From Phascolarctobacterium faecium DSM 14760 (lineage in GTDB: Bacteria > Bacillota > Negativicutes > Acidaminococcales > Acidaminococcaceae), in NCBI RefSeq assembly GCF_003269275.1, contig NZ_QLTS01000002.1, forward strand, positions 25,922 through 89,921: a DNA stretch of 64,000 nt, in the 5' to 3' direction. Positions 1 through 64,000 of this stretch are shown in pieces; position 1 is the stretch's first letter, and each line of letters opens with the position of its first letter. The notes below the pieces were generated by a model. That model searched no databases. It worked only from the letters and a program-made list of their open reading frames with translations, and had not been told where the DNA came from. Position numbers and translations under genes: made by a program.

Positions 1-99
1 TAATACCTCCGGCAAGTCTCCCTCTTTGATAGTACCGGCGGCAATCGCTTTAACCGCGGCAGCTTTAATGGCAGCAGCCAGTGCTTCCTTCATATTCAC
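1..99 (-). CDS. argS: arginyl-tRNA synthetase, N-terminal fragment (cut by window edge)
   Basis: Only the first 33 codons lie in the window. The reading frame gives VNMKEALAAAIKAAA, the usual opening of the ArgS N-terminal (additional) domain, which is rich in Ala and Lys. I place the start at a GTG 9 nt after GAGGAGG. The next in-frame ATG is six bases further on and would have a 15-nt spacing. The gene overlaps the end of the upstream DUF1934 gene by 35 bases; a DUF1934 protein (YwiB) next to argS is also the arrangement in Bacillus subtilis. The assignment rests on that neighbourhood and on a short stretch of sequence, so it is probable but not certain. The enzyme would charge tRNA-Arg in the cytoplasm. 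Confidence 0.7.
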   Translation of the reverse strand, partial: MNMKEALAAAIKAAAVKAIAAGTIKEGDLPEVL

Positions 100-520
100 G
101 CTTGACATCCTCCTCGATTTCCATCTTCAGCTTAAATCTGCTGCGTGTCTGTCCTTCCAGTTCTAAAACATATTCCAAATCGATATGCCAGACTTTGTCT
201 CGGCAATAAACATATAAATACTCTGTCGTCAGCCGCATCGGCAAAGCCAGATATGGAGTCCGGTACATACTTTCACTGACCAGACCTCCGGCAAATTCCT
301 GCCTGCAATCCACCGTGCCGCTGCGTAGAATAATGACTCTCTCATAATCCCACTTGATAGTAGTTTTTGTGCCTGCCAGACCTGCTGCTTCAGATTCATC
401 ATAAAAAACATAATATTTATTATTTTTTTCTGCCAGTCTCCCGTAAGCTGTGGTCTCGATATTTTCCGTCCCTGCGCTGCTGTGTGACTGGCTGTAAATA
501 TGTATTTTCACAGGCTGCAT
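65..520 (-). CDS. DUF1934 (YwiB-like) beta-barrel protein
   Basis: A 151-residue cytoplasmic protein with no signal peptide. The pattern of alternating beta strands and the phrases TAYGRL, YYVFYDES and TRSRFKLKMEIEE fit the DUF1934 family, small calycin-like beta barrels of unknown role. The open frame extends 46 codons upstream, but that part is Arg/Lys-rich and unlike the family. The ATG chosen sits 9 nt after GGAGTG and begins MQPVKIHIYS, which matches where the domain starts. The 3' end runs into argS, so the two are probably transcribed and translated together. Its function is unknown; linkage to argS is the only contextual hint. Confidence 0.75.
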   Translation of the reverse strand: MQPVKIHIYSQSHSSAGTENIETTAYGRLAEKNNKYYVFYDESEAAGLAGTKTTIKWDYERVIILRSGTVDCRQEFAGGLVSESMYRTPYLALPMRLTTEYLYVYCRDKVWHIDLEYVLELEGQTRSRFKLKMEIEEDVKREYEGSTGCCH

Positions 521-703
521 AACACTTTTCACTCCATAAAAACGACTAGAGCTTACTCCCTTTCGCCGCGTTAACCTATGTTCGAAACGGAGCAAGCCCC
601 TCAATGCCTGCACCTTCCTTTCAATAAATAAAAGGAACGGTCTACAAAACTTCTTCAAATATTATATATCAGTGGCCGTATTCAGTCAAGGAAAGGCTGA
701 CTC

Positions 704-733
704 TTGCACCTGCGGTTAAAAAAAGTGTATAAT
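704..733 (+). promoter_or_regulatory. sigma-A-type promoter for putP
   Basis: TTGCAC and TATAAT are separated by 18 nt and lie about 40 nt before the putP start, which has the ribosome site AGGAGGGG. Confidence 0.65.
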
Positions 734-773
734 ATTTATACTGTTTTTGTTGAATTAAAGAGGAGGGGTCGCG

Positions 774-2261
774 ATGCAGCAAGATTGGGGCATCATTTTT
801 GCATTTGGATTGTATTTTTTAGCACTGTTCGGCATAGGGATTTTCCATATGAAAAAAGAACAGGATCTGGCCGGCTATGTTTTAGGCGGACGTAAGGTAG
901 GGCCATGGGTCTCGGCAATGAGTGCCGAAGCCTCAGATATGAGCGGCTGGATGCTGATGGGATTGCCGGGCTATGCGTATGTAGCAGGTGTCAGCGCATT
1001 CTGGATCGCTATCGGCTTGGCAATCGGAACCTGGCTGAACTGGCTGTTTGTGGCTAAGCGGCTGCGTGTTTATACCAAAATAGCCAACGATTCGATCACT
1101 TTACCGGATTTTTTTGAAAACCGGTTCCGCGATAAAACAAAAATCCTGCGTGTCGTTTCGGCAATTTTTATTTTTATTTTCTTTCTTATCTATACAGCTT
1201 CTGGTTTCGTTGCCGGCGGACGCTTATTCAATACTGTTTTTGGACTGCCTTATTTTGAATCACTGCTCATCACGGCAGGCATTGTAGTTTTTTACACCTT
1301 TACCGGCGGTTATGTAGCGGTCTGCCGCACCGACTTCTTCCAGGGCTGCCTGATGTTCTTTGCGATCATCATCGTTCCTGTAACCGGTATTTTTAAAGCC
1401 GGTGGTCCGGTAACAGCCTTTGAAAAACTTTATAATATGAACGCCAACTATTTCAGCTTTTTTACCGATGCTACCGGCGTCACACTAAGCGCTACGGCAA
1501 TTATTTCTCTGCTGGCCTGGGGTCTGGGTTACTTCGGCCAGCCGCATATCCTGGTACGCTTTATGGGCATCAGCTCTGCCAAAGAGATCCCTCAGGCAAC
1601 CCGTATCGCTATGGTCTGGGTAATCTTTTCACTGTTCTTCGCAGTTACGGTCGGACTTGTAGGACGCGTGTTGTTGGGCGATACGCTGACAGGCGTCAAT
1701 GCCGAAACTGTTTTTATGGTTCTTAACAATGAATTCTTCGTTTCCTTCCTGGCCGGCATCATCATTTCCGCTATTTTGGGCGCGATCATGAGTACTTCTT
1801 CCAGCCAGCTGCTGGTAACAGCTTCAGCAATCTCCACCGACTTTTACCAAGCGCTGCTGCGTAAAAATGCCGGTGAAAAAGAACTGGTTTTTGTCAGCCG
1901 TTTATCTGTAATTTTAGTGGCCTGCTGCTCATTAGCGCTGGCTTCCAACCCCAACAACTATATCCTGGAGCTGGTAGCATATGCCTGGGCAGGCTTCGGC
2001 GCCTCTTTTGGCCCGCTTGTACTGTTCAGCCTTTTCTGGCGCCGCACTACTATCAAAGGCGCTATTGCAGGCGTTTTCTTCGGTGGCAGCACAGTGCTTA
2101 TCTGGAAAGAATTTTTTGCTTACACCGATATTTACGAAATCGTTCCCGGTTTCATCATTTCAGCTCTGGCTATTTATGTTGTCAGCCTGCTGGATAAAAA
2201 ACCCGATGCTGCTATAGTCAAAGACTTTGACGTAGCTGAAGCCCATATTCAGGATATGTAA
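774..2261 (+). CDS. putP: sodium/proline symporter (SSS family)
   Basis: A 495-residue integral membrane protein of the solute:sodium symporter family that imports L-proline with Na+. The N-terminal motif ASDMSGWMLMGLPG places an Asp at residue 55 and a Ser at 57, the positions known to bind Na+ in E. coli PutP. Further family signatures are the TGGYVAV stretch near residue 180 and the LGYFGQPHILVRFM stretch near 250. Length is typical (about 500). It is monocistronic: its own promoter lies upstream and a strong hairpin terminator follows directly. It could transport a related substrate, since SSS proteins differ in specificity, but the match to PutP motifs is close. Confidence 0.9.
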   Translation: MQQDWGIIFAFGLYFLALFGIGIFHMKKEQDLAGYVLGGRKVGPWVSAMSAEASDMSGWMLMGLPGYAYVAGVSAFWIAIGLAIGTWLNWLFVAKRLRVYTKIANDSITLPDFFENRFRDKTKILRVVSAIFIFIFFLIYTASGFVAGGRLFNTVFGLPYFESLLITAGIVVFYTFTGGYVAVCRTDFFQGCLMFFAIIIVPVTGIFKAGGPVTAFEKLYNMNANYFSFFTDATGVTLSATAIISLLAWGLGYFGQPHILVRFMGISSAKEIPQATRIAMVWVIFSLFFAVTVGLVGRVLLGDTLTGVNAETVFMVLNNEFFVSFLAGIIISAILGAIMSTSSSQLLVTASAISTDFYQALLRKNAGEKELVFVSRLSVILVACCSLALASNPNNYILELVAYAWAGFGASFGPLVLFSLFWRRTTIKGAIAGVFFGGSTVLIWKEFFAYTDIYEIVPGFIISALAIYVVSLLDKKPDAAIVKDFDVAEAHIQDM

Positions 2262-2271
2262 AAACTGCTTA

Positions 2272-2308
2272 AAAGCACCCGCAGATTTATCTGCGGGTGC
2301 TTTTTTAT
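2272..2308 (+). terminator. rho-independent terminator after putP
   Basis: A GC-rich 12-bp stem (AGCACCCGCAGA with its complement) with a 4-nt loop is followed by a T run. Confidence 0.85.
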
Positions 2309-2329
2309 ATCCTATAAGGCATAAATATC

Positions 2330-2365
2330 ATAAAAAATAACGCCTGCATTTTCGCAGACGTTATT
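2330..2365 (-). terminator. rho-independent terminator of the EamA/AraC pair
   Basis: On the minus strand AATAACGTCTGC pairs with GCAGGCGTTATT (one mismatch) and runs into TTTTTTAT. Confidence 0.75.
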
Positions 2366-2390
2366 TTAAATTTTCTTTTTACAAAATATT

Positions 2391-3305
2391 TTACTTTCCC
2401 CTACCGCGCATATTTGCTTTGACCAAAGCTACAACATCACCTGAAAGCAGCAGTCCTGTCATCGTCAACAGCATACCGAAGGCGATAACCGCTGTGATTT
2501 TCTCATCCAGAACAATAACAGAGGTAATCACAGTAACTACAGGTGCCAGATAAATATAGGCACTGGTCTTAATAGCTCCCAGCAGCTTGACTGCCATATT
2601 CCAGGTCACGAAGCACATCGCCGACGCTCCGACACCTAAAAATAACAAATTAAACAGATTGACAGGATCAGCCAGCCGCTCAAAACCCCAGCGAAAATCC
2701 ATAAACAGCAGTGCCGGCAGCATAAATACCAAACCATACATGAAAGTATGCCGTGTGCTTTGGATGGCATTGTAACCAAATGAACTGATTTTTTTAGACA
2801 ATACAGCATAAACTGCCCATGTAGCAGCTGCCGCTAAAGCCAGAAAATCTCCTAAAGGATTAATCTGCAGTTGTGTAGCACTGTTGAAACTGATCATGGC
2901 GATACCGGCAATCGCCAGTACAAACCCCACTATAAATTTTTTCTGCAGAGCTTCGCCTGCCAAAAAACGACAGGCCAGTAATGCTGTAAAAAATGGTGCT
3001 GTGGCCGTAATAACTCCCACGTTAGACGCAGGAGCATACACAAGCGCAATATTTTCAAACAGATAATACAAAGTAATACCGCTTAATCCGGCACCGGCAA
3101 AGATCCATTCCTGTTTTTTATCAGTCACCTTCAACCGATACGGATAGATCAGAAACAAAACTATCAGCCCCATAATAAAGCGGAAAAACAAAATCTCTAT
3201 CGGAGTAAAGCTGCGCAGCAATACTTTAGTTGAAATGAATGTCGTACCCCAGAGCAAGATCGTTACAAGAGCAAAAAGATGCCCCATCAAAATTTTATTC
3301 TGCAT
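2391..3305 (-). CDS. EamA/DMT-family transporter
   Basis: A 304-residue, about ten-helix membrane protein made of two EamA repeats, each beginning with a Trp-Gly/Trp-Ala turn (LLWGTTFISTK near residue 18; ATWAVYAVLS near 160). The DMT superfamily exports or imports amino acids and other small metabolites. The start follows GGAGAAGCT. It lies 8 nt after the AraC-type regulator on the same strand, so the two form an operon in which the regulator probably controls the exporter. The substrate cannot be told from the sequence. Confidence 0.85.
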   Translation of the reverse strand: MQNKILMGHLFALVTILLWGTTFISTKVLLRSFTPIEILFFRFIMGLIVLFLIYPYRLKVTDKKQEWIFAGAGLSGITLYYLFENIALVYAPASNVGVITATAPFFTALLACRFLAGEALQKKFIVGFVLAIAGIAMISFNSATQLQINPLGDFLALAAAATWAVYAVLSKKISSFGYNAIQSTRHTFMYGLVFMLPALLFMDFRWGFERLADPVNLFNLLFLGVGASAMCFVTWNMAVKLLGAIKTSAYIYLAPVVTVITSVIVLDEKITAVIAFGMLLTMTGLLLSGDVVALVKANMRGRGK

Positions 3306-3313
3306 AGCTTCTC

Positions 3314-4132
3314 CTATTGTTTTACTTTAAAAATATTACGGTATTGCCCTGGTGTCAGACCAATGACCTCTTTAAAAAATTTACTGAAATGGCTTTGATC
3401 GCTAAAGCCGGTCATCAATGCAACCTCAGCAGGCTCCAGGTCCTGAGCAAGCAGTTCCTTAGCTTTGCCGATCCTTATTGTTTCCAGGTAACGATAAGGC
3501 GTGATACCTTCCGTTTTTGTAAACAGCCGCAGCAGGGAATATTTGTTCATACAAGCCACAGCTGCCAGTTCTTCCAGCGTCACTTTTTCTGTATAATGCC
3601 CCAGCAGATATTCTGTTACTCTGCGTACAGGCGGGGCTTTCGCCTCGATAGAGGTTTTACTGATACCGGCAGCAACAAGCTGTTCCAGCAAAAAATAAAA
3701 AGTTTCTTCCTTCACCAGGTCTTCCCGTTCCTGCATAATCATTTGATGCAGTTCACGCAGGAGTGATCCAGACAATTCGTCACCGCGTAAAACAGGGCTG
3801 GCAAACAGCGGCACTTCCTCACTGCCTGTCAATTCCTGCATAAACTGACTCATAATCTCCGGTTTAATATTCAGGCAGCGCAGATCAAGCAGATCATTAT
3901 CCATTGGTTCGCAGTTATGCGGCACGCAGGGATTGAACAGCAGCACATCACCGGTAGTTATATAATAATCCACATTATCGTAGCACATATGACGCAGGCC
4001 ACTCTTCTCAACAAACCCGAGCACATAATATTCGTGAAAATGCTGCGGGAATTTCTGCAGGATTCCCTGAAACCAATAGGCTTCTATCTGCAGTTCTTTA
4101 TCATATTTTACAAAACGTTTTTCATTTTTCAC
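3314..4132 (-). CDS. AraC-family transcriptional regulator
   Basis: 272 residues. The N-terminal half (about 15-110) has the cupin-like sensor pattern with an HFHEYYVL core, and the C-terminal 100 residues form the double helix-turn-helix of AraC proteins (VTLEELAAVACMNKYSLLRLF, and near the end FSDQSHFSKFFK with GLTPGQYR). The start is a GTG six nucleotides after AGGAG. The gene shares an operon with the EamA transporter, a pairing that is common in bacteria; regulation of that transporter in response to its substrate is the simplest inference. The ligand is unknown. Confidence 0.9.
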   Translation of the reverse strand: MKNEKRFVKYDKELQIEAYWFQGILQKFPQHFHEYYVLGFVEKSGLRHMCYDNVDYYITTGDVLLFNPCVPHNCEPMDNDLLDLRCLNIKPEIMSQFMQELTGSEEVPLFASPVLRGDELSGSLLRELHQMIMQEREDLVKEETFYFLLEQLVAAGISKTSIEAKAPPVRRVTEYLLGHYTEKVTLEELAAVACMNKYSLLRLFTKTEGITPYRYLETIRIGKAKELLAQDLEPAEVALMTGFSDQSHFSKFFKEVIGLTPGQYRNIFKVKQ

Positions 4133-4199
4133 CGCAGGCTCCTTTTTCTTATCCTACCAAAAATCTACCGTGCCATCTTGTATAATATTGACTGCAATT

Positions 4200-4229
4200 A
4201 TAAAAGAACCTGCGTAAAACGCAGGTTCT
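4200..4229 (-). terminator. rho-independent terminator
   Basis: A perfect 10-bp stem, AGAACCTGCG with its complement, and a 5-nt loop are followed on the minus strand by TTTTA. It ends the 147-residue unknown gene. Confidence 0.8.
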
Positions 4230-4234
4230 GGCAA

Positions 4235-4678
4235 TCAACGCATATTTTCGATAAAATCTTCAAAATTATTGATGAGAATCGGATGACCTACGACCTTTAA
4301 ATCACGCAGGTGCGTACCATAAGATTCATAAATATTTTCAGCAAGCTCCATTTTCAGACCTTCTTTGACATATTCTTCCATCATTTTAACGATAAAGCGG
4401 TTGATCTCTCCTGTTTCCGGTTTAACATTGAGCGGAATGATACGTTCTTCGGGTTCGTAGCTTTCGACAGTCACATCCCAGCCTCCGGGAATAGGCGGCA
4501 GCCGTTTTGCCAAAATCATATACTCAGGCGAAAACCCTACATACGCATCTAATTTATTTTGTAATTTTGCTTTCGTAACAGGATAACCGTTAGCATTGCC
4601 CCATTTAACTATTTCATCACAAACTTCGTTGTTGTGAATAACACTGGAAAATGTAGTTTTTGCTAAAACTTCAGCCAT
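4235..4678 (-). CDS. conserved-looking hypothetical protein, 147 residues
   Basis: I do not recognise this protein. It is soluble, acidic and mixed alpha/beta, with no signal peptide or membrane segment. A central YVGFSPEYMILAKRLPPIP segment is followed by an Asp/Glu-rich part and a predicted long helix (EINRFIVKMMEEYVKEGLK). The third in-frame ATG is chosen because it sits 7 nt after GGGAGG; the longer start would overlap that ribosome site. It has its own terminator and stands alone between the AraC and DUF3100 operons. Clean start, stop, ribosome site and terminator make it a real gene. No function is proposed. Confidence 0.7.
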   Translation of the reverse strand: MAEVLAKTTFSSVIHNNEVCDEIVKWGNANGYPVTKAKLQNKLDAYVGFSPEYMILAKRLPPIPGGWDVTVESYEPEERIIPLNVKPETGEINRFIVKMMEEYVKEGLKMELAENIYESYGTHLRDLKVVGHPILINNFEDFIENMR

Positions 4679-4784
4679 AATCATACCTCCCATATGGTAA
4701 AATTCTAACTTCTATTGTACTTTATCTTGCCGATAAATTCAACTCATTCGCTTTTACCTCTGTAAATTTAGTAACGTGGTCAAA

Positions 4785-4811
4785 GAAAAAGCACTGGCCA
4801 AAGGCCAGTGC
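4785..4811 (-). terminator. rho-independent terminator of the M20-DUF3100 operon
   Basis: A perfect 9-bp stem (GCACTGGCC with its complement), a 3-nt loop and a T run on the minus strand. Confidence 0.85.
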
Positions 4812-4827
4812 CTGAAAATACTGCTGA

Positions 4828-5274
4828 TTAAATCTGTCCCAGTGCCTTCAAGATAGTCTGCGCAATAATCGCGCTGCCGATATAAGTGCCTGTAAAAACT
4901 ACACAGGCAACTACAACGATCCGCCAGCCGCTCTTGGCAAAAGCATCAAGGTCTTTGCCGATAGCGATACCGGCATAAGCGAGAATCGGAGTACAAAGCT
5001 GTAAAAAGCCTACTTTTTTAACAGCTTCATTGATCACGTCACTGCCGGGCATAGTCGGATAAGTCAGGATACAGCCCAAAGTTACGATATAAGCAACAGC
5101 AGGGATACGTCCCGGCAAATATTTTGCCAGAACAACACCGGCAATTGCCAAAAATATTAAAAATAGCAGACCGGGAATTGCTTCCACGATAGTATATTTG
5201 GTGCCAATAGCGTTGGCGACAAGAGACATGGCGCCGACAATAAATAATACGATCAGTGTATCTTTGATTTTCAT
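4828..5274 (-). CDS. small integral membrane protein, partner of DUF3100
   Basis: 148 residues with about five hydrophobic helices and almost no soluble part; a short YLPGRIP loop lies near residue 52 and GIAIGKDLDAFAKSGW near 103. Its start codon overlaps the stop of the DUF3100 gene in an ATGA junction, so translation is coupled, and the protein may be the second subunit of one transporter. It ends at a strong terminator. I do not recognise a named family. The idea that it works with DUF3100 rests on the overlap only. Confidence 0.75.
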   Translation of the reverse strand: MKIKDTLIVLFIVGAMSLVANAIGTKYTIVEAIPGLLFLIFLAIAGVVLAKYLPGRIPAVAYIVTLGCILTYPTMPGSDVINEAVKKVGFLQLCTPILAYAGIAIGKDLDAFAKSGWRIVVVACVVFTGTYIGSAIIAQTILKALGQI

Positions 5275-6080
5275 TTTGCAGCATCCTTTCCTGTCGGTTC
5301 AACACCGTATTTGAAGCGGTAGATTTTCTTATACAGCCACTCTGTCAGCGGCAAAGCCATCCAGATGCACATATACAGGCCGTCAAGACCGGAGAGCATA
5401 TTGCTGGCTGCACCAAAGGCAGCGATCTGATCCGCCATCTGCGGATACATAACGCTTAAAGAACCTACAGCAGCAGTCATCATACTGGCAGAGCCGACGC
5501 CGGCTGCCATTGCCAGCGCATAAGGATGGAAGGGCAGGTACGCAGCTGCAAAACTGGCCATAACACCAAAGAAAATAGTCCCAAAAACCGTACCGGCAAT
5601 ATACACTCCCATAACTCCGCGCCCTTCAGCAGAGTCAAGACCATAACGCTCGCCGATCAAAGCTACGTTAGGTTCACGGGCAATGGAGTGAGCCGCACCG
5701 ATAGTTTCACGTTTGAGGCCCAAATAAATAGCCACAGGCACACCGATGAAAACAGTGCCCAGATTACCAAACTCCTGCAGTATCAAAGCCGGAGAAGCCG
5801 CCAGAATTTTAGGCAGCGTCGGCCCAACCAAAGTACCGTAACGTGCCATCAGCAGCATCAGTGTAATGCCGATCAGCGAGCTTGCATCCAGCATATCCTT
5901 TTGATTAACTACCTTTAAGAATTTAGGTGCCATAAAAATACCCATAATCAGGGCATACAGCATCGGCAGCAGTACAATAGTACCTACGCCGATCTTGAAA
6001 GAAACGTTACCAATCATTTCCGCAATGATGATCAATGCTAAAACGATGGCATGAACTTTAATGTTTTTCACAAAATCCAC
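5271..6080 (-). CDS. DUF3100 family membrane protein, probable permease
   Basis: 269 residues, about eight hydrophobic segments, matching my recollection of DUF3100: a conserved REPNVALIGERYGLDS loop near residue 137 and a Gly/Ala-rich GVGSASMMTAAVGSLSV stretch near 195. It lies between an M20 amidohydrolase and a small membrane protein in one operon. M20 hydrolases of the AbgB type are often paired with a transporter of their amide substrate, so import of an acylated amino acid or similar compound is a reasonable inference, not shown. The start is a GTG; a second GTG three codons on has an equally good ribosome site. Confidence 0.75.
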   Translation of the reverse strand: MDFVKNIKVHAIVLALIIIAEMIGNVSFKIGVGTIVLLPMLYALIMGIFMAPKFLKVVNQKDMLDASSLIGITLMLLMARYGTLVGPTLPKILAASPALILQEFGNLGTVFIGVPVAIYLGLKRETIGAAHSIAREPNVALIGERYGLDSAEGRGVMGVYIAGTVFGTIFFGVMASFAAAYLPFHPYALAMAAGVGSASMMTAAVGSLSVMYPQMADQIAAFGAASNMLSGLDGLYMCIWMALPLTEWLYKKIYRFKYGVEPTGKDAAK

Positions 6081-6117
6081 CTTCCCTTTTCCATCATTTT
6101 CCTGTTACAGCTTATAA

Positions 6118-7434
6118 TTACTGAAAATATTTATCAAGCTTGGCGATGTATTCTTCTTTTGTCAGCAGCGGGTGGTGCTCCGCTTTGATCTGACGCGCCA
6201 ATTCGGCATCGTCGGCCAGCAAATCAATGATCATCATCGCAAAAGCCTTAGCAGGCAACAATACAGCATGCTTAAAATCGACTACATGAAAATCTGCCGT
6301 ATGCAAAAAGCCGTCGACCCCGCCAATAAAGGGATGAATAACCGGCAGTAAATGCGATACGTCACCCATATCAGTTGAAGCACTGAAATGTCCGGCGTCT
6401 TTAACTGCTACATTGGGTTCGGCAATTTTAGCATTGGTTACGAACAACTCGTTCAGCCTGTTATTGCAGGCCAAAGGCAACTGCCCCGGCATCGTGGCAA
6501 TAACCGTCTGTGCTCCTACGGCATCGCCGCCGGCTTTCAATGCAGTATCCACCTTTTTATGAGTCGCTTCGATCGCTTCCATGGTTTTAGCGCGTACATA
6601 GGTCTCGATCCTGACATCGGCAGGAACAGAGTTTACTAAGTCGCCGCCTTTAGTAATGATCGGATGAACACGAACAACGTCTGCTTCACGAAAAGTTTCA
6701 CGCAAAGCGTTGATTCCCATCAGTCCCAGCATAGCCGCATTGAGAGCATTAATACCTTGATCAGGCGCATCGGCTGCATGAGCTGTTTTACCTACATACT
6801 GAATTGTTTTACCAATAAAGCCGTTGCTGCTTTCACCAATGGATACAGTTGCTGCCGGCATATTTTTATCAGCATGCATCTGCATCGCCATATCGATATC
6901 GTCAAAAGCGCCTTCATAAATAAGTTGCCCCTTGCCGGTAAGAAAATGTAGTTTGCCTTCTTTGATCAATTTGTTGCGGTAAGCAAGTTCTACATACTCC
7001 TCAGCAGGAACGCCAAAAAATACGGCATCGCCTGATAATTCACTCAAAACACCAGACTGCGTAATCCCGCAGGCTACAGCAGCCATTGTTGCAACCTGTA
7101 AATTATGGCCGCAGGCATGCGCCGCACCGGTCAGAGGATCTGCTTTACAACTGTCCGGACACCCTATCGCATCCAGTTCGCCCAACACTGCCACAGTAGG
7201 TCCGGGACGTCCGCTTACAACGCGGGCTTTGACACCCGTCAGGGCCAAACCAGTCTGAGGTGCCAAACCTAATTGCTGTAAAAAAGCAGTGACTTTAGCT
7301 GCTGTTTTAGTTTCTTTAAAGCCAAGTTCCGGTTCCCTTTCGATATCCTGCGCTAAAGCTTCGACTTTAGCGGCCCAGGCATCAATAGCGGCGCATACTT
7401 TTGCTTTCATCACATCTTTGTCCGTAATAAACAC
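6118..7434 (-). CDS. M20-family metallo-amidohydrolase (AbgB/IAA-amidohydrolase type)
   Basis: 438 residues. Family motifs are visible: GELDAI (near 86), GAAHACGHN with its metal-binding Cys and His (about 103-111), GVPAEE (about 141) and a catalytic-domain HTADFH near 380. Such enzymes hydrolyse amide bonds in N-acyl or aminobenzoyl amino acids in the cytoplasm using two divalent metals. It is the first gene of an operon with DUF3100 and a small membrane protein; 37 nt separate it from the next gene, with no terminator. The start is uncertain: the GTG used overlaps the GAGG element, and the first ATG (at 7410) is 23 nt from it. Confidence 0.85.
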   Translation of the reverse strand: MFITDKDVMKAKVCAAIDAWAAKVEALAQDIEREPELGFKETKTAAKVTAFLQQLGLAPQTGLALTGVKARVVSGRPGPTVAVLGELDAIGCPDSCKADPLTGAAHACGHNLQVATMAAVACGITQSGVLSELSGDAVFFGVPAEEYVELAYRNKLIKEGKLHFLTGKGQLIYEGAFDDIDMAMQMHADKNMPAATVSIGESSNGFIGKTIQYVGKTAHAADAPDQGINALNAAMLGLMGINALRETFREADVVRVHPIITKGGDLVNSVPADVRIETYVRAKTMEAIEATHKKVDTALKAGGDAVGAQTVIATMPGQLPLACNNRLNELFVTNAKIAEPNVAVKDAGHFSASTDMGDVSHLLPVIHPFIGGVDGFLHTADFHVVDFKHAVLLPAKAFAMMIIDLLADDAELARQIKAEHHPLLTKEEYIAKLDKYFQ

Positions 7435-7654
7435 CTCGCTTTGAAATAGTATACACTTTATTCTTGTAAATCGCTTTTAATTATAGCATAAATACTATCA
7501 GTGGTACAGGTTTAATTCTCAGCATTTTGTTTGATTATGAACTTTTATTTCTTTAAACTTTACCACAACTTACAAAATTTTACAATTCCATTATATTTTG
7601 TATATTTTATTCATATTTTTAACTTTCTGCGATAATGTCTGTCATTGCAATAAT

Positions 7655-7683
7655 TTGCATTGGAAAATACCCTGTGCTAAAAT
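7655..7683 (+). promoter_or_regulatory. sigma-A-type promoter for cysE-gltA
   Basis: TTGCAT and TAAAAT at the ideal 17-nt spacing, with an extended -10 TG. The leader is only about 45 nt and holds no T-box or other riboswitch. Confidence 0.75.
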
Positions 7684-7731
7684 ATATAAGTTAAGAAGTC
7701 ACTTTAAAACTGTTTACGAAAGGAGTCTGTC

Positions 7732-8445
7732 ATGTTAGACCAAATTAAAACCGACATTGATGCAGTTATGCACCGCGATCCTGCAGCCAAAACCAGGCTG
7801 GAGGCAGCACTTTGTTATCCCGGTCTGCATGCTATCTGGCTCCACCGTTTAGCGCATAAATTATACTTAAAAGGCTGGGTACTGATTCCCCGACTGCTTA
7901 ATACATTTTCCAGATTTCTGACCGGTATCGATATCCACCCCGGAGCAACTCTTGGACCCGGACTTTTTATCGACCATGGTATGGGCCTTGTTATTGGCGA
8001 AACCGCAGAACTTGGTTCTAATGTCACGCTCTATCAGGGAGTAACCCTCGGTGGTACCGGCAAGGAAAAAGGCAAACGTCATCCTACGATCGGCGATAAC
8101 GTAGTCGTTTCCAGCGGTGCTAAAGTACTGGGATCCTTTACAGTCGGCTCCAATTCCAAGATCGGCGCCGGTTCGGTAGTATTAAAGGAAGTACCGCCAA
8201 ACTCGGTAGTAGTAGGTGTTCCCGGCCGTATCGTTACCAAAGATGGAGTCCGCATTGCCGCCAGCGATATGAGCAGCCCTGACAGCATGATAGATCTGAA
8301 CCATAACCAGCTTCCCGATCCAGTTGCCGATTACGAAGACCGTCTAGCAGATTATATGGTACGTATGGACAGCAGACTGGAAGAACTGGAAGAAATCATC
8401 AAAAAACATCGCGAGCAAAATGAAAAGCGAGGTAACAACGAATGA
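7732..8445 (+). CDS. cysE: serine O-acetyltransferase
   Basis: 237 residues. It makes O-acetylserine from serine and acetyl-CoA, the first step of cysteine synthesis. The N-terminal helical part is followed by the left-handed beta helix of hexapeptide repeats from about 68 to 180, with the CysE signatures [14 protein letters not shown] and [16 protein letters not shown] (catalytic His and the CoA-binding loop). The C-terminal tail is longer than usual and ends in a charged helix ([15 protein letters not shown]). It overlaps gltA by 4 nt, so the two are coupled. The ribosome site is AAAGGAG. Confidence 0.95.
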
Positions 8446-9818
8446 GCAGAACAATGACCATGTCGGAAGCTATCAATGAAGCGCGCCGCTGTTTGAATTG
8501 TGCACGTCCCACCTGCCGCACCGGCTGCCCGATAGCCAACAATATCCCGCAGTTTATCCGCGCACTCAGTGAAGGCAATATCGGTCTGGCCTACGAAACA
8601 ATTGCCGAACGCAGCAACCTGCCCGCTATCTGCGGACGTGTATGCCCGCATGAACGTCAATGCGAAGCTCACTGCGTTTTAACTAAAAATAAACACGGAA
8701 TCGAAATCGGCAGTTTGGAAATGTTTATCGCTGATTTCGCTCACGAAAATAATCTGAAGCCACTTCCTCCTTCTACCGGCAAACGCGGAAAAGTTGCCGT
8801 TATCGGCAGCGGACCTGCAGGTCTGACGGTGGCAGGCGATCTGGCTAAAATGAATTTCGCCGTCACTATTCTTGAGGGACAATCAGAACCTGGTGGCATT
8901 CTGCTGTTCGGCATACCGGAATTTCGTCTGCAAAAAGACGTTGTCCGCCGCGAGATCACTGAACTGCTGCATTTAGGCGTAGAAATCAAGACCAACATGC
9001 TGGTCGGGCCGGACTTTACAGTTGATGATTTATTCGAACAGGGCTATGATGCTGTTTTTATGGGTACAGGCACTTCTCTGCCACGTACTTTAGATATCCC
9101 AGGTAAAGAACTGTCCGGCATTCTGACTGCCACATATTTTCTGCGTATGGTAGTACTTTCAGATTCCGGAAAATTAGACGAAAGTGAAACACTGCTGCAT
9201 GACGGCGATAACGTAGTAGTTATCGGTGCCGGCAACGTGGCTATGGACGCCGCTCGTACGGCAATACGCCGCGGTGCAGAAAACGTGACTATCGTCTATC
9301 ATAAAACCGAAGCCGAAATTTCCAGCTTCCCATCTGAATACGAAGCGGCAGTTAAAGAAGGCGTACAATTCAATTTTCTGAAGCAGCCCATCGCTTATCT
9401 GAACAAAAAGCAGATGCGTGCTTTAAACAATATCCGCCGCAAACCGGCAGAATCTGACGAAACAGATCTGGCTGGACTTTTAGTACAAAACATCACCAAA
9501 ACTGATGACGGTCAGTTCGTAACCGAAGGCGGTCAGGAAGTCATTCCCTGTGATTGTGTTATCCTGGCTATCGGACAGCGACCTGCCGCCCGTATCGTTT
9601 CTACTACCAAAGGTATCCAGGTCGACGACCGTGGTTTTGTTATTACCCGTGAACGCCCTTACGGTATGACTACCAGAGCCGGGGTTTTCAGCAGCGGTGA
9701 TGTAGTACACGGCCCTGCAACCGTAGTTTTGGCAATGAAGGAATCTAAAAAAGTAGCGGCAGGTATTGCTCAATATATCGATGCAAAAAAACTGCTGGAA
9801 GACTGCTGTGAAGATTAA
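8442..9818 (+). CDS. gltA: NADPH-dependent glutamate synthase small-subunit-type oxidoreductase
   Basis: 458 residues. The N-terminal part carries two clusters of four cysteines (17, 20, 25, 29 and 64, 68, 74, 78) for [4Fe-4S] centres. An FAD-binding [12 protein letters not shown] follows near 121, then a second dinucleotide fold ([16 protein letters not shown] near 250) for NADPH. This architecture belongs to the GltD/NfnB/SudA group. No large GltB subunit or NfnA partner lies beside it, so it may act alone as an NADPH:acceptor oxidoreductase or with a distant partner. It is translationally coupled to cysE, suggesting a role near cysteine or sulfur metabolism, or simply amino acid biosynthesis. 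Confidence 0.85.
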
Positions 9819-9822
9819 CAAA

Positions 9823-9853
9823 AAACTCCTGCCGCAATATGCGGCAGGAGTTT
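9823..9853. terminator. bidirectional terminator between gltA and trpB2
   Basis: A perfect 13-bp stem (AAACTCCTGCCGC with its complement) and a 5-nt loop. The A/T ends serve both convergent genes. Confidence 0.9.
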
Positions 9854-9857
9854 AATT

Positions 9858-11228
9858 TTAATATTCTACTTTTGGCAGCGTAGCAAAGCCTTTTTTCAAA
9901 TCTTCATCAGTAGGAACATAATCTACCATAGTTCCCTGATTATAAGCCTGATAAGCGGCTAAATCAAAATAGCCAGTACCGGTCAAACCAAAAATAATAA
10001 CTTTTTTCTCGCCGGTCTCACGACATTTAATTGCTTCGTCCATCGCTACACGAATAGCATGTGAACTTTCAGGAGCAGGCAATGTACCTTCACAGCGGCA
10101 GAACATCGTAGCTGCTTCAAACACTTTTGTCTGTTCCACGCTGCGCGCTTCCATCATCCCATCATGATAAAGTTTAGAGACGATCGGCGACATACCATGA
10201 TAACGGAGTCCACCGGAATGGTTAGGTGAAGGCATAAATCCACTGCCTAAAGTATACATCCGCATCAGCGGTGTAGTTTGTCCGGTATCACCGAAATCAA
10301 AAGCATATCTGCCGCGGGTCAAGGAAGGGCAGGAAGCCGGTTCAACGGCAATAAAATGAATATTATTTTTTCCTTCAAGCTTATCTGCCATAAACGGCGT
10401 AATCAACCCGCCAAGGTTCGAACCGCCACCGGCACAGCCGATGACTATATCCGGCTGAACACCGTATTTATCAAGTCCGAGCTTAGTTTCCAGGCCGATA
10501 ATACTTTGGTGCAGCACTACATGATTAAGTACACTGCCTAATACATAGCGGCAGTTATCTGTTTTCATCGATACTTCCATTGCTTCTGAGATAGCACAGC
10601 CCAAGGACCCGCCTGTACCGGGGTTTTCTGCCAAAATCCTGCGTCCTACTTCAGTAGTATCCGAAGGTGAAGGAATAACTCTGGCACCATAAGTTTCCAT
10701 AACGGCCTTACGATAAGGTTTTTGCTCGGCTGAAACCTTAACCATATATACGGAAAGATCAATGCCAAAATAACCGCAGGCCATCGAAAGAGCAGTCCCC
10801 CATTGTCCGGCACCTGTTTCCGTAGTCAGGTGAGTCAGCCCTTGCTGCTTCGCATAATAAACCTGAGCAACAGCAGAATTGAGTTTATGCGAACCGGAAG
10901 TATTAGTGCCTTCGAATTTGTAGTAAATTTCTGCCGGCGTACCCAACGCTTTTTCCAAATTATAGGCTCTGGTCAATGGTGATGGACGATACATTTTATA
11001 AAAATCACGGATTTCTTCCGGAATTTCAATAAATTTATTGGTATTATCCAGCTCCTGCTCAATCAGCTCGTCACAGAAAACAGGGCGCAGATCATCAGCA
11101 GTACAAGGCTTAAAGGTCACCGGATTGATAAACGGGTCCGGAGCCTCCTGCATATAAGGGCGAATATTCTGCCAATATTTCGGCAGCTCATCTTCGGATA
11201 AATTGATTTTATATGGTATTTTTGTCAT
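9858..11228 (-). CDS. TrpB2-type tryptophan synthase beta-like enzyme
   Basis: 456 residues, longer at the N terminus than canonical TrpB (about 400), as expected for the TrpB2 group. The PLP lysine is Lys115 in GSHKLNSA, the catalytic Glu is in TETGAGQWG (residue 137), and the phosphate loop is GCAGGGSNLGG near 264. TrpB2 enzymes make tryptophan from indole and serine without a TrpA partner; some may use other substrates. No trpA or other trp gene is nearby. Instead the gene follows cstA by 15 nt at the end of a long operon, so indole salvage or another serine-dependent reaction is as likely as de novo tryptophan synthesis. Confidence 0.9.
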   Translation of the reverse strand: MTKIPYKINLSEDELPKYWQNIRPYMQEAPDPFINPVTFKPCTADDLRPVFCDELIEQELDNTNKFIEIPEEIRDFYKMYRPSPLTRAYNLEKALGTPAEIYYKFEGTNTSGSHKLNSAVAQVYYAKQQGLTHLTTETGAGQWGTALSMACGYFGIDLSVYMVKVSAEQKPYRKAVMETYGARVIPSPSDTTEVGRRILAENPGTGGSLGCAISEAMEVSMKTDNCRYVLGSVLNHVVLHQSIIGLETKLGLDKYGVQPDIVIGCAGGGSNLGGLITPFMADKLEGKNNIHFIAVEPASCPSLTRGRYAFDFGDTGQTTPLMRMYTLGSGFMPSPNHSGGLRYHGMSPIVSKLYHDGMMEARSVEQTKVFEAATMFCRCEGTLPAPESSHAIRVAMDEAIKCRETGEKKVIIFGLTGTGYFDLAAYQAYNQGTMVDYVPTDEDLKKGFATLPKVEY

Positions 11229-11243
11229 AAGTCACCGTCCTTT

Positions 11244-12842
11244 CTATTCTGCTTTAGCGGCCTTCAGCGCCGCATATGCTTCTTTGAGCAGTAAAACAGT
11301 CAGTATCAGCAAAACAGTAGAAATTCCTGATACGATATAGTTATTCAAATTAGCGGCAATCATCTGTACCAAAGCCACAATAGTAGTTACCAGCATAAAA
11401 GCCATCGGGTACATAATGAATCCGGCGCTTTTTTTCAGAGAACGAATTACCCAAACACCCATTGCCAAAAGCGCAATCGCAGCAACCAGCTGGTTAGTAG
11501 CGCCGAAAACAGGCCAGATCATCTGCCATGCAGCAACTTTACCGGTCTTAACAAAAATAAGAGCTAAGGCCACACCAACACTGATAGCTGTAGCAAGATA
11601 TTTGTTCAAGCTCATGCCTGTAAATTCCTGCAGCTGATAACGCGCCAAACGGGTAGCCGTATCAAGCGAGGTAAGAATAAAGGAGTTGAGAGCCAGTAAG
11701 CCAAGTGCAGTACCAACGCGCGGAGAAATACCCAGCAGCGAAGCAAACTGGCCTAAGCCGTTGCCATACACAACAGTCGGACCGCCTTGCAGCATTTCGC
11801 CGCTCATCATAATCGTACCCAACGCAATAACGCCAACAACACCTTCCAGCAGCATAGCACCATAACCAACAGGAACAGCATCAGTTTCGCGCTTCAGCTG
11901 TTTGGACGTAGTGCCGGAAGCAACCAGAGAATGGAAGCCTGAAATAGCACCGCAGGCTACTGTAATAAAAAGCAGAGGCCAGAGCCAGTCTCCGGAAGCA
12001 GTAACAAACCCCTTAAATGCAGGTAATTTTACTTCATAGCTGGCACCGCCAAAAATCATGCCCACACCGCCGATAAACACGGAAAAATATAACATATACG
12101 AGGCCAGATAATCGCGAGGCTGCAGAAGCAGCCAAACAGGCAATACTGAAGCGGCAAAGATATACACGATCAAAGCCATACGCCAGGTATCAAGGCTCAG
12201 AGCAAAGGTTGACTGCACCCAGGAGCTTTCTATACCAAATATCAGCGAACCGAATAAAATCGGCAGCATAATAATCGTACTGACTTTTAAAGATATACCA
12301 TAGTGATAAATAGCGACACCAAAAACCATCGCCAGAAAAATATACAGGGTCGCTGTGAAAGCGACAGCGGGGTCAGCAGCAAAGGTCTGTGCTGCTAATT
12401 CCAAAAATACAGCAATTACCAGTGTTAAACTGAGCCAGGTAAAAGCAAGAAATAACTTGTGGCCGCGGGCACCGATCCATTGACGGACAACTTCGCCGAT
12501 CGACATACCTTTATGACGAATAGACGCAACCAAAGCACCCATGTCGTGTACACCACCAAAAAAAATACAACCGATAATAATCCAAAGTAATGTTGGCAGC
12601 CAGCCAAGTGCTGCCGCTGCCGCAATGGGACCTACAACAGGTCCGGCACCAGCAATCGAGGCAAAATGATGCCCCATCAAAACCGCCGGATGAGCAGGGC
12701 AATAATCAATATCGTCCTGTAATTCAGTAGCCGGAGTTTTACGATTTGGGTCTAAATCGTAAAAACGGCTTTGAAAGCCGCCATAAAATTTGTAAGCGAC
12801 AGCAAAACAAAGAATCGTAATTACAAAAATGGTCAGTAACAT
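11244..12842 (-). CDS. cstA: CstA-family carbon starvation transporter
   Basis: 532 residues with about fourteen hydrophobic helices. The typical N-terminal CstA signatures are present: HHFASIAGAGPVVGPI near 53, FFGGVHDMGALVASIRHKG near 96 and GFHSLVASGTTSKQL near 300. E. coli CstA and BtsT are about 700 residues, so this is the shorter form common in anaerobes. The family imports peptides or pyruvate and is linked to starvation. It lies directly before trpB2 and after an unknown gene in the seven-gene minus-strand run. Its own ribosome site is GAAGGGGAT. Confidence 0.9.
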   Translation of the reverse strand: MLLTIFVITILCFAVAYKFYGGFQSRFYDLDPNRKTPATELQDDIDYCPAHPAVLMGHHFASIAGAGPVVGPIAAAAALGWLPTLLWIIIGCIFFGGVHDMGALVASIRHKGMSIGEVVRQWIGARGHKLFLAFTWLSLTLVIAVFLELAAQTFAADPAVAFTATLYIFLAMVFGVAIYHYGISLKVSTIIMLPILFGSLIFGIESSWVQSTFALSLDTWRMALIVYIFAASVLPVWLLLQPRDYLASYMLYFSVFIGGVGMIFGGASYEVKLPAFKGFVTASGDWLWPLLFITVACGAISGFHSLVASGTTSKQLKRETDAVPVGYGAMLLEGVVGVIALGTIMMSGEMLQGGPTVVYGNGLGQFASLLGISPRVGTALGLLALNSFILTSLDTATRLARYQLQEFTGMSLNKYLATAISVGVALALIFVKTGKVAAWQMIWPVFGATNQLVAAIALLAMGVWVIRSLKKSAGFIMYPMAFMLVTTIVALVQMIAANLNNYIVSGISTVLLILTVLLLKEAYAALKAAKAE

Positions 12843-12862
12843 AAAATATCCCCTTCACGAAC

Positions 12863-13258
12863 TTATTGCAGAATTATTCTGCCGCAGCGCCGTTGCTGCG
12901 CTAAATAGATCAAATCATCAAAACGCTTTTCCGCATCCCCCTCCTTATACTGCAATATTTCCAACCAGCCGCGTATACCAAGCCAAAAAACTTTTTTTGT
13001 CAATCTGGTCTCATGGCAGTCCAACAGCAGAAACCTGTGCGTCATAACGTCTTCCCTGCTCTGCCAATGTTCCCGCAGCCAATTTACTGATCTATCGCCT
13101 TCATGACGGATCACTATATAATCATCCGCATAATAGCGGGCAATTTCACCTGCCAGACAATCCTTGACAAATGCAGTCTGACGATACCATCCCTGCATCC
13201 CGCCAGCTGACCAGGGCACAAAGCCATAACCTTTTAAAAAATCTTCCCACTCTTTCAT
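12863..13258 (-). CDS. hypothetical protein, 131 residues
   Basis: I do not recognise it. It is a soluble protein unusually rich in Trp and aromatic residues (ten Trp in 131), with a charged centre (YIVIRHEGDRSVNWLREHW) and a C-terminal Arg-rich end. It has no signal peptide. The start has the ribosome site AGGAGCG. It sits 13 nt after the CHAD gene and 20 nt before cstA on the same strand, so it is probably co-transcribed. A role together with the CHAD protein is conceivable but unsupported. Confidence 0.7.
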   Translation of the reverse strand: MKEWEDFLKGYGFVPWSAGGMQGWYRQTAFVKDCLAGEIARYYADDYIVIRHEGDRSVNWLREHWQSREDVMTHRFLLLDCHETRLTKKVFWLGIRGWLEILQYKEGDAEKRFDDLIYLAQQRRCGRIILQ

Positions 13259-13271
13259 ACAGCGCTCCTGT

Positions 13272-14564
13272 CTACAAGTTTGCTTTACGCCAGGCGTTCA
13301 ACGCGCCGCAGAAATCTTCCCACAACTGGGGCAGCATTTCTACCGCCGCCTCTGCTTTAGCGCGTTCCCATCCGGCAAACAGCCCTGCCTCATAGCGCAG
13401 CTGCACATTACCAGCATCCTCGAGAAAACACTGCACTAACTTAGCGTTGATAAAATCATCATGTAAAAAGCCCAGCATATCCTGCAGTCTTTTCAACCGC
13501 CGCAGCAGATTACTGTCGCGCGGTACTTCCGGCAAAGTCTGCAGCGCATAACGAAAACGTTTGATCTTAATCCTGATCTGGTGCAGTTCCAGCATATTAT
13601 GAAAATCCGGATATTTTCTATCAATAGTTTCCAGTTTTTCACTCCACTCATTCAAACGTCTGCTGATAAATTTCCTGATTTTTTTATCAGCCAGATTTGA
13701 AGCCAGTGGCCTCTCATGCAACCAAATACTAAACTGCGCCAGCGTTTTGGTCATGATGCTAAGGTCCGCCTTCTGCAGACATGCTGCAGTTTCCTCCACA
13801 CGCAGCTTCTGCAGGAGCTCTTCCACCTGAGTTGGTACTGTCAGCTTACCGCCTGAAGCGGCTGCCTGCAACTTTATTTTTTCACAGGTCATTAAAGCCA
13901 CATCCAGCTCACGCAGCCGTGACAGTATTTCACCCTGCTGCCGCAGGGTATTTTGCCAGGCAACTGTACTGTTTTTTTGCAGCACCGGTTTAAAAAAACT
14001 CAAAGTCGAACGCAGCCGGCGCAATTTTACCCGCAGCTGTCTGACAAAAACCTTTTCTTCCGGCTGCTGCAGAAATTGCTGCCAGGCTTTACTGACCACA
14101 TAAATCTGCCAAGGAAGATGGCAAACGGCCATCGCCTGCAGACTGCCATTTTTATAGGCAGGCAGCTTCCTAAAATCATAGGTTCCGTTCTCCTGGGCCA
14201 AACGCTGCTTCAGATCCGGTTCGGCTATAATCAGCGACATCCGGCAGCAAAGTTTTTCGACAACCGTACTCAGCTTCGTTAGCTCCTTACTGGTATAAAC
14301 AACAGTCATCTCGCGAAGAGGAAGCAGCTTCGCCGCCATGATTACGATGCCTTCTTTCGCAATAAGCCTTAATTCACTGTTTTTTACCGGCGGCTGCAAC
14401 TCCGTTTCGCGGCATCTCAATACTGCCTCTTCCCCGTCGATCTCAAACCGCCGTTCACATTCTTCAGTTCTGCAGGCTTTCCAGCCGGTAATGATACGCA
14501 GGCGTTCAGCCAAATCGACTTCGCTCACACCTGATACATCTTGCAGGCATAACATTTTCTTCAC
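13272..14564 (-). CDS. CHAD-domain protein
   Basis: 430 residues. The C-terminal two thirds (about 165-425) is an all-helical CHAD domain with the conserved basic pattern VFVRQLRVKLRRLRSTL and HQIRIKIKRFRYALQTLP, whose His/Arg/Lys face binds polyphosphate. The N-terminal part (about 15-110) is beta-rich with charged pairs (RCRETELQPP, LRLIAKEG) and could be a diverged CYTH-like domain, although the ExExK signature is not seen. CHAD proteins associate with polyphosphate granules; ppk and two ppx-type genes lie about 10-15 kb away. The start is a GTG after GGAGGGGGAG. It is co-directional with the 131-residue unknown gene and cstA. Confidence 0.8.
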   Translation of the reverse strand: MKKMLCLQDVSGVSEVDLAERLRIITGWKACRTEECERRFEIDGEEAVLRCRETELQPPVKNSELRLIAKEGIVIMAAKLLPLREMTVVYTSKELTKLSTVVEKLCCRMSLIIAEPDLKQRLAQENGTYDFRKLPAYKNGSLQAMAVCHLPWQIYVVSKAWQQFLQQPEEKVFVRQLRVKLRRLRSTLSFFKPVLQKNSTVAWQNTLRQQGEILSRLRELDVALMTCEKIKLQAAASGGKLTVPTQVEELLQKLRVEETAACLQKADLSIMTKTLAQFSIWLHERPLASNLADKKIRKFISRRLNEWSEKLETIDRKYPDFHNMLELHQIRIKIKRFRYALQTLPEVPRDSNLLRRLKRLQDMLGFLHDDFINAKLVQCFLEDAGNVQLRYEAGLFAGWERAKAEAAVEMLPQLWEDFCGALNAWRKANL

Positions 14565-14599
14565 TGCTCCCCCTCCTTTCTTCTGGTCTGTTTTACTTG

Positions 14600-15574
14600 T
14601 CAGTCTTTTATTTGCACCTGCGCCGGTAAGGGATACCCCGCCAAACCTGCCAAAATATTCGCAGCTGCCAGCTTCGCCATGGCATCACGTGTTTCCACCG
14701 TTGATGCGGCAATGTGCGGGGTTACCGTAATATTGGAGAGTGTCAGCAGCGGATGATCACCGGGCAATGGTTCCGGTTCAACCACATCAATCGCCGCATA
14801 AGCGATCTGCCCGCTTCGCAGAGCTTCATAAAGTGCCTGCGTCTCGACGACTCTGCCGCGGGAAATATTGATAAAACGCGCCGTTGGTTTCATTTTAGCA
14901 AAAGCTTCTTCATTGAACATTCCAGCCGTTGCCGGTGTTAAATTAACTGTTACCAAAACAAAATCCGCCGTTTGCAGCAAATCGTCAAATCCAGCATAAC
15001 TGATGCCCAGCGCTGCTTCATCAGCACGCCGGTGCCTGTTATGATAAATAACCTTCATTTTACTGGCCTGGGCCCTGGGCACTACGGCACTGCCAATGTC
15101 ACCCAACCCGACAATTCCCAGAGTTTTTCCAGCCAGATCAACGCCGAAGCCAAGGCCCTTCCGTTCGCCCCATTTGCCGCTTTCAACGTGCCGCCAGCCA
15201 CGGGCAATACTTCTGGCACTATCTAAAATCAGCCCGTACGCAAGATCGGCAACAGCATCCACCAGTACGCCCGGCGTATTACCTACTGCAATTCCGTGTG
15301 CGCTGCAGGCAGCGATATCAATATTATCATATCCAACCGATGCCTGAGCAATTACCTTCAGCTTCGGTGCTTTGGCCAGGAAAGCTTCATCAACCTTAAT
15401 ATTGCCAATAGAATAAAGTCCTTCAGCTTCTGCAAGCCAGCTGTCAAATTGTTCCTGCGGCACTTTGCCGCCCTGCTGCCATGACAGCAGTCTAGTCTGT
15501 TCATTCAATATATCATAGGCCACCTGCCGCAGTTTACCGCTGGCAGCCACAGTCATTTTTTTCAGATCGGTCAT
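14600..15574 (-). CDS. D-isomer 2-hydroxyacid dehydrogenase (glyoxylate/hydroxypyruvate reductase type)
   Basis: 324 residues. The NAD(P)-binding motif GLGDIGSAV lies near 150, and the catalytic Arg, Glu and His are in NISRGRVV, DVVEPEPLP and VTPHIAAST. The enzyme reduces 2-keto acids such as glyoxylate, hydroxypyruvate or 2-ketogluconate to D-2-hydroxyacids in the cytoplasm; the exact substrate is open. The internal ATG is preferred because GAGAGG lies 8 nt before it. It follows a glyoxalase-like gene by 22 nt, a plausible pairing in the handling of 2-oxoaldehydes and hydroxyacids. Confidence 0.85.
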   Translation of the reverse strand: MTDLKKMTVAASGKLRQVAYDILNEQTRLLSWQQGGKVPQEQFDSWLAEAEGLYSIGNIKVDEAFLAKAPKLKVIAQASVGYDNIDIAACSAHGIAVGNTPGVLVDAVADLAYGLILDSARSIARGWRHVESGKWGERKGLGFGVDLAGKTLGIVGLGDIGSAVVPRAQASKMKVIYHNRHRRADEAALGISYAGFDDLLQTADFVLVTVNLTPATAGMFNEEAFAKMKPTARFINISRGRVVETQALYEALRSGQIAYAAIDVVEPEPLPGDHPLLTLSNITVTPHIAASTVETRDAMAKLAAANILAGLAGYPLPAQVQIKD

Positions 15575-15596
15575 TACTGTCACCTCTCTTTAAAAA

Positions 15597-15965
15597 TTAA
15601 TGTTTGGGAATAATTTCCAGCCAATAATTATCAGGATCAGCAATAAAATAAATACCCATCGCTGGATTTTCATACACGATACAGCCCATTTCCTGATGTT
15701 TTTTATGGGCAGCAGAATAGTCTTCAGCTTCAAATGCAAGATGGAACTCATTCTCGCCCAAATTATACGGTTCCTTACGGTCACGCAGCCAGGTCAATTC
15801 CAACTGATGCGGAGTCTGTCCGTCGCCTAAATAAACCAAAATAAAACTGCCGTCACCTGCTACTTTACGGCGGACCTCTTTTAGTCCCAAAGCGCCCTCA
15901 TAAAATTTCAGGCTTTTTTCCAAGTCAAGCACATTAAAATTGTTGTGTAAAAATTTAAATGCCAT
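15597..15965 (-). CDS. VOC-family glyoxalase I-like protein
   Basis: 122 residues, the usual size of lactoylglutathione lyase. It has two beta-alpha-beta-beta-beta units with metal-ligand positions visible as HNNFNV at the start, QLELTW in the middle, FHLAFE in the second module and YWLEIIP at the end. GloA isomerises the hemithioacetal of methylglyoxal; other VOC proteins act on different substrates. The ribosome site is AAAGGAGG. It sits between the DUF456 gene and the 2-hydroxyacid dehydrogenase. Confidence 0.8.
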   Translation of the reverse strand: MAFKFLHNNFNVLDLEKSLKFYEGALGLKEVRRKVAGDGSFILVYLGDGQTPHQLELTWLRDRKEPYNLGENEFHLAFEAEDYSAAHKKHQEMGCIVYENPAMGIYFIADPDNYWLEIIPKH

Positions 15966-15994
15966 TTTTTACCCTCCTTTAATATTGTACTGTT

Positions 15995-16507
15995 TCAATT
16001 ATTCAAAAAAATCTGCTTAAAAAGCAGCAGCGCCATCGCAAACGATGCGACAATTTTGCCAAGCATGGCAACAAACTGTGTCTGTGCTGCCTTCCAGGCC
16101 AGCGCGAACGCATTCTCCTTATTCCTGGTACGCATAAACTCGTAACCGAAGGCAACGATATACGAACCAACTGCGCCGCCCAAAACAGAGCCCAGCACCG
16201 GGAAAAAGCCTGTACCGATGACAGCGCCTATAAAAGTACCGACAGCAATCAGAAATACCGCACCCCACGATACTTTATGCCGCCGAATTCCAAAAAACGA
16301 TACGATAAATTCCCAAATCTCACCAAAAGCATAAACCAGCACCAGCGCCGATAAAAGACGTCCATCAAAGTATCTGGCTTCATCAAAAAAAGCATAACCT
16401 ATGCCTGCAGCTAACATAATTGTATTGCCCGGCAGGTCGAGCAGCGTCAGCAACGGACCTACAACCACGATCAAGGCTCCGAATGCCCACTCTACTAAAA
16501 ATTCCAC
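15995..16507 (-). CDS. DUF456 membrane protein
   Basis: 170 residues with about four to five hydrophobic helices. The Gly-rich GTFIGAVIGTGFFPVLGSVLGG stretch near residue 105 contains the glycine-zipper-like signature of DUF456. Function is unknown. The start is a GTG 7 nt after AAGGAGG. It is the first gene of the minus-strand run that continues through glyoxalase, dehydrogenase, CHAD, unknown, cstA and trpB2 with gaps of 13-35 nt and no terminator seen in between. Confidence 0.8.
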   Translation of the reverse strand: MEFLVEWAFGALIVVVGPLLTLLDLPGNTIMLAAGIGYAFFDEARYFDGRLLSALVLVYAFGEIWEFIVSFFGIRRHKVSWGAVFLIAVGTFIGAVIGTGFFPVLGSVLGGAVGSYIVAFGYEFMRTRNKENAFALAWKAAQTQFVAMLGKIVASFAMALLLFKQIFLNN

Positions 16508-16538
16508 ACAAAGTCCTCCTTAACGAAGATTAAAATAT

Positions 16539-16547
16539 ATTATAACA
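16539..16547 (-). promoter_or_regulatory. extended -10 promoter of the DUF456-trpB2 run
   Basis: TGTTATAAT (TG, one base, TATAAT) with no clear -35 box, about 30 nt before the GTG start. Confidence 0.6.
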
Positions 16548-16594
16548 TATTTATGATAAATAGTTAGATAATTGTATGACTCTTATGTGAATTA

Positions 16595-16623
16595 TTGTTT
16601 TTTGTTTACGCAAATGTTACAAT
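16595..16623 (+). promoter_or_regulatory. sigma-A-type promoter for mscS
   Basis: TTGTTT and TACAAT are 17 nt apart, with an extended -10 TG. The mscS start (with GAGGAG) follows at about 30 nt. Confidence 0.65.
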
Positions 16624-16655
16624 ATCTACAAATATCTTTTAGAGGAGTAACTACA

Positions 16656-17765
16656 ATGGATCTGGACGCTCTTTTTATTCTTCTGCAGCCCTGGCTCAGA
16701 CCTTTTCTGGCGTTTGTTTTTTTTACATTTTTACGTTATTTTTACAGAGCCGTATTACTGCGTGTACTGCATCGTTTTAACAGCAAAACATCCTTTGAAT
16801 ACGGAGAAGACCTGCTGAACGCTTTTGAAAAGCCAGTGCATTTTTTCCTATTTATTTTTGCTATTTATGCAGCGCTTAATTGCTCGCCTTTGACCTTTAT
16901 AGCTGACCATCCTTCTATCGATCAGCTTCTGCGCAGCTTTTTCATCATCTGTTTCATCTGGGGCCTTTACAACCTCAGCGACACTACGCATGGTATCGCC
17001 ATGAAGGTACTCCTTAAAGCAGGCGTTGAATTTGATCTGGCGCTATCCAATGTGGTTTCCACAACCTTACGCATCCTGCTTATCATTTTGGGTTTTGTCA
17101 TGATCGCCAAAGAATGGAATTACGATATTACCGGGTTTATCGCCAGTTTGAGTATTGGCTCACTGGCTGTCGCCCTAGCCGCTAAAGATTCTCTGGCCAA
17201 CGTATTCGGCAGTCTGGTCATCATCATTGACAAACCTTTTGTGATCGGCGACTGGATCTCGGCTAACGGCATCGAAGGCACTGTAGAAAAAATCACTTTC
17301 CGCAGCACTTGTCTGCGTACTTTTCCACAGGAACTTGTCTATATCCCCAACTCCCTGCTCTCCAACACGGCCATCACCAATTTCAGTAAACGTGAAAAAA
17401 GACGGCTTGATTTTGTGTTGGGATTGACCTACGACACGACCTATCAGCAAATGGAAAAATTTGTCGGCCGCCTGCGCGAATATCTCATGCATCATGATGG
17501 TGTTTATGACGACGGCATCACCGTCAATTTTCAGGATTTCGGTGGCAGCAGCCTGGACATCAGAATAATCTGCTATACTAAGGCCAGCGCTTACGCCAGT
17601 TTTATGGATGTCCGCCAGCAAATCAACATCGATATTATGAAAATGTTAGAAGAAGAAAATCTTGGCTGTGCATTCCCAAGTACCAGCGTTTATTTTGAAA
17701 CACCGCTGGTCCAAAAGCAAGCAGCTCCACCAACAGATGCCCCTAAAACTGAAGTACAAGCCTGA
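16656..17765 (+). CDS. mscS: small-conductance mechanosensitive channel (MscS family)
   Basis: 369 residues. Four hydrophobic segments precede the pore-lining helix, where SLAVALAAKDSLANVFGS (about 163-180) is the Gly/Ala-packed TM3 typical of MscS. The beta domain begins with DKPFVIGDWI, and a cytoplasmic vestibule follows. The channel opens under membrane tension and releases solutes on osmotic downshift. The open frame starts 28 codons earlier, but the ATG used has GAGGAG at the right distance and begins the first helix; the upstream part overlaps the promoter. The C-terminal tail (KQAAPPTDAPKTEVQA) is low complexity. Confidence 0.9.
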   Translation: MDLDALFILLQPWLRPFLAFVFFTFLRYFYRAVLLRVLHRFNSKTSFEYGEDLLNAFEKPVHFFLFIFAIYAALNCSPLTFIADHPSIDQLLRSFFIICFIWGLYNLSDTTHGIAMKVLLKAGVEFDLALSNVVSTTLRILLIILGFVMIAKEWNYDITGFIASLSIGSLAVALAAKDSLANVFGSLVIIIDKPFVIGDWISANGIEGTVEKITFRSTCLRTFPQELVYIPNSLLSNTAITNFSKREKRRLDFVLGLTYDTTYQQMEKFVGRLREYLMHHDGVYDDGITVNFQDFGGSSLDIRIICYTKASAYASFMDVRQQINIDIMKMLEEENLGCAFPSTSVYFETPLVQKQAAPPTDAPKTEVQA

Positions 17766-17770
17766 AACAT

Positions 17771-17804
17771 AAAAAACGCTCCTTTTTTAAGGAGCGTTTT
17801 TTTT
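17771..17804. terminator. bidirectional terminator between mscS and ade
   Basis: AAAAACGCTCCTT pairs with AAGGAGCGTTTTT and is flanked by A and T runs, so it can serve both convergent genes. Confidence 0.9.
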
Positions 17805-17809
17805 ATATT

Positions 17810-19531
17810 TTATTCCCATAGATCAACAATTGCGAATTTACCAACATCGACCAAGCCTTTATCGCTGAGCCTCAAACTGGGAATAACCGGTAACGCCAGA
17901 AATGAAAGGCAATTAAAAGCATTCACATTTTCCGGCACTCCCAGTTCAGCAGTCCAAAAGTTCAGCTGCTGCAGCTTATGCTGCACATATTCAGTATTCT
18001 GATCACTCATCAGACCGGCAAGAGGCAGAGGCAGCATAGCTTTTACTTCTCCATCTGCCACCACTGCCAGACCACCACCTGCTTCCTGCAAAGCAACTGC
18101 AGCCGTCAGCATATCCTGATCGTCAACCCCGACCACAATCAGATTATGCGAATCATGCGCTACAGTCGAAGCCAAAGCACCGCGCTGCAAACCAAAGCCC
18201 CGTACCAGGCCTACACCTGTATTCCCATTACTACCATGTCTTTCCCAAACTGCCAGTTTTAGAATATCACGCTCAGTATCACTCACAACGAAACCAGCTT
18301 CTGCTTTAGGCTGCACATATTCTGTTTCAGTCAAAATCTGCTCTGGAACAATGCGGATAACACGGGCCTTTCTGCCATTCATTACCGGCAAGCGCAGCTG
18401 CTGTTCACGCACATCTTCCAAGTGCATGGTATTCTCAGGAGCTTTTAGCAGCGGCGGTGACTGCCAGAGCAGTTTTTGTTTATTTACAATAACGACACCG
18501 TTTTTTAGGACCAGCTGTGGCTGAAAATTTACCAGATTATTAAAAACACAGATATCCGCCTTATAACCGGGTGCTAATGCACCTCTGTCATACAGTCGAA
18601 ACCTTTCTGCTGTATTCAAGGTCGCCATCTGTAATAACTGTTCAACAGGATAACCATGCGCTGTACCAATCTCAATCAAATAATTGATGCTGCCTTCACT
18701 CACAAGCTCATCTAAATGCCTGTCATCTGTTGCCAGACAGCAGCGGCGGCAATTAAGCGGCGTTACTGCCGGCAGTAAGGCTAACAAATTATGGGCCCCA
18801 GAAGCCTCTCTCAGCATCAGATAAGCACCTCGGCGCAGTTTCTCCATTGCTTCATCCGCCGTTGTTGCTTCGTGGTCAGAACTGATCCCTGCGGCCAGAT
18901 AAGCATTGAGAGCTTTACCGCTTACACCTGGAGCATGCCCGTCATACAGGCTGCAGCCAGCCAACGCAAGTTTATCAAGCACTGCTGCCGCAGCATTGAT
19001 CGTCCCCGGATAATTCATCATCTCACCCAATCCCAGCACTCTTGGATGACTGACCAGCGGCTTCAGCTTTGCAGCCGTAAGCACGGTCCCGCTGGTCTCC
19101 ATTTCAGTAGCAGGCACACAAGAAGGCAACATAAAGAAAACGTCTAAAGGTATTGCCTCTGTTTCTGTAAGCATCAATTCAATCCCTGCTGTTCCAAGGA
19201 CATTAGCAATTTCATGAGGATCGGCAAAAATCGTCGTTACTCCATTCAAAAGTAAAATTTTTGCCAGCTCACGCGGAGCAACCATTGTACTTTCAATATG
19301 AAGATGAGAGTCCATCAAACCGGGAGTCACATATTTACCGGTAACATCAATTTCTTTTTTGCCGCTGTAGCTGCCGATACCGGCAATAGTTTCTCCAACT
19401 ATAGCTACATCGCCAATTTCCCATTCACCTGTAAAACTATTGAAAATACAACCGCCTTTTAACACTATGTCAGCTGGGACTTCGCCTCTAGCAGCAGCCA
19501 AGACCTCTGTCAAATCTATATTCTTCATCAC
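17810..19531 (-). CDS. ade: adenine deaminase
   Basis: 573 residues, the usual length for AdeC. The amidohydrolase metal site HLHIESTMVAP is near residue 76, FADPHEIANVLG near 103, and the later SSDHEATTADEAMEKLRRG near 218 and TDDRH near 268. The C-terminal AdeC domain carries VAHDSHNLIVVG near 465. It deaminates adenine to hypoxanthine in purine salvage. The start may be the GTG used (AAAGG 9 nt before) or the ATG of the next codon. No purine riboswitch core is visible upstream; a weak promoter (TTGCGT, 17 nt, GACAAT) may be. Confidence 0.93.
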   Translation of the reverse strand: MMKNIDLTEVLAAARGEVPADIVLKGGCIFNSFTGEWEIGDVAIVGETIAGIGSYSGKKEIDVTGKYVTPGLMDSHLHIESTMVAPRELAKILLLNGVTTIFADPHEIANVLGTAGIELMLTETEAIPLDVFFMLPSCVPATEMETSGTVLTAAKLKPLVSHPRVLGLGEMMNYPGTINAAAAVLDKLALAGCSLYDGHAPGVSGKALNAYLAAGISSDHEATTADEAMEKLRRGAYLMLREASGAHNLLALLPAVTPLNCRRCCLATDDRHLDELVSEGSINYLIEIGTAHGYPVEQLLQMATLNTAERFRLYDRGALAPGYKADICVFNNLVNFQPQLVLKNGVVIVNKQKLLWQSPPLLKAPENTMHLEDVREQQLRLPVMNGRKARVIRIVPEQILTETEYVQPKAEAGFVVSDTERDILKLAVWERHGSNGNTGVGLVRGFGLQRGALASTVAHDSHNLIVVGVDDQDMLTAAVALQEAGGGLAVVADGEVKAMLPLPLAGLMSDQNTEYVQHKLQQLNFWTAELGVPENVNAFNCLSFLALPVIPSLRLSDKGLVDVGKFAIVDLWE

Positions 19532-19659
19532 AATTCACAACCTTTACCAAAAGTTCTCTGCTTTTATTGTCAGCCATACACAGTAAAAACGCAAGCTTTA
19601 TTTATTTCTTCACTCTCAGACCTGGTTTTGTATTTTACATTACCACCTTTAAAAAGGTA

Positions 19660-19700
19660 TAAAAATAACAGGCGCCACCGAAACTGATGACGCCTGTTAT
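19660..19700 (-). terminator. rho-independent terminator of adiC-adiA
   Basis: ATAACAGGCG and its complement form a 10-bp stem around a long loop, followed on the minus strand by TTATTTTTATA. Confidence 0.7.
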
Positions 19701-19738
19701 CAAGGGGAAAGGGTATCTATATGAACGGTAGCTGACCG

Positions 19739-22024
19739 TTATTTTTTCAAAACGGTAACGTAATATTTACCATTTTCTACTTCTACGCCATGGGAATCAT
19801 GTTCAAAAGCAGGGAATTGTCTGTCAAAGCCTTCTAAGGCTTTCAGATAACCAAGTGCAGGGCCATCGGCAGGACCGGCATTTTCACCAGGCATGATCAG
19901 CGGAATTCCAGGCGGATAAGGAACAATACCTGTAGCTAAGGTACGCTCAGCAACACCGTCAAGATCTACTTTTTCAACATTATCAAGCACCAGTTGTTCA
20001 TAAGCTGCCGCCGGGCTCATATCAGGATGCGGCAATACAGCGAAACCTTCGGACATAAATTCTGTCGTTTTGAGCTCTTTCATTGCTGCAAACATTTCCT
20101 CGCACAAGTCGCGCAGGCCCATACCTGCATAACGCTGCGGAGCTGCTTTAACAACATCAGGCAATACTTCTTCCAAAGCAGTGTTGTTGTCATAGTCTTC
20201 TTTAAATTTGATCAAGGTATCGATCAAAGTGCCCCATTTACCTTTAGTAATACCGATAGAAAACAGCATCAGAACAGTAAAGTCAGTTGTCTTCTCAGGA
20301 ATGATGCCATTGGCAGTAAGATAAGCGGACAAAATGGAAGCAGGTACGCCCATTTTACCCAACCCGTCAGGGCCGATGCCCGGAGTGGTGATAGATACTT
20401 TGATCGGGTCTAACATGCAGTATCCGTCTTCGATATCACCGAAGCCGTGCCATGCGTCATTAGGATGCAGGACCCAGCATTCCGGTTCGGTAGCCAGGTA
20501 TTCGGGATTGGCCAAACGAAAAGCAATTTTCTTGCCTTCAGCGTCTTTAACAAAATCAGGCTGCCAGCAGTTAAAGAACCATTCGCCCTGATTGGCAAAG
20601 TCTGCATTCAGTTTTGCCATCAATTGACGGAAGGCTACTGCTTCATGGATCGATTCGTCAGTCAGAGCTTTACCGCCTTTACCATCCATCATTGCTGCTG
20701 TGATATCGTTAGAAGCAATAATCGGATAGTTCGGGGAGGTAGATGCCTGCATCATAAAGGATTCATTAAAACGGCTGTGATCGACATTCTTTTTACCTTC
20801 ACGGATATGAATGAAGGAAGCCTGAGAAAGAGCAGCCAGTAATTTATGGGTGGATTGAGTTGCAAAAACCGTCATATCAGTTGGTTTGTGGTCGGCAGGA
20901 TTGCCGTACATGGCAAAGCGGTCTTTATAAATAGGATTGAAGCGGGCATAGCCATACCATGCTTCGTCAAAATGCATGCGGTCAACGCTTTGTCCAAGTA
21001 ATTCTTCAACACGACGGGCATTGTAACACAAACCATCATAGGTGGAGTTGGTAACGATTGCATGTACAGGAGTAGAATCTATATCTTTAGTAATCAAGGA
21101 GTTTTCAGAAATAGTTTTCTTGATTGCTTCAGCCTGCAAAGCTTGCGGCGGAATAGGGCCGATAATACCGTAGAAGTTACGCAGCGGCATCATATAGTTA
21201 GGGATAGCGCCGCTCATGGTCATCGCCTGTTCTATGGATTTATGGCAGTTACGGTCACACAATGCAACCTGATTATGAGTTACGCAAGCCATAAAGATTA
21301 CTCTGTTAGAGGTAGAAGAACCGTTGGTAACATGATAGGTACGATGAGCGCCGAATACTTTAGCGGCATATTTTTCACTGGCACCGATCGGTCCGGAATG
21401 ATCAAGCAAAGAACCAAGCTCGCCGACAGAGATCGATAAATCGCTGCGGAACAGATTTTCGCCAAAGAAATCAAAATAAGCACGTCCTGCAGGTGCTTTC
21501 ATAAAAGCAGTACCACCGGTATGACCCGGAGTATGCCAGGAATATTCATGCACCTGAGAGAATTTAGCCAAAGCCTTAAACATCGGCGGCAGCAGATTTT
21601 TCAAATAAGTATCAATCGCTGCTTCGATACGGCCGGCAATAAAGTTAGCAGTATCTTCATACAACCAGATGAAGTCACTGGTTTCTTTCAATACTTCCAG
21701 AGGAATATCAGCAACGTCGGCACGATCTGCAAATAAAAATACAGGTACGTTTTCGGCACGGCTGCGTAGTTTGTTTAAAACATCTTTAGCAGCCTGATGT
21801 GTATTGTCTTCTGCCAGATCCCAGTCCAGAAGTATTGCTTGGATCATCGGGTCAGCGACAATCATCATTTCGGCATCGAATGCTGTTGTAGCGGTGAGCA
21901 CTTCAATTTCATGTTCTCCTAAAACATTACTCAGTTTATCGAGAGCACTTTCATCCAGGGTATTATGATCGCAAAGGTCATGTACCAACAAAATTCTTTT
22001 GCCTTTTGTTTTGGAAATAATCAT
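19739..22024 (-). CDS. adiA: arginine decarboxylase, acid-inducible AdiA type
   Basis: 761 residues, matching AdiA (756) rather than CadA or SpeF (about 710-730). It has the N-terminal response-regulator-like wing domain (about 1-145) of the fold-type I Orn/Lys/Arg decarboxylases. The PLP lysine is in STHKLL (residue 394) and the PLP-pairing Asp in HFDEAWYGYARFNPIY (residue 353). VGELGSLLDHSGPIG and DRNCHKSIEQ agree closely with E. coli AdiA as I recall it. It converts arginine to agmatine plus CO2 and consumes a proton. The internal ATG is used, 8 nt after AAGGAG, since the longer GTG overlaps that site. It follows adiC directly, which supports arginine as substrate. Confidence 0.9.
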   Translation of the reverse strand: MIISKTKGKRILLVHDLCDHNTLDESALDKLSNVLGEHEIEVLTATTAFDAEMMIVADPMIQAILLDWDLAEDNTHQAAKDVLNKLRSRAENVPVFLFADRADVADIPLEVLKETSDFIWLYEDTANFIAGRIEAAIDTYLKNLLPPMFKALAKFSQVHEYSWHTPGHTGGTAFMKAPAGRAYFDFFGENLFRSDLSISVGELGSLLDHSGPIGASEKYAAKVFGAHRTYHVTNGSSTSNRVIFMACVTHNQVALCDRNCHKSIEQAMTMSGAIPNYMMPLRNFYGIIGPIPPQALQAEAIKKTISENSLITKDIDSTPVHAIVTNSTYDGLCYNARRVEELLGQSVDRMHFDEAWYGYARFNPIYKDRFAMYGNPADHKPTDMTVFATQSTHKLLAALSQASFIHIREGKKNVDHSRFNESFMMQASTSPNYPIIASNDITAAMMDGKGGKALTDESIHEAVAFRQLMAKLNADFANQGEWFFNCWQPDFVKDAEGKKIAFRLANPEYLATEPECWVLHPNDAWHGFGDIEDGYCMLDPIKVSITTPGIGPDGLGKMGVPASILSAYLTANGIIPEKTTDFTVLMLFSIGITKGKWGTLIDTLIKFKEDYDNNTALEEVLPDVVKAAPQRYAGMGLRDLCEEMFAAMKELKTTEFMSEGFAVLPHPDMSPAAAYEQLVLDNVEKVDLDGVAERTLATGIVPYPPGIPLIMPGENAGPADGPALGYLKALEGFDRQFPAFEHDSHGVEVENGKYYVTVLKK

Positions 22025-22048
22025 TTTTTTCACTCCTTAATTAATTTT

Positions 22049-23569
22049 TTAGTTATCTATGCTAACAGATTGAGTAGTAGTAGAACCTACCTTATCCGGA
22101 GCTTGTGTAGTAGTCGTTATGTTAGTACGATGTTTGAGTTCCATATTTTTATCGATACCGACAGAGTACCAGAACGTACCGACCAAGGTAAGGATCGTAA
22201 TAGCCAGGGAAGTGTAACGAACCCATCTCGGCGAGAATCCGCCAGGAGTTTCGTGCAGCTCTTCCAGCTCATGTTTTCTGGTAACAGCGCCGGAGAAGAA
22301 TACGATCGTAGCGATAACGAAGATCAGTGACCACCGTGTCTGGTTACCATTGGATGTTACAAGTGCAGCCATACTGTAGACAGCTGCTATCAAACCGATG
22401 ATACATGATTTATTGTAATCTTTCGGTGATAACTTTCCATAACCTAAAACCTTGATAGAAATACTGGAATAAATATAAGGCAGTAAAGTCAGGATAACGG
22501 CTATTGATGCGATCTTACCAAATTGCTGACTGGCAGAAGGCGACATGGTTGCCAAAACCTGTATTGTCATGATACCAGCAACAATAGCCAAGCCTGCAGA
22601 AGGCACGCCTTTAGAGTTGGTACGGGCAAAAACATTACCGAACAAACCGTCATCAGCAGCAGCTTTAGCACTTTGTCCAACCAGCAGCGTCCAGCCTGCC
22701 AGCGAACCCAGGCAGCCTAAAGCCGCACAGATAGCTACGCCGTTACCAGCGATTTCACCGAAGGCCAGTCTTGCGGCATCAGCAAAAGGTGCCGATGAAT
22801 TTGCAAGTGCATGGTTCGGAATCATGCCCATAATAACAGAAGAACTTAAAACATAGCAGACAGCGGCTAAAATTACACCACCAATAGTTGCAATTGGAAC
22901 ATTCTTTTTAGGATTTTTAACAACGCCGGCAGATACAGAAGCACTCTCGACGCCAATAAAAGCCCACAAAGTAAAGTTCAATGTCATACCAATAGCACTG
23001 ACAGTGCTTTTACCCGTTACGTTCCATGCATCCATGTAGGTTTTGCCGTCAAACCAGAACCAGCCTAAGATTGCGGTACCGATAATAGGAATCAATGCCA
23101 GAGTAGTGGTTACTGATTGAATACGCCCGACCAGTTTAGGGCCGATCATATTAGCGTAAGCAAACAGCCAGATAACGCAGATCTGCGCCAGAGCAAAAGC
23201 AAATGGATTTTTTAAAGCCGGGAAAAAACTGATCAGATAACCGATACCTACAACTGCCAGACCAACGTTACCGATAACATTTGCCAGCCAGTAAATGAGG
23301 TTTGTCTGATACCCCATATAATCGCCGAAGGCTTGACGCGTATAAGCGTAAGGACCGCCGGCAGCAGGATCAATAGAAGATAACTTTGCAAATGTAAGTG
23401 CCAGAGCAATAGCACCTATACAGGTAACTATCCAGCCAAATACTGCAACGCCTCCTATTGCCGCCAAATTCGCAGGCAACATAAATACGCCGGAACCCAT
23501 CATATTACCGGCAACCATCAATGTTGCAGCAACGACACCTATTTTATTACTGTTGTCGTCTTGATTCAT
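22049..23569 (-). CDS. adiC: arginine:agmatine antiporter
   Basis: 506 residues, about twelve helices, APC superfamily. Signatures shared with E. coli AdiC are GNMMGSGVFMLPANLA near residue 21, LWAFIGVESASVSAGVV near 197, and LGSLAGWTLLVGQSAKAAADDGLF near 290, which keeps the Trp that contacts the arginine guanidinium. It swaps external arginine for internal agmatine and so expels protons with AdiA. The protein is about 60 residues longer than E. coli AdiC, with a hydrophilic, Thr-rich C-terminal tail (NITTTTQAPDKVGSTTTQ) that I cannot explain. It lies 24 nt before adiA and behind a long structured leader. Its ribosome site is AAAGGAGAGG. Confidence 0.92.
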   Translation of the reverse strand: MNQDDNSNKIGVVAATLMVAGNMMGSGVFMLPANLAAIGGVAVFGWIVTCIGAIALALTFAKLSSIDPAAGGPYAYTRQAFGDYMGYQTNLIYWLANVIGNVGLAVVGIGYLISFFPALKNPFAFALAQICVIWLFAYANMIGPKLVGRIQSVTTTLALIPIIGTAILGWFWFDGKTYMDAWNVTGKSTVSAIGMTLNFTLWAFIGVESASVSAGVVKNPKKNVPIATIGGVILAAVCYVLSSSVIMGMIPNHALANSSAPFADAARLAFGEIAGNGVAICAALGCLGSLAGWTLLVGQSAKAAADDGLFGNVFARTNSKGVPSAGLAIVAGIMTIQVLATMSPSASQQFGKIASIAVILTLLPYIYSSISIKVLGYGKLSPKDYNKSCIIGLIAAVYSMAALVTSNGNQTRWSLIFVIATIVFFSGAVTRKHELEELHETPGGFSPRWVRYTSLAITILTLVGTFWYSVGIDKNMELKHRTNITTTTQAPDKVGSTTTQSVSIDN

Positions 23570-23591
23570 AATAAAACCTCTCCTTTCGATT

Positions 23592-23648
23592 ATTTGCCGT
23601 CAGCAGCGGATGGGAATCTTGGCTTTCGGCAAATCATACATAAAGCCA
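23592..23648 (-). promoter_or_regulatory. candidate H-type pseudoknot riboswitch before adiC
   Basis: Read on the minus strand: TGGCTTT (23648-23642), a 7-nt loop, ATTTGCCG (23634-23627), immediately AAAGCCA (23626-23620), a 20-nt loop, CGGCAAAT (23599-23592). The first element pairs perfectly with the third (7 bp) and the second with the fourth (8 bp), so the stems interlock and can stack. The Shine-Dalgarno AAAGGAGAGG begins about 6 nt later. The topology is that of compact translational riboswitches. It is not assigned to a known class. Confidence 0.55.
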
Positions 23649-23674
23649 GCTTTGCAGCATTTTTCTTTATGCGG

Positions 23675-23730
23675 TTTCTTGCTTCGGATAAATCTTACAC
23701 CCGTTACAAACAAAATATCCAAGCAAGAAA
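23675..23730 (-). promoter_or_regulatory. long hairpin in the adiC leader
   Basis: TTTCTTGCTTGGATA pairs with TATCCGAAGCAAGAAA over 15 bp with a single bulged G, enclosing a 25-nt loop. It has no T run after it, so it is not a terminator. Confidence 0.6.
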
Positions 23731-23988
23731 TTTTCATTTACTTTTTAATATGTTTTTTTAAAAAAGTTAGAGTAAAACGCCAGAACTTCTATCGTAACAA
23801 TCCCGCCTGCATGGGCTTGCCGCCAACATATAATTTTCTACGGAGAAATAATCTCCAAATCATTTTTACGTCTTACTGATCTGAGTTATTTTTTTACTTT
23901 GCTTAATTTACTAAAGTATTTTCCACACAAAAATAAACTGTGCGCTAATACAGCAGTAGCTTAAGCCTCAAGCAAACCTTGGCAGCTT

Positions 23989-24017
23989 TTTATATTGTAA
24001 ATAAACCAATTGTTAAA
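23989..24017 (-). promoter_or_regulatory. probable promoter of adiC-adiA
   Basis: TTTAAC and TATAAA at 17-nt spacing on the minus strand, just downstream of a terminator hairpin that isolates the operon. Weak match; acid or arginine control cannot be read from it. Confidence 0.45.
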
Positions 24018-24036
24018 TATCCTCACAGCTAAAAAC

Positions 24037-24072
24037 AAAAAAGTCCCGCCTTTATAAGGCAGGGCTTTTTTG
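24037..24072. terminator. bidirectional terminator-like hairpin
   Basis: AAAAAGTCCCGCCTT pairs with AAGGCAGGGCTTTTT (one mismatch), with A and T runs on both sides. No gene ends here on the plus strand; it may stop read-through from the tRNA or antisense transcription. Confidence 0.7.
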
Positions 24073-24218
24073 TTTTGATTATTATTCAGTTATTTTTTCT
24101 CTACTGCTTTGAAAGTCAATTATTCCATATTAATCTGAACTAAAATAAAATTTCATGAGTTTCATATCCTTAGTACTAAAACGCATATCCACATTTTTCC
24201 AATAATAGTTTGGCCAAC

Positions 24219-24252
24219 AAAAAAACGCGTCTGCCAAAATCGGCAAACGCGT
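24219..24252 (-). terminator. terminator of the tRNA-Arg transcript
   Basis: ACGCGT-TGCC pairs with GGCA-ACGCGT with one mismatch, then a T run on the minus strand, 9 nt after the tRNA 3' end. Confidence 0.8.
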
Positions 24253-24260
24253 GTGTTTAC

Positions 24261-24337
<77 letters not shown>

Positions 24338-24397
24338 GTAAATGTTCTATTGTTTTCAGAACCCTTTTACTATAACACAAATAGAGAAAGCGTTCAA

Positions 24398-24703
24398 TCA
24401 CAAATTTTCTGTCATTCCCGGAGGCATACTCCATTCCACCAATACGTCCGTATTGAACCAAAGTCTTGTCAGGCAAATTTTAAAATTATCAAGGTTTTCC
24501 AACGGATCCAGTGTTTTAGTAACAAATTGCCGGACCGTATCGCCTTCCTGCACATCCAAAGTCAGCTTTTCATTTAAAAATTTTTCTACTTTGGCTTTTG
24601 CTTCAGCAACGCCTAAAACAATTTCTGCTTTTTTATTTTCGCTATCATATTCAACATAGCCATAATTGCCATGATAGTTCAAGGTTACAGCAAATTTGCT
24701 CAT
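24398..24703 (-). CDS. hypothetical protein, 101 residues
   Basis: I do not recognise it. A small soluble protein with a beta-rich start (FAVTLNYHGNYGYVEYDSE), a helical middle rich in Ala, Lys and Glu, and a C-terminal LWFNTDVLVEWSMPPG segment. It has a strong ribosome site (GAGGAGG) and no signal peptide or Cys. It stands alone between tRNA-Arg and ppk; its downstream neighbour is the tRNA, 60 nt away. Clear signals make it a real gene. No function is proposed. Confidence 0.7.
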   Translation of the reverse strand: MSKFAVTLNYHGNYGYVEYDSENKKAEIVLGVAEAKAKVEKFLNEKLTLDVQEGDTVRQFVTKTLDPLENLDNFKICLTRLWFNTDVLVEWSMPPGMTENL

Positions 24704-24787
24704 TCTTTTTCCTCCTCAAAACTTCTGCATACATTATAGCAACTCGCAGCAAATTCTACAATAAGCAGTATTACTTACGCGATTAAA

Positions 24788-26899
24788 TTACTCTTTACTG
24801 TCTTTGCTGTACATGGGCCGCAGTCTTACTTCCATCGGAATTTTATCAGCAGCGGCCGCCAAAAGCGCTTCCTCATATAAGGAGCTCTGAGCGCTTACAG
24901 GCGTTGCTTTATTGGTGACACGTCTGTAGGTCCCGTTAGACTGCATCATATGCGCACCGACATTATCCCGCAGATACAAGTCAAGAATCTCTTTGATACG
25001 CTTAATATGCTCTTCGCTCTCGACCGGGAAAAACAGTTCCACACGATCATTGAGATTTCTGGGCATCCAATCGGCACTGGACAGATACAGCTGCTGTTCT
25101 CCGCCGTTAGCAAACCAGAAGATGCGGCTATGCTCCAGTTGCCTGCCTACAATACTGCGAACAGTGATGTTTTCGCTGATACCTTCCACTCCTGCCCGCA
25201 ATCCGCAAATACCGCGTACAATCAATTCTACCTGTACGCCTCCGATCGAAGCTTCATATAATTTTTGAATGACCTGCTGATCGATCAAAGAATTCATTTT
25301 TACAATGATGTGTCCCTTGTTGCCAGCTTTGACCTGCGCTATTTCATTATCAATAAGCTCATAAATTTTATCGCGCAGCCCTAAAGGCGCCATTACCAGT
25401 TTATTCCATAATGGCGGCTGCGAATAACCTGACAGCAGATTAAAAAACGCCGAGGCGTCGCTGCCGAACTGATCGTTAGCGGTTAAAAGTCCCATATCTG
25501 TATACAGCTTGGCTGTATTGTCGTTATAATTGCCAGTGCCAAGATGAACATAACGTTTAATGCCATCGGCTTCCTTACGTACGATAAGAATGATCTTAGC
25601 ATGAGTTTTCAGTCCTACAAGTCCGTAAATAACATGGCATCCGGCTTGTTCCAGACGTCTGGCCCAGATAATATTATTTTCTTCATCAAACCGTGCCTTA
25701 AGCTCTACTAATACCGTGACCTGCTTTCCATTCTCAGCAGCACGCGCCAGTGCGGCTACGATAGGTGAATTACCGCTGACACGGTATAAAGTCTGCTTAA
25801 TCGCCAGAACCTTGGGGTCTGAGGCGGCATCACTAACCAGCTTTACAACAGGATCAAAGCTTTCATAGGGATGGTGCAGTAAAATATCTTTTTTCCTGAT
25901 AGCGCTAAATAAATCGCTGTCATCCGGCAATTCTAAAGGACGCTGCGGCACAAAAGGCTCATAGAGCCACGGCCACATACCAGACAGACTGGCAAATTTA
26001 AAGAAACAGGTCGCATCAAGCGGTCCGTTAATTTCAAAAATTTCCTGTTCTGATAAATCAAGATTGTTACTGAGGAATTTTTTGATACGCAGATTAGCTG
26101 TTTTATTTAATTCCAAACGCACTGCTGCGCCGCGTTTTCGTTTACGCAGAGATTTCTCTACTTCCTTCAGCAAATTATCTATATCGTCTTCATCAACGTC
26201 AAGATCAGAGTCACGCGTAAGTCTAAACGGCACTACATCCAAAATTTGGCAGCCGTTAAAAAGATCATGGCAATTTTCAATGATAATATCTTCCAAAAAT
26301 ACAAAGGTCCGCTTGCCTTCACCCTCTACCTCGACGAGCCGCGGCAATACTGAAGGGACCTGTACCAAACCCATGCTTTGCTCTTCGTCCTGATTAATGA
26401 TCTCTACCGCCAAATTCAGTGTCTTATTCGCCAAAAACGGAAACGGTCTGGAAGCATCAACAGCCATAGGCGTCAAAACCGGATAAACAACCTCACGGTA
26501 ATATTCATCCAGCCAGCCGCGTCCTTTTTCACTGATCTTACTTACACGGCAGATCCTGATACCATTACTTTCCAGCTCTTTAAGAATCGACAGCATATAT
26601 TTATACTGGAGCTTGACCTGTTCATGCGCAGAAGCGCTGATTTCATCCAATTGTTCCTTGACTGTAAGTCCGGAAGCATCGCGCTGATTGATTCCATCTT
26701 CCCACTTATCCCATAGTCCGGCCACACGCACCATAAAAAATTCATCCAGATTAGACGCGGTAATCGCAACAAACTTCAAGCGTTCCAGCAGCGGCGTCGT
26801 TTTGACTGCAGCTTCCTTCAGTACGCGCAGATTAAATTTCAGCCAACTCAATTCACGGTTAAAAAAATATTCAGGTTTGTTCAAATCTATGCTTTTCAT
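24788..26899 (-). CDS. ppk1: polyphosphate kinase 1
   Basis: 703 residues, the standard PPK1 length. The N-terminal FFNRELSWLKFN signature is followed by the head domain and two phospholipase D-like catalytic domains. The autophosphorylated His is His433 in KTHAK and the second essential His is His590 in QLEHSRIF. It reversibly transfers the ATP gamma phosphate to polyphosphate at the membrane or granule. Its start codon touches the stop of the upstream ppx-like gene (TAGATG), so translation is coupled to it. This makes synthesis of polyphosphate part of one unit with a Ppx/GppA-HD protein. Confidence 0.95.
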   Translation of the reverse strand: MKSIDLNKPEYFFNRELSWLKFNLRVLKEAAVKTTPLLERLKFVAITASNLDEFFMVRVAGLWDKWEDGINQRDASGLTVKEQLDEISASAHEQVKLQYKYMLSILKELESNGIRICRVSKISEKGRGWLDEYYREVVYPVLTPMAVDASRPFPFLANKTLNLAVEIINQDEEQSMGLVQVPSVLPRLVEVEGEGKRTFVFLEDIIIENCHDLFNGCQILDVVPFRLTRDSDLDVDEDDIDNLLKEVEKSLRKRKRGAAVRLELNKTANLRIKKFLSNNLDLSEQEIFEINGPLDATCFFKFASLSGMWPWLYEPFVPQRPLELPDDSDLFSAIRKKDILLHHPYESFDPVVKLVSDAASDPKVLAIKQTLYRVSGNSPIVAALARAAENGKQVTVLVELKARFDEENNIIWARRLEQAGCHVIYGLVGLKTHAKIILIVRKEADGIKRYVHLGTGNYNDNTAKLYTDMGLLTANDQFGSDASAFFNLLSGYSQPPLWNKLVMAPLGLRDKIYELIDNEIAQVKAGNKGHIIVKMNSLIDQQVIQKLYEASIGGVQVELIVRGICGLRAGVEGISENITVRSIVGRQLEHSRIFWFANGGEQQLYLSSADWMPRNLNDRVELFFPVESEEHIKRIKEILDLYLRDNVGAHMMQSNGTYRRVTNKATPVSAQSSLYEEALLAAAADKIPMEVRLRPMYSKDSKE

Positions 26900-28447
26900 C
26901 TATTCACTCACCCGTTCTAAAATTGCTTTCAAGCCGTAAACTTCTTCAAAAAATGTCGCTTTACCAGCGAAAGTCCATTCTTCCAAAGTCAAATCGACCT
27001 TGCTTTTAGCTTCAATTAACATCGTCCCATCTTTAATGCTGACTTTGCAAAATTTGATTTTCTGCTGATAACTGCGGTCCATCGCATCAGCTAGACGCAC
27101 TAAGGCAGCTATTTTCGCTACTAACGGCGTCAGTTCTTTTTCCATTTCCGGGCTGCCGGCCTTGTTTTCAAAGAGCTGATTGGCATGGTAATAGCTTGCC
27201 AGCGCCACGATTTTTTTATCATTATCACTGAACCCTAAAATGTCCGTTGACATAATAAGCTTATAGGTATAAAGCGAATGACTGCGCATCGAAATATATT
27301 TACCGATATCATGCAGCAGCGCCGTAGCCTGCACTAAAGTGCGGCAGTGCTCATCCATACCATGGCTTTTACTTAATTTATCAAACATTGCCAGCGCCAG
27401 CCGTTCTACCTGTTTGGCGTGCTTAACGTCATAATTATAATGTTCGCCGATATTATGGATCAGGCTTAATTGCTCTTTTTCAAGCTCGGCAGCATACTCT
27501 TTATCTGTCTTCGGTCCTATATGCAGCAGCTGAATACCATCGATAAAACGATCGGCGGTAATAATTATCTCTTTTGTCGGCACTAAAGCCAGCAGCTGTT
27601 CATATAAAAGAATCGTCGGCAGTACTAATTCTGCCACACTTTCCTTTATCTTGAATACCTTTATGATCTGCGGCAGATTTAGTTTGTGGACCTTATTAAA
27701 AAGTTCCATAAACTCCTCGGCTTTAATCCTTGTTACCTTAGCCTGAGTATCCAGTCCCAACATCTGTAAAAGCAGTTCGGTTTCCGTACCGGAAAGGATC
27801 AAATAGCGGATATTGGCATCCTTCAGAGCTTCACGCACAGGCCCCATCGTACTAGCCAGAAACTCTGTCAGCGCCAGATTGAACTGCATACCATTACGCT
27901 GATTACGGTTAAAACTTTCTTTAATCCTGATGATGCCTACATGAAAATTCTGCTGATATTTAATTTTTTCATCATCAACAAAAGTGATGCCCAACCCACC
28001 CGAAGAAATATCCATCAGCAGCATACCATAATCTTTGCCGTTAATGCCTTCACTGCGCAAAGTCTGCCTAATCGCCGTATACTTCGTATAAATTTCCTGT
28101 GGCATATCAACAACTTTTACTTTCAAACCAGTTTTGATATAAATCTGATCCAGCAAAAACACCTGGTTCAACGCTTCACGCACAGCGGTCGTTGCCTGCA
28201 CACTGCATTCTTCCACACCATATTCGGACATCAGGCGTTTGTAGCCCTGCAGCAGTTCACAGATTTCGCTGACCATACTGAAAGGGATAATTTTATTTTT
28301 AAAAGTTTCTTCGCCCAATTTGACTCTGTGGTTACATTGTTCGATTACTTTTACCTTATTCATATTGCGGTATTCAACTATTTGCATGCTGATCATCTCT
28401 GATCCGAGATGTATCGCGGCAAAGGTTGTATAGCTTTTCTTTTTCAC
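26900..28447 (-). CDS. Ppx/GppA-like protein with HD domain, degenerate N-terminal motifs
   Basis: 515 residues with an N-terminal ASKHA-fold Ppx/GppA module (about 10-300) and a C-terminal HD domain (about 320-500). In the first part the phosphate-1 motif DxGSNS is replaced by IHLGSEM, the GxEEA loop by MPQEIY, and DxGGGS by DISSGG, so phosphatase activity is doubtful. The HD residues are intact (HAKQ, LLHDIG, RSHSLYTYKLI, LADAMD). It is coupled to ppk1. I infer a regulatory or HD-dependent hydrolase role rather than exopolyphosphatase. The GTG chosen is 7 nt after GAGGAGG; the longer frame starts at a TTG too close to it. Confidence 0.8.
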   Translation of the reverse strand: MKKKSYTTFAAIHLGSEMISMQIVEYRNMNKVKVIEQCNHRVKLGEETFKNKIIPFSMVSEICELLQGYKRLMSEYGVEECSVQATTAVREALNQVFLLDQIYIKTGLKVKVVDMPQEIYTKYTAIRQTLRSEGINGKDYGMLLMDISSGGLGITFVDDEKIKYQQNFHVGIIRIKESFNRNQRNGMQFNLALTEFLASTMGPVREALKDANIRYLILSGTETELLLQMLGLDTQAKVTRIKAEEFMELFNKVHKLNLPQIIKVFKIKESVAELVLPTILLYEQLLALVPTKEIIITADRFIDGIQLLHIGPKTDKEYAAELEKEQLSLIHNIGEHYNYDVKHAKQVERLALAMFDKLSKSHGMDEHCRTLVQATALLHDIGKYISMRSHSLYTYKLIMSTDILGFSDNDKKIVALASYYHANQLFENKAGSPEMEKELTPLVAKIAALVRLADAMDRSYQQKIKFCKVSIKDGTMLIEAKSKVDLTLEEWTFAGKATFFEEVYGLKAILERVSE

Positions 28448-28524
28448 AAACAAACCTCCTCTATTTTATATTAAATTCGACATCAGACCTCTAAATCCTT
28501 GCACAAACGTTACTTTTTACAATT

Positions 28525-28542
28525 TTTTACGTAAAATTTTAC
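28525..28542. promoter_or_regulatory. overlapping palindromes between the divergent ppx-type genes
   Basis: TTTTACGTAAAA and GTAAAATTTTAC overlap by six bases; each is a perfect 12-bp palindrome. The 196-bp region between the two divergent genes is AT-rich; a shared operator is possible but not shown. Confidence 0.3.
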
Positions 28543-28643
28543 AAAATCACTTAAATTACGCAGGATTTTTTTAATCTGTGAGTAATATATAAAATATATC
28601 TTTTTAATCGAGGAACGTTTTCTATTTACTGGGAGTGAAAAAT

Positions 28644-30161
28644 ATGCAGCGTATCGCAATCATCGATATCGGTTCTAACTCAGCCCGTCTTGTAATCAGC
28701 CATATTTATAAAAATGGCGCTTACAACATGGTTTATAATCAAAAAGAAGCATTGCGGCTCAGTCAGAAGCTTGATAAAACCGGTCGTTTAACAGAAGAAG
28801 CTTTCGCTTCAACCCTGGAAACGATGAAAAGCTTCGCTTATATGTGCCGGCTTTATAATGCCGACAAAACCATTGCCGTGGCTACAGCCGCTATCCGCTC
28901 AGCTCCAAACGGCCCTGAACTGACGCGTCTTGTAGAAGCAGAAACAGGTATTACCCTGCATATCATTACAGGTAATACCGAGGCCTACATCAGTTATCTG
29001 GGCGTTATCAATACGCTGCCGGTTAAAGATGGTATTATCTTTGACCTGGGCGGCGGCAGTACCGAATTGATCCTCTTTAAAAACAGGCAGATCGTTGAGT
29101 CTGTTTCTCTGCCCTTCGGCGCAGTAAACACTACCGATATGTTCAATACACGCGGTACTATGTCACCTAATGTTTACAGCGATATGAGCTTTTTCCTGCT
29201 CAGCCGTCTTTCACAGCATCCCTGGCTCAAACAAAACAGACTGCCGCTTATAGGCGTCGGCGGTACGGCGCGTACCCTTGGCAAAATGCAGCAGAAGCGC
29301 AGTAAATACCCGTCTTCAAAAATCCATAACTACAAATTTTCAGCACAGGCTTTCCATGATATTTTCAGCCAGCTGCGCAGCACAACTTTAGAACAGCGCC
29401 GTAAAATAGCCGGCCTCAGCAGCGAACGTGCCGATATTATTTTAGCCGGTGCCGGTATCATTAATTGTTTACTGGAAACAACCGGTTGTAAACAAATGAT
29501 CATTTCCGGCTGCGGTTTACGTGAAGGATTATTTTTCGATTACTATTCCAAATCCGAAAATATGCCCCTGATCGCGCCCGATATCCTGGATCGCAGTACG
29601 CAGAATATTTTAACTCTCTATACCCCTGACACTACGCACAGCAAACATATCACCGAGCTTGCACTGACTATGTTTGACGCCTGGAAAGATTTACATAAGC
29701 TGGACAAGGATTATCGAAAGCTGCTGAAAACAGCGGCTCTGCTGCATGATATCGGTATCACCATCAACTTCTACAGCCACGCCCGGCACAGTGCGTATAT
29801 GATCCAAAACGCTCAGATTTTTGGGCTTTCACATCGTGAACAGCTGATAACTTCCGCTATCGCCGGCTGGCATAACGGCATCTCCAAAAATTATTTTCGG
29901 GATCGAAACTACAAAGAATTGTTAAACGAAAATCACTGGCAGGCTATCAATAAATTATCTTTATTGCTGGCGCTTGCGGAAAGCCTTGATTATTCACAAA
30001 CCAATCAGATACGCGGCATTCAGCCACGTATCGAAAAAAAACATGCTGTACTGACATTACATGCCGAAGGTATACCCAGCATCGAGATGCATCAGATCAA
30101 ACAGCATATCCGTTGGTTTGCCAAAGTTTTCGGTGTCGAGCTCAGCGTGCAGCTGGGATAA
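28644..30161 (+). CDS. ppx: exopolyphosphatase / Ppx-GppA family phosphatase with HD domain
   Basis: 505 residues with the same two-domain layout as its divergent neighbour, but with canonical motifs: IDIGSNSARLVI at the start, GNTEAYISY for the Glu loop near 115, and IFDLGGGSTELILF near 133. The HD part has LLHDIG and HARHSAYMI. It should hydrolyse polyphosphate ends or pppGpp. The ATG used is 8 nt after GGGAG; the upstream GTG overlaps that site. The pair of ppx genes and ppk1 suggest coordinated control of polyphosphate. Confidence 0.88.
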   Translation: MQRIAIIDIGSNSARLVISHIYKNGAYNMVYNQKEALRLSQKLDKTGRLTEEAFASTLETMKSFAYMCRLYNADKTIAVATAAIRSAPNGPELTRLVEAETGITLHIITGNTEAYISYLGVINTLPVKDGIIFDLGGGSTELILFKNRQIVESVSLPFGAVNTTDMFNTRGTMSPNVYSDMSFFLLSRLSQHPWLKQNRLPLIGVGGTARTLGKMQQKRSKYPSSKIHNYKFSAQAFHDIFSQLRSTTLEQRRKIAGLSSERADIILAGAGIINCLLETTGCKQMIISGCGLREGLFFDYYSKSENMPLIAPDILDRSTQNILTLYTPDTTHSKHITELALTMFDAWKDLHKLDKDYRKLLKTAALLHDIGITINFYSHARHSAYMIQNAQIFGLSHREQLITSAIAGWHNGISKNYFRDRNYKELLNENHWQAINKLSLLLALAESLDYSQTNQIRGIQPRIEKKHAVLTLHAEGIPSIEMHQIKQHIRWFAKVFGVELSVQLG

Positions 30162-30162
30162 A

Positions 30163-30215
30163 AAAATACCTGTTATTTAAACATAATCAACGTTTAGATA
30201 ACAGGTATTTTTATT
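30163..30215. terminator. bidirectional terminator between ppx and the PepT-like gene
   Basis: AAATACCTGTTAT and its perfect complement form 13 bp around a 21-nt loop, with A and T runs at both ends. Confidence 0.85.
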
Positions 30216-30217
30216 TT

Positions 30218-31345
30218 TTATTTTGCCGCAGCCTGCAGAATTCCGTAAACCATCAGCACACTGTTATAAAGATCTTCTTCCAGTATAAATTCATCGACCG
30301 TATGCACTTCACTCATACCAGTGCCTAAAATGACACAGGGCACACCATAAGCATTAATAAAGTTTGCATCACTGCCGCCGCCAGTCACCGTAACATCCGG
30401 TGTAAAACCGTTTGCCTTGCAGGACTCCAGTGCCAGCGTCACAACGTCAGAATCATGACTAAGGTCAAAAGGCTGATACTTATGAATGATCTCCACATCC
30501 ACCTTACCGCCATTAGCAACAACACCTGCATTGACAGTATTAACCAGATAATCACGCTGAGCAGCCAGTTTATCCAGATTACGGCTGCGAACGTCGCTTT
30601 GGATCTCTACTAGATCAGGAACAATATTAGTAGCTAACCCGCCATGGATAACGCCGATATTACAAGTCGTTTCTTCATCAATCCTGGCATATTTTTCAAC
30701 ACCGGCTAAAGCTTTAGCTGCAACCAGAATCGCATTGATGCCTTTTTCAGGAGCAAGTCCGCCGTGGGCAGTTTTACCGTGCACTTTAAAATGTACCCTG
30801 TCCTGTCCAGGAGCAGCCGTAACGATTTCTCCCGGATGGCCCTCACTATCCAGAGCATAGCCAACATCGGCATGCAGCAGGCTCTTGTCCATACAGCGCG
30901 ATCCGTTAACACCGCCTTCTTCAGCAATCGTGAACAAAACCTGGATATCACCGTGTTCAGCCTTTGTTTCCTGCAGCATCCGCACTGCTTCCAGAATAGC
31001 CACTACACCGGATTTATCATCACTGCCTAAAATAGTAGTCCCATCTGACAGGATCTTACCATCTTTTTTAACGACCTTGATGCCTTCGCATGGTTCCACG
31101 CAATCCATATGCGCGGTCAGCAGCACACGTTTCGCTCCGACTTTGTTCCCCGGCAACCATCCCCATAAATTGCCGCATTCGCCGCCTAATTCTTTACCTG
31201 CATCATCTTCCTGTGTCACAAAACCCAGATCTTTCAGCTTCTGCTGCAGAAGTTCAAAAACCTGCCTTTCTTTCAGAGTATGACAGGGAACAGAAACCAA
31301 TTCCACAAATTCATCAAAAATTCTTTCTTTGTTTGCTTCTGCCAT
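30218..31345 (-). CDS. M20-family tripeptidase-like peptidase (PepT type)
   Basis: 375 residues. Zinc-site motifs are visible: LLTAHMDCVEP near 77, LGSDDKSGVVAILEA near 105, FTIAEEGGVNGSR near 136 and ALDSEGHPG near 163, with GKTAHGGLAPEKG for the dimerisation domain. The end has EVHTVDEFI. It releases the N-terminal residue of small peptides in the cytoplasm. The internal ATG is preferred (AAAGG 10 nt before). It ends a six-gene operon that begins with the UDG-like gene; there is no functional link to its neighbours that I can see. Confidence 0.85.
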   Translation of the reverse strand: MAEANKERIFDEFVELVSVPCHTLKERQVFELLQQKLKDLGFVTQEDDAGKELGGECGNLWGWLPGNKVGAKRVLLTAHMDCVEPCEGIKVVKKDGKILSDGTTILGSDDKSGVVAILEAVRMLQETKAEHGDIQVLFTIAEEGGVNGSRCMDKSLLHADVGYALDSEGHPGEIVTAAPGQDRVHFKVHGKTAHGGLAPEKGINAILVAAKALAGVEKYARIDEETTCNIGVIHGGLATNIVPDLVEIQSDVRSRNLDKLAAQRDYLVNTVNAGVVANGGKVDVEIIHKYQPFDLSHDSDVVTLALESCKANGFTPDVTVTGGGSDANFINAYGVPCVILGTGMSEVHTVDEFILEEDLYNSVLMVYGILQAAAK

Positions 31346-31373
31346 TGTCAACACTACCTTTCAAAATTATAAA

Positions 31374-31937
31374 TTACAGCCAGCCGGTATGTTCCAAAAG
31401 AATCTTCGTCCCAATAATGATAAGGACACAGCCGCCCACTAACGTAGCTCTGCTGCCGATCCTCTCTCCTAACCTGAAGCCAGCCAAACCACCTACCATA
31501 GAAAAGATAAAAGTTACCAGACCGATCAGCCCGGCCGCAGTCCAGATATCCACATCTAAAAAAGCAAAACTCACACCAACCGCTAAAGCATCGATGCTGG
31601 TAGCTACAGCCAATGTCAGCATTTCCCTGATATTATAATGCTGCTTTAAATTACAGCTGTCAGCAGCATCGGCCTCACGCAGCATGTTGATTCCCAAATA
31701 GATCAAAAGAATGAAAGCTATCCAATGATCATAGGTTTCAATATAAGATCTGAACCTTATTGCGCAGAAAAAACCAACAACAGGCATCAGTGCCTGAAAA
31801 AATCCAAACCAGATGCCAAAACGCAAGGCTCCACTAAAACGCGAAGCCGGAGCTAAAGCCAAGCTACCGCAGATAGAAACTGCAAAAGCATCCATCGCCA
31901 GACCTACGGCTAAAAGCAATAACTCTAGTAAACCCAA
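31374..31937 (-). CDS. mntP: manganese efflux pump MntP
   Basis: 187 residues, six helices, two repeats of the LysE-like fold. The signature Asp-containing helices AVGLAMDAFAVSICG (about 11-25) and VATSIDALAVGVSFAF (about 109-124) are the MntP hallmarks. It exports Mn2+ across the inner membrane. The start is a TTG six nucleotides after GGAGGG. No yybP-ykoY (Mn2+) riboswitch is present before it, since only 21 nt separate it from the upstream DUF1232 gene in the same operon. Confidence 0.92.
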   Translation of the reverse strand: MGLLELLLLAVGLAMDAFAVSICGSLALAPASRFSGALRFGIWFGFFQALMPVVGFFCAIRFRSYIETYDHWIAFILLIYLGINMLREADAADSCNLKQHYNIREMLTLAVATSIDALAVGVSFAFLDVDIWTAAGLIGLVTFIFSMVGGLAGFRLGERIGSRATLVGGCVLIIIGTKILLEHTGWL

Positions 31938-31958
31938 ATCTAACCCTCCACAACAAGT

Positions 31959-32375
31959 TTAGTCTAATTCACTGGCAGCATCAGTCCCAAAAATATCTTC
32001 AATAAAATGCTTAGATTTTTCTTTAACTTCTGCATCCACATATCCCTGAACCTGCAATAAAGCATAAGTAATAGCCACAAAATCATCACTATAACCTAAA
32101 ACAGGCGTCAAATCGGGAATAAAATCCAAGGGCGCAATCAAATAGCCGATAGCTCCCGTAATAAGTGCTTTCTGTTTCAACGGCACATCAGGTTTCTGTA
32201 AAACATACCACAGCTGCAGCACTTTATAAACTGCCCCTACACCAATTATTTTGGCATATTTCCGCAGTTTTTCCTTAAAGCTGTGCTCGCTGTAATCCTG
32301 TTTATATTTCTGCAGTTCCTGTGTATTGATTTTAGAACTGTCAAAGCTTTTCTCATCCTGCTTTTTATCTGTCAT
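31959..32375 (-). CDS. DUF1232 (YkvA-like) protein
   Basis: 138 residues. A charged, Lys-rich N-terminal 45 residues is followed by the DUF1232 core, in which ALITGAIGYLIAPLDFIPDLTPV holds the family's conserved YLI-P-DFIPD pattern, then YSDDFVAI. Probably membrane-associated. The family has no established role. It is 11 nt after the second ThrE gene and 21 nt before mntP. Confidence 0.85.
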   Translation of the reverse strand: MTDKKQDEKSFDSSKINTQELQKYKQDYSEHSFKEKLRKYAKIIGVGAVYKVLQLWYVLQKPDVPLKQKALITGAIGYLIAPLDFIPDLTPVLGYSDDFVAITYALLQVQGYVDAEVKEKSKHFIEDIFGTDAASELD

Positions 32376-32386
32376 CTTCTATCGCC

Positions 32387-32860
32387 TCAGCAAACGTCCT
32401 TACCATGATACTTGATTAAAAATCTTCTGTCTTTCCTGATCTTCAGAACACGAAATAAACTGGAAACCAGCATCACACCAACGGCTATAGCGCACGAATC
32501 GGTTATTGCCGTCAGCAGAATCGACATACCGCCATTATAATCATTATTGATTACGGCAAACATCCCTTTATAGATACCTAACCCAGGAACCAACGGAATA
32601 ATACCGGGAATGACAAAAACAGTTGCCGGCTGTTTAAAAATCCGTGCTGAAAGCTCACTCAAGAGCGCCAAAGCAAGCGTCCCGAAAAAGTTGGCATAAA
32701 ACGAACTGTAACCCATCTGATCACGCAGACTTATAAAAACCACCCAGCCAACAGCTCCAATCAAACCATCTGTCAGCAAGATTTTTTTAGGTGACTGAAA
32801 TAATACCGCAAAAGCCATTGTTGCAATAAATGCAAAAATAAAGGAAGTGATTATTTCCAT
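32387..32860 (-). CDS. threonine/serine exporter, small subunit (ThrE C-terminal type)
   Basis: 157 residues with four to five helices, equivalent to the second half of ThrE (DUF3815). The TPVFVIPGIIPLVPGLGIYKGMF-like segment near residue 88 (FVIPGIIPLVPG) is the family signature. It would pair with the DUF1212 protein encoded just upstream to export threonine or serine. The ATG used gives a 10-nt overlap with that gene and follows GGGGTGGG; the longer GTG start would lie within the ribosome site. Confidence 0.85.
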   Translation of the reverse strand: MEIITSFIFAFIATMAFAVLFQSPKKILLTDGLIGAVGWVVFISLRDQMGYSSFYANFFGTLALALLSELSARIFKQPATVFVIPGIIPLVPGLGIYKGMFAVINNDYNGGMSILLTAITDSCAIAVGVMLVSSLFRVLKIRKDRRFLIKYHGKDVC

Positions 32861-33642
32861 AAATCCCACCCCCACAATACCCAGGCACGCAGCGCGAAAG
32901 CGATACCAATAGCAATAGATGCAGCAAAGAGCAGAGCCTCTGCTATCCTCGCATTGCCGGAAAGCAAATCTCCTGCCATATAATCACGCAGACCATTAGT
33001 AAAAGCCACACCAGGTACAAAAGGCATCAAAGCACCAACAATGATTTTTTCCATTGTGCATTGCACGCTTACAGCACAGCAAATGAGCGCTACGACACCA
33101 ATTGCCACACCAGCCAGCGCATTCTCCCAAAACGCACTTGGGCGATAGCCTGCAATCTGTTTCAAAACCAGCATGGCAATACCGCCAGTTATAAAAGCAG
33201 CAATAAAATCATGGCTGTTGCCGCCCAGCATCGCCGAAAAAGAAGCTGATGCTATAGCAGAAGCCAGACAAACCTTCCATTTGCCATAAGGCACCTGTGC
33301 TTTCAGTTTTTCTTCCAGCCAGGCCATCGTTCCACGATAGCTCATTGGCCAGCGCTCAAATTTATAAGACATATCATTCATTTCACTGATCATGCCTAAA
33401 TTGGTGGTACGATAACGAATTCGGCTGACACAGTTAAAACTGTCAACCTGTTCGTTACCCAAAATTATTACCGTCGGGGTTACAAAAATATCAACTTCAT
33501 AGCCATTAGCAATACAAAAGCGGTTAATAGTATCCTCTACACGATACGTTTCCGCACCGCTTTTGAGTAAAATTTTACCTACCATCAATGCTACTTTTAA
33601 GGTTTCGTCACGCGTCATTTTATTTTCATGCGCTTGTTCCAT
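32851..33642 (-). CDS. threonine/serine exporter, large subunit (ThrE N-terminal, DUF1212)
   Basis: 263 residues. The cytoplasmic N-terminal half has the DUF1212 pattern (LKSGAETYRVEDTINRFC near 30, VDIFVTPTVIIL near 52) and the C-terminal half has five helices with GALMPFVPGVAFTNGLRDYMAGD near 210. It works with the small subunit as an amino acid exporter in the inner membrane. Two nearby ATG starts exist; the second has GGGG at 7 nt and avoids the first, which overlaps the UDG stop codon. Confidence 0.88.
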   Translation of the reverse strand: MEQAHENKMTRDETLKVALMVGKILLKSGAETYRVEDTINRFCIANGYEVDIFVTPTVIILGNEQVDSFNCVSRIRYRTTNLGMISEMNDMSYKFERWPMSYRGTMAWLEEKLKAQVPYGKWKVCLASAIASASFSAMLGGNSHDFIAAFITGGIAMLVLKQIAGYRPSAFWENALAGVAIGVVALICCAVSVQCTMEKIIVGALMPFVPGVAFTNGLRDYMAGDLLSGNARIAEALLFAASIAIGIAFALRAWVLWGWDLWK

Positions 33643-33644
33643 AA

Positions 33645-34340
33645 TCATTCCCCGTTAGTAAACAGCTGTGCAACTGCAGCCTTAAAACGATTGGCGCCTC
33701 CCATGGATGGATGCGGAACGCAAGCTACGCATTCAACTCCATAACGCTGCAGTGTCCCTGCTGATTTTTGACCAATAGCAACTATTTTTAAAGTTGGCAC
33801 TAAAGCCAACAGCATTTTTGCATATTCTATACCCGCATCCAGCTCCTCATTCGTAGGAGTTCGATTAGTAAGCAGATCATCTTTTTTATGCGGATGAAAG
33901 GGAAAAATATTCCATAAAATGGTATCAAAAGCTGACAATTCATGTCTTGCCAAAGTATTCCACATTACTGTAGCCGTAGGCTCATTAAAACCGCTTTGTT
34001 TTTGTGTACTTTTAAGCAGTTCACTTTCAGGGTTACTGGTTCTGCGGTAATCCCATTCACCTAAAACTGCCTCAGGCTTTATATCAGGATGCAGGCCCAG
34101 TAAAATCCGTTCGGAAGTCATCGCCATTCCCGAGAAATGTCCGCCCTGATAACCAAGACCTTCCGCAATAAATAAATAATGCGCCTTTTGACGCAGCTGT
34201 AAATATCTGGTCAAATTAGCCGCACGGATAACAGGAGCATCACTGCTTATATCACATTTGGGGTCGTAATCACGCCAAGGATTGAAAACCAAAGGGCTTT
34301 GATATTCTTTTAATGCCTGTATGAAATTCTCAATTTTCAC
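33645..34340 (-). CDS. uracil-DNA glycosylase-superfamily protein
   Basis: 231 residues. UDG-fold motifs are FIAEGLGYQGGHFSGMAMTSER near 57 (motif 1 region), DTILWNIFPFHPH near 137, and VPHPSMGGANRF near 208 (motif 3 with His and Ser). These are diverged from family 1 Ung. It may excise uracil or other damaged bases from DNA, or be a relative with another role. It heads an operon with thrE genes, DUF1232, mntP and a peptidase, an unusual setting. The start is a GTG after GGAGGG. Confidence 0.8.
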   Translation of the reverse strand: MKIENFIQALKEYQSPLVFNPWRDYDPKCDISSDAPVIRAANLTRYLQLRQKAHYLFIAEGLGYQGGHFSGMAMTSERILLGLHPDIKPEAVLGEWDYRRTSNPESELLKSTQKQSGFNEPTATVMWNTLARHELSAFDTILWNIFPFHPHKKDDLLTNRTPTNEELDAGIEYAKMLLALVPTLKIVAIGQKSAGTLQRYGVECVACVPHPSMGGANRFKAAVAQLFTNGE

Positions 34341-34439
34341 ATTATCCCTCCGACGTTTATTATATCACAAAAAAATGTTAAGCATAGTGCTGCAGAACGC
34401 AGATTTTTTGCAAAATACAGTATTGTAAATAAATAAATA

Positions 34440-34468
34440 GAAAAACGCCCGCAACAAAAGCGGGCGTT
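34440..34468 (-). terminator. rho-independent terminator of dcuC
   Basis: AACGCCCGC and its perfect complement with a 7-nt loop and TTTTTC on the minus strand. Confidence 0.88.
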
Positions 34469-34479
34469 CCTTGCTAAAA

Positions 34480-35739
34480 TCAGAACAGCAGAATGACCAT
34501 GCCTGCCAGCAAGGCCAGAGTAATACCCAAAGCATTACGTTTGCAAACTTCCATCGGATCGACACCGGCAATACCGGCGCAGATAATGGTCGCACCTGCA
34601 ATCGGAGACATTGTCCGTCCCAAGGTTCCACCCAAGGCAGCCATGGAACCCATATCAATAGCCTGCAATCCAAACTGTGCCGCATGCGGAGTAACAGCTT
34701 CGTTAAAAGCTACAGTTGCAGCATCGCCGGAACCGGAGATCATTGCCAGAATAAACGGGCCAAAGGTTGCAGCGATCTTAACGATGCCGGTAGATTCAAG
34801 CATCCAGTTGATCAGGGCTTTGACCAGCCCCAGAGACTGCATTCCGGAAACGAAAACGCCAACAGAAATGATGATACCAATAATATTGGCATAAGCATCC
34901 CCCATGCCATCAAAGAAAGATTTCGTCAGCTTAGTAGGGTTACTGCGAGTCACAGCCAAGCTCAGCAAAGCGCCGATCAACATAGCCTGAGGCACACCCA
35001 TTTTCAGAATCGGTGCCATACCTGTAGAACCAACCAGTAAAATAATTACCGGCAGCAGCGGCATCAGAGCATACAGCGGATTAATCTTTAAATCCTCAGC
35101 CACCGCATCGTTACCGCCTTCCGGCAGATAACCTTTATTTTCTTTCAGGAAAATAGCAAGGATAGTCAATGTGGTTGCAGCGATAATAACACCAACGATA
35201 TCAGCCATCATATGGTGAGTAATAACTTCGGTGATTTCAACATTAGACAATTTGGCAATAACGCCGTTATGTACCAGGCCGGGATTCAGCATACTCCCAT
35301 AAGTACCTGATTTTACGGCAGCTGCTGCCATCGCCGGGTGGATACCGGCAGACATCAGAATAGGAATAAAAATAACACCGACAGCAGCACTGCAGCCTGC
35401 CGCGCTTGGAATTGCTATATTAATGATAAAAGTCGCAATAGTAGCACCAGGTATGAGCATAAAGCCCATTTTTTTCAGCACTTTACCAATAGCGACAACC
35501 AAATGTTTATCACAGCCGGTATATTTCATAACCATAGCAAAACCCATGCAGGAACATACGGAAGTAATAAGTCCGGCATTTGTCATACTTTTAGCAAATG
35601 CATCCAATGCTGCCATAGGTTTACCAGCAATAACAGCCATTAAAATACCTGCAGCAATCAGCACCATTCTTGATTCATGTCTTTTCAACAGCAGATAAAT
35701 GACGCCGATAACAATAATTGCACCAATAATTACCATCAT
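34480..35739 (-). CDS. dcuC: C4-dicarboxylate transporter, DcuC family
   Basis: 419 residues, about twelve hydrophobic segments. DcuC-like signatures are INIAIPSAAGCSAAVGVIFIPIL near 107, SGTYGSMLNPGLVHN near 145, and ISGSGDAATVAFNEAV near 335. The family carries succinate, fumarate or malate in anaerobes, mainly succinate efflux, but in succinate-using gut bacteria it could import. It is monocistronic with an extended -10 promoter and its own terminator. The ribosome site is GGGAGGGG. Confidence 0.85.
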   Translation of the reverse strand: MMVIIGAIIVIGVIYLLLKRHESRMVLIAAGILMAVIAGKPMAALDAFAKSMTNAGLITSVCSCMGFAMVMKYTGCDKHLVVAIGKVLKKMGFMLIPGATIATFIINIAIPSAAGCSAAVGVIFIPILMSAGIHPAMAAAAVKSGTYGSMLNPGLVHNGVIAKLSNVEITEVITHHMMADIVGVIIAATTLTILAIFLKENKGYLPEGGNDAVAEDLKINPLYALMPLLPVIILLVGSTGMAPILKMGVPQAMLIGALLSLAVTRSNPTKLTKSFFDGMGDAYANIIGIIISVGVFVSGMQSLGLVKALINWMLESTGIVKIAATFGPFILAMISGSGDAATVAFNEAVTPHAAQFGLQAIDMGSMAALGGTLGRTMSPIAGATIICAGIAGVDPMEVCKRNALGITLALLAGMVILLF

Positions 35740-35771
35740 AAATAACCCCTCCCAAAAAATTAATACAAGGT

Positions 35772-35780
35772 ATTATAGCA
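35772..35780 (-). promoter_or_regulatory. extended -10 promoter of dcuC
   Basis: TGCTATAAT on the minus strand, 33 nt before the ATG, no good -35 box. Confidence 0.6.
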
Positions 35781-35850
35781 TTGCTGCAATGTAAAATTCC
35801 AGTATTTACGTATATGTATACAAAATACATTCACTATGTGCTGAATATTT

Positions 35851-37875
35851 TTATTGATTTTTAAGCTGACGTTCGGAATATTCATGAATTATATAATTTG
35901 TCAGCGCATCTTCATATTCTGTAGCCGGCGAAGGATTATCCATCTGATCTTCAAAAGACAGGTCAGCAGAATAATAGAATGCCTTTCCGCCAAAATATCC
36001 TAAAGCAAACGGCGTTTCGACACTTTCCAGCAAATTACGTCCCATAAAATCTTCCGGAGCCTTAAGACCAGCCAGATATAGTAAGGTCGGAGCCAAATCG
36101 ATCTGAGAAGCATAATCTTTCGTCATTAAATTATTCAACGGCTGTAAATTTTTAGATACGAAAAGCAACGGGATAGGGGCAATACTTTTCCTGTCATTCT
36201 CATTAGTTACGATTTTTGTATATTCTCCACCTGAATGAGGATTATGATCAGCTGTAATTATAAAGAGAGTCCTGTCATCCATCAAACCTTTAGCTTCAGC
36301 TTCCTCAAAAAAGTTTTTCAGTGTCTGATCGACCCAATACATGCCTCGAATCGTCACCAGCTCGTGATCGCGTACTGCCGGTGGCATATTCTCCCAGCTG
36401 ATACCATAGTAAGGATATGGCTGATGCATATCCAGCGTTTTGGTTACCAGCAGCATTTTATCTTTACGCCCGGCTTCTAAAAGCCGCAGCGTTTCCTTAT
36501 ACAACACATCATTATGATAACCCCAGCCGCTGGCACCGCTGTATCCCAGATCCTGCAGGTATTCTTTGGCATAATACTCCTGCATGCCAAACTGCTGCGG
36601 ATATTCGCGCACTTCATTACTATAATACTGACTGGACGCATTCATAAAAATACCGCGCCAGCCTGCTTCCTGTACAGATCTGAACAGGGACCCCTGCTTT
36701 GCACCGTTTATCTCTTCATCAAAAATCAGATGTGAACGAAAAGTCGCATTCAAGCCTTGCGTTGTCGGGATCGCTGAAGAATAGTAATTATCCAGGCGAG
36801 GATATTTTGCCAGCAAGCTGTCTAAAAACGGTGTCGTTTCCTGCGGAATATTTTTATTATAAAAACCTATATAATCACGATGTACTGATTCCAAAACCAG
36901 CAATACAATTTTATCATATTGTGCTTCCAACGGCTGCAGCACCTGCTGCGTCCTTAAAATCCCCAGTTCTTTCAGCACGCGTTCGTCTTTTGCTGTCAGA
37001 GGGCGCTGCTCAATATGTTTACGTCTGGCGATCTTATCCGTATCAAACAACATTTTGCTGGCAAAATTAATATTGACAGGCGTCGTCAATAAATTACGAT
37101 AATCACTGCGGATCATTTCACTGGTTTCGTCGCCCCAAACACAAACATATTCCGTCAAAATATATTTATTGACCTGCACCATTGACCAATATGAAAGATT
37201 CAAGCCCAGAAAAAATACGGATACGCACAACAGCGACCAGGCAAAATTCGGTTTACGTTTTTGAGGCTTCGTCACCCGGAATAACAATAAAACAGCAGCA
37301 ACAGCAAAACCTATCCCTGCAAGCTGTATCGCCGTCATACCTGATAAAACACCCTGAACAGCATAAATATTTAAATTTTTGAACAAAACACTTTCGACAT
37401 GCATCGAAGTCTGCCAAAAATAAAACGCATCAAAAATCATTGTCAGCGCAGTTATAAAATACACAGCAAAATAAACTGACTTCATTAGCATAGAAGGCCA
37501 TTTATGGTAACACATTGCCGCCAAAAGTACTAAAACAATATTATTGTTTAAACCTGTAAGGACAGCTAATACCGTTAAAAACCCTTTATCAAGGCTCAGC
37601 TGATTGACCATAAAGCCAGCAATCAGCAAATACAGCACACCGATAACAACCACCGGGAAATAACGTTTCGTACGATCAGCAAGACGATTTCTCCTGAAAT
37701 ACAATAAGCCCGCTACACCAGCTAAAAGCAGGTCCCGCAGGCAATTATTAACGACCGTCATCCACCATTCGTCTTCAGGAAACGGTACTATTTCAATATA
37801 AAATTGACGCGCAAAAAATGCTTCAGCCGCAAAAAGCAGCAAAAGAATTACCAAGATAATACTGCGCCTATACAT
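35851..37875 (-). CDS. LtaS-like sulfatase-fold phosphotransferase (alkaline phosphatase superfamily)
   Basis: 674 residues. Five to six N-terminal helices (to about 250) anchor an external catalytic domain (about 330-640). Metal and catalytic motifs are LLVLESVHRDYIG (first metal Glu), SSAIPTTQGLNATF (candidate nucleophile Thr), and ITADHNPHSGG (metal Asp and His). LtaS-type enzymes move glycerophosphate or similar groups from phosphatidylglycerol and leave diacylglycerol. No lipoteichoic acid is expected in a diderm, so the product is probably a periplasmic or LPS-linked modification. It lies 18 nt after a diacylglycerol kinase gene, which fits recycling of that lipid. Confidence 0.8.
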   Translation of the reverse strand: MYRRSIILVILLLLFAAEAFFARQFYIEIVPFPEDEWWMTVVNNCLRDLLLAGVAGLLYFRRNRLADRTKRYFPVVVIGVLYLLIAGFMVNQLSLDKGFLTVLAVLTGLNNNIVLVLLAAMCYHKWPSMLMKSVYFAVYFITALTMIFDAFYFWQTSMHVESVLFKNLNIYAVQGVLSGMTAIQLAGIGFAVAAVLLLFRVTKPQKRKPNFAWSLLCVSVFFLGLNLSYWSMVQVNKYILTEYVCVWGDETSEMIRSDYRNLLTTPVNINFASKMLFDTDKIARRKHIEQRPLTAKDERVLKELGILRTQQVLQPLEAQYDKIVLLVLESVHRDYIGFYNKNIPQETTPFLDSLLAKYPRLDNYYSSAIPTTQGLNATFRSHLIFDEEINGAKQGSLFRSVQEAGWRGIFMNASSQYYSNEVREYPQQFGMQEYYAKEYLQDLGYSGASGWGYHNDVLYKETLRLLEAGRKDKMLLVTKTLDMHQPYPYYGISWENMPPAVRDHELVTIRGMYWVDQTLKNFFEEAEAKGLMDDRTLFIITADHNPHSGGEYTKIVTNENDRKSIAPIPLLFVSKNLQPLNNLMTKDYASQIDLAPTLLYLAGLKAPEDFMGRNLLESVETPFALGYFGGKAFYYSADLSFEDQMDNPSPATEYEDALTNYIIHEYSERQLKNQ

Positions 37876-37893
37876 ATTTTCACATCCGCTTAC

Positions 37894-38832
37894 TTATGCT
37901 AAAAAGTTGATTGGAACAGGATGCAGCTCTATCTGCAGCGGTGCTGAAGTAATAGCATCCCCATCAAGCTCAGCAGCGAAATCTTCCACATTACAACGAA
38001 TCTCTATTTTCTGCGCATGCCTGATGATGATACTTTTATCAAGCTGCAGCGCTTCCATCGCAATGACTGCTGCATAGCGCATAAAGTCAGCCCTGGTATC
38101 ACCGGTAAAAATAGCTACATGCAGCTGCGGCACACATAATGAAGCCCCATTGAACAAGCTATAACGGCCTGCATAATAACGGCTTTTACCAACGATTACA
38201 GACGAAGCCTCATACCATTCTTCCTCATCATCTAACCGCACCTGAAACTTATAGCGCCAGTTACTATAGACAAATTCTTTCCGCATCATCTCTGTTCCCT
38301 GCCAAACATAAGCCAGCTTTGACAGCAATTTCTTCTCCAGTTCAGATACGTTATCGACTACCAGCGAATCGAACCCGATCCCTGCTACCGTTAAAAAAAT
38401 ATGACCGTTGGCTTTACCCAGCTGCACAGGCGAAACAATTCCTTTGCTAACGCGTTTGACCCATTTTGCTGGATCATTGCTCATTAAAAGTTCTTTTGCT
38501 ACCAAATTAACTGTCCCTGCAGGAAAAACACTGACATACGGCATATGTTCATGTTTGGCAAAAACATCGATTATTGCACGCAAAGTGCCATCACCGCCTG
38601 CAACAATTATCCAGTCATATTTTTCCTGACAAATACGAGCTGCCAGACCTTCAACCTGCTCGAAAGACTTAATTTCAACAATTTCCAAGCTTTTCGGATC
38701 AATGACCTGTTTCAATCTTTTTTTTACTTCATTTACTCTTGCCAGCATACTTGCAAACAACTGCTTGCCAGAGTTCCGATTATAAACGATCATTACTTTT
38801 TGAAAAGCTGCAATGTCGACACGATTCGGCAT
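37894..38832 (-). CDS. diacylglycerol/lipid kinase family protein (DAGK catalytic domain)
   Basis: 312 residues. The N-terminal DAGK_cat domain shows MIVYNRNSG near 14, WIIVAGGDGTLRAIID near 73 (the GGDGT nucleotide motif), and VFPAGTVNLVAKEL near 100; the C-terminal half is the YegS/DgkB-like beta sandwich. It phosphorylates diacylglycerol or a related lipid at the membrane face. It is in an operon with the LtaS-like enzyme and has its own promoter near the end of gtrA. The specific lipid is inferred from context. Confidence 0.85.
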   Translation of the reverse strand: MPNRVDIAAFQKVMIVYNRNSGKQLFASMLARVNEVKKRLKQVIDPKSLEIVEIKSFEQVEGLAARICQEKYDWIIVAGGDGTLRAIIDVFAKHEHMPYVSVFPAGTVNLVAKELLMSNDPAKWVKRVSKGIVSPVQLGKANGHIFLTVAGIGFDSLVVDNVSELEKKLLSKLAYVWQGTEMMRKEFVYSNWRYKFQVRLDDEEEWYEASSVIVGKSRYYAGRYSLFNGASLCVPQLHVAIFTGDTRADFMRYAAVIAMEALQLDKSIIIRHAQKIEIRCNVEDFAAELDGDAITSAPLQIELHPVPINFLA

Positions 38833-38905
38833 ATCCTAATCTCCTATTTCATCAATCCAGCAAATACAACTGGCCTTACTTCATCGTTATAGCACAATCT
38901 ACCCA

Positions 38906-38933
38906 ATATTACCTGGCAGATACGCGCTGTCAA
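38906..38933 (-). promoter_or_regulatory. sigma-A-type promoter for the lipid kinase operon
   Basis: A perfect TTGACA and TAATAT at 16-nt spacing. The -35 box overlaps the gtrA stop codon. Confidence 0.65.
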
Positions 38934-39343
38934 AAAATCCACTTTTTACGGGCTAGATAATTCCAAATGACTACAATGCAGCTGGCCAATACTTTGGCAA
39001 ACATCGGCTGCAATAACATCATTCCTACAAAAATATACATTAAAATCAAATTAAAAGCAAGCCCCATAATACTAACGGCAAAAACTAAAGACAGTTCTTT
39101 ACCCTTTTCATATCTGGCACCGCTGGTAAAAACCAAAATATTACCCAGGAAATAATGATACAGCGTTGCCAGACAGAACGCTGCAGCCGTCGCCAGCATA
39201 TACTCCATACCTATCCCCTGGTTAAAGCCGTAAAAAAACGCCCACTCTACCAGCGCCGCCGTCCCGCCAACAAACAAATATAAAATTATCTTGATCCATT
39301 CTTTGTCAGTATAATCGACGCCGAACAACGTTTTTTTAGACAT
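38930..39343 (-). CDS. GtrA-family membrane protein
   Basis: 137 residues with four helices. The GtrA core YLFVGGTAALVEWAFFYGFNQ near residue 20, AFCLATLYHYFLGNILVF near 57, and VIWNYLARKKWIF at the end are all typical. GtrA proteins are thought to flip lipid-linked sugars for O-antigen or wall modification. The internal ATG is used, since GGAGCG lies 8 nt before and it falls after the stop of the GT4 gene. Last gene of the GT cluster. Confidence 0.85.
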   Translation of the reverse strand: MSKKTLFGVDYTDKEWIKIILYLFVGGTAALVEWAFFYGFNQGIGMEYMLATAAAFCLATLYHYFLGNILVFTSGARYEKGKELSLVFAVSIMGLAFNLILMYIFVGMMLLQPMFAKVLASCIVVIWNYLARKKWIF

Positions 39344-39362
39344 GTAAAGCGCTCCATAAAAT

Positions 39363-40556
39363 TTATTTACCGCTACCAATTCTGATTACATTATTTATCA
39401 AAGCTTCCCATTCATCCCATATTTTCCCAGGGGCAAAAGCTTTCATACTTTCCCTTGCATTTCCGCCTAATTTTCTTCTTAAATCAGCGTCAGACATTAA
39501 AAGTTTTAGTTTATCTGCAAAATCGTCTATGCCATCATCACATAAAAATCCATTAAAATTGTCAATTATCAATTCATTTACAGACGCACATGACTTATAT
39601 CCTATAGCTGGTAATCCCACACTCATCGCATCCATCAGTGCTAATGGCATACCCTCAAATTTACTTGGAAAAGCAAAAATATCTCCATCCATCAATTTAT
39701 TAATAATATCTTTAGTTTCACCCATCAAAAATACTTTCTCTTCTAATTTATTTTCTCCAATATAGTCAATTATTTCATTTTTATATTGATTTTGTTTTTC
39801 CGTATATGTGCCACCCCAAATTTCCAGTTGCCATTGAGGAAAATATTCCTTTATTTTATTAAAAGCGTTAATCAAAATTAATTGACGTTTATGATCACCA
39901 TCAATACGCCCAATATTTATAATTTTATTACAATTTTTAGTTTTTATAATTTTATCCGGCATATCCACTGTATTGGGAATATAAACAACTTCTATATTGC
40001 CGCAAAATTCTTTCACTATTTCTATATCTTTTCTACTTAAAACCTGTATACAATCAACTGACCTATATGCTTTTAACAAGCTGGGACTGATACGGTTTTT
40101 AGAAAAAAAGTGCACTGCTTCCATGTGCAGCATCGCTATTGTAGGTAAAGTATTTTTCAATAAACACTTTAAGACCAGCAAAGATTTAGGATCAAAAGTT
40201 ATAATAACATCAGGATTTATATTCTCAATTAACTTCGAAAAATCTTTTTTTATACGTCTCCCAAATCTTGTTTTAATATACATTTTATCTTTGTCAAGAG
40301 TCCCTAATATTCTAAAAAACTCTCTTTGTATGCGCAGGTAAAATGACCCTTTTTCAAAACATCCTTTGCCATTTAGGTTCACAAAGTTTACTTTATCCGA
40401 TAAATAAAAAAAAGGGTTACCACTTTTAGGGTCACTGCAAACTACGGTTACCTCGTGCCCACGATCAACAAGCTCGTTTGCCATACGGCAAAGCACCTTT
40501 TCTGCACCACCTGAAGAATTAACAACATTCCAAAAATCAGTTAACATGATATTCAT
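39363..40556 (-). CDS. glycosyltransferase family 4
   Basis: 397 residues, GT-B fold. It opens with NSSGGAEKVLCRMANEL (the Gly-rich acceptor loop), and the C-terminal domain has IINIGRIDGDHKRQ near 225 and the nucleotide-sugar EX7E-type region SKFEGMPLALMDAMSVG near 300. It transfers a sugar from a nucleotide sugar in LPS assembly; donor and acceptor are unknown. Its base composition is clearly AT-rich compared with gtrA and the lipid kinase downstream. Confidence 0.85.
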   Translation of the reverse strand: MNIMLTDFWNVVNSSGGAEKVLCRMANELVDRGHEVTVVCSDPKSGNPFFYLSDKVNFVNLNGKGCFEKGSFYLRIQREFFRILGTLDKDKMYIKTRFGRRIKKDFSKLIENINPDVIITFDPKSLLVLKCLLKNTLPTIAMLHMEAVHFFSKNRISPSLLKAYRSVDCIQVLSRKDIEIVKEFCGNIEVVYIPNTVDMPDKIIKTKNCNKIINIGRIDGDHKRQLILINAFNKIKEYFPQWQLEIWGGTYTEKQNQYKNEIIDYIGENKLEEKVFLMGETKDIINKLMDGDIFAFPSKFEGMPLALMDAMSVGLPAIGYKSCASVNELIIDNFNGFLCDDGIDDFADKLKLLMSDADLRRKLGGNARESMKAFAPGKIWDEWEALINNVIRIGSGK

Positions 40557-40572
40557 ATATCTATTACCTCTA

Positions 40573-41598
40573 TTATTTAACCTTGATTTTATCCCTAATT
40601 TTTTTCTCTATATTTTTAAAAAGTTTTTCCCAAATCACTAACAAGCTATAACCGCATTTAAAATTATCCAACAAAAATAGTTTCAAACATTTTGAACGTC
40701 CCAAGCTGTTTTTATACATATCAAGATTCTTGATCTCTAGTTTTATCTTGTTGAGTAAAGTTATTTTTTCTTCAGATTCTTCTACATTTTCAACATTACA
40801 GCGTAAATCGTATAAACTACGCAAATATCTGATATCAAAATTAGATTTTAGCTTGCAATTATTTATTTCAACTAATTTTTTTTCGAATAGTTTTAATTGT
40901 TCTAATGCCAAAGTATTTTTCATCAAAACAGTATCCCTGTTTTCTGTGATACTTCCTTTTCGTAGAATCCTATAATTATATAACGGCTTATTAATATATA
41001 CAATTTTGCTGGCATTGTACAACCACTGAAATACTGTAAAAAAGTCTTCATTATACCTTATTTCTGGAAACTTGATGCTTTTGACAACATTTTTTTTTAA
41101 TAATTTATTCCAAACTGGCCAATCCATAGATTGCACATAAAATTCTGCCATATCCAAATTACTCAAAATCTTTTTTTGTTCTGCAAATTCATATCCTGAA
41201 ACTCCAGATATTAGCCCTCTATTTATAGTTATCCATCTACAACATACAATATCAGCTTCATCTTCTTTCATTGATTTATACATTTCCAAAAACATTTCCA
41301 AATCACAGTAATCATCTGGATCTACAAAGCCAATAAGTTCTCCTTCAGCTACTTCTAAGCCTTTATTTCTAGCCGCACCGACACCTTGATTTATTTGGTG
41401 AAAACATTTTATTCTAGTATCCTTCAGAACATAATCATCACAAATTTCTCCACTGTTATCTGTAGACCCATCATCAATTAAAATAATTTCTAAATTTTTA
41501 TATGTTTGCTTAACCAGAGACTCAAGACATTCTTCAATGTAATCTTCAACATTATATACAGGCACAATTATACTAATCAAAGGTTTCTTTTCATCCAC
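40573..41598 (-). CDS. glycosyltransferase family 2
   Basis: 341 residues, GT-A fold. ISIIVPVYNVEDYIEECLES near the start and IILIDDGSTDNSGEICDDY give the nucleotide site, then GVGAARNKGLEVAEGE and GFVDPDDYCD (the DxD) near 90. The C-terminal 120 residues are helical and basic. The GTG chosen has AAGGAG at 9 nt and overlaps the ligase stop by 8 nt; an ATG ten codons earlier with GGGAGG is an alternative. It belongs to the AT-rich LPS cluster. Confidence 0.82.
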   Translation of the reverse strand: MDEKKPLISIIVPVYNVEDYIEECLESLVKQTYKNLEIILIDDGSTDNSGEICDDYVLKDTRIKCFHQINQGVGAARNKGLEVAEGELIGFVDPDDYCDLEMFLEMYKSMKEDEADIVCCRWITINRGLISGVSGYEFAEQKKILSNLDMAEFYVQSMDWPVWNKLLKKNVVKSIKFPEIRYNEDFFTVFQWLYNASKIVYINKPLYNYRILRKGSITENRDTVLMKNTLALEQLKLFEKKLVEINNCKLKSNFDIRYLRSLYDLRCNVENVEESEEKITLLNKIKLEIKNLDMYKNSLGRSKCLKLFLLDNFKCGYSLLVIWEKLFKNIEKKIRDKIKVK

Positions 41599-42784
41599 GG
41601 ATAAACTTCTCCTTTTGTAAATAAACATCTGCGATAGTTCCTCCCAAAAGGCACCAAAACAGTTGATAGTACTGCTTAACAATAAACTGATAATCTACCA
41701 TATTATTTATAAATAACGCAGCCACTGCATATAACATGGCTCTTGCCATTAGATTTCCCCTATTTTTCGCAGACCAATAAACAATATATACAAATAAAGC
41801 CATTAGCGGAACGGTTCCAATCAAGCCCATTTCTGTTAGATAATGCAAAATAATATTATGAGGAGAATCTAAATGCGGCTCACGCGCTTTAACATTTATA
41901 TAATTTCCATTAATATAAATATCGTTGAATTGCCTTAATCCCACCCCATGAACAGGAAAATCTTTAATCATATTTAAAGAAGATCCCCATAATAATATTC
42001 GCTCATCATCGCCACTTATTTTACTGGTATTTGACAATCTTTGCAAAATACCAGGTTTAGTTTTTGGCTCATCGTCCATAATAAATAATAAGCTACCCAA
42101 AGCCACTATGCTCAACAGCAAAGCAATCATTTGCCGCCAAGTAAAACTCCATCTTATTCTTAATTCATTAAAACAATAAACTAATGAAACAAAGGCCAAC
42201 GCCAAAAATGAGCCTCTGGACTGACTTATCACAATACCACTCCAAAATATCAGCCAGTTTACAATATTAATCAACAAATTAGGAATGTTGAGTAAAACAA
42301 ACGGTGCTGCTAAAGCTATGATAGCGGAAAAACTATTAGGGCCTGTAGACATGCTCCCAGAGCGGTTCAAACCCAAAACGATGTCCTGATAACCAGCGTA
42401 AGCACATAAAATGATCCCCCCTAATGCTAACCCACTTACAAATAAATAACGACCGATATTCTCCCGTATCCATAACCCGTATATTGCAATTCCAGGTAAT
42501 ATCCAATAGCAATACCTTCTTGCCCACTTCATGCTGACAGCAAAATCAGTACTATAATAATTACTAGCCAGTAACCCTACACAAAAACAAATTATCAAAA
42601 ACAAAAATTTACGCTCAAAATTTTGCCACCGTTCTTTATCTTTCTTAAAATTTAATACACAAATAAAAAACGCAAGGTATAAAATACCATTTGTAAAATT
42701 CATTTCATGCAGCATTATTCCAATCGGCAAAAGGAACAAACACAACAAACGTAATATCTGTAATACTTTTCTATAAATCAACAT
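41591..42784 (-). CDS. O-antigen ligase (WaaL/RfaL-like)
   Basis: 397 residues with about eleven helices and one longer external loop near 250-300, the layout of Wzy/WaaL proteins. Motifs are SQSRGSFLALAFVSLVY near 187 (the conserved Arg) and DFPVHGVGLRQFNDIY near 280, followed by PHNIILHYLTEMGLIG near 300, with the His used by ligases. It joins O-antigen from undecaprenyl diphosphate to lipid A-core at the periplasmic face. A polymerase role is an alternative. It is within the GT cluster. Ribosome site weak. Confidence 0.8.
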   Translation of the reverse strand: MLIYRKVLQILRLLCLFLLPIGIMLHEMNFTNGILYLAFFICVLNFKKDKERWQNFERKFLFLIICFCVGLLASNYYSTDFAVSMKWARRYCYWILPGIAIYGLWIRENIGRYLFVSGLALGGIILCAYAGYQDIVLGLNRSGSMSTGPNSFSAIIALAAPFVLLNIPNLLINIVNWLIFWSGIVISQSRGSFLALAFVSLVYCFNELRIRWSFTWRQMIALLLSIVALGSLLFIMDDEPKTKPGILQRLSNTSKISGDDERILLWGSSLNMIKDFPVHGVGLRQFNDIYINGNYINVKAREPHLDSPHNIILHYLTEMGLIGTVPLMALFVYIVYWSAKNRGNLMARAMLYAVAALFINNMVDYQFIVKQYYQLFWCLLGGTIADVYLQKEKFIRG

Positions 42785-42800
42785 GCCTAAGACTGCACTC

Positions 42801-43691
42801 CTATCTCACCGTCAAAATTAAAGGTGCTAAAACTGTACCAATATTCATGACAACTTTAAAAAAACGCGCTGCAATTTTCTCTTTATCAAATGTAAAGATT
42901 ACCAAACATAGTCTCACTATTCGTAATGGTAACTGTAAAAAGTTTTTTAAATATTCAGAAATTCCAAATCTATGATATTGTGTAATTCCTTCATAAAAGT
43001 ACCTTCTAGTAAACCATTTAACTGTCATACGTTCCTTAGCAATATAATGTTTCACCGGAGCAAATTCTGTAAACCCACACAAATGTACCTTCCCCATTAC
43101 TTTACAAAAAAATTCATTATCCTCGCCAGATAAAAGAACATTTCCATTATATCCAAGAGTATAATCAAACAGTATCTTTTTTGATTTGACAATATCCATA
43201 CGCAGCATAACATTACCACCAGCTGCCATTCTAACAGAATACACACCGATACCACGTACATTTAAATTAAAGGCATGAAAATCATATGGCATCCACGCAG
43301 GCGGCGTGATTTCAAAGCAAGGTATGTGTGGTCCTCCAACAACAGCAATACGTTCGTCAAGCTGAAAACAGTCCAGCATTCTTAAAATCCAATCTTCCTT
43401 GACTGTTTCATCGTCATCGAGCATTCCCAAATATTCTGTATCCTTGCCACATTTGTTCAGCAGGCAGTTCCTAGCATATGCCAGTCCTTGTTTTTCTTCA
43501 AAAACATATTTGACTTTTTCAAAACCCGAAACAATTTGGGCCGTTTGATCTGTAGAATTATTATCTACCACTATAATCTCAAAGTTCGGATAATCTAATT
43601 TTATTAAAGACTGCAGTAGTCTTCTTAAATCTTTACACCTGTTATATGTACAAACACCAATAACAACTTTAGGGCAATCAGTTTTTTTCAT
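42801..43691 (-). CDS. glycosyltransferase family 2
   Basis: 296 residues. VVIGVCTYNRCKDLRRLLQSL near the start, IIVVDNNSTDQT near 38, and LGMLDDDETVKEDW near 87 (DxD) form the GT-A site. A C-terminal hydrophobic stretch (LPLRIVRLCLVIF) may tie it to the membrane. Its start overlaps the GT9 gene by 14 nt, so translation is coupled. It probably adds a sugar to LPS core or O-antigen; specificity is unknown. Confidence 0.82.
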   Translation of the reverse strand: MKKTDCPKVVIGVCTYNRCKDLRRLLQSLIKLDYPNFEIIVVDNNSTDQTAQIVSGFEKVKYVFEEKQGLAYARNCLLNKCGKDTEYLGMLDDDETVKEDWILRMLDCFQLDERIAVVGGPHIPCFEITPPAWMPYDFHAFNLNVRGIGVYSVRMAAGGNVMLRMDIVKSKKILFDYTLGYNGNVLLSGEDNEFFCKVMGKVHLCGFTEFAPVKHYIAKERMTVKWFTRRYFYEGITQYHRFGISEYLKNFLQLPLRIVRLCLVIFTFDKEKIAARFFKVVMNIGTVLAPLILTVR

Positions 43692-44787
43692 TTTTCATAG
43701 TCCCTTCATATGTTTGCCCCTGCAACTGCCTAACCATTATATCTACCTTTTCCATTATCATATCTACCGAAATATCATAGAGACATTTAAACCCGCATGT
43801 TTCACGCAAATTTTTATTGCATTCTCCAATGCACCCACAACTTCCACCAACTGTTAATGTTTTTTTGTGAAGTGGTTTAAACTGAACTAAAGGCGAATTA
43901 GTAAAAATAGTTACTGTAGGGCAACCAGCAGCTGCTGCAAAATGGCCCATACCATTATCTAAATTTATTAAAAAATCGACTTGTTGAAAAAGTGCGTTAA
44001 GTTGTACTAAATTAGTTTTTCCACATAAATCAAATGTTAGTACTGTTCCCCCTATCTCTTTTTTTATCTTATCTATTACAATTCGATCATTATTAATACC
44101 TGCAAAAATAATTACAATTTGATATTTTCTTGCCATATTATTAATTAAATCAATAAAAATCTGCGGTGGTATGTTTTTATTGCTATCAACAGTATTCACA
44201 CTCATCACAATTTTTAATGCTGCTTCCGGTAATTCATTTAACTGTTTTTCTATATACGTTATACTTTCAAAGTCCGCTTTTTTGAAAGCAGGAACAAAAA
44301 AAGATCCATCAAATTCATTTAAGAACAGTCTGACTAAATACTGAAAATTCTCTGCCGCAGAATGTTTTTTTACATCATAGTCTTTTAATCTAAAATAATC
44401 CGAAAAAAAGAACCTTTCAGTACCTGCTTGCCATCCAAAAAGACTTTCCGACCCTACCCTTGTTGGTATTCCAGCCAACCACATCATTGCCGACAACCTT
44501 AATCTCGGATCTAATGATATAGAGAGATCAAAATTATATTTTTTTATTTCTTTGGCCATTCTGAAAACCGAAAAATAATCACCTTTACTTTTATACTTAT
44601 ATGGTATTACGTACTCAATATTATCTATATTTTTAAACAAATCAACCAATTCCGGTTTAACTAAATATGATATCCTGGCATCCGGATATTGCTGTTTCAG
44701 TAACGGAATAAGAGTAGTTGCATGTATTAAATCTCCTAAATGCATTACGGCATCAATCAAAATATTATTATACTTGGGCTTCATCAT
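43678..44787 (-). CDS. glycosyltransferase family 9 (heptosyltransferase-like)
   Basis: 369 residues. ILIDAVMHLGDLIHATTLIPLLK at the start is the GT9 acceptor domain signature, and FLINLDNGMGHFAAAAGCP near 275 is the donor site DxGxxH-type motif. The tail has a Cys cluster, CGCIGEC then CGFKC. ADP-heptose is the usual donor, which the hld/gmh genes here can supply. The second ATG is used, with GGAG at 5 nt. Confidence 0.83.
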   Translation of the reverse strand: MMKPKYNNILIDAVMHLGDLIHATTLIPLLKQQYPDARISYLVKPELVDLFKNIDNIEYVIPYKYKSKGDYFSVFRMAKEIKKYNFDLSISLDPRLRLSAMMWLAGIPTRVGSESLFGWQAGTERFFFSDYFRLKDYDVKKHSAAENFQYLVRLFLNEFDGSFFVPAFKKADFESITYIEKQLNELPEAALKIVMSVNTVDSNKNIPPQIFIDLINNMARKYQIVIIFAGINNDRIVIDKIKKEIGGTVLTFDLCGKTNLVQLNALFQQVDFLINLDNGMGHFAAAAGCPTVTIFTNSPLVQFKPLHKKTLTVGGSCGCIGECNKNLRETCGFKCLYDISVDMIMEKVDIMVRQLQGQTYEGTMKNEKN

Positions 44788-44798
44788 AAACACTCCTG

Positions 44799-45740
44799 TT
44801 ATTTAACAAAAATTTTCAACCATAAATCTGCTATTTTCAGTCTTATAATCTGCCTGCAGATAGATTTCCCCTGCATATTTTTACTCGGCTGTGGCATATT
44901 TACTTCTGAAAAATCTGTATTTGATAAATACAAATAATATTTGTCATTAAAGCCGCTATATTTTGGAAATTCCCAAGGCTTATATCTACCGGCATAGTGA
45001 ACAATTGCAGGCACTGCTTTTGCGCATACTGCAGCATTGCGAAATTTAGAATTGAGTAATATCTTGCTGAATAAATAGAATACAGGTGGAATAACATTCC
45101 ACCTCAACGGTATTTCATACCAATTATTCATAAAAATTTTATTTAACGCATCCTGATCATGATGCGGTAGTTGTTCTTTTTGTGCAAAGTCCAAAACTTT
45201 TTGACCATAGCCATTTATGCGCCATTCTTCAACATTAATAATTAGAACTCCAGAGTTAAAGTATCTGTAACTATCTGTTATCCCTATCACAGCCTTTTTC
45301 TCTTTCCGCATTCTCGAGGATGTAATTATCCCGTAGTCAAGCACCGCACCCACTGGAAATTTACAAATATCAATTTTCCACAAATTAAAAATATCTTCAC
45401 AAACCAGCAAATCCACGTCCAGATAGATAATCTTTTTTACATCTTCAGGTACCAAATCAGCAATCATCAGTCTGAAATACGCCGCTCGGCTTACATGTCC
45501 GCTTAAATAAATGTTTTTTAGCTTGTCATGTCCTATATCAATAAATTCTATTTTCGCATTAAATTTTTCTACTGTTTTTTTTATAAGTTTTATTTTTTTA
45601 TCACTTATATCGTCACTTAAAACAAAAAAATGCAATTGATCTGCAAATTTTGTATTTTTCAGAATAGATACTGTAACAACTGCTACATGCTGTGCATAGT
45701 TATCATCAGAAGCTAATACGACATTTATATGTTTATCCAT
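44799..45740 (-). CDS. glycosyltransferase family 8
   Basis: 313 residues. VVLASDDNYAQHVAVVTVSIL near the start, IIYLDVDLLVCEDI near 90 (the DxD metal site) and YFNSGVLIINVEEWR near 145, then PHHDQDALN and VHYAGRYKPWE mark LPS galactosyl/glucosyltransferases of GT8. It adds a hexose to LPS core. The ATG used follows AAGGAT; the longer frame begins with TTG. First gene of the minus-strand GT cluster behind an extended -10 promoter. Confidence 0.85.
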   Translation of the reverse strand: MDKHINVVLASDDNYAQHVAVVTVSILKNTKFADQLHFFVLSDDISDKKIKLIKKTVEKFNAKIEFIDIGHDKLKNIYLSGHVSRAAYFRLMIADLVPEDVKKIIYLDVDLLVCEDIFNLWKIDICKFPVGAVLDYGIITSSRMRKEKKAVIGITDSYRYFNSGVLIINVEEWRINGYGQKVLDFAQKEQLPHHDQDALNKIFMNNWYEIPLRWNVIPPVFYLFSKILLNSKFRNAAVCAKAVPAIVHYAGRYKPWEFPKYSGFNDKYYLYLSNTDFSEVNMPQPSKNMQGKSICRQIIRLKIADLWLKIFVK

Positions 45741-45788
45741 AATAATATCCTTGTCCAATCCAACAAACTTTCCATATTATATTGTTTC

Positions 45789-45797
45789 ATTATACCA
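45789..45797 (-). promoter_or_regulatory. extended -10 promoter of the minus-strand GT cluster
   Basis: TGGTATAAT, preceded by TATA as in the promoter at 60075-60083. About 50 nt before the GT8 start. Confidence 0.6.
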
Positions 45798-45828
45798 TAT
45801 ATACTAGGATAATACAGCTATCATTTGC

Positions 45829-45857
45829 TTTACATCACCCTCTATTAACCTTATAAT
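45829..45857 (+). promoter_or_regulatory. sigma-A-type promoter for the phosphoethanolamine transferase
   Basis: TTTACA and TATAAT at 17-nt spacing; the ATG follows about 30 nt later after ACGGAGG. Confidence 0.75.
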
Positions 45858-45889
45858 AAAATTATCATTAATATTTTACGGAGGTTAAT

Positions 45890-47677
45890 ATGTTTAAATA
45901 TCTGTTATTGACAGCATTATTATATTTTATTTCATATTTATATTATGTAAAAGTATCTCATGGATTAGGTCATAAAGCAGAATTCCTCCAGCTAAGACGT
46001 TTCCTCCCCTGCGCACTTTTGGCTGTCGCACCTGCTGCAACAGCGCAAATCCAGTTAACTAATAGCTTATTACTTACGAGTATGGCAGTTGGTATATCCT
46101 GGATAATCACCTACCCTTTATTATATTGGAACACCTATCACAAAAATTCCACTGATTTCGGCTTCCATTTTGATACTGTTTTCGGATTATATATTATAGG
46201 CTGGCTCACAGCACTAAAAATTATTGTACTAAATTTCAACATTTTCCCAATTACTTTTTTGATTATACTAACAACAGTAGAATTTTTAATTTTGCTTATT
46301 CCAATTTCACAGTGGATTTTTTATTTTTTATATAAATCATGCATTGACGAAAACAGCATGATGATGCTACAGGAAACACACTACAACGAAATACTAGAAT
46401 TTTTCAAATCGTTTTCCATACCTGTTAATTTATTAATTTTCGTTATTCCAACTTCAGTTTACGGTATTTTTATTTATTTAAACATAGATGCCTCCGTAAG
46501 TACGTCAATTTCTATAAATATTTACCAGCTTATAACACTGTTGGCAATCGTTGCTTTCCTCACAATCTATTTATGGAAAAAAGGTAAAGGCGTATTTGTA
46601 CGCACAGGTATTGTTGAATTATATTTAGATGTCAAGGAATACTTTGAAACAACTAAATTATATACTCAAAACATGAAAGAGAGATTAAAAGATCTTCAGG
46701 TTACACCACAAAAACCAGTATTTGATAAACCTTCTACTATTTTGCTGATCATCGGTGAATCAGAATCGCGTGATTATATGAGCGCCTTCAGCGAATGTGA
46801 ATATGATACCACACCCTGGTTAAAAGCCAAAAAAGAAGATCCACATTTTTTACTTTTTCCAAATAGCTACTCCTGCATCGCTCATACAGTTTCCTGTCTA
46901 GAACGCGCATTAACAGAATTTAATCAATATAATGACAAACAGTTTTATACATCTTGTTCTATTATTGATATTGCGCATAAGGCAGGTTATACAACATCCT
47001 GGTATAGTAACCAGGGTCATTTAGGCTGTGCCGATACTCCTGTAACATTAGTTGCCAACACTTCTCAGACTGCAAAATGGACCAAGCAAAATTTAAATCA
47101 GGTACAATATGATGAAGCGCTGCTGGAGTATCTTGAAGAAGTAAATCCACAAAAAAATAATTTCGTTGTTATTCATTTAAAAGGCAATCATTTTAATTTT
47201 ATCAATCGTTATCCATCTCAATTCACAAAATGGGGTACTCCTGGCAAATATGACCTAATTTTAAATTATCTGAATTCCATCGCCTATACTGACTCTATTT
47301 TAGAAAAAATCTACAACTACGCTTCTGCGAAGCTTAATCTGCAAGCCATGCTTTATTTCTCTGACCACGGAACCCTGCCTGATAAAAGACGGTCGCCTAA
47401 TTTTGACGGATTCGGCACTGTACGTATACCAATGTTTGCTTATTTTTCAGATGAATATATACAAAAGAATAAAGAAATTTATCAAACTTTATCAGATAAT
47501 CAGAATAAATATTTTACCAATGATTTATCTTACGAATTGATGTGCAGTATTTTTAATATAAAATCTAATCATTTTGATGAAACAAACAGCTTAGCCTCAC
47601 CAAAATATAAATTTACTCGTGAAATGTTAACTACCGATCTTGGGAAAATGTACATTAAAGATGACACTACAAAATAA
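45890..47677 (+). CDS. phosphoethanolamine transferase (EptA/CptA-like, sulfatase fold)
   Basis: 595 residues. Five to six N-terminal helices (to about 235) and a periplasmic catalytic domain with IIGESESRDYMSAF near 291 (metal Glu), AHTVSCLERALTEFN near 328 with the Thr nucleophile, and FSDHGTLPDKR near 487 (metal Asp, His). Such enzymes move phosphoethanolamine from phosphatidylethanolamine to lipid A, core sugar or Kdo. The result lowers surface charge and can protect from cationic peptides. It is a single-gene plus-strand cassette between two minus-strand LPS clusters. AT-rich. The acceptor is not known. Confidence 0.85.
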   Translation: MFKYLLLTALLYFISYLYYVKVSHGLGHKAEFLQLRRFLPCALLAVAPAATAQIQLTNSLLLTSMAVGISWIITYPLLYWNTYHKNSTDFGFHFDTVFGLYIIGWLTALKIIVLNFNIFPITFLIILTTVEFLILLIPISQWIFYFLYKSCIDENSMMMLQETHYNEILEFFKSFSIPVNLLIFVIPTSVYGIFIYLNIDASVSTSISINIYQLITLLAIVAFLTIYLWKKGKGVFVRTGIVELYLDVKEYFETTKLYTQNMKERLKDLQVTPQKPVFDKPSTILLIIGESESRDYMSAFSECEYDTTPWLKAKKEDPHFLLFPNSYSCIAHTVSCLERALTEFNQYNDKQFYTSCSIIDIAHKAGYTTSWYSNQGHLGCADTPVTLVANTSQTAKWTKQNLNQVQYDEALLEYLEEVNPQKNNFVVIHLKGNHFNFINRYPSQFTKWGTPGKYDLILNYLNSIAYTDSILEKIYNYASAKLNLQAMLYFSDHGTLPDKRRSPNFDGFGTVRIPMFAYFSDEYIQKNKEIYQTLSDNQNKYFTNDLSYELMCSIFNIKSNHFDETNSLASPKYKFTREMLTTDLGKMYIKDDTTK

Positions 47678-47716
47678 ATAATGGCGGACCATTTAGTCCG
47701 CCATTATTTATTTTTT
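47676..47716. terminator. bidirectional terminator overlapping two stop codons
   Basis: AAATAATGGCGGAC pairs perfectly with its complement (14 bp) around a 6-nt loop, with T runs outward. The stop codons of both convergent genes lie in the stem. Confidence 0.9.
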
Positions 47717-48456
47717 TGCTGTAATTCATATAACTTCCAATATTTTAGCAGAGTGTAGAAAAAATGCTGTAAACTTGAATAAAGTCCTGCCCAACCATCT
47801 AAAAACCCCAATTGTAAAAAATAAGCTCGGATAAAGCCATAAATTCCATGAGTAAAAGCAGCACTTTTCCCTACGCGTTTTCCTTTACTGAAATTATCTT
47901 CAGCCCAGATAGAAGTATACTGACCAGCTTTATCAAGCCATTGCTGCCAGGAATCATAAGTATAATGCATAAGAATTCCAGAAAGCTTCTGTTTAGGCAA
48001 TTTGCAAACTGGCCGCTCATGTACTTTATGTTCCCATTTTACTTCCAGTCTGGGAAAAAGTCTTATTACTTCATCCGGTGCAAAAATTCCATGATTATAT
48101 CCAAAATCAAAAGCTTCAATTTTCCGCATAAAACTATATTGCTTGGCTTCGCATTTATCCACAGCATTTTTTACCGACTCAATCAGTTCAAATGACAGTC
48201 TTTCGTCAGCATCTATATATAAAATATAATCAGCATCAGTTTTATCTAAAACAAAATTGCGCTGAGCTGAAAAATCATTATCCCATTTACGGTAAAGAAC
48301 CCTTGCGCCATGTAAATTAGCCAATCCAACAGTTGCATCATCACTTCCGGAATCAATAATAATTATTTCGTCGGTAATCTTACAGACATTTTCTATAACT
48401 GCAACTATATTTTTCTCTTCATTTTTTGTTAAAATGACCACAGCAATTTTTTTCAT
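47704..48456 (-). CDS. LPS core glycosyltransferase, GT2 (WaaE/KdtX-like)
   Basis: 250 residues. VVILTKNEEKNIVAVIEN at the start, IIIIDSGSDDATV near 31 and ADYILYIDADERLS near 75 (DxD) are the WaaE/KdtX pattern, and ARVLYRKWDNDFSAQRNFVLD near 50 is the family's diagnostic segment. WaaE adds glucose to heptose I of the core. The internal ATG is used, 5 nt after GGAGG. It is monocistronic, facing eptA across a shared terminator. Confidence 0.85.
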   Translation of the reverse strand: MKKIAVVILTKNEEKNIVAVIENVCKITDEIIIIDSGSDDATVGLANLHGARVLYRKWDNDFSAQRNFVLDKTDADYILYIDADERLSFELIESVKNAVDKCEAKQYSFMRKIEAFDFGYNHGIFAPDEVIRLFPRLEVKWEHKVHERPVCKLPKQKLSGILMHYTYDSWQQWLDKAGQYTSIWAEDNFSKGKRVGKSAAFTHGIYGFIRAYFLQLGFLDGWAGLYSSLQHFFYTLLKYWKLYELQQKNK

Positions 48457-48512
48457 AAAAGCCTCCATGACATCTTTATTTTATTATAACATATAAACAC
48501 ACCAAGTATCCC

Positions 48513-48541
48513 TTGTAATCGTCGGAAGTTTATTCTATAAT
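48513..48541 (+). promoter_or_regulatory. sigma-A-type promoter for the deacetylase-dehydrogenase pair
   Basis: TTGTAA and TATAAT at exactly 17 nt; start follows at about 55 nt with GAAAGGA. Confidence 0.75.
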
Positions 48542-48595
48542 TATTATGAATTTATTTAATCAATCATCCGTATATTTGAAAGGACAATATAAATA

Positions 48596-49333
48596 ATGGA
48601 TTTCAGCTATTCCAGTTACGAAAAATTGATTTCTCTATTAAAACAATATAATTATTCTATCACTGATTATAATAACTACAAAAAATATGAAAAATCAGTA
48701 ATTTTACGACATGATATAGATTTTTCAATCAAAGACAGTTATAAATTTTCTCTTTTTGAAGAATCTTTAGGTATTAAGTCAAATTATTTCGTTCTACTAT
48801 CTACAGGTTTTTACAATCCTATGGAAAAACGTGTTCGAAAAATGCTTAGAGATATGCATAACCGAGGTTTTACTATTGGTCTGCATTTTGATACAACAGC
48901 TTATGATAATACTGATCTGAACAAACCTATCCAGTCTGAGAAGCATATATTAGAAGAAATTTTAGAAGCTCCGGTTAATTTGATTGCATTCCATCGACCA
49001 ACACCAACAGCATTAGCAAACAATTTAAAATTTCCTGGACTGATAAACGTTTATTCAAAAGAATTTTTCCATGACTGTAAATACTGTTCTGATTCCAGAT
49101 TTTTTTGGCGTGATAACCCATATGAGTTAATTACCAGCCAAAAATATGACCGCCTTCAGATTTTAACGCATGCGTTCTGTTGGGCTGAATCAGACAGATG
49201 TCCAGCTCATGTTTATAAATCTTTCATCTCGCAGGCAAGTTGGGAACGTTACAAATATTTAACTGAAAATATCAGAAATCCTGAAGAATTTATTTCAGAA
49301 GAAGAAGCCAGAAAACTTTGGCTTAACAAATAG
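48596..49333 (+). CDS. polysaccharide deacetylase-like protein
   Basis: 245 residues, no signal peptide, so probably cytoplasmic. It has VILRHDIDFSIKDSYKF near 35 (equivalent to the NodB Asp-Asp/His motif), TIGLHFDTTAYDN near 92 (a metal His but not the full HxxxH), and AFHRPTPTALAN near 130 (the RxP motif). These suggest a diverged CE4 fold that removes an N-acetyl or similar group from a sugar precursor. It is 9 nt before a UDP-sugar dehydrogenase gene, so a joint role in making a modified amino-sugar uronate is plausible. AT-rich. Confidence 0.7.
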   Translation: MDFSYSSYEKLISLLKQYNYSITDYNNYKKYEKSVILRHDIDFSIKDSYKFSLFEESLGIKSNYFVLLSTGFYNPMEKRVRKMLRDMHNRGFTIGLHFDTTAYDNTDLNKPIQSEKHILEEILEAPVNLIAFHRPTPTALANNLKFPGLINVYSKEFFHDCKYCSDSRFFWRDNPYELITSQKYDRLQILTHAFCWAESDRCPAHVYKSFISQASWERYKYLTENIRNPEEFISEEEARKLWLNK

Positions 49334-49342
49334 GAGTCAATA

Positions 49343-50662
49343 ATGCAGAACTTTAAAAATCTTATTGAAAAAAGAACCTCTCTTGCTGTAATAGGATTGG
49401 GTTATGTTGGTATGCCTTTGGCTATTGCATTTGCAGACCATATAAACGTAACCGGTTTTGATTTGAACAAAGAAAAAATTTCCTTATATAAATCCGGTAT
49501 AGATCCAACCAACGAAGTAGGAAATGAAAAAATACAAAAAACTACTATAAATTTCACAACAGACGAACAGCAGTTGCAATATGCAAGCTTTCATATCATT
49601 GCTGTTCCAACGCCTATAAATCAGGATAAAACTCCCGATTTTGGTCCTATTATCGGAGCCAGCACTATTTTAGGCCGCAATCTTGCGCCTGGTTCTATCA
49701 TCGTTTACGAATCAACTGTTTATCCGGGGGTTACAGAAGATATCTGTATTCCAATCTTGGAAAAAGAGTCTGGTTTAACGTGCGGTATTGATTTCAAAGT
49801 CGGATATTCTCCTGAAAGAATAAACCCTGGTGATAAAATCCATCGTTTAGAAAATATAAAAAAAATAGTATCCGGCATGGATCAGGAAACACTAAACGAA
49901 ATAGCATCAGTTTATGAACTTATAATAAAAGCAGGAGTATATCGTGCTTCCAGCATTAAAGTTGCTGAAGCAGCCAAAGTTGCTGAAAACAGCCAGCGTG
50001 ATATCAACATAGCTTTTATGAACGAATTGGCAATGGCTTTCGATAAAATGAAAATAGATACAAACGAAGTTGTTGATGCTATGAACACGAAATGGAATGC
50101 TCTCGGTTTCCGTCCAGGCTTAGTTGGTGGCCACTGTATTGGCGTAGATCCATATTATTTTGTTTATGAAGCGGAAAAACTTGGTTACCACAGTCAGATA
50201 ATACTTTCTGGCCGACAAATAAATGACGGCATGGGCACTTTTATTGCAGATGCCATTATTAAACAGCTGGTACTGGCAGGTAAAAAAGTTATTGATGCAA
50301 AAGTAGCAATTTTGGGAATCACCTTTAAAGAAAATTGCCCTGACGTTCGAAACTCAAAAGTTATTGACATTGTCAAAAGGCTCAAAGAATATGGAATTTC
50401 CCCAGACATTACAGATCCCTGGGCAGATATCATAGAAGTAAAAAATGAATATAATATTGACCTAAAGCAGCTAAACGATATAAAAAATGTTGACTGTCTT
50501 GTTTTGGCTGTGGCACATGATGAATTTAAAATTATGAATTTACTTGATATGGATAATCTATTTAAGCCATTGCCAAATTCAGAAAAAGTTTTTATTGATC
50601 TAAAAAATATCTGTTCTCTATCTGAGCTTACATCTTCTGGTTATAATTTTTGGAGATTATAA
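49343..50662 (+). CDS. UDP-N-acetyl-D-hexosaminuronate dehydrogenase (WbpO/TviB/WbpA type)
   Basis: 439 residues. The NAD site is LAVIGLGYVGMPLAIAFA near 13. The central domain has YESTVYPGVTED near 122 and the catalytic Cys in LVGGHCIGVDPYYF near 259, with LGITFKENCPDVRNSK near 323. It oxidises C6 of a UDP-HexNAc twice to the uronate. The closest pattern I recall is the UDP-GalNAc dehydrogenase group (TviB/WbpO), but no C4 epimerase gene lies next to it. It forms an operon with the deacetylase. AT-rich. Confidence 0.85.
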   Translation: MQNFKNLIEKRTSLAVIGLGYVGMPLAIAFADHINVTGFDLNKEKISLYKSGIDPTNEVGNEKIQKTTINFTTDEQQLQYASFHIIAVPTPINQDKTPDFGPIIGASTILGRNLAPGSIIVYESTVYPGVTEDICIPILEKESGLTCGIDFKVGYSPERINPGDKIHRLENIKKIVSGMDQETLNEIASVYELIIKAGVYRASSIKVAEAAKVAENSQRDINIAFMNELAMAFDKMKIDTNEVVDAMNTKWNALGFRPGLVGGHCIGVDPYYFVYEAEKLGYHSQIILSGRQINDGMGTFIADAIIKQLVLAGKKVIDAKVAILGITFKENCPDVRNSKVIDIVKRLKEYGISPDITDPWADIIEVKNEYNIDLKQLNDIKNVDCLVLAVAHDEFKIMNLLDMDNLFKPLPNSEKVFIDLKNICSLSELTSSGYNFWRL

Positions 50663-50705
50663 AATAAAGCCGTAAACACAAGTGTTTACGGCTTTATTTT
50701 TATGA
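50662..50705. terminator. bidirectional terminator between convergent LPS genes
   Basis: AAATAAAGCCGTAAACAC and its perfect complement form an 18-bp stem with a 2-nt centre; the stem abuts both stop codons. Confidence 0.9.
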
Positions 50706-51707
50706 TTTTATTTTCAGCCTGACTTTTAAAATAGCATACCATAAATAACATTTTAAAGCATTCTGCCAATTATGATGTTTTCTAAAAAATTTCCCGGCTT
50801 GTTTAAAATTGTGATAATTTTCCGGCTTTCGTTCTGGCAGTGGATCATCAACACTATCCCAAAAAGATATATCTAAATATCGTCTCCACATTTTATCATA
50901 TTCTGTTAATGCTAAATTCCAAGGCTTTTCTCTGCCAAAAAAATGATAAATTATACATCTTTCAGGTACTTTGCTACCATCACACCCCAAATGATTAAAT
51001 TTTTCGTCAATAAACTTTATATCACCATCCATAACCAGATTCAATACATCCTGATCATGGCACGTAAAGCTTTTGGGATCGCGTCCTTGATAACTGAATG
51101 CTTTTTCAGTTATGGAATTCTCTTCCCATTTTTCAGTATCAATCCATAGAACACCCGAATTAAAATATTTACCACTTTTGAGCCCTAAAAAATCACTTCT
51201 AGTCTTTACCGCCTCAGGCAAATCTGAAACAGCTGCTAATACTTTCCCTTCTAAATCTATTTTTTTAAATGCTTCCATACTGTTGATACATATCAAATCA
51301 GCATCAATATATAAAAAATATCTTGTTATTTTTTTCAATACCTTGGGCATGTATAGTCTAAAATAACTAACTTTTTTGAATCGTGGATGTTTAATATGAA
51401 AATTAGCAAATGGAGCCATATCCATTAAATAAACATAGCAACTTTGTTTATATTTAACGGTAGTTTTTTCTAAAGCTTCCAAATCTTTTTTACTTACAGC
51501 ATCAGTAAAAATATGAAATGCAAATTTCATATTTGAGTTATTCTCTAATATAGATGTAATTGTGACTCCTGTAGGTCTGAAAAAATTAATATCTATATTA
51601 AAACAAATATGCATTACATCATTTTGATCTTCTATACATTGCAAGTTTTCAAAACTATATATTTTCTTTACAAATTCATTCTTTTCAAAATACTCCCGAT
51701 CAAACAT
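50700..51707 (-). CDS. glycosyltransferase family 8
   Basis: 335 residues. HICFNIDINFFRPTGVTITSIL near 27, YFLYIDADLICINSM near 130 (DxD), KYFNSGVLWIDTEKWE near 180, and FTCHDQDVLNLVMDGD near 215 with HFFGREKPWN near 257 match LPS GT8 glucosyl/galactosyltransferases, as in the gene at 44799-45740. The internal ATG is used (GAGGG at 6 nt). It lies 75 nt after waaF; an inverted repeat (AAAATCAAC and complement) lies in that gap. AT-rich, unlike waaF. Confidence 0.85.
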   Translation of the reverse strand: MFDREYFEKNEFVKKIYSFENLQCIEDQNDVMHICFNIDINFFRPTGVTITSILENNSNMKFAFHIFTDAVSKKDLEALEKTTVKYKQSCYVYLMDMAPFANFHIKHPRFKKVSYFRLYMPKVLKKITRYFLYIDADLICINSMEAFKKIDLEGKVLAAVSDLPEAVKTRSDFLGLKSGKYFNSGVLWIDTEKWEENSITEKAFSYQGRDPKSFTCHDQDVLNLVMDGDIKFIDEKFNHLGCDGSKVPERCIIYHFFGREKPWNLALTEYDKMWRRYLDISFWDSVDDPLPERKPENYHNFKQAGKFFRKHHNWQNALKCYLWYAILKVRLKIKS

Positions 51708-51782
51708 TAGCATCCCTCAATAGTCTCATATTTTCTAACATTTCGTAAAATCAACAACAATATATTTTACTACTGGTTGATT

Positions 51783-52811
51783 TTATTTTTCTAACATTTT
51801 CTCCGCTGCTGCCACAACCTGTTCTACCGTCATCCTGGACATACACTGCAAATCATCGCAGCTGTGTTTCATTCCGTCTGCACATCCCTGACAAGGCGGT
51901 TGTGCCGTAACTATTACAGCATCCTTTGTATAAGGACCATAAAGCTTCGGATTTGACGGTCCATACATAGCAACGATAGGCACCTTCTGGCTGATAGCCA
52001 CATGCATAGGACCGCTGTCATTAGTAATAATCAAACAACAACGGCGCATTGCAGCGGCCAGCCCGCCAATAGCAAAATGTCCTGTTGCAATAATCGGCCG
52101 CGTTTGCATATAACCTGTTGCTTCCGCAACCATCTCTTCATCCATTGGCCCGCCAAAAAATACTGTTTTATACCCCTTGGCCGCAAAAATATCTGCAACC
52201 TCAGCAAAACGTTCCGGCGGCCAGCGTTTAGTCGGTACGGCGCTGCCAATATTAAAGCCAATCAGTTTATCCTGATCAGTAATATTTTGTTCCTGCCAGA
52301 AAAGCTCTGCTTCTAAAAAATGTTCTTCCCCCGGAAAAATTTCCAGACCGTTATTACTCAGATCCTGCACACCTAACTGCTGCAATACATCAAGATACAT
52401 ATCAGCAGCATGCATAGACCTATCCAACGGCGTAAAAACATCCCAAAACCACTTAAATATTTTATGCGTCGTACCTGTACGCAGTTTAACACTTGTCATC
52501 GCATCAATAAAAGAACAGCGCTCGTTAGGATGCAAATTAATGAGCACATCAAAATCAAGTTTGCTTAAATGCCTGGAACAGGCCCATAGAGACAAAATAC
52601 TGTTGTCACGTCCTTTTTTATCTATCGTGACAACTTCATCAAGGTACGGATTAAAAAGCACCACATCTTTTAGTTTTTCATCTACCAGCATAGTAATATG
52701 TGCATCAGGTGCAGCTTTACGCAGAGCATGGATAAAAGGCGTCGTTAAAGTCAAATCACCCAAGTGCATTAAAAACGTTACCAGTATCTTCTTGCCATTG
52801 AGTTCAACCAT
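51783..52811 (-). CDS. waaF: glycosyltransferase family 9, ADP-heptose:LPS heptosyltransferase (II-like)
   Basis: 342 residues. KILVTFLMHLGDLTLTTPF at the start, GFNIGSAVPTKRWPPERFAE near 196 (donor-site region), and IITNDSGPMHVAISQKVPI near 263 are GT9 signatures. A Cys cluster CQGCADGMKHSCDDLQCM is near the C terminus. It adds a heptose to the inner core in the cytoplasm. Start and waaC stop share one base (TAATG). The assignment as WaaF rather than WaaC or WaaQ is by order and length only. Confidence 0.82.
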   Translation of the reverse strand: MVELNGKKILVTFLMHLGDLTLTTPFIHALRKAAPDAHITMLVDEKLKDVVLFNPYLDEVVTIDKKGRDNSILSLWACSRHLSKLDFDVLINLHPNERCSFIDAMTSVKLRTGTTHKIFKWFWDVFTPLDRSMHAADMYLDVLQQLGVQDLSNNGLEIFPGEEHFLEAELFWQEQNITDQDKLIGFNIGSAVPTKRWPPERFAEVADIFAAKGYKTVFFGGPMDEEMVAEATGYMQTRPIIATGHFAIGGLAAAMRRCCLIITNDSGPMHVAISQKVPIVAMYGPSNPKLYGPYTKDAVIVTAQPPCQGCADGMKHSCDDLQCMSRMTVEQVVAAAEKMLEK

Positions 52812-53845
52812 TACAGCCTCCTGCTTTTCTCGATATAAACCGCATATACCATCTCAGGTGTGATGTCATACATACAATGCCAGTCGTCACATTCTTTTTT
52901 TAAACAACCGGCACATGCAGCCGTACTCAAAATAACCGTCGCGTCATCAGAGCCATACGGGCCGGTCCGATCAGCTTTAGTCGGTCCATACATAGCAATC
53001 AAAGGTTTCTTCAACGCTGCTGCAAAATGCAGCGGCCCTGTATCCGCGCTGATAAAAAGCTTACAGCCTTTAATAAGCGCTGCTAATTCGCGCAGACTGG
53101 TCTGTCCGATCAAATTTATAAGCTGCATAGGTTTTCCAGCCAACTCCGTAATTTTTTCTCCTTTAGCAGTATCATCAGGTCCACCTGCCAAAACAACACT
53201 GCAGCCATCAGCAATGATCATTTTGATCAAACTGGCATAATGCTCTGCCGGCCACTCTTTTGTTTTCCACCTTGCCCCGGGAACAACAACTATATATTCA
53301 CCCTGCAGCTCATTTTTCTGTAATTTTTCCTGCACAGAAACAGTCTCTTTGGACAAATCAGGCAACGGGAAAACAATTTGCTCTGCCGAAGCGCCTAAAT
53401 AACGTGCCACATCAAGATAACGCTCAATAACATGGTCATTACTGTGACTGCCGCAAATCGCTTTACTGACCAACCCGCTGCCTTCACGCATTTCACAATA
53501 TCCAATGCGATCAGAACAGCCGCTGATAGCTGCAAGCACCGCACTTTTAAACAACCCCTGCATATCTATTACCAGATCAAATTTTTTAGAATGCAATAAT
53601 CGGCGCATTTCCTGGAAATACGCCAATTTAGCCAGTAAATTCATTTTATTGAACTTTACCTTATCAAAATAAATTATCTCATCAATAACAGGCGGATCAG
53701 GTACAAAACCGGCAAACTGCGGATGCACCAGCCATGTTATTTTCGCTTTGGGAAAACGCTGCCGCAAAGCTGCCGCAAAAGGCAGCGTGTGCAAAATATC
53801 ACCCAATGAACTCATTTTGATCAGTAAAATATTTTTATATTCCAT
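52811..53845 (-). CDS. waaC: glycosyltransferase family 9, ADP-heptose:LPS heptosyltransferase (I-like)
   Basis: 344 residues. ILLIKMSSLGDILHTLPFA at the start is the WaaC motif; VIDMQGLFKSAVLAAISG near 90, VVVPGARWKTKEWPAEHYA near 186 and FISADTGPLHFAAALKKPL near 255 follow. Near the end it has a Cys cluster (CAGCLKKECDDWHCMYDI) like the other two GT9 proteins here. It adds the first heptose to Kdo. The internal ATG is used, with AGAGG at 6-7 nt. It is 22 nt after gmhB. Confidence 0.87.
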   Translation of the reverse strand: MEYKNILLIKMSSLGDILHTLPFAAALRQRFPKAKITWLVHPQFAGFVPDPPVIDEIIYFDKVKFNKMNLLAKLAYFQEMRRLLHSKKFDLVIDMQGLFKSAVLAAISGCSDRIGYCEMREGSGLVSKAICGSHSNDHVIERYLDVARYLGASAEQIVFPLPDLSKETVSVQEKLQKNELQGEYIVVVPGARWKTKEWPAEHYASLIKMIIADGCSVVLAGGPDDTAKGEKITELAGKPMQLINLIGQTSLRELAALIKGCKLFISADTGPLHFAAALKKPLIAMYGPTKADRTGPYGSDDATVILSTAACAGCLKKECDDWHCMYDITPEMVYAVYIEKSRRL

Positions 53846-53867
53846 GTATGCCTCTAATAACACTTAT

Positions 53868-54368
53868 TTAAGGAATTATCAGCTTGATAAAGTCCAATAA
53901 ATTTCCCTTTTCAAACAAATACCCTTTGATCCCGGCGGCCTCTGCCGCTTCTACATCACGTCTCTTATCACCAATCAGAAAAGATTTATCATGATCGATA
54001 TCATATTCTGCCATAGCCTGTAAAATAAGTCCCGGTTTTGGTTTGCGGCACTCGCAGTCAACAGCATACTCAGCAACGCTGCCAGATGGTAGATGCGGAC
54101 AATAATAAAACTTTTCTATCTTCCCGCCGCTGTTAAAAACAATATCTGACATATACTGATGTAGTTTTTCCATTTCAGCGACCGTATAATAACCTCGTGC
54201 TATCCCGCTTTGATTAGTCACGACAAAAACAAGGTACCCGGACTGTGTTAAATAGGTTATTGCCTCCAGCGCGCCTTCTATCCACTCCAGTTCATCGATC
54301 TTATATAAATAAGCTTTATCGATATTCAGCACACCGTCGCGGTCAAAAAAGACTGCCTTATGCGCCAT
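53868..54368 (-). CDS. gmhB: D-glycero-beta-D-manno-heptose 1,7-bisphosphate 7-phosphatase
   Basis: 166 residues, HAD fold. KAVFFDRDGVLNID at the start carries the nucleophile Asp and acid/base Asp. VVTNQSGIARGYY near 55 is motif II, and CRKPKPGL with an earlier CPH marks the zinc-binding Cys/His cluster of GmhB. LIGDKRRDVEAAEAAG near 130 is motif IV. It makes heptose 1-phosphate, the HldE adenylylation substrate. The ATG used overlaps the hldD stop by 11 nt; the longer frame is inside hldD. Confidence 0.92.
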   Translation of the reverse strand: MAHKAVFFDRDGVLNIDKAYLYKIDELEWIEGALEAITYLTQSGYLVFVVTNQSGIARGYYTVAEMEKLHQYMSDIVFNSGGKIEKFYYCPHLPSGSVAEYAVDCECRKPKPGLILQAMAEYDIDHDKSFLIGDKRRDVEAAEAAGIKGYLFEKGNLLDFIKLIIP

Positions 54369-55332
54369 GAGTATAATAACCGCCGCTCTTGTCCAGGATA
54401 GCGCAGTATTCAGCAACAGCTTCATTCACGTCAGTAAAACCTCCGTCATACCCTGCCGCCAAAAGATTCGTCGCATCTGCCTGAGTATAGCTCTGATATT
54501 TACCCTTTAATACTTCTGGGAACGGCACATATTCCAATTCGCCGCTGCCAAAATGTTTCAGTACACCTTTGGCCAAAGTATTAAAAGTATGGGCATGCCC
54601 TGTTCCGCAGTTAAAGACCCCGCTGATTTCAGGATGATCCCAGAAGAAGAAATTAACTTTAACAACGTCTTTTACATAAATAAAATCTCTTGTCTGTTCA
54701 CCGGCACCATAATCTCCGTAAGCATCAAATAATTTAACCTTTTTCTCTGCCAGCCATTGATTATACATCTGGAAAACCATAGATGCCATTTTACCCTTAT
54801 GATTTTCCTGCGGACCATAAACATTGAAATAGCGCAGGCCGACTAACTGACTGTTGGTCTTGCCAAAATAACGACGGGCATAATTATCAAAAAACAATTT
54901 GGAAAACGCATAAACATTTAAAGCTTCCTCACAGGCAGGCTCTTCACGAAATCCGTTTGTACCGCTGCCGTAAGTGGAAGCCGACGACGCATAAATCATT
55001 TGTATCTTACGGTCAACTGCAAAATGCATCAGATTTTTCGTATATTCAAAGTTATTCTGCATCATATATTTGCCATTATATTCCATCGTATCAGAGCAGG
55101 CGCCTTCGTGGAAAATAACATCAACATTCTCATGAGCAAATTTACCAGCCTTTAAGGCCTCAGAAAAATCCACTTTATCCATATAATCCATGACCTTCAG
55201 TCCCTGGATGTTTTTAAATTTGACCATATTAGTCAGATTATCCACAACTAAAATATCATCGCGTCCGCGATCATTTAAGCCTTTAACGATATTACTGCCG
55301 ATAAAACCTGCACCGCCGGTTACAATAATCAT
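54358..55332 (-). CDS. hldD: ADP-L-glycero-D-manno-heptose 6-epimerase
   Basis: 324 residues, extended SDR. MIIVTGGAGFIGSNIVKGL binds NADP, then YASSASTYGSG near 115 and the catalytic YxxxK in YAFSKLFFDNYARR near 140. GLRYFNVYGPQENHKG near 172 is diagnostic of HldD. It converts ADP-D-glycero- to ADP-L-glycero-D-manno-heptose. It overlaps hldE by ATGA and gmhB by 11 nt. Confidence 0.95.
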   Translation of the reverse strand: MIIVTGGAGFIGSNIVKGLNDRGRDDILVVDNLTNMVKFKNIQGLKVMDYMDKVDFSEALKAGKFAHENVDVIFHEGACSDTMEYNGKYMMQNNFEYTKNLMHFAVDRKIQMIYASSASTYGSGTNGFREEPACEEALNVYAFSKLFFDNYARRYFGKTNSQLVGLRYFNVYGPQENHKGKMASMVFQMYNQWLAEKKVKLFDAYGDYGAGEQTRDFIYVKDVVKVNFFFWDHPEISGVFNCGTGHAHTFNTLAKGVLKHFGSGELEYVPFPEVLKGKYQSYTQADATNLLAAGYDGGFTDVNEAVAEYCAILDKSGGYYTHGA

Positions 55333-56822
55333 AGTTTTCCCTCCTTCACAAATTGAGCTATCTGCTCCACAATACCAGTCGTCGAATAGCCATCTTCAAA
55401 ATCAATGATCCTGACTTCGCCTGCATATTCCCTTCCGGCAACTTCCTCAGGTTTATAATCACCGCCCTTGACTAAAATATCAGGACGTATTTTTTCAATC
55501 AATTCCGTTGGTGTGTCCTGTTCAAACAATACCACTGCGTCAACACAAGCCAGTGCCGCTAAAACGCGTGCACGGTCAAGCTCATGTACTAAAGGTCTGA
55601 CATCACCTTTCAGTTTCCGTACCGAAGTATCAGAATTCAACCCAACGACTAAATGCCTGCCGAGCCTGGCCGCTTTTTCCAAATAGCTGACATGCCCTAC
55701 ATGCAGAATGTCAAAACACCCATTAGTAAAAACTATTTTTTCCCCGCAGGATCTCCAGGTTTTAGCCAAAGATTCTATCTCGGACCAGCTCAAAGTTCTA
55801 TAACCGCGGCCCTGTTTACGCTCTTCCGTCAGCAGATCCTTTAACAGTTCCTCCCGATGCACAGGATACGTACCAACTTTTGCTACAACTATACCTGCAG
55901 CACGATTAGCCATAAATACTGCATCCTGTAAGGCAAGCTTCCCGGCAGCACCTGCCAAAAGCGTTGCCGCTACGGTGTCACCGGCACCTGAAACATCGAA
56001 TACCTCTTGTGCCGTAGCCGGGTCATTAATCACCAGTCCATCCAAACCGGCTAAAGTCATCCCCCGTTCACTTCGGGTGACCACAACATTTTTAATCGCA
56101 TATTTTTCCCGGGCATTTTGGGCCAGACGCAGAACATCTTCATCCTCATTAGGAACGAGTTCTCCAGCCGCCTCGCACATCTCCTTTAAATTTGGAGTAA
56201 TGAAATCACAGCCCCGATATTTATTCCAGTCAGCCCCCTTCGGGTCAATAAGCACCGGCACATGATACTGATGCGCAGCCGCGATCACCCACTGCACAAA
56301 ATTATCCGAGCAGACACCTTTGGCATAATCAGAAACAATCACACCGTCCAATCCAGCTTCCAGTAAATTCTGGAGCCATAATGATAAGGCCTCTGTTTCT
56401 TCCGGAAACAAATCTCCTGTTTCTTCAAAATCCAGGCGCAGCATCTGCTGCTGCGCTCCCAAGATACGCATCTTCGTGATCGTTTCACGCTGCTGCGACT
56501 TGATCAAACCACTGTAATCGATACCTTTTTCGGCCATCATAGCTTCCAGTACTTCTCTGTTGTTATCGGCCCCGGTAACGCCACCCATAAAAACCCTGCA
56601 TTCTAAATGTGCCAGGTTTGCAGCTACATTTGCGGCACCGCCCAAAACAGACTTTATGCGTTTGACCTTATTAACAGGCACAGGAGCCTCCGGAGAAATA
56701 CGCTTGACCTCTCCATAAAAATAACGGTCGAGCATAACGTCCCCAATCACAGCAATTTTTAAATTTTGGATATGTTCAGCTAAAAAAGCAGTACATGACA
56801 AATTCGTCACTTTATTCACCAT
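55329..56822 (-). CDS. hldE: bifunctional heptose 7-phosphate kinase / heptose 1-phosphate adenylyltransferase
   Basis: 497 residues. The PfkB-type kinase domain (about 1-330) shows IAVIGDVMLDRYFYGEV near 24, VLGGAANVAANLA near 60 and the catalytic DVSGAGDTVAATLLAGAAG near 270. The nucleotidyltransferase domain (about 345-490) shows VFTNGCFDILHVGHVSYLEKA near 360 and ILVKGGDY near 450. It does two steps of ADP-heptose synthesis. The ATG used overlaps gmhA by 11 nt; GTG two to five codons later is possible. Confidence 0.95.
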   Translation of the reverse strand: MVNKVTNLSCTAFLAEHIQNLKIAVIGDVMLDRYFYGEVKRISPEAPVPVNKVKRIKSVLGGAANVAANLAHLECRVFMGGVTGADNNREVLEAMMAEKGIDYSGLIKSQQRETITKMRILGAQQQMLRLDFEETGDLFPEETEALSLWLQNLLEAGLDGVIVSDYAKGVCSDNFVQWVIAAAHQYHVPVLIDPKGADWNKYRGCDFITPNLKEMCEAAGELVPNEDEDVLRLAQNAREKYAIKNVVVTRSERGMTLAGLDGLVINDPATAQEVFDVSGAGDTVAATLLAGAAGKLALQDAVFMANRAAGIVVAKVGTYPVHREELLKDLLTEERKQGRGYRTLSWSEIESLAKTWRSCGEKIVFTNGCFDILHVGHVSYLEKAARLGRHLVVGLNSDTSVRKLKGDVRPLVHELDRARVLAALACVDAVVLFEQDTPTELIEKIRPDILVKGGDYKPEEVAGREYAGEVRIIDFEDGYSTTGIVEQIAQFVKEGKL

Positions 56823-57372
56823 CCACCAATTCGCACAGAATATGGCCAATCAAAATATGTATTTCCTGCGCCCGAGCCGTAACCGGGCAGGGAACAGCCA
56901 TGCAGATATCACAGACCTCTGCCATCTTGCCACCCCCCTGAGCCGTCATTCCGATGCACTGTATCCCTTTAGTTTTGGCAACATCAATAGCTGCCAATAC
57001 ATTTTTACTGTTACCCGAAGTTGATAATCCGACCAAGACATCACCGGCACTTCCTAATGCCTGCACCTGCCTTGCAAAAACAGTATCGTAACCATAGTCG
57101 TTAGCTACCGCGGTCAAAATAGAAGTATCTACGGTCAAAGCTATAGCCGGCAGACCGTTGCGCTCCTTTTGAAAGCGTCCTACGAATTCAGCCGCCAAAT
57201 GCTGACTGTCGGCAGCACTGCCGCCGTTGCCGCAAAACAAAACCTTCTTGCCGTTTTGCAAGGCACGTCGAATAATTTCCGCACTTTCTGCAACCTGCTC
57301 TAAAATTCTGCTTTCTGCAACCTGCTGTGCCAAAGTAATATGTTCAGCAAAACGCTGTTTAATGATTTCCAT
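56812..57372 (-). CDS. gmhA: sedoheptulose 7-phosphate isomerase
   Basis: 186 residues, SIS domain. VLFCGNGGSAADSQHLAAEFVGRF near 44, the NDYGYDTVFARQV region near 90, LVGLSTSGNSKNVLAAI near 113, and ARAQEIHILIGHILCELV near 165 (His and Glu) are the GmhA hallmarks. It isomerises sedoheptulose 7-phosphate to D-glycero-D-manno-heptose 7-phosphate, the first step. It is 12 nt after the lptD-like gene. Confidence 0.95.
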   Translation of the reverse strand: MEIIKQRFAEHITLAQQVAESRILEQVAESAEIIRRALQNGKKVLFCGNGGSAADSQHLAAEFVGRFQKERNGLPAIALTVDTSILTAVANDYGYDTVFARQVQALGSAGDVLVGLSTSGNSKNVLAAIDVAKTKGIQCIGMTAQGGGKMAEVCDICMAVPCPVTARAQEIHILIGHILCELVDGE

Positions 57373-57384
57373 AGTTCACCTGCT

Positions 57385-58884
57385 TCACCAATTAAGTAAA
57401 TTATAACGTACCCTAAAGGTATTATTTTTATTAGACTCATGATTCTGCTCATATTCAAATTCAATCGCCCAGCAGCAGAACCGGTGCGTCCATCTGTAAT
57501 TTGTTTCATAATTACTGTGTTTGCCCAAATCATAACGGTTGACAATCGTAAAAGTGTTTTTATCATCCAGTTTAAAGCTCAGTCCGTTGCGCAACTCCCT
57601 GCCCATGTCAGGCTGTCCATAATCATAAAGATTACTGGTAATATCTTCACGATAATAACCGACCCAGGTATCCCATTTCGGAGCCAGTTTTTGCCCTAAT
57701 GTCGCATAATACATCATTGTAGATTTTGTTTCATCTGTATAGCTTTCTGTTACCCACTTTTTACCTACAGTCAGATCAAGGAAGGTATTTTTACTGTTGA
57801 ACAGATAAATACGGTCATGATTCAAGTAAGCAGCATACTCTGTATGCCAGCTTTTGATACTGCTCTTTTCGTTACGCCATAAACCATGAGTAATATACGC
57901 ACTGTATGTCAACGGCAAATTATCGATCAAACGATGGTTTTTATAATATAAGCCGATATCTCTTTCTTTGCGGATCCATTCGTCATCTTCTTCATCCCAG
58001 CCGTCCTGAAACTTTATATTAAAGTTACGCTCATCGTGATTGATGCCGTACATGGGCTTATAACCGGCCTTAGAATAATAAGCCAGATCGGCATAAAAAT
58101 CTGTTTTCGGGCCTAAATTATAATCGACCTGCAGCTTAGCATACATTCCGTTATCGCTGCCGTCATACCCGATACGCGGCATGATTCTATTTTCACTCTC
58201 ACCATCTAATCTATTGACCCATAAATCACGCGAGTAGATATGCTTGCCTTTGGCATAAACCTTAACATCTCTGGCGACCATTTTTTCTTTGGGATAAATC
58301 TCAAAAGTTTTTGCCGTTATCAGCAGACAAGGATCATGCTCCACCGCAGGACAGCGTGTTGTCTGTCCACCCTCGTCCACAACTATTTTATCCGGATAAA
58401 TCGTTGCATGAGGTGCTTTAAAATAGTCTTTGGCACCTTTGCCGTCAATTTGCTTGATCTCACCGGTCTTAGAATTAAAATTATAATGGACCCATTCCCC
58501 ATTCATGGTAGTATCCGGCTCCTGCAGTGTTCCGCCCTGCTTGAGCCAGACATCCCCGGTCTTCATATTGCCTTCAGCCCTGGTAGTCAGAATAGTTTCA
58601 TCCCCCTGCACTATCTTGACATTACCTTCAGCAAAAAAGTCTCCGCTGCCCTGGTCATATGTAGCACTGTCACTCCATAAGGTTATCGGCATCGGCTCAG
58701 CAGACTCCGCCTGTTTCTTCTTCTTGCTCTTATCTTTAATTACACCAGCTTCCCGCTCCTGCTTCTGTTCCTGAAAATCAGGCGCAGCATAACGCGAATC
58801 ACCGGTAACATAGTCGTCGGCAAAAGCTGCCTGTGATACTGCTAAACTCATTAAGCAAGCAGTTGCTAAGACTTTCTTCTTCAT
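57385..58884 (-). CDS. LptD-like outer-membrane LPS assembly protein (short form)
   Basis: 499 residues. A signal peptide (MKKKVLATACLMSLAVSQAAFA) is followed by an OstA/LptA-like jelly-roll part (about 65-230; ITLWSDSATYDQGSGDFFAEG, MVARDVKVYAKGKHI) and a beta barrel part to the C terminus with alternating aromatic strands ending in NTFRVRYNLLNW. E. coli LptD is 784 residues, so the barrel is much shorter. Four Cys are near 190-200 and 475. It heads the gmh-hld-waa operon, which supports a role in LPS export. It may be LptD or a relative. Confidence 0.7.
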   Translation of the reverse strand: MKKKVLATACLMSLAVSQAAFADDYVTGDSRYAAPDFQEQKQEREAGVIKDKSKKKKQAESAEPMPITLWSDSATYDQGSGDFFAEGNVKIVQGDETILTTRAEGNMKTGDVWLKQGGTLQEPDTTMNGEWVHYNFNSKTGEIKQIDGKGAKDYFKAPHATIYPDKIVVDEGGQTTRCPAVEHDPCLLITAKTFEIYPKEKMVARDVKVYAKGKHIYSRDLWVNRLDGESENRIMPRIGYDGSDNGMYAKLQVDYNLGPKTDFYADLAYYSKAGYKPMYGINHDERNFNIKFQDGWDEEDDEWIRKERDIGLYYKNHRLIDNLPLTYSAYITHGLWRNEKSSIKSWHTEYAAYLNHDRIYLFNSKNTFLDLTVGKKWVTESYTDETKSTMMYYATLGQKLAPKWDTWVGYYREDITSNLYDYGQPDMGRELRNGLSFKLDDKNTFTIVNRYDLGKHSNYETNYRWTHRFCCWAIEFEYEQNHESNKNNTFRVRYNLLNW

Positions 58885-58943
58885 GCTTTCTCTCCTCAGT
58901 CAAATTTATCATTTATAAAAAAGCATACAAATATCCACTACAT

Positions 58944-58952
58944 ATTATATCA
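58944..58952 (-). promoter_or_regulatory. extended -10 promoter of the lptD-heptose operon
   Basis: TGATATAAT within TGTGATATAATATGT, the same 15-mer as at the DUF535 gene. About 60 nt before the start. Confidence 0.6.
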
Positions 58953-58959
58953 CAATTTT

Positions 58960-58992
58960 AAATAAAAAACCCGCCACTAAGGCGGGTTTTAC
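58960..58992 (-). terminator. terminator of the secreted repeat-protein gene
   Basis: AAAACCCGCC and its complement with a 5-nt loop, then TTTTTTATTT on the minus strand. Confidence 0.9.
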
Positions 58993-59006
58993 TGATAATT
59001 CAAATT

Positions 59007-60038
59007 TTATTTTCCCTGATAAACCATACCCTGGATAGTAGTATCTTCCATAGTCTGTACATAAGTAGTAGAACCAACGGGAATGACAACTGCTTTACCG
59101 GTAACAAAGGCACCGCCTAAAGCACCGATAGGCCCTAAAACGATCATGCCGCCGATTGCCGCGCCTGCTGCACCGGCTGCAGTCTTAGCCTCCTGTTTAG
59201 CCAAATCGCCGATATAGACCGGAACCTTAGTTCCGTCAAGAGCATAAACATGAGTAAAATCTACGTCAATACGGGCATCACGGCCAAAGCTGCGCGGCTG
59301 TACAACCTTTTTGATAGTACCTTCTCCTAAAGCACCTTTAGGAAGTACCAGCACATCATTCACATAAACATTGTCAGCAATTTTAAAATGCACAGGTTCA
59401 CCTGCTTTGTCTTCTCTGCTGCTCAGTTCCTCAGTAAATTCTACTTTAATCACAGAATCCTTCGGCAAAGTAACGCTTTCAACAGAAATCACACCATCGG
59501 TAAAAGCGATATTCGCCAAAGCTTCCAATCTGGAAGAAAGAGAGCCTTCATCAATTTTGCCGTTAAGCATCATTTCTACTGCCTCGATACGGGTCTTGGC
59601 AGGACCACCGGACATACTTTCATTAAACTGCCATTCAATAGCGTTGAGTTTAGTTAAAAACCCGGCTTCATTACTGGCAGGGCTGCCTTTAAGATAATCA
59701 TACAGGTTATCAATACGATCTAAAATAGCGTCGCTGGTAACAGTACCATAAACATCATCTTCCAAACTATCCATACGGCCGACCAATGCGCCTGCCTGCT
59801 CAGTACCATAAACATCATCTTCCAAACTATCCATACGGCCGACCAATGCGCCTGCCTGCTCAGTACCATATAACATCTTTTCCATCGCGGAAATTTTATC
59901 AGTAGCAGACATTTGTGTCACTGCTGACGCAGCCGGCACAGCACCGCCCAAATCATCAGCATTCATGGCAAAACCAGGCGCAACTGATGTTACACAGAAA
60001 ACCAAAGTCAAAAGCAAAGTAAGGAGTCGTCTTTTCAT
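59007..60038 (-). CDS. secreted protein with tandem 20-residue repeats and glycine-zipper tail
   Basis: 343 residues. A signal peptide (MKRRLLTLLLTLVFC... ending GFA) precedes an Ala/Asp-rich helical region with two identical 20-residue units (YGTEQAGALVGRMDSLEDDV) and at least three diverged copies of an ALxxRxDxLE pattern up to about 190. The middle is beta-like (VTLPKDSVIKVEFTEEL) and near the end lies a Gly/Ala-rich zipper (AAGAAGAAIGGMIVLGPIG). I do not recognise a named family. It probably sits in the periplasm or at the outer membrane. The internal ATG is 7 nt after GGAGG. Confidence 0.75.
   Translation of the reverse strand: MKRRLLTLLLTLVFCVTSVAPGFAMNADDLGGAVPAASAVTQMSATDKISAMEKMLYGTEQAGALVGRMDSLEDDVYGTEQAGALVGRMDSLEDDVYGTVTSDAILDRIDNLYDYLKGSPASNEAGFLTKLNAIEWQFNESMSGGPAKTRIEAVEMMLNGKIDEGSLSSRLEALANIAFTDGVISVESVTLPKDSVIKVEFTEELSSREDKAGEPVHFKIADNVYVNDVLVLPKGALGEGTIKKVVQPRSFGRDARIDVDFTHVYALDGTKVPVYIGDLAKQEAKTAAGAAGAAIGGMIVLGPIGALGGAFVTGKAVVIPVGSTTYVQTMEDTTIQGMVYQGK
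59741..59860 (-). repeat. perfect 60-bp tandem duplication inside a coding gene
   Basis: 59741-59800 and 59801-59860 are identical base for base, and the first 10 bases of a third copy follow (59861-59870). It encodes two identical 20-residue units. Confidence 0.95.
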
Positions 60039-60074
60039 TACAATACCTCCGTTATTTATTATTTTTATGAAGCT

Positions 60075-60083
60075 ATTATACCA
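60075..60083 (-). promoter_or_regulatory. extended -10 promoter of the repeat-protein gene
   Basis: TGGTATAAT, 36 nt before the ATG, with TATA before it as at 45789-45797. Confidence 0.6.
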
Positions 60084-60099
60084 TATAAAGTGCGTAAAA

Positions 60100-60140
60100 A
60101 AAATAGGCGACCACAAGATAATGTGGTCACGCCTTTATTT
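60100..60140 (-). terminator. terminator of the DUF535 gene
   Basis: AGGCG-ACCAC pairs with GTGGT-CGCCT around a 2-nt bulge, then eight T on the minus strand; the stem reaches the stop codon. Confidence 0.75.
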
Positions 60141-61040
60141 TTTATAATTATTTAACACTTCTGTCACAGATTCAGTTATTTCATCCATTTTCGCAAACCT
60201 TCTTCTATGCTGAGCACGCTTAGACGGCTTCAGCTCTTCCATAGACTTGCGGTATTCTTCTATCGGCATTTCAAAAAAACGCTGATCTTTACATGCCTGC
60301 CCTTCGCATTCCTGCCAGAAATCATCCAGCGAGGTTTTTAATTTACGGTCAATGCGCACATGGTTCATTGCATAATATCCGGCATTAGAAACCGCATATA
60401 AATGCTTACAGCCCAATCCTGCCGCTACATTCCTGATACCATAGAAAATCAGATTTTTAGTACGGTAACCAAAAAAAGCTTTGGTCAGACCTTTTATGAT
60501 CTCACTGCCGTTAGGCGTTCCCTGTAACGCGCCTATCCACAGCGACATTTCATTATCTTCCGGTGACGGCGCCAGCCAAAACATAATTTGGTACAGCTCG
60601 TCTGCACCCAACGAAAGCACCAGCGAAAGGCACCCTTCCTTACGCTGTCCTCCATGAAACCACAGCTCCATTACCAACGGCTGCTCTTCATATGTATCTT
60701 CCCACAACCTGATACGTTCGCCATTAACATATAATTTTGCTATAGCTTCATCGTTAAATATATTTTCCATATATTCAATATGATTCTTTACAATGGCAAT
60801 ACGCTCATCCCAGGTAGAACCCTTATAAAAAAACGCACGGGTAGTTTGTTCCACAAAGGAAGTTGTATGTTTGAGCATCTCTCTACGCAAAGGAGTCGTT
60901 TGAAAAAAATCCAATAAAGCTCCAATCTGACTTTTATGTAAACCACATCTTATTCTAAAAACAATATATCTTTTTCTTTCTTTAAGCTTTTTTACATTGT
61001 ATAGATCATGCCCAATATATTTTAAAAATTTTTTATCCAT
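60135..61040 (-). CDS. DUF535 / VirK-YbjX family protein
   Basis: 301 residues, cytoplasmic. Patterns of DUF535 are HYEYM-like helices near 95-110, LWIGALQGTPNGSEIIKGLTKAFFG near 178, LIFYGIRNVAAGLGCKHLYAVSN near 208 and the basic end PSKRAQHRRRF. VirK and YbjX are linked to envelope or peptide resistance in enterobacteria, without a known biochemical role. It follows the ompM genes and precedes a secreted repeat protein, so an envelope role fits. The ATG used has GGAGAGG at 5 nt. Confidence 0.75.
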   Translation of the reverse strand: MDKKFLKYIGHDLYNVKKLKERKRYIVFRIRCGLHKSQIGALLDFFQTTPLRREMLKHTTSFVEQTTRAFFYKGSTWDERIAIVKNHIEYMENIFNDEAIAKLYVNGERIRLWEDTYEEQPLVMELWFHGGQRKEGCLSLVLSLGADELYQIMFWLAPSPEDNEMSLWIGALQGTPNGSEIIKGLTKAFFGYRTKNLIFYGIRNVAAGLGCKHLYAVSNAGYYAMNHVRIDRKLKTSLDDFWQECEGQACKDQRFFEMPIEEYRKSMEELKPSKRAQHRRRFAKMDEITESVTEVLNNYKK

Positions 61041-61070
61041 TACTACCTCTCCAGTTATATCGTTGAACAT

Positions 61071-61079
61071 ATTATATCA
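61071..61079 (-). promoter_or_regulatory. extended -10 promoter of the DUF535 gene
   Basis: TGATATAAT within TGTGATATAATATGT; 31 nt before the start codon. Confidence 0.6.
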
Positions 61080-61162
61080 CAGTTTTCAGTAAATCAGAAA
61101 AAGCATTCTGCAATATTTCTATTACAATGCCATTATCAAATTACTATTATTACAATCAATCA

Positions 61163-61193
61163 TAAAAAAACGACCGCCAAAGCGGTCGTTTTT
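61163..61193 (-). terminator. terminator of the second ompM gene
   Basis: AAAACGACCGC and its complement, 4-nt loop, T run on the minus strand. Confidence 0.9.
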
Positions 61194-61206
61194 AGAGCTC
61201 TTAAAT

Positions 61207-62445
61207 TTAGAAAGTAAAGGTCACGTCAGTCCACAGCCTTTTATCTTTCAAGCTGCTGCCTTCACTGGTAACAGTTTTGGCTTTGGTATCATAATAGGCC
61301 AAAGTAGCAACGATGTTTTTAGCAACAGCGTAGTTTGCGCCTACTGCATAACCTTTAAAGCCTGTATTCCAGAAAGTATTGGCATCGGTAGTATGTTCCC
61401 AATAAGTGCCTTCGCCCTGATCATAGTAACGGGCAAAAATACCATAAGACCCGGCATCAGATGCCTGAGCGCCTTTATAATTCAAACCAACGGTCCAGCC
61501 ATCGTCGTCAGAATTTCTTTCACCGTCCCAGTTAGAATTGAGGTACATACCAGAAAGTGTCAGATCATTATTAAAGTTATATGCTGCACCAACATGCCAG
61601 ATCCCGTCATCTTTACCAGAATCTCTGCCCATAACATCCTGGAATTTCACATAACCGGCAGCCAGGTTCAGCGAATCGCCAAGATTACCGGAAACCTCAC
61701 CGCCGTAATATCTGTTAGCGATTGTTTTAGTTGCAATAACATTATTGACATAGAAATCAGTATCGTCGGAAGCCTTACCCATATAAGCTTTAACTTTAAT
61801 ACGGTCGCCATAGGTAGCAACCAGGCCGTCAGCCTGGGCATCCATAATATTGCCGTCTGCCAGGAAGGCATCGATACGGCCTGCCTGCAAGCCAACGCCA
61901 CCAACGCGGCCATTGACATAAGCACGTTTAAAATCTGTGCCCTCATCACCCTGATCATTGCTGAAGTCCTGAATATTCTGGATCATAGCCGTGTAAGTCC
62001 AGTCATCATTGATCTGACCATTCAGCCACAAACGGCTACGCAAGTCAGAATCATATTTGCTGCCCTGATTAGCTTTTGCTTTTTGGTCAACATAGCGGGC
62101 ACGAATTTCACCGGTAATCTTTACATTATCTGATTTCTTTTCAAGACCGGCAACACGCACGCCTAAAGAATCAAGCTCATCGGCAAATTCAGCTGCCAGA
62201 CGATCTACATTAGCGCCTTTAGCCATAGCTTTGGCTACGATCTGTGCCATTTCATAACGGGTCATCAAACGATCGCCGCCAAAACTTCCATTAGGATAAC
62301 CGTCAATAATACCTTCTGCCACCAGTTTATTGACAGCGTCATAAGCCCAGCTGTTTGCCGGCACATCAGAAAACGGATTAGCTGCGTAAGCCGAAGCAGT
62401 TACGCCTAAAGCCATCGCCATACCTAAAACTACAGATTTGTTCAT
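61207..62445 (-). CDS. OmpM-type porin with SLH domain
   Basis: 412 residues. Signal peptide cleaved after AYA, then one SLH domain (about 23-85; NPFSDVPANSWAYDAVNKL, GDRLMTRYEMAQIVAKAM), a coiled-coil linker (DRLAAEFADELDSLGVRVAGLEKK), and a porin barrel ending in WTDVTFTF. The C-terminal Phe fits outer-membrane insertion. SLH binds peptidoglycan-linked polyamine or polymer, which ties the outer membrane to the wall in Negativicutes. Its first 120 residues nearly repeat the upstream paralogue. It has its own promoter, so expression can differ. Ribosome site GGAGG. Confidence 0.92.
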   Translation of the reverse strand: MNKSVVLGMAMALGVTASAYAANPFSDVPANSWAYDAVNKLVAEGIIDGYPNGSFGGDRLMTRYEMAQIVAKAMAKGANVDRLAAEFADELDSLGVRVAGLEKKSDNVKITGEIRARYVDQKAKANQGSKYDSDLRSRLWLNGQINDDWTYTAMIQNIQDFSNDQGDEGTDFKRAYVNGRVGGVGLQAGRIDAFLADGNIMDAQADGLVATYGDRIKVKAYMGKASDDTDFYVNNVIATKTIANRYYGGEVSGNLGDSLNLAAGYVKFQDVMGRDSGKDDGIWHVGAAYNFNNDLTLSGMYLNSNWDGERNSDDDGWTVGLNYKGAQASDAGSYGIFARYYDQGEGTYWEHTTDANTFWNTGFKGYAVGANYAVAKNIVATLAYYDTKAKTVTSEGSSLKDKRLWTDVTFTF

Positions 62446-62583
62446 TTTCTATTCCTCCTCAGGAAAGATATTTTCTGCAGTCCGTAAATTCCAAACAGAA
62501 ATCAACAACATTTCGGACAAGTCACCTTGTTACCTCTTCCGTCTGCTGCCGCCTGCTCCTGAAATCTATCGGCTACGTCACCT
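62446..62583 (-). promoter_or_regulatory. leader of the second ompM gene, with weak stems
   Basis: No gene is present. With the promoter below, the leader is about 130 nt. Short pairs are GTCCG/CGGAC, ACAAG/CTTGT and TCAGGA with TCCTGA next to the ribosome site. These could form structure, but each is short. Confidence 0.35.
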
Positions 62584-62612
62584 ATCTTAACCCCCGTCAA
62601 CCCCAGGTGCAA
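62584..62612 (-). promoter_or_regulatory. sigma-A-type promoter of the second ompM gene
   Basis: TTGCAC and TAAGAT at 17-nt spacing in an otherwise gene-free stretch between the two ompM genes. Confidence 0.55.
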
Positions 62613-62729
62613 ATTAGCTTAATTGCAAAAAAGTTTAACTTTAAACAAGTTAATGGAATAAAAAAATTTAAGAAAGCTTTATTGAAACAAATTCAGGCAG
62701 CAGATCATCTTCAACCAATCTCAGCATAA

Positions 62730-62763
62730 AATAAAAGAAAGCGGACGCATACGCGTCCGCTTA
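62730..62763 (-). terminator. terminator of the first ompM gene
   Basis: AAGCGGACGC and its complement, 4-nt loop, then TTTCTTTTATTTT on the minus strand. Confidence 0.85.
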
Positions 62764-62779
62764 AGTCTCTAAGTTAATC

Positions 62780-63970
62780 TTAGAAAGTAACGATCAATTG
62801 AGACCACAAGGTTTTCATTTTGTCGTCAGAATAGGTTTGTTTCAGATCATAGTATTCGATACCGGCGATCATGTTTTTAGCAACAGTATAGTAACCAGCT
62901 ACGCTGTAACCTTTGAAGCCTTCGCCGGAATAGGTCGGGCCATATTCACCATTCATGGTGTGTTGGATAGCAGTGCCTGCAGCCTGTTGATAGTATTTAG
63001 CAACTAAGCCCACAGAACCCGGTTTGGAAGCTTTAGCGCCGCCCAAAGTACCGGTAACTACAAAGCCGTCTTTATCGCCGTCAAGATCTTCAACATCAGA
63101 TCTCAAGTACATAACGCCCAAAGACGCTTTATCGCTGAAGTTATAAGTTGCGCCAACGTTCCAGATGCTGTCGTCGTCGCTGGTGATAGGAGTAGCATCA
63201 CCTTCAAATTTAGTCCAGCCGGCTTCTGCATTTAAAGCGCCGATTTTACCATTAACGCGTGCGCCATAAATTTTATCGAAGCCCCAGTTTTTGAAAGAGT
63301 TGGTCGGTTTGCCATAGAAGGCTTCCAATTTCACTTCTTTACCGAAAGTCAGGTTTACACCATCATAACGGGTATCATAGATATTACCGTCTGCAAGGTT
63401 CAGGTTCTGACGACCTGCAGAAACGCCTACAGCACCGATTTTACCTACAACGTAAGCACGTTGGAATTCAGTGCCTTCATTGCCGATATCATCTGCTAAA
63501 TTCTCGTCATTTTGCAGCATACCAACATATTTCCAATCGTCATTGATTTGACCGTTGATGGAAATACGGGAACGCAGTTTGGAACGATAACCGTCGATAT
63601 CGCCGGAATAATCAGTGTAGTCATAACGTACCTGACCAGTGATTCTAACGTTATCAGATTTTTTCTCCAAAGCTGCAACGCGTACGCCAAGGCTGTCCAG
63701 CTCGTCAGCAAATTCAGCTGCCAAACGGTCTACGTTAGCGCCTTTTGCCATTGCTTTTGCAACGATTTGAGCCATTTCGTAACGGGTCATCAGGCGATCG
63801 CCACCAAAAGTGCCGTTGCCATAACCGTCAACGATACCAGCTGAAGCCAGTTTGTTTACGGAGTCATACGCCCAATGGCCTGCCGGCACATCGGAGAAGG
63901 GGTTTGCAGCATAGGCAGAAGCAGTTACGCCCAATGCCATTGCCATTGCAAGTACTAAAGATTTTTTCAT
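62780..63970 (-). CDS. OmpM-type porin with SLH domain
   Basis: 396 residues. Signal peptide ends AYA; one SLH domain (NPFSDVPAGHWAYDSVNKL, GDRLMTRYEMAQIVAKAM), a coiled-coil linker near 85-110, then a porin-like barrel with alternating strands and a C-terminal TLWSQLIVTF. It would be an abundant outer-membrane channel tied to peptidoglycan. The start has GAGGAGG. Its promoter is outside the window. It is the upstream member of a tandem pair and shares near-identical N-terminal third with the downstream one. Confidence 0.93.
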   Translation of the reverse strand: MKKSLVLAMAMALGVTASAYAANPFSDVPAGHWAYDSVNKLASAGIVDGYGNGTFGGDRLMTRYEMAQIVAKAMAKGANVDRLAAEFADELDSLGVRVAALEKKSDNVRITGQVRYDYTDYSGDIDGYRSKLRSRISINGQINDDWKYVGMLQNDENLADDIGNEGTEFQRAYVVGKIGAVGVSAGRQNLNLADGNIYDTRYDGVNLTFGKEVKLEAFYGKPTNSFKNWGFDKIYGARVNGKIGALNAEAGWTKFEGDATPITSDDDSIWNVGATYNFSDKASLGVMYLRSDVEDLDGDKDGFVVTGTLGGAKASKPGSVGLVAKYYQQAAGTAIQHTMNGEYGPTYSGEGFKGYSVAGYYTVAKNMIAGIEYYDLKQTYSDDKMKTLWSQLIVTF

Positions 63971-64000
63971 GTTTCTTTCCTCCTCGGAAATTTATTAAAG

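What the first reader, a model, noticed from the sequence alone, without database searches (positions are those of the whole stretch)
23580..23650. H-type pseudoknot next to the ribosome site of adiC: candidate riboswitch for arginine-dependent acid resistance
Two interlocked perfect stems (7 bp: TGGCTTT/AAAGCCA; 8 bp: ATTTGCCG/CGGCAAAT) with a 7-nt first loop, no gap between stems and a 20-nt last loop end about 6 nt before AAAGGAGAGG. That layout matches compact translational riboswitches (SAM-II, preQ1, guanidine-III). A ligand carrying a guanidino group (arginine, agmatine or guanidine) would make sense for this operon. The second stem with its CCG/ACGG core recalls the guanidine-III class, but the first loop does not fit what I remember. 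Class and ligand are inference; the base pairing is seen.
Basis: partly seen in the sequence, partly recalled or inferred. Interest (0 to 1): 0.8.

Follow-up and report, generated by a model that had tools for sequence, protein, structure and literature searches.

The report
Pseudoknot beside acid-resistance gene start
Just before the start of a bacterial arginine/agmatine exchanger gene, the messenger RNA carries the matching strands for two interlocked perfect stems, which shuffled sequence almost never gives; they likely tune how often the gene is translated, but none of the related genomes searched shares them and no signal that would switch them is known.

Summary
The base pairing is real: on the minus strand a 7-bp and an 8-bp perfect stem interlock as an H-type pseudoknot (window 23592-23648) ending 5 nt before the adiC Shine-Dalgarno sequence. 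It beats chance: 1 of 60,000 dinucleotide shuffles of the 80-nt leader reaches 7+8 bp, and it is the only such knot among 94 intergenic SD-preceded starts examined. Three results cut against the riboswitch reading. No Rfam family matches, and guanidine-III fails on model and loop. No relative searched shares the leader: one other genome of 380 in the class has a close AdiC, with an unrelated leader. The SD itself lies outside the knot. I read it as a likely cis-acting translation-control structure with unknown trigger (0.4). A chance overlap of ordinary hairpins is about as likely (0.38). A metabolite riboswitch stays possible (about 0.12) but is untested, because no covariation data could be obtained.

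The parts
23642..23648 (-). S1 5' strand TGGCTTT
   Evidence: sequence
23635..23641 (-). L1 ATGTATG (7 nt)
   Evidence: sequence
23627..23634 (-). S2 5' strand ATTTGCCG
   Evidence: sequence
23620..23626 (-). S1 3' strand AAAGCCA, directly after S2 5' strand
   Evidence: sequence
23600..23619 (-). L3, 20 nt; its last three bases are TGA, the stop of the possible upstream ORF
   Evidence: sequence
23592..23599 (-). S2 3' strand CGGCAAAT
   Evidence: sequence
23577..23586 (-). Shine-Dalgarno AAAGGAGAGG of adiC, outside the knot
   Evidence: sequence; mean unpaired probability 0.49-0.74 in free nested models and 0.44-0.46 with the knot strands blocked
23638..23672 (-). competing hairpin H2: GCATAAAG (23665-23672) with CTTTATGT (23638-23645), sharing CTTT with S1
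   Evidence: nested pairing probability 0.98-0.99 in the four free models that contain it; chance-level by shuffles; coordinates
23675..23730 (-). upstream hairpin H1: TTTCTTGCTTGGATA / TATCCGAAGCAAGAAA
   Evidence: a stem of at least 9 bp arises in 979 of 20,000 shuffles
23600..23737 (-). possible 45-aa upstream ORF ending at the edge of S2 (no SD, no coding signal)
22049..23569 (-). adiC, arginine/agmatine antiporter
   Evidence: NF007929, 704.7 bits
19739..22033 (-). arginine decarboxylase (adiA-like)
   Evidence: NF011603, 972.4 bits, below its cut-off of 1167

Best explanation
The adiC leader carries the strands for a perfect 7+8-bp H-type pseudoknot that ends 5 nt before the Shine-Dalgarno sequence, and this likely acts in cis to lower translation of adiC and of the decarboxylase gene behind it. 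Proposed working: the 8-bp stem S2 is predicted in all five free models of the leader in its context. The strand CUUU of S1 has two partners, an upstream strand (H2) and the downstream strand AAAGCCA, so the RNA would toggle between a relaxed fold (H2 plus an S2 hairpin) and the knotted fold, in which S1 would stack on S2, stiffen it, and hinder 30S loading at the SD just behind it. Shown: the complementarity, the position, the rarity against shuffles. Predicted: the competition between H2 and S1 in nested models. Inferred: that the knot forms, that it affects translation, and that something (an arginine-pathway metabolite, pH, or a translating ribosome) shifts the balance. The trigger is not known.
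For: Perfect stems and tight geometry. 1 of 60,000 shuffles and the only such knot among 94 intergenic starts examined. S1 given S2: 345 of 100,000. Two mutually exclusive helices on one strand. In a crude mimic of the knot, with its strands blocked from other pairing, the SD is less open than in the free models (0.44-0.46 against 0.49-0.74). The related operon in G017 also has a long structured leader (z -2.82, 1 of 200 shuffles as stable), so leader control of this operon is plausible in the family.
Against: No covariation or conservation could be shown: leader DNA matches only itself in 380 class genomes, the core pattern only itself in 379 (it demands exact letters in both stems, so it could not find a covarying copy), and the G017 leader has no knot even at 5+5 bp. 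Nested energy of the region is -23.5 kcal/mol against a rough -17 to -19 for the knot (stacks -12.7 and -13.6, plus a recalled pseudoknot penalty of about +9.6 and an estimated coaxial stack), so the knot is not the predicted ground state. Cut out alone, the 57 nt of the knot fold as an S1 hairpin plus a small second hairpin, without S2 (-14.2). H2 itself is chance-level (2,407 of 20,000 Watson-Crick, 1,450 with G-U). The SD is outside the knot and is not strongly sequestered in any model. Leader stability is ordinary (216 nt, z -1.66, 7 of 200 shuffles as stable).
Confidence: 0.4

Rival explanations
1. Chance overlap of ordinary hairpins: S2 is a simple hairpin in front of the SD, H1 and H2 are ordinary leader hairpins, and S1 is a fortuitous complementarity that never forms.
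For: The four free nested models that contain the H2 strand give S2 0.985-0.995, H2 0.98-0.99 and S1 0.001-0.009. A hairpin of at least 8 bp arises in 619 of 20,000 shuffles, and any 7-bp contact between the 5' flank and the S2 loop in 3,252 of 100,000. No relative searched shares it. A 7+8 knot anywhere is expected 0.11 times per window in Markov sequence.
Against: The exact geometry beside an SD: 1 of 60,000 shuffles; S1 adjacent to a given S2: 345 of 100,000.
Confidence: 0.38
2. Leader-peptide control: the 45-codon ORF that spans the leader and ends with UGA against the S2 3' strand is translated; a ribosome slowed or ending there would keep S2 and S1 open and couple translation to adiC, in the manner of speF leader ORFs.
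For: The ORF's stop is the last three bases of L3, 13 nt before the SD. In G017 a 48-aa ORF with an SD-like AAGAGG (by eye) ends 1 nt before a 10-bp terminator-like stem in front of adiC. Salmonella orf34 opens an inhibitory speF structure and responds to arginine (PMC6386406, abstract and sections 7 and 11).
Against: The window ORF has no SD (by eye); its codon score (-2.5) is reached or passed by 55% of 1,423 overlapping stop-free intergenic pieces; 130 of 4,000 random leaders hold such an ORF. The G017 ORF has no coding signal on this genome's codon table either (0.4, another frame 5.5), and its peptide finds only itself.
Confidence: 0.12
3. Member of a described compact riboswitch class (guanidine-III, preQ1, SAM-II).
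For: Same general layout: an H-type pseudoknot near an RBS; S2 with CCG/CGG.
Against: No Rfam family at gathering score over the window except a tRNA; none of 39 matches up to E 10 overlaps the knot; RF01763, RF00442 and RF01068 absent from the own genome while 1, 1 and 2 of 14 control genomes ring; L1 lacks the CG dimer of guanidine-III.
Confidence: 0.02

Closest known systems
Guanidine-III riboswitch (RF01763)
   Same: H-type pseudoknot; short first loop and a GCCG/CGGC second stem (this layout is recalled)
   Different: L1 is ATGTATG without the conserved CG dimer; L3 is 20 nt; no covariance-model match
preQ1 class I riboswitches
   Same: small H-type pseudoknot directly before a gene's RBS, translational control possible
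   Different: the translational types described take SD bases into the knot (PMC11625349, passages); here the SD lies 5 nt outside, stems are longer (recalled comparison), and there is no Rfam match
speF leader ORF orf34 of Salmonella
   Same: leader of an inducible amino-acid decarboxylase gene with a short ORF and alternative RNA folds (PMC6386406, abstract and two sections)
   Different: the window's ORF lacks an SD and coding signal; no sequence similarity claimed; different genes
repY/repZ leader of I-complex plasmids (recalled)
   Same: pseudoknot beside an SD plus an upstream ORF whose translation changes the fold (recalled)
   Different: recalled only; one search gave a search listing; there the knot activates, here repression is proposed

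Membership tests
Guanidine-III riboswitch | match to covariance model RF01763 | tested here: not met
   0 of 1 genome (own); 1 of 14 control genomes rings; not among the 39 matches up to E 10
Guanidine-III riboswitch | conserved CG dimer flanked by A in the binding core | tested here: not met
   L1 is ATGTATG; feature from PMC7736828 passages
Guanidine-III riboswitch | binds guanidine | not testable with these tools
   needs in-line probing
preQ1 class I riboswitch | Rfam model match | tested here: not met
   no match at gathering; none of 39 matches up to E 10 overlaps the knot
preQ1 class I riboswitch | SD bases taken into the knot (translational types) | tested here: not met
   SD 23577-23586 lies outside S1/S2; feature from PMC11625349 passages
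SAM-II riboswitch | Rfam model match | tested here: not met
Riboswitch (any class) | conserved aptamer with covariation across species | tested here: inconclusive
   no second copy by DNA in 380 or by exact core pattern in 379 class genomes; only one other close AdiC in the class, with a different leader
Riboswitch (any class) | ligand-dependent change of structure or expression | not testable with these tools
   needs probing and reporters
speF-type leader-peptide control | translated upstream ORF (SD and coding signal) | tested here: not met
   no SD by eye; codon score -2.5, chance ORF in 130 of 4,000 leaders

The most novel reading that the evidence does not exclude
A new compact pseudoknot riboswitch class that senses arginine, agmatine or a related guanidino compound and sets translation of an arginine-dependent acid-resistance operon.
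Probability: 0.12. Interest if true: 0.85.

Novelty: new member of a known kind. Interest (0 to 1): 0.35.

Why it matters
My search of the held library for 'arginine riboswitch' gave one paper, on magnesium and RNA stability, seen only as a listing, so a natural RNA that reads arginine or agmatine and controls acid resistance would probably open a new class. If it is only a cis-acting knot, it is a useful single case of an RNA with two exclusive helices beside an RBS. The relative G017 hints that the same operon is controlled by a different leader type, which would make adi leaders a place to watch RNA control being replaced.

Tried and rejected
Guanidine-III, -I and -II in the own genome: none. 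Rfam over the leader with lax threshold: 39 weak matches, 30 of them overlapping the upstream terminator-like hairpin at 24045-24063, none overlapping the knot. Sequence relatives: leader DNA in 59 family genomes gave, besides itself, short matches (best 20 bases, E 0.0017) that I take as chance; the list was cut off. In 380 class genomes only itself at E 1e-4; plasmids and phages none at E 1e-5; viral contigs: no AdiC relative, the 15-mer core in 76 stretches, none of which holds the rest of the knot, a 23-mer none. AdiC in a phylum sample: 1 of 289 at E 1e-120, the window's own; genome contigs gave two loci, in a Caulobacter MAG and a Verrucomicrobiota MAG, neither with a knot at 5+5. Leaders (250 nt before the match) of 31 APC-transporter loci, that is the 29 relatives' loci handed out among the many matches, plus the two: none at 7+7, one at 6+6 (L017, not studied further), 4 with any 5+5 (L012, L015, L017, L021). 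A 25-base, 92% match in the own genome (C8:73435) lies in what looks by eye like the antisense of a receiver-domain gene; judged chance.

Own errors mended: one search used too short a gap and missed the window itself; it is discarded and replaced. The leader scan inside read the wrong side of loci whose match is on the minus strand; it is discarded and replaced, in which three loci (L015-L017) were still turned wrongly and were redone. The other results do not depend on this. The stretch printed for L004 was likewise the wrong side and is not used.

The organism could not be named: the PPK search gave no organism names in its list; the name used in the paper search was my guess.

Papers: PMC6386406 (abstract, outline, sections 7 and 11), PMC7736828 and PMC11625349 (passages); all others as search listings only. 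No listed title or abstract start in those searches concerned an adiC leader pseudoknot.

Full report
What is there. The finding lies in the 5' leader of adiC on the minus strand. adiC (506 aa) is the arginine/agmatine antiporter by NF007929 (704.7 bits, cut-off 574). The next gene is a 764-aa decarboxylase closest to arginine decarboxylase (972.4 bits, cut-off 1167 not reached), then adenine deaminase.

Is it more than chance? For an 80-nt leader, 1 of 60,000 dinucleotide shuffles holds a knot of at least 7+8 bp within the geometry used (L1 up to 10, junction up to 1, L3 up to 25), and among 94 intergenic SD-preceded starts in 264 kb this is the only one at 6+6 or above; at 5+5 there is no excess over shuffles (5 against 6.1). 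Without regard to place such knots are less striking: 2 in 528,000 strand-bases, one of them a terminator-like palindrome, with 0.44 expected in Markov sequence. Conditioned on S2, an adjacent S1 arises in 345 of 100,000 shuffles. An 8-bp hairpin alone arises in 619 of 20,000. These limits were chosen after the case was seen, so the numbers are flattering.

GCATAAAG (23665-23672) pairs with CTTTATGT (23638-23645), taking CTTT from S1. In the four free nested models that contain this strand H2 has probability 0.98-0.99, S2 0.985-0.995 and S1 0.001-0.009; when the transcript is cut to begin at 23655, S1 rises only to 0.09, with S2 at 0.907, because nested models cannot hold both. The nested optimum of the region is -23.5 kcal/mol. 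My rough figure for the knot is -17 to -19: stacks of -12.7 and -13.6, a recalled initiation penalty of about 9.6, and an estimated coaxial stack of up to about -2.4. So the knot would need help, from a ligand, magnesium, a protein or a ribosome, to win. The 57 nt of the knot taken alone fold as an S1 hairpin and a second small hairpin, without S2 (-14.2). H2 itself is no more than chance (2,407 of 20,000 shuffles reach its Watson-Crick length). A further hairpin H1 (23675-23730) sits upstream; a stem of at least 9 bp arises there in 979 of 20,000 shuffles. The SD is unpaired with mean probability 0.49-0.74 in the free models and 0.44-0.46 when the knot's strands are blocked as a crude mimic of the knot, so no fold hides it well, although the optimum of a 216-nt piece pairs it partly with the H1 5' strand.

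Relatives. In the class, 2 of 380 genomes have AdiC at E 1e-100: the window's own and G017 (73% identity). In a phylum sample it is 1 of 289 at E 1e-120, the window's own. The leader DNA finds only itself in 380 class genomes at E 1e-4, and a core pattern allowing different loop lengths, but no change in the stem letters it names, only itself in 379 (one search was a failed version). Leaders of 31 APC-transporter loci, including G017, a Caulobacter MAG and a Verrucomicrobiota MAG, hold no knot at 7+7, one at 6+6 and four at 5+5 (replacing a faulty scan); G017 has none.

G017's leader is nevertheless telling. It has an SD-like AAGAGG, a 48-aa ORF (L131 1881-2027), and one base after its stop a 10-bp terminator-like stem of -15.9 kcal/mol with a U-rich tail, 48 nt before adiC; the leader is more stable than 199 of 200 shuffles, and no Rfam family matches it up to E 1. 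That is the anatomy of an attenuator (inference). The window's leader likewise has a 45-codon ORF that ends at the edge of S2, but with no SD, no coding signal and a 3% chance of arising (130 of 4,000), so I keep leader-peptide control as a rival only.

Known classes. Rfam gives no family for the window besides a tRNA and none overlapping the knot at E up to 10. Guanidine-I, -II and -III are absent from the genome while 1, 2 and 1 of 14 control genomes ring. The guanidine-III binding core has a CG dimer (PMC7736828 passages) that L1 lacks. In the translational preQ1 class I switches described, SD bases join the knot (PMC11625349 passages); here they do not.

Verdict. Observation confirmed; guanidine-III rejected; riboswitch and ligand unproved. 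I commit to a cis-acting translation-control structure at 0.4, chance overlap of hairpins at 0.38, leader-peptide control at 0.12, a known class at 0.02. Within the first, a metabolite riboswitch is about 0.12. The mended counts did not change these odds.

Noticed in passing
L131 1881-2058 (G017): Leader of the related adiC: SD-like AAGAGG, 48-aa ORF with five Arg, stop 1 nt before a 10-bp terminator-like stem with U-rich tail; looks like a transcription attenuator.
   Followed up: partly
window 24261-24337 (-): tRNA-Arg (CCT) with a terminator-like hairpin behind it lies upstream of adiC on the same strand; with a close AdiC in only 2 of 380 class genomes, the adi operon may have been acquired beside a tRNA.
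   Followed up: no
window 24045-24063: Second terminator-like hairpin between the tRNA and adiC, readable on both strands, with no gene assigned to it.
   Followed up: no
window 24788-30161: Polyphosphate kinase (a relative is named so by one source) next to two divergent Ppx/GppA-family genes: a polyphosphate gene group.
   Followed up: no
window 19739-22033 (-): The decarboxylase scores 972.4 bits to the arginine decarboxylase model, below its cut-off of 1167, so its substrate is not settled by the model.
   Followed up: no
window 23573-23734 (-): In the optimum of a 216-nt fold the 5' strand of H1 and the bases before it pair with part of the adiC SD, a possible second way to hide it.
   Followed up: partly
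L017, 250 nt before the APC gene: The only one of 31 other APC leaders with a 6+6 knot-like pattern; not examined.
   Followed up: no
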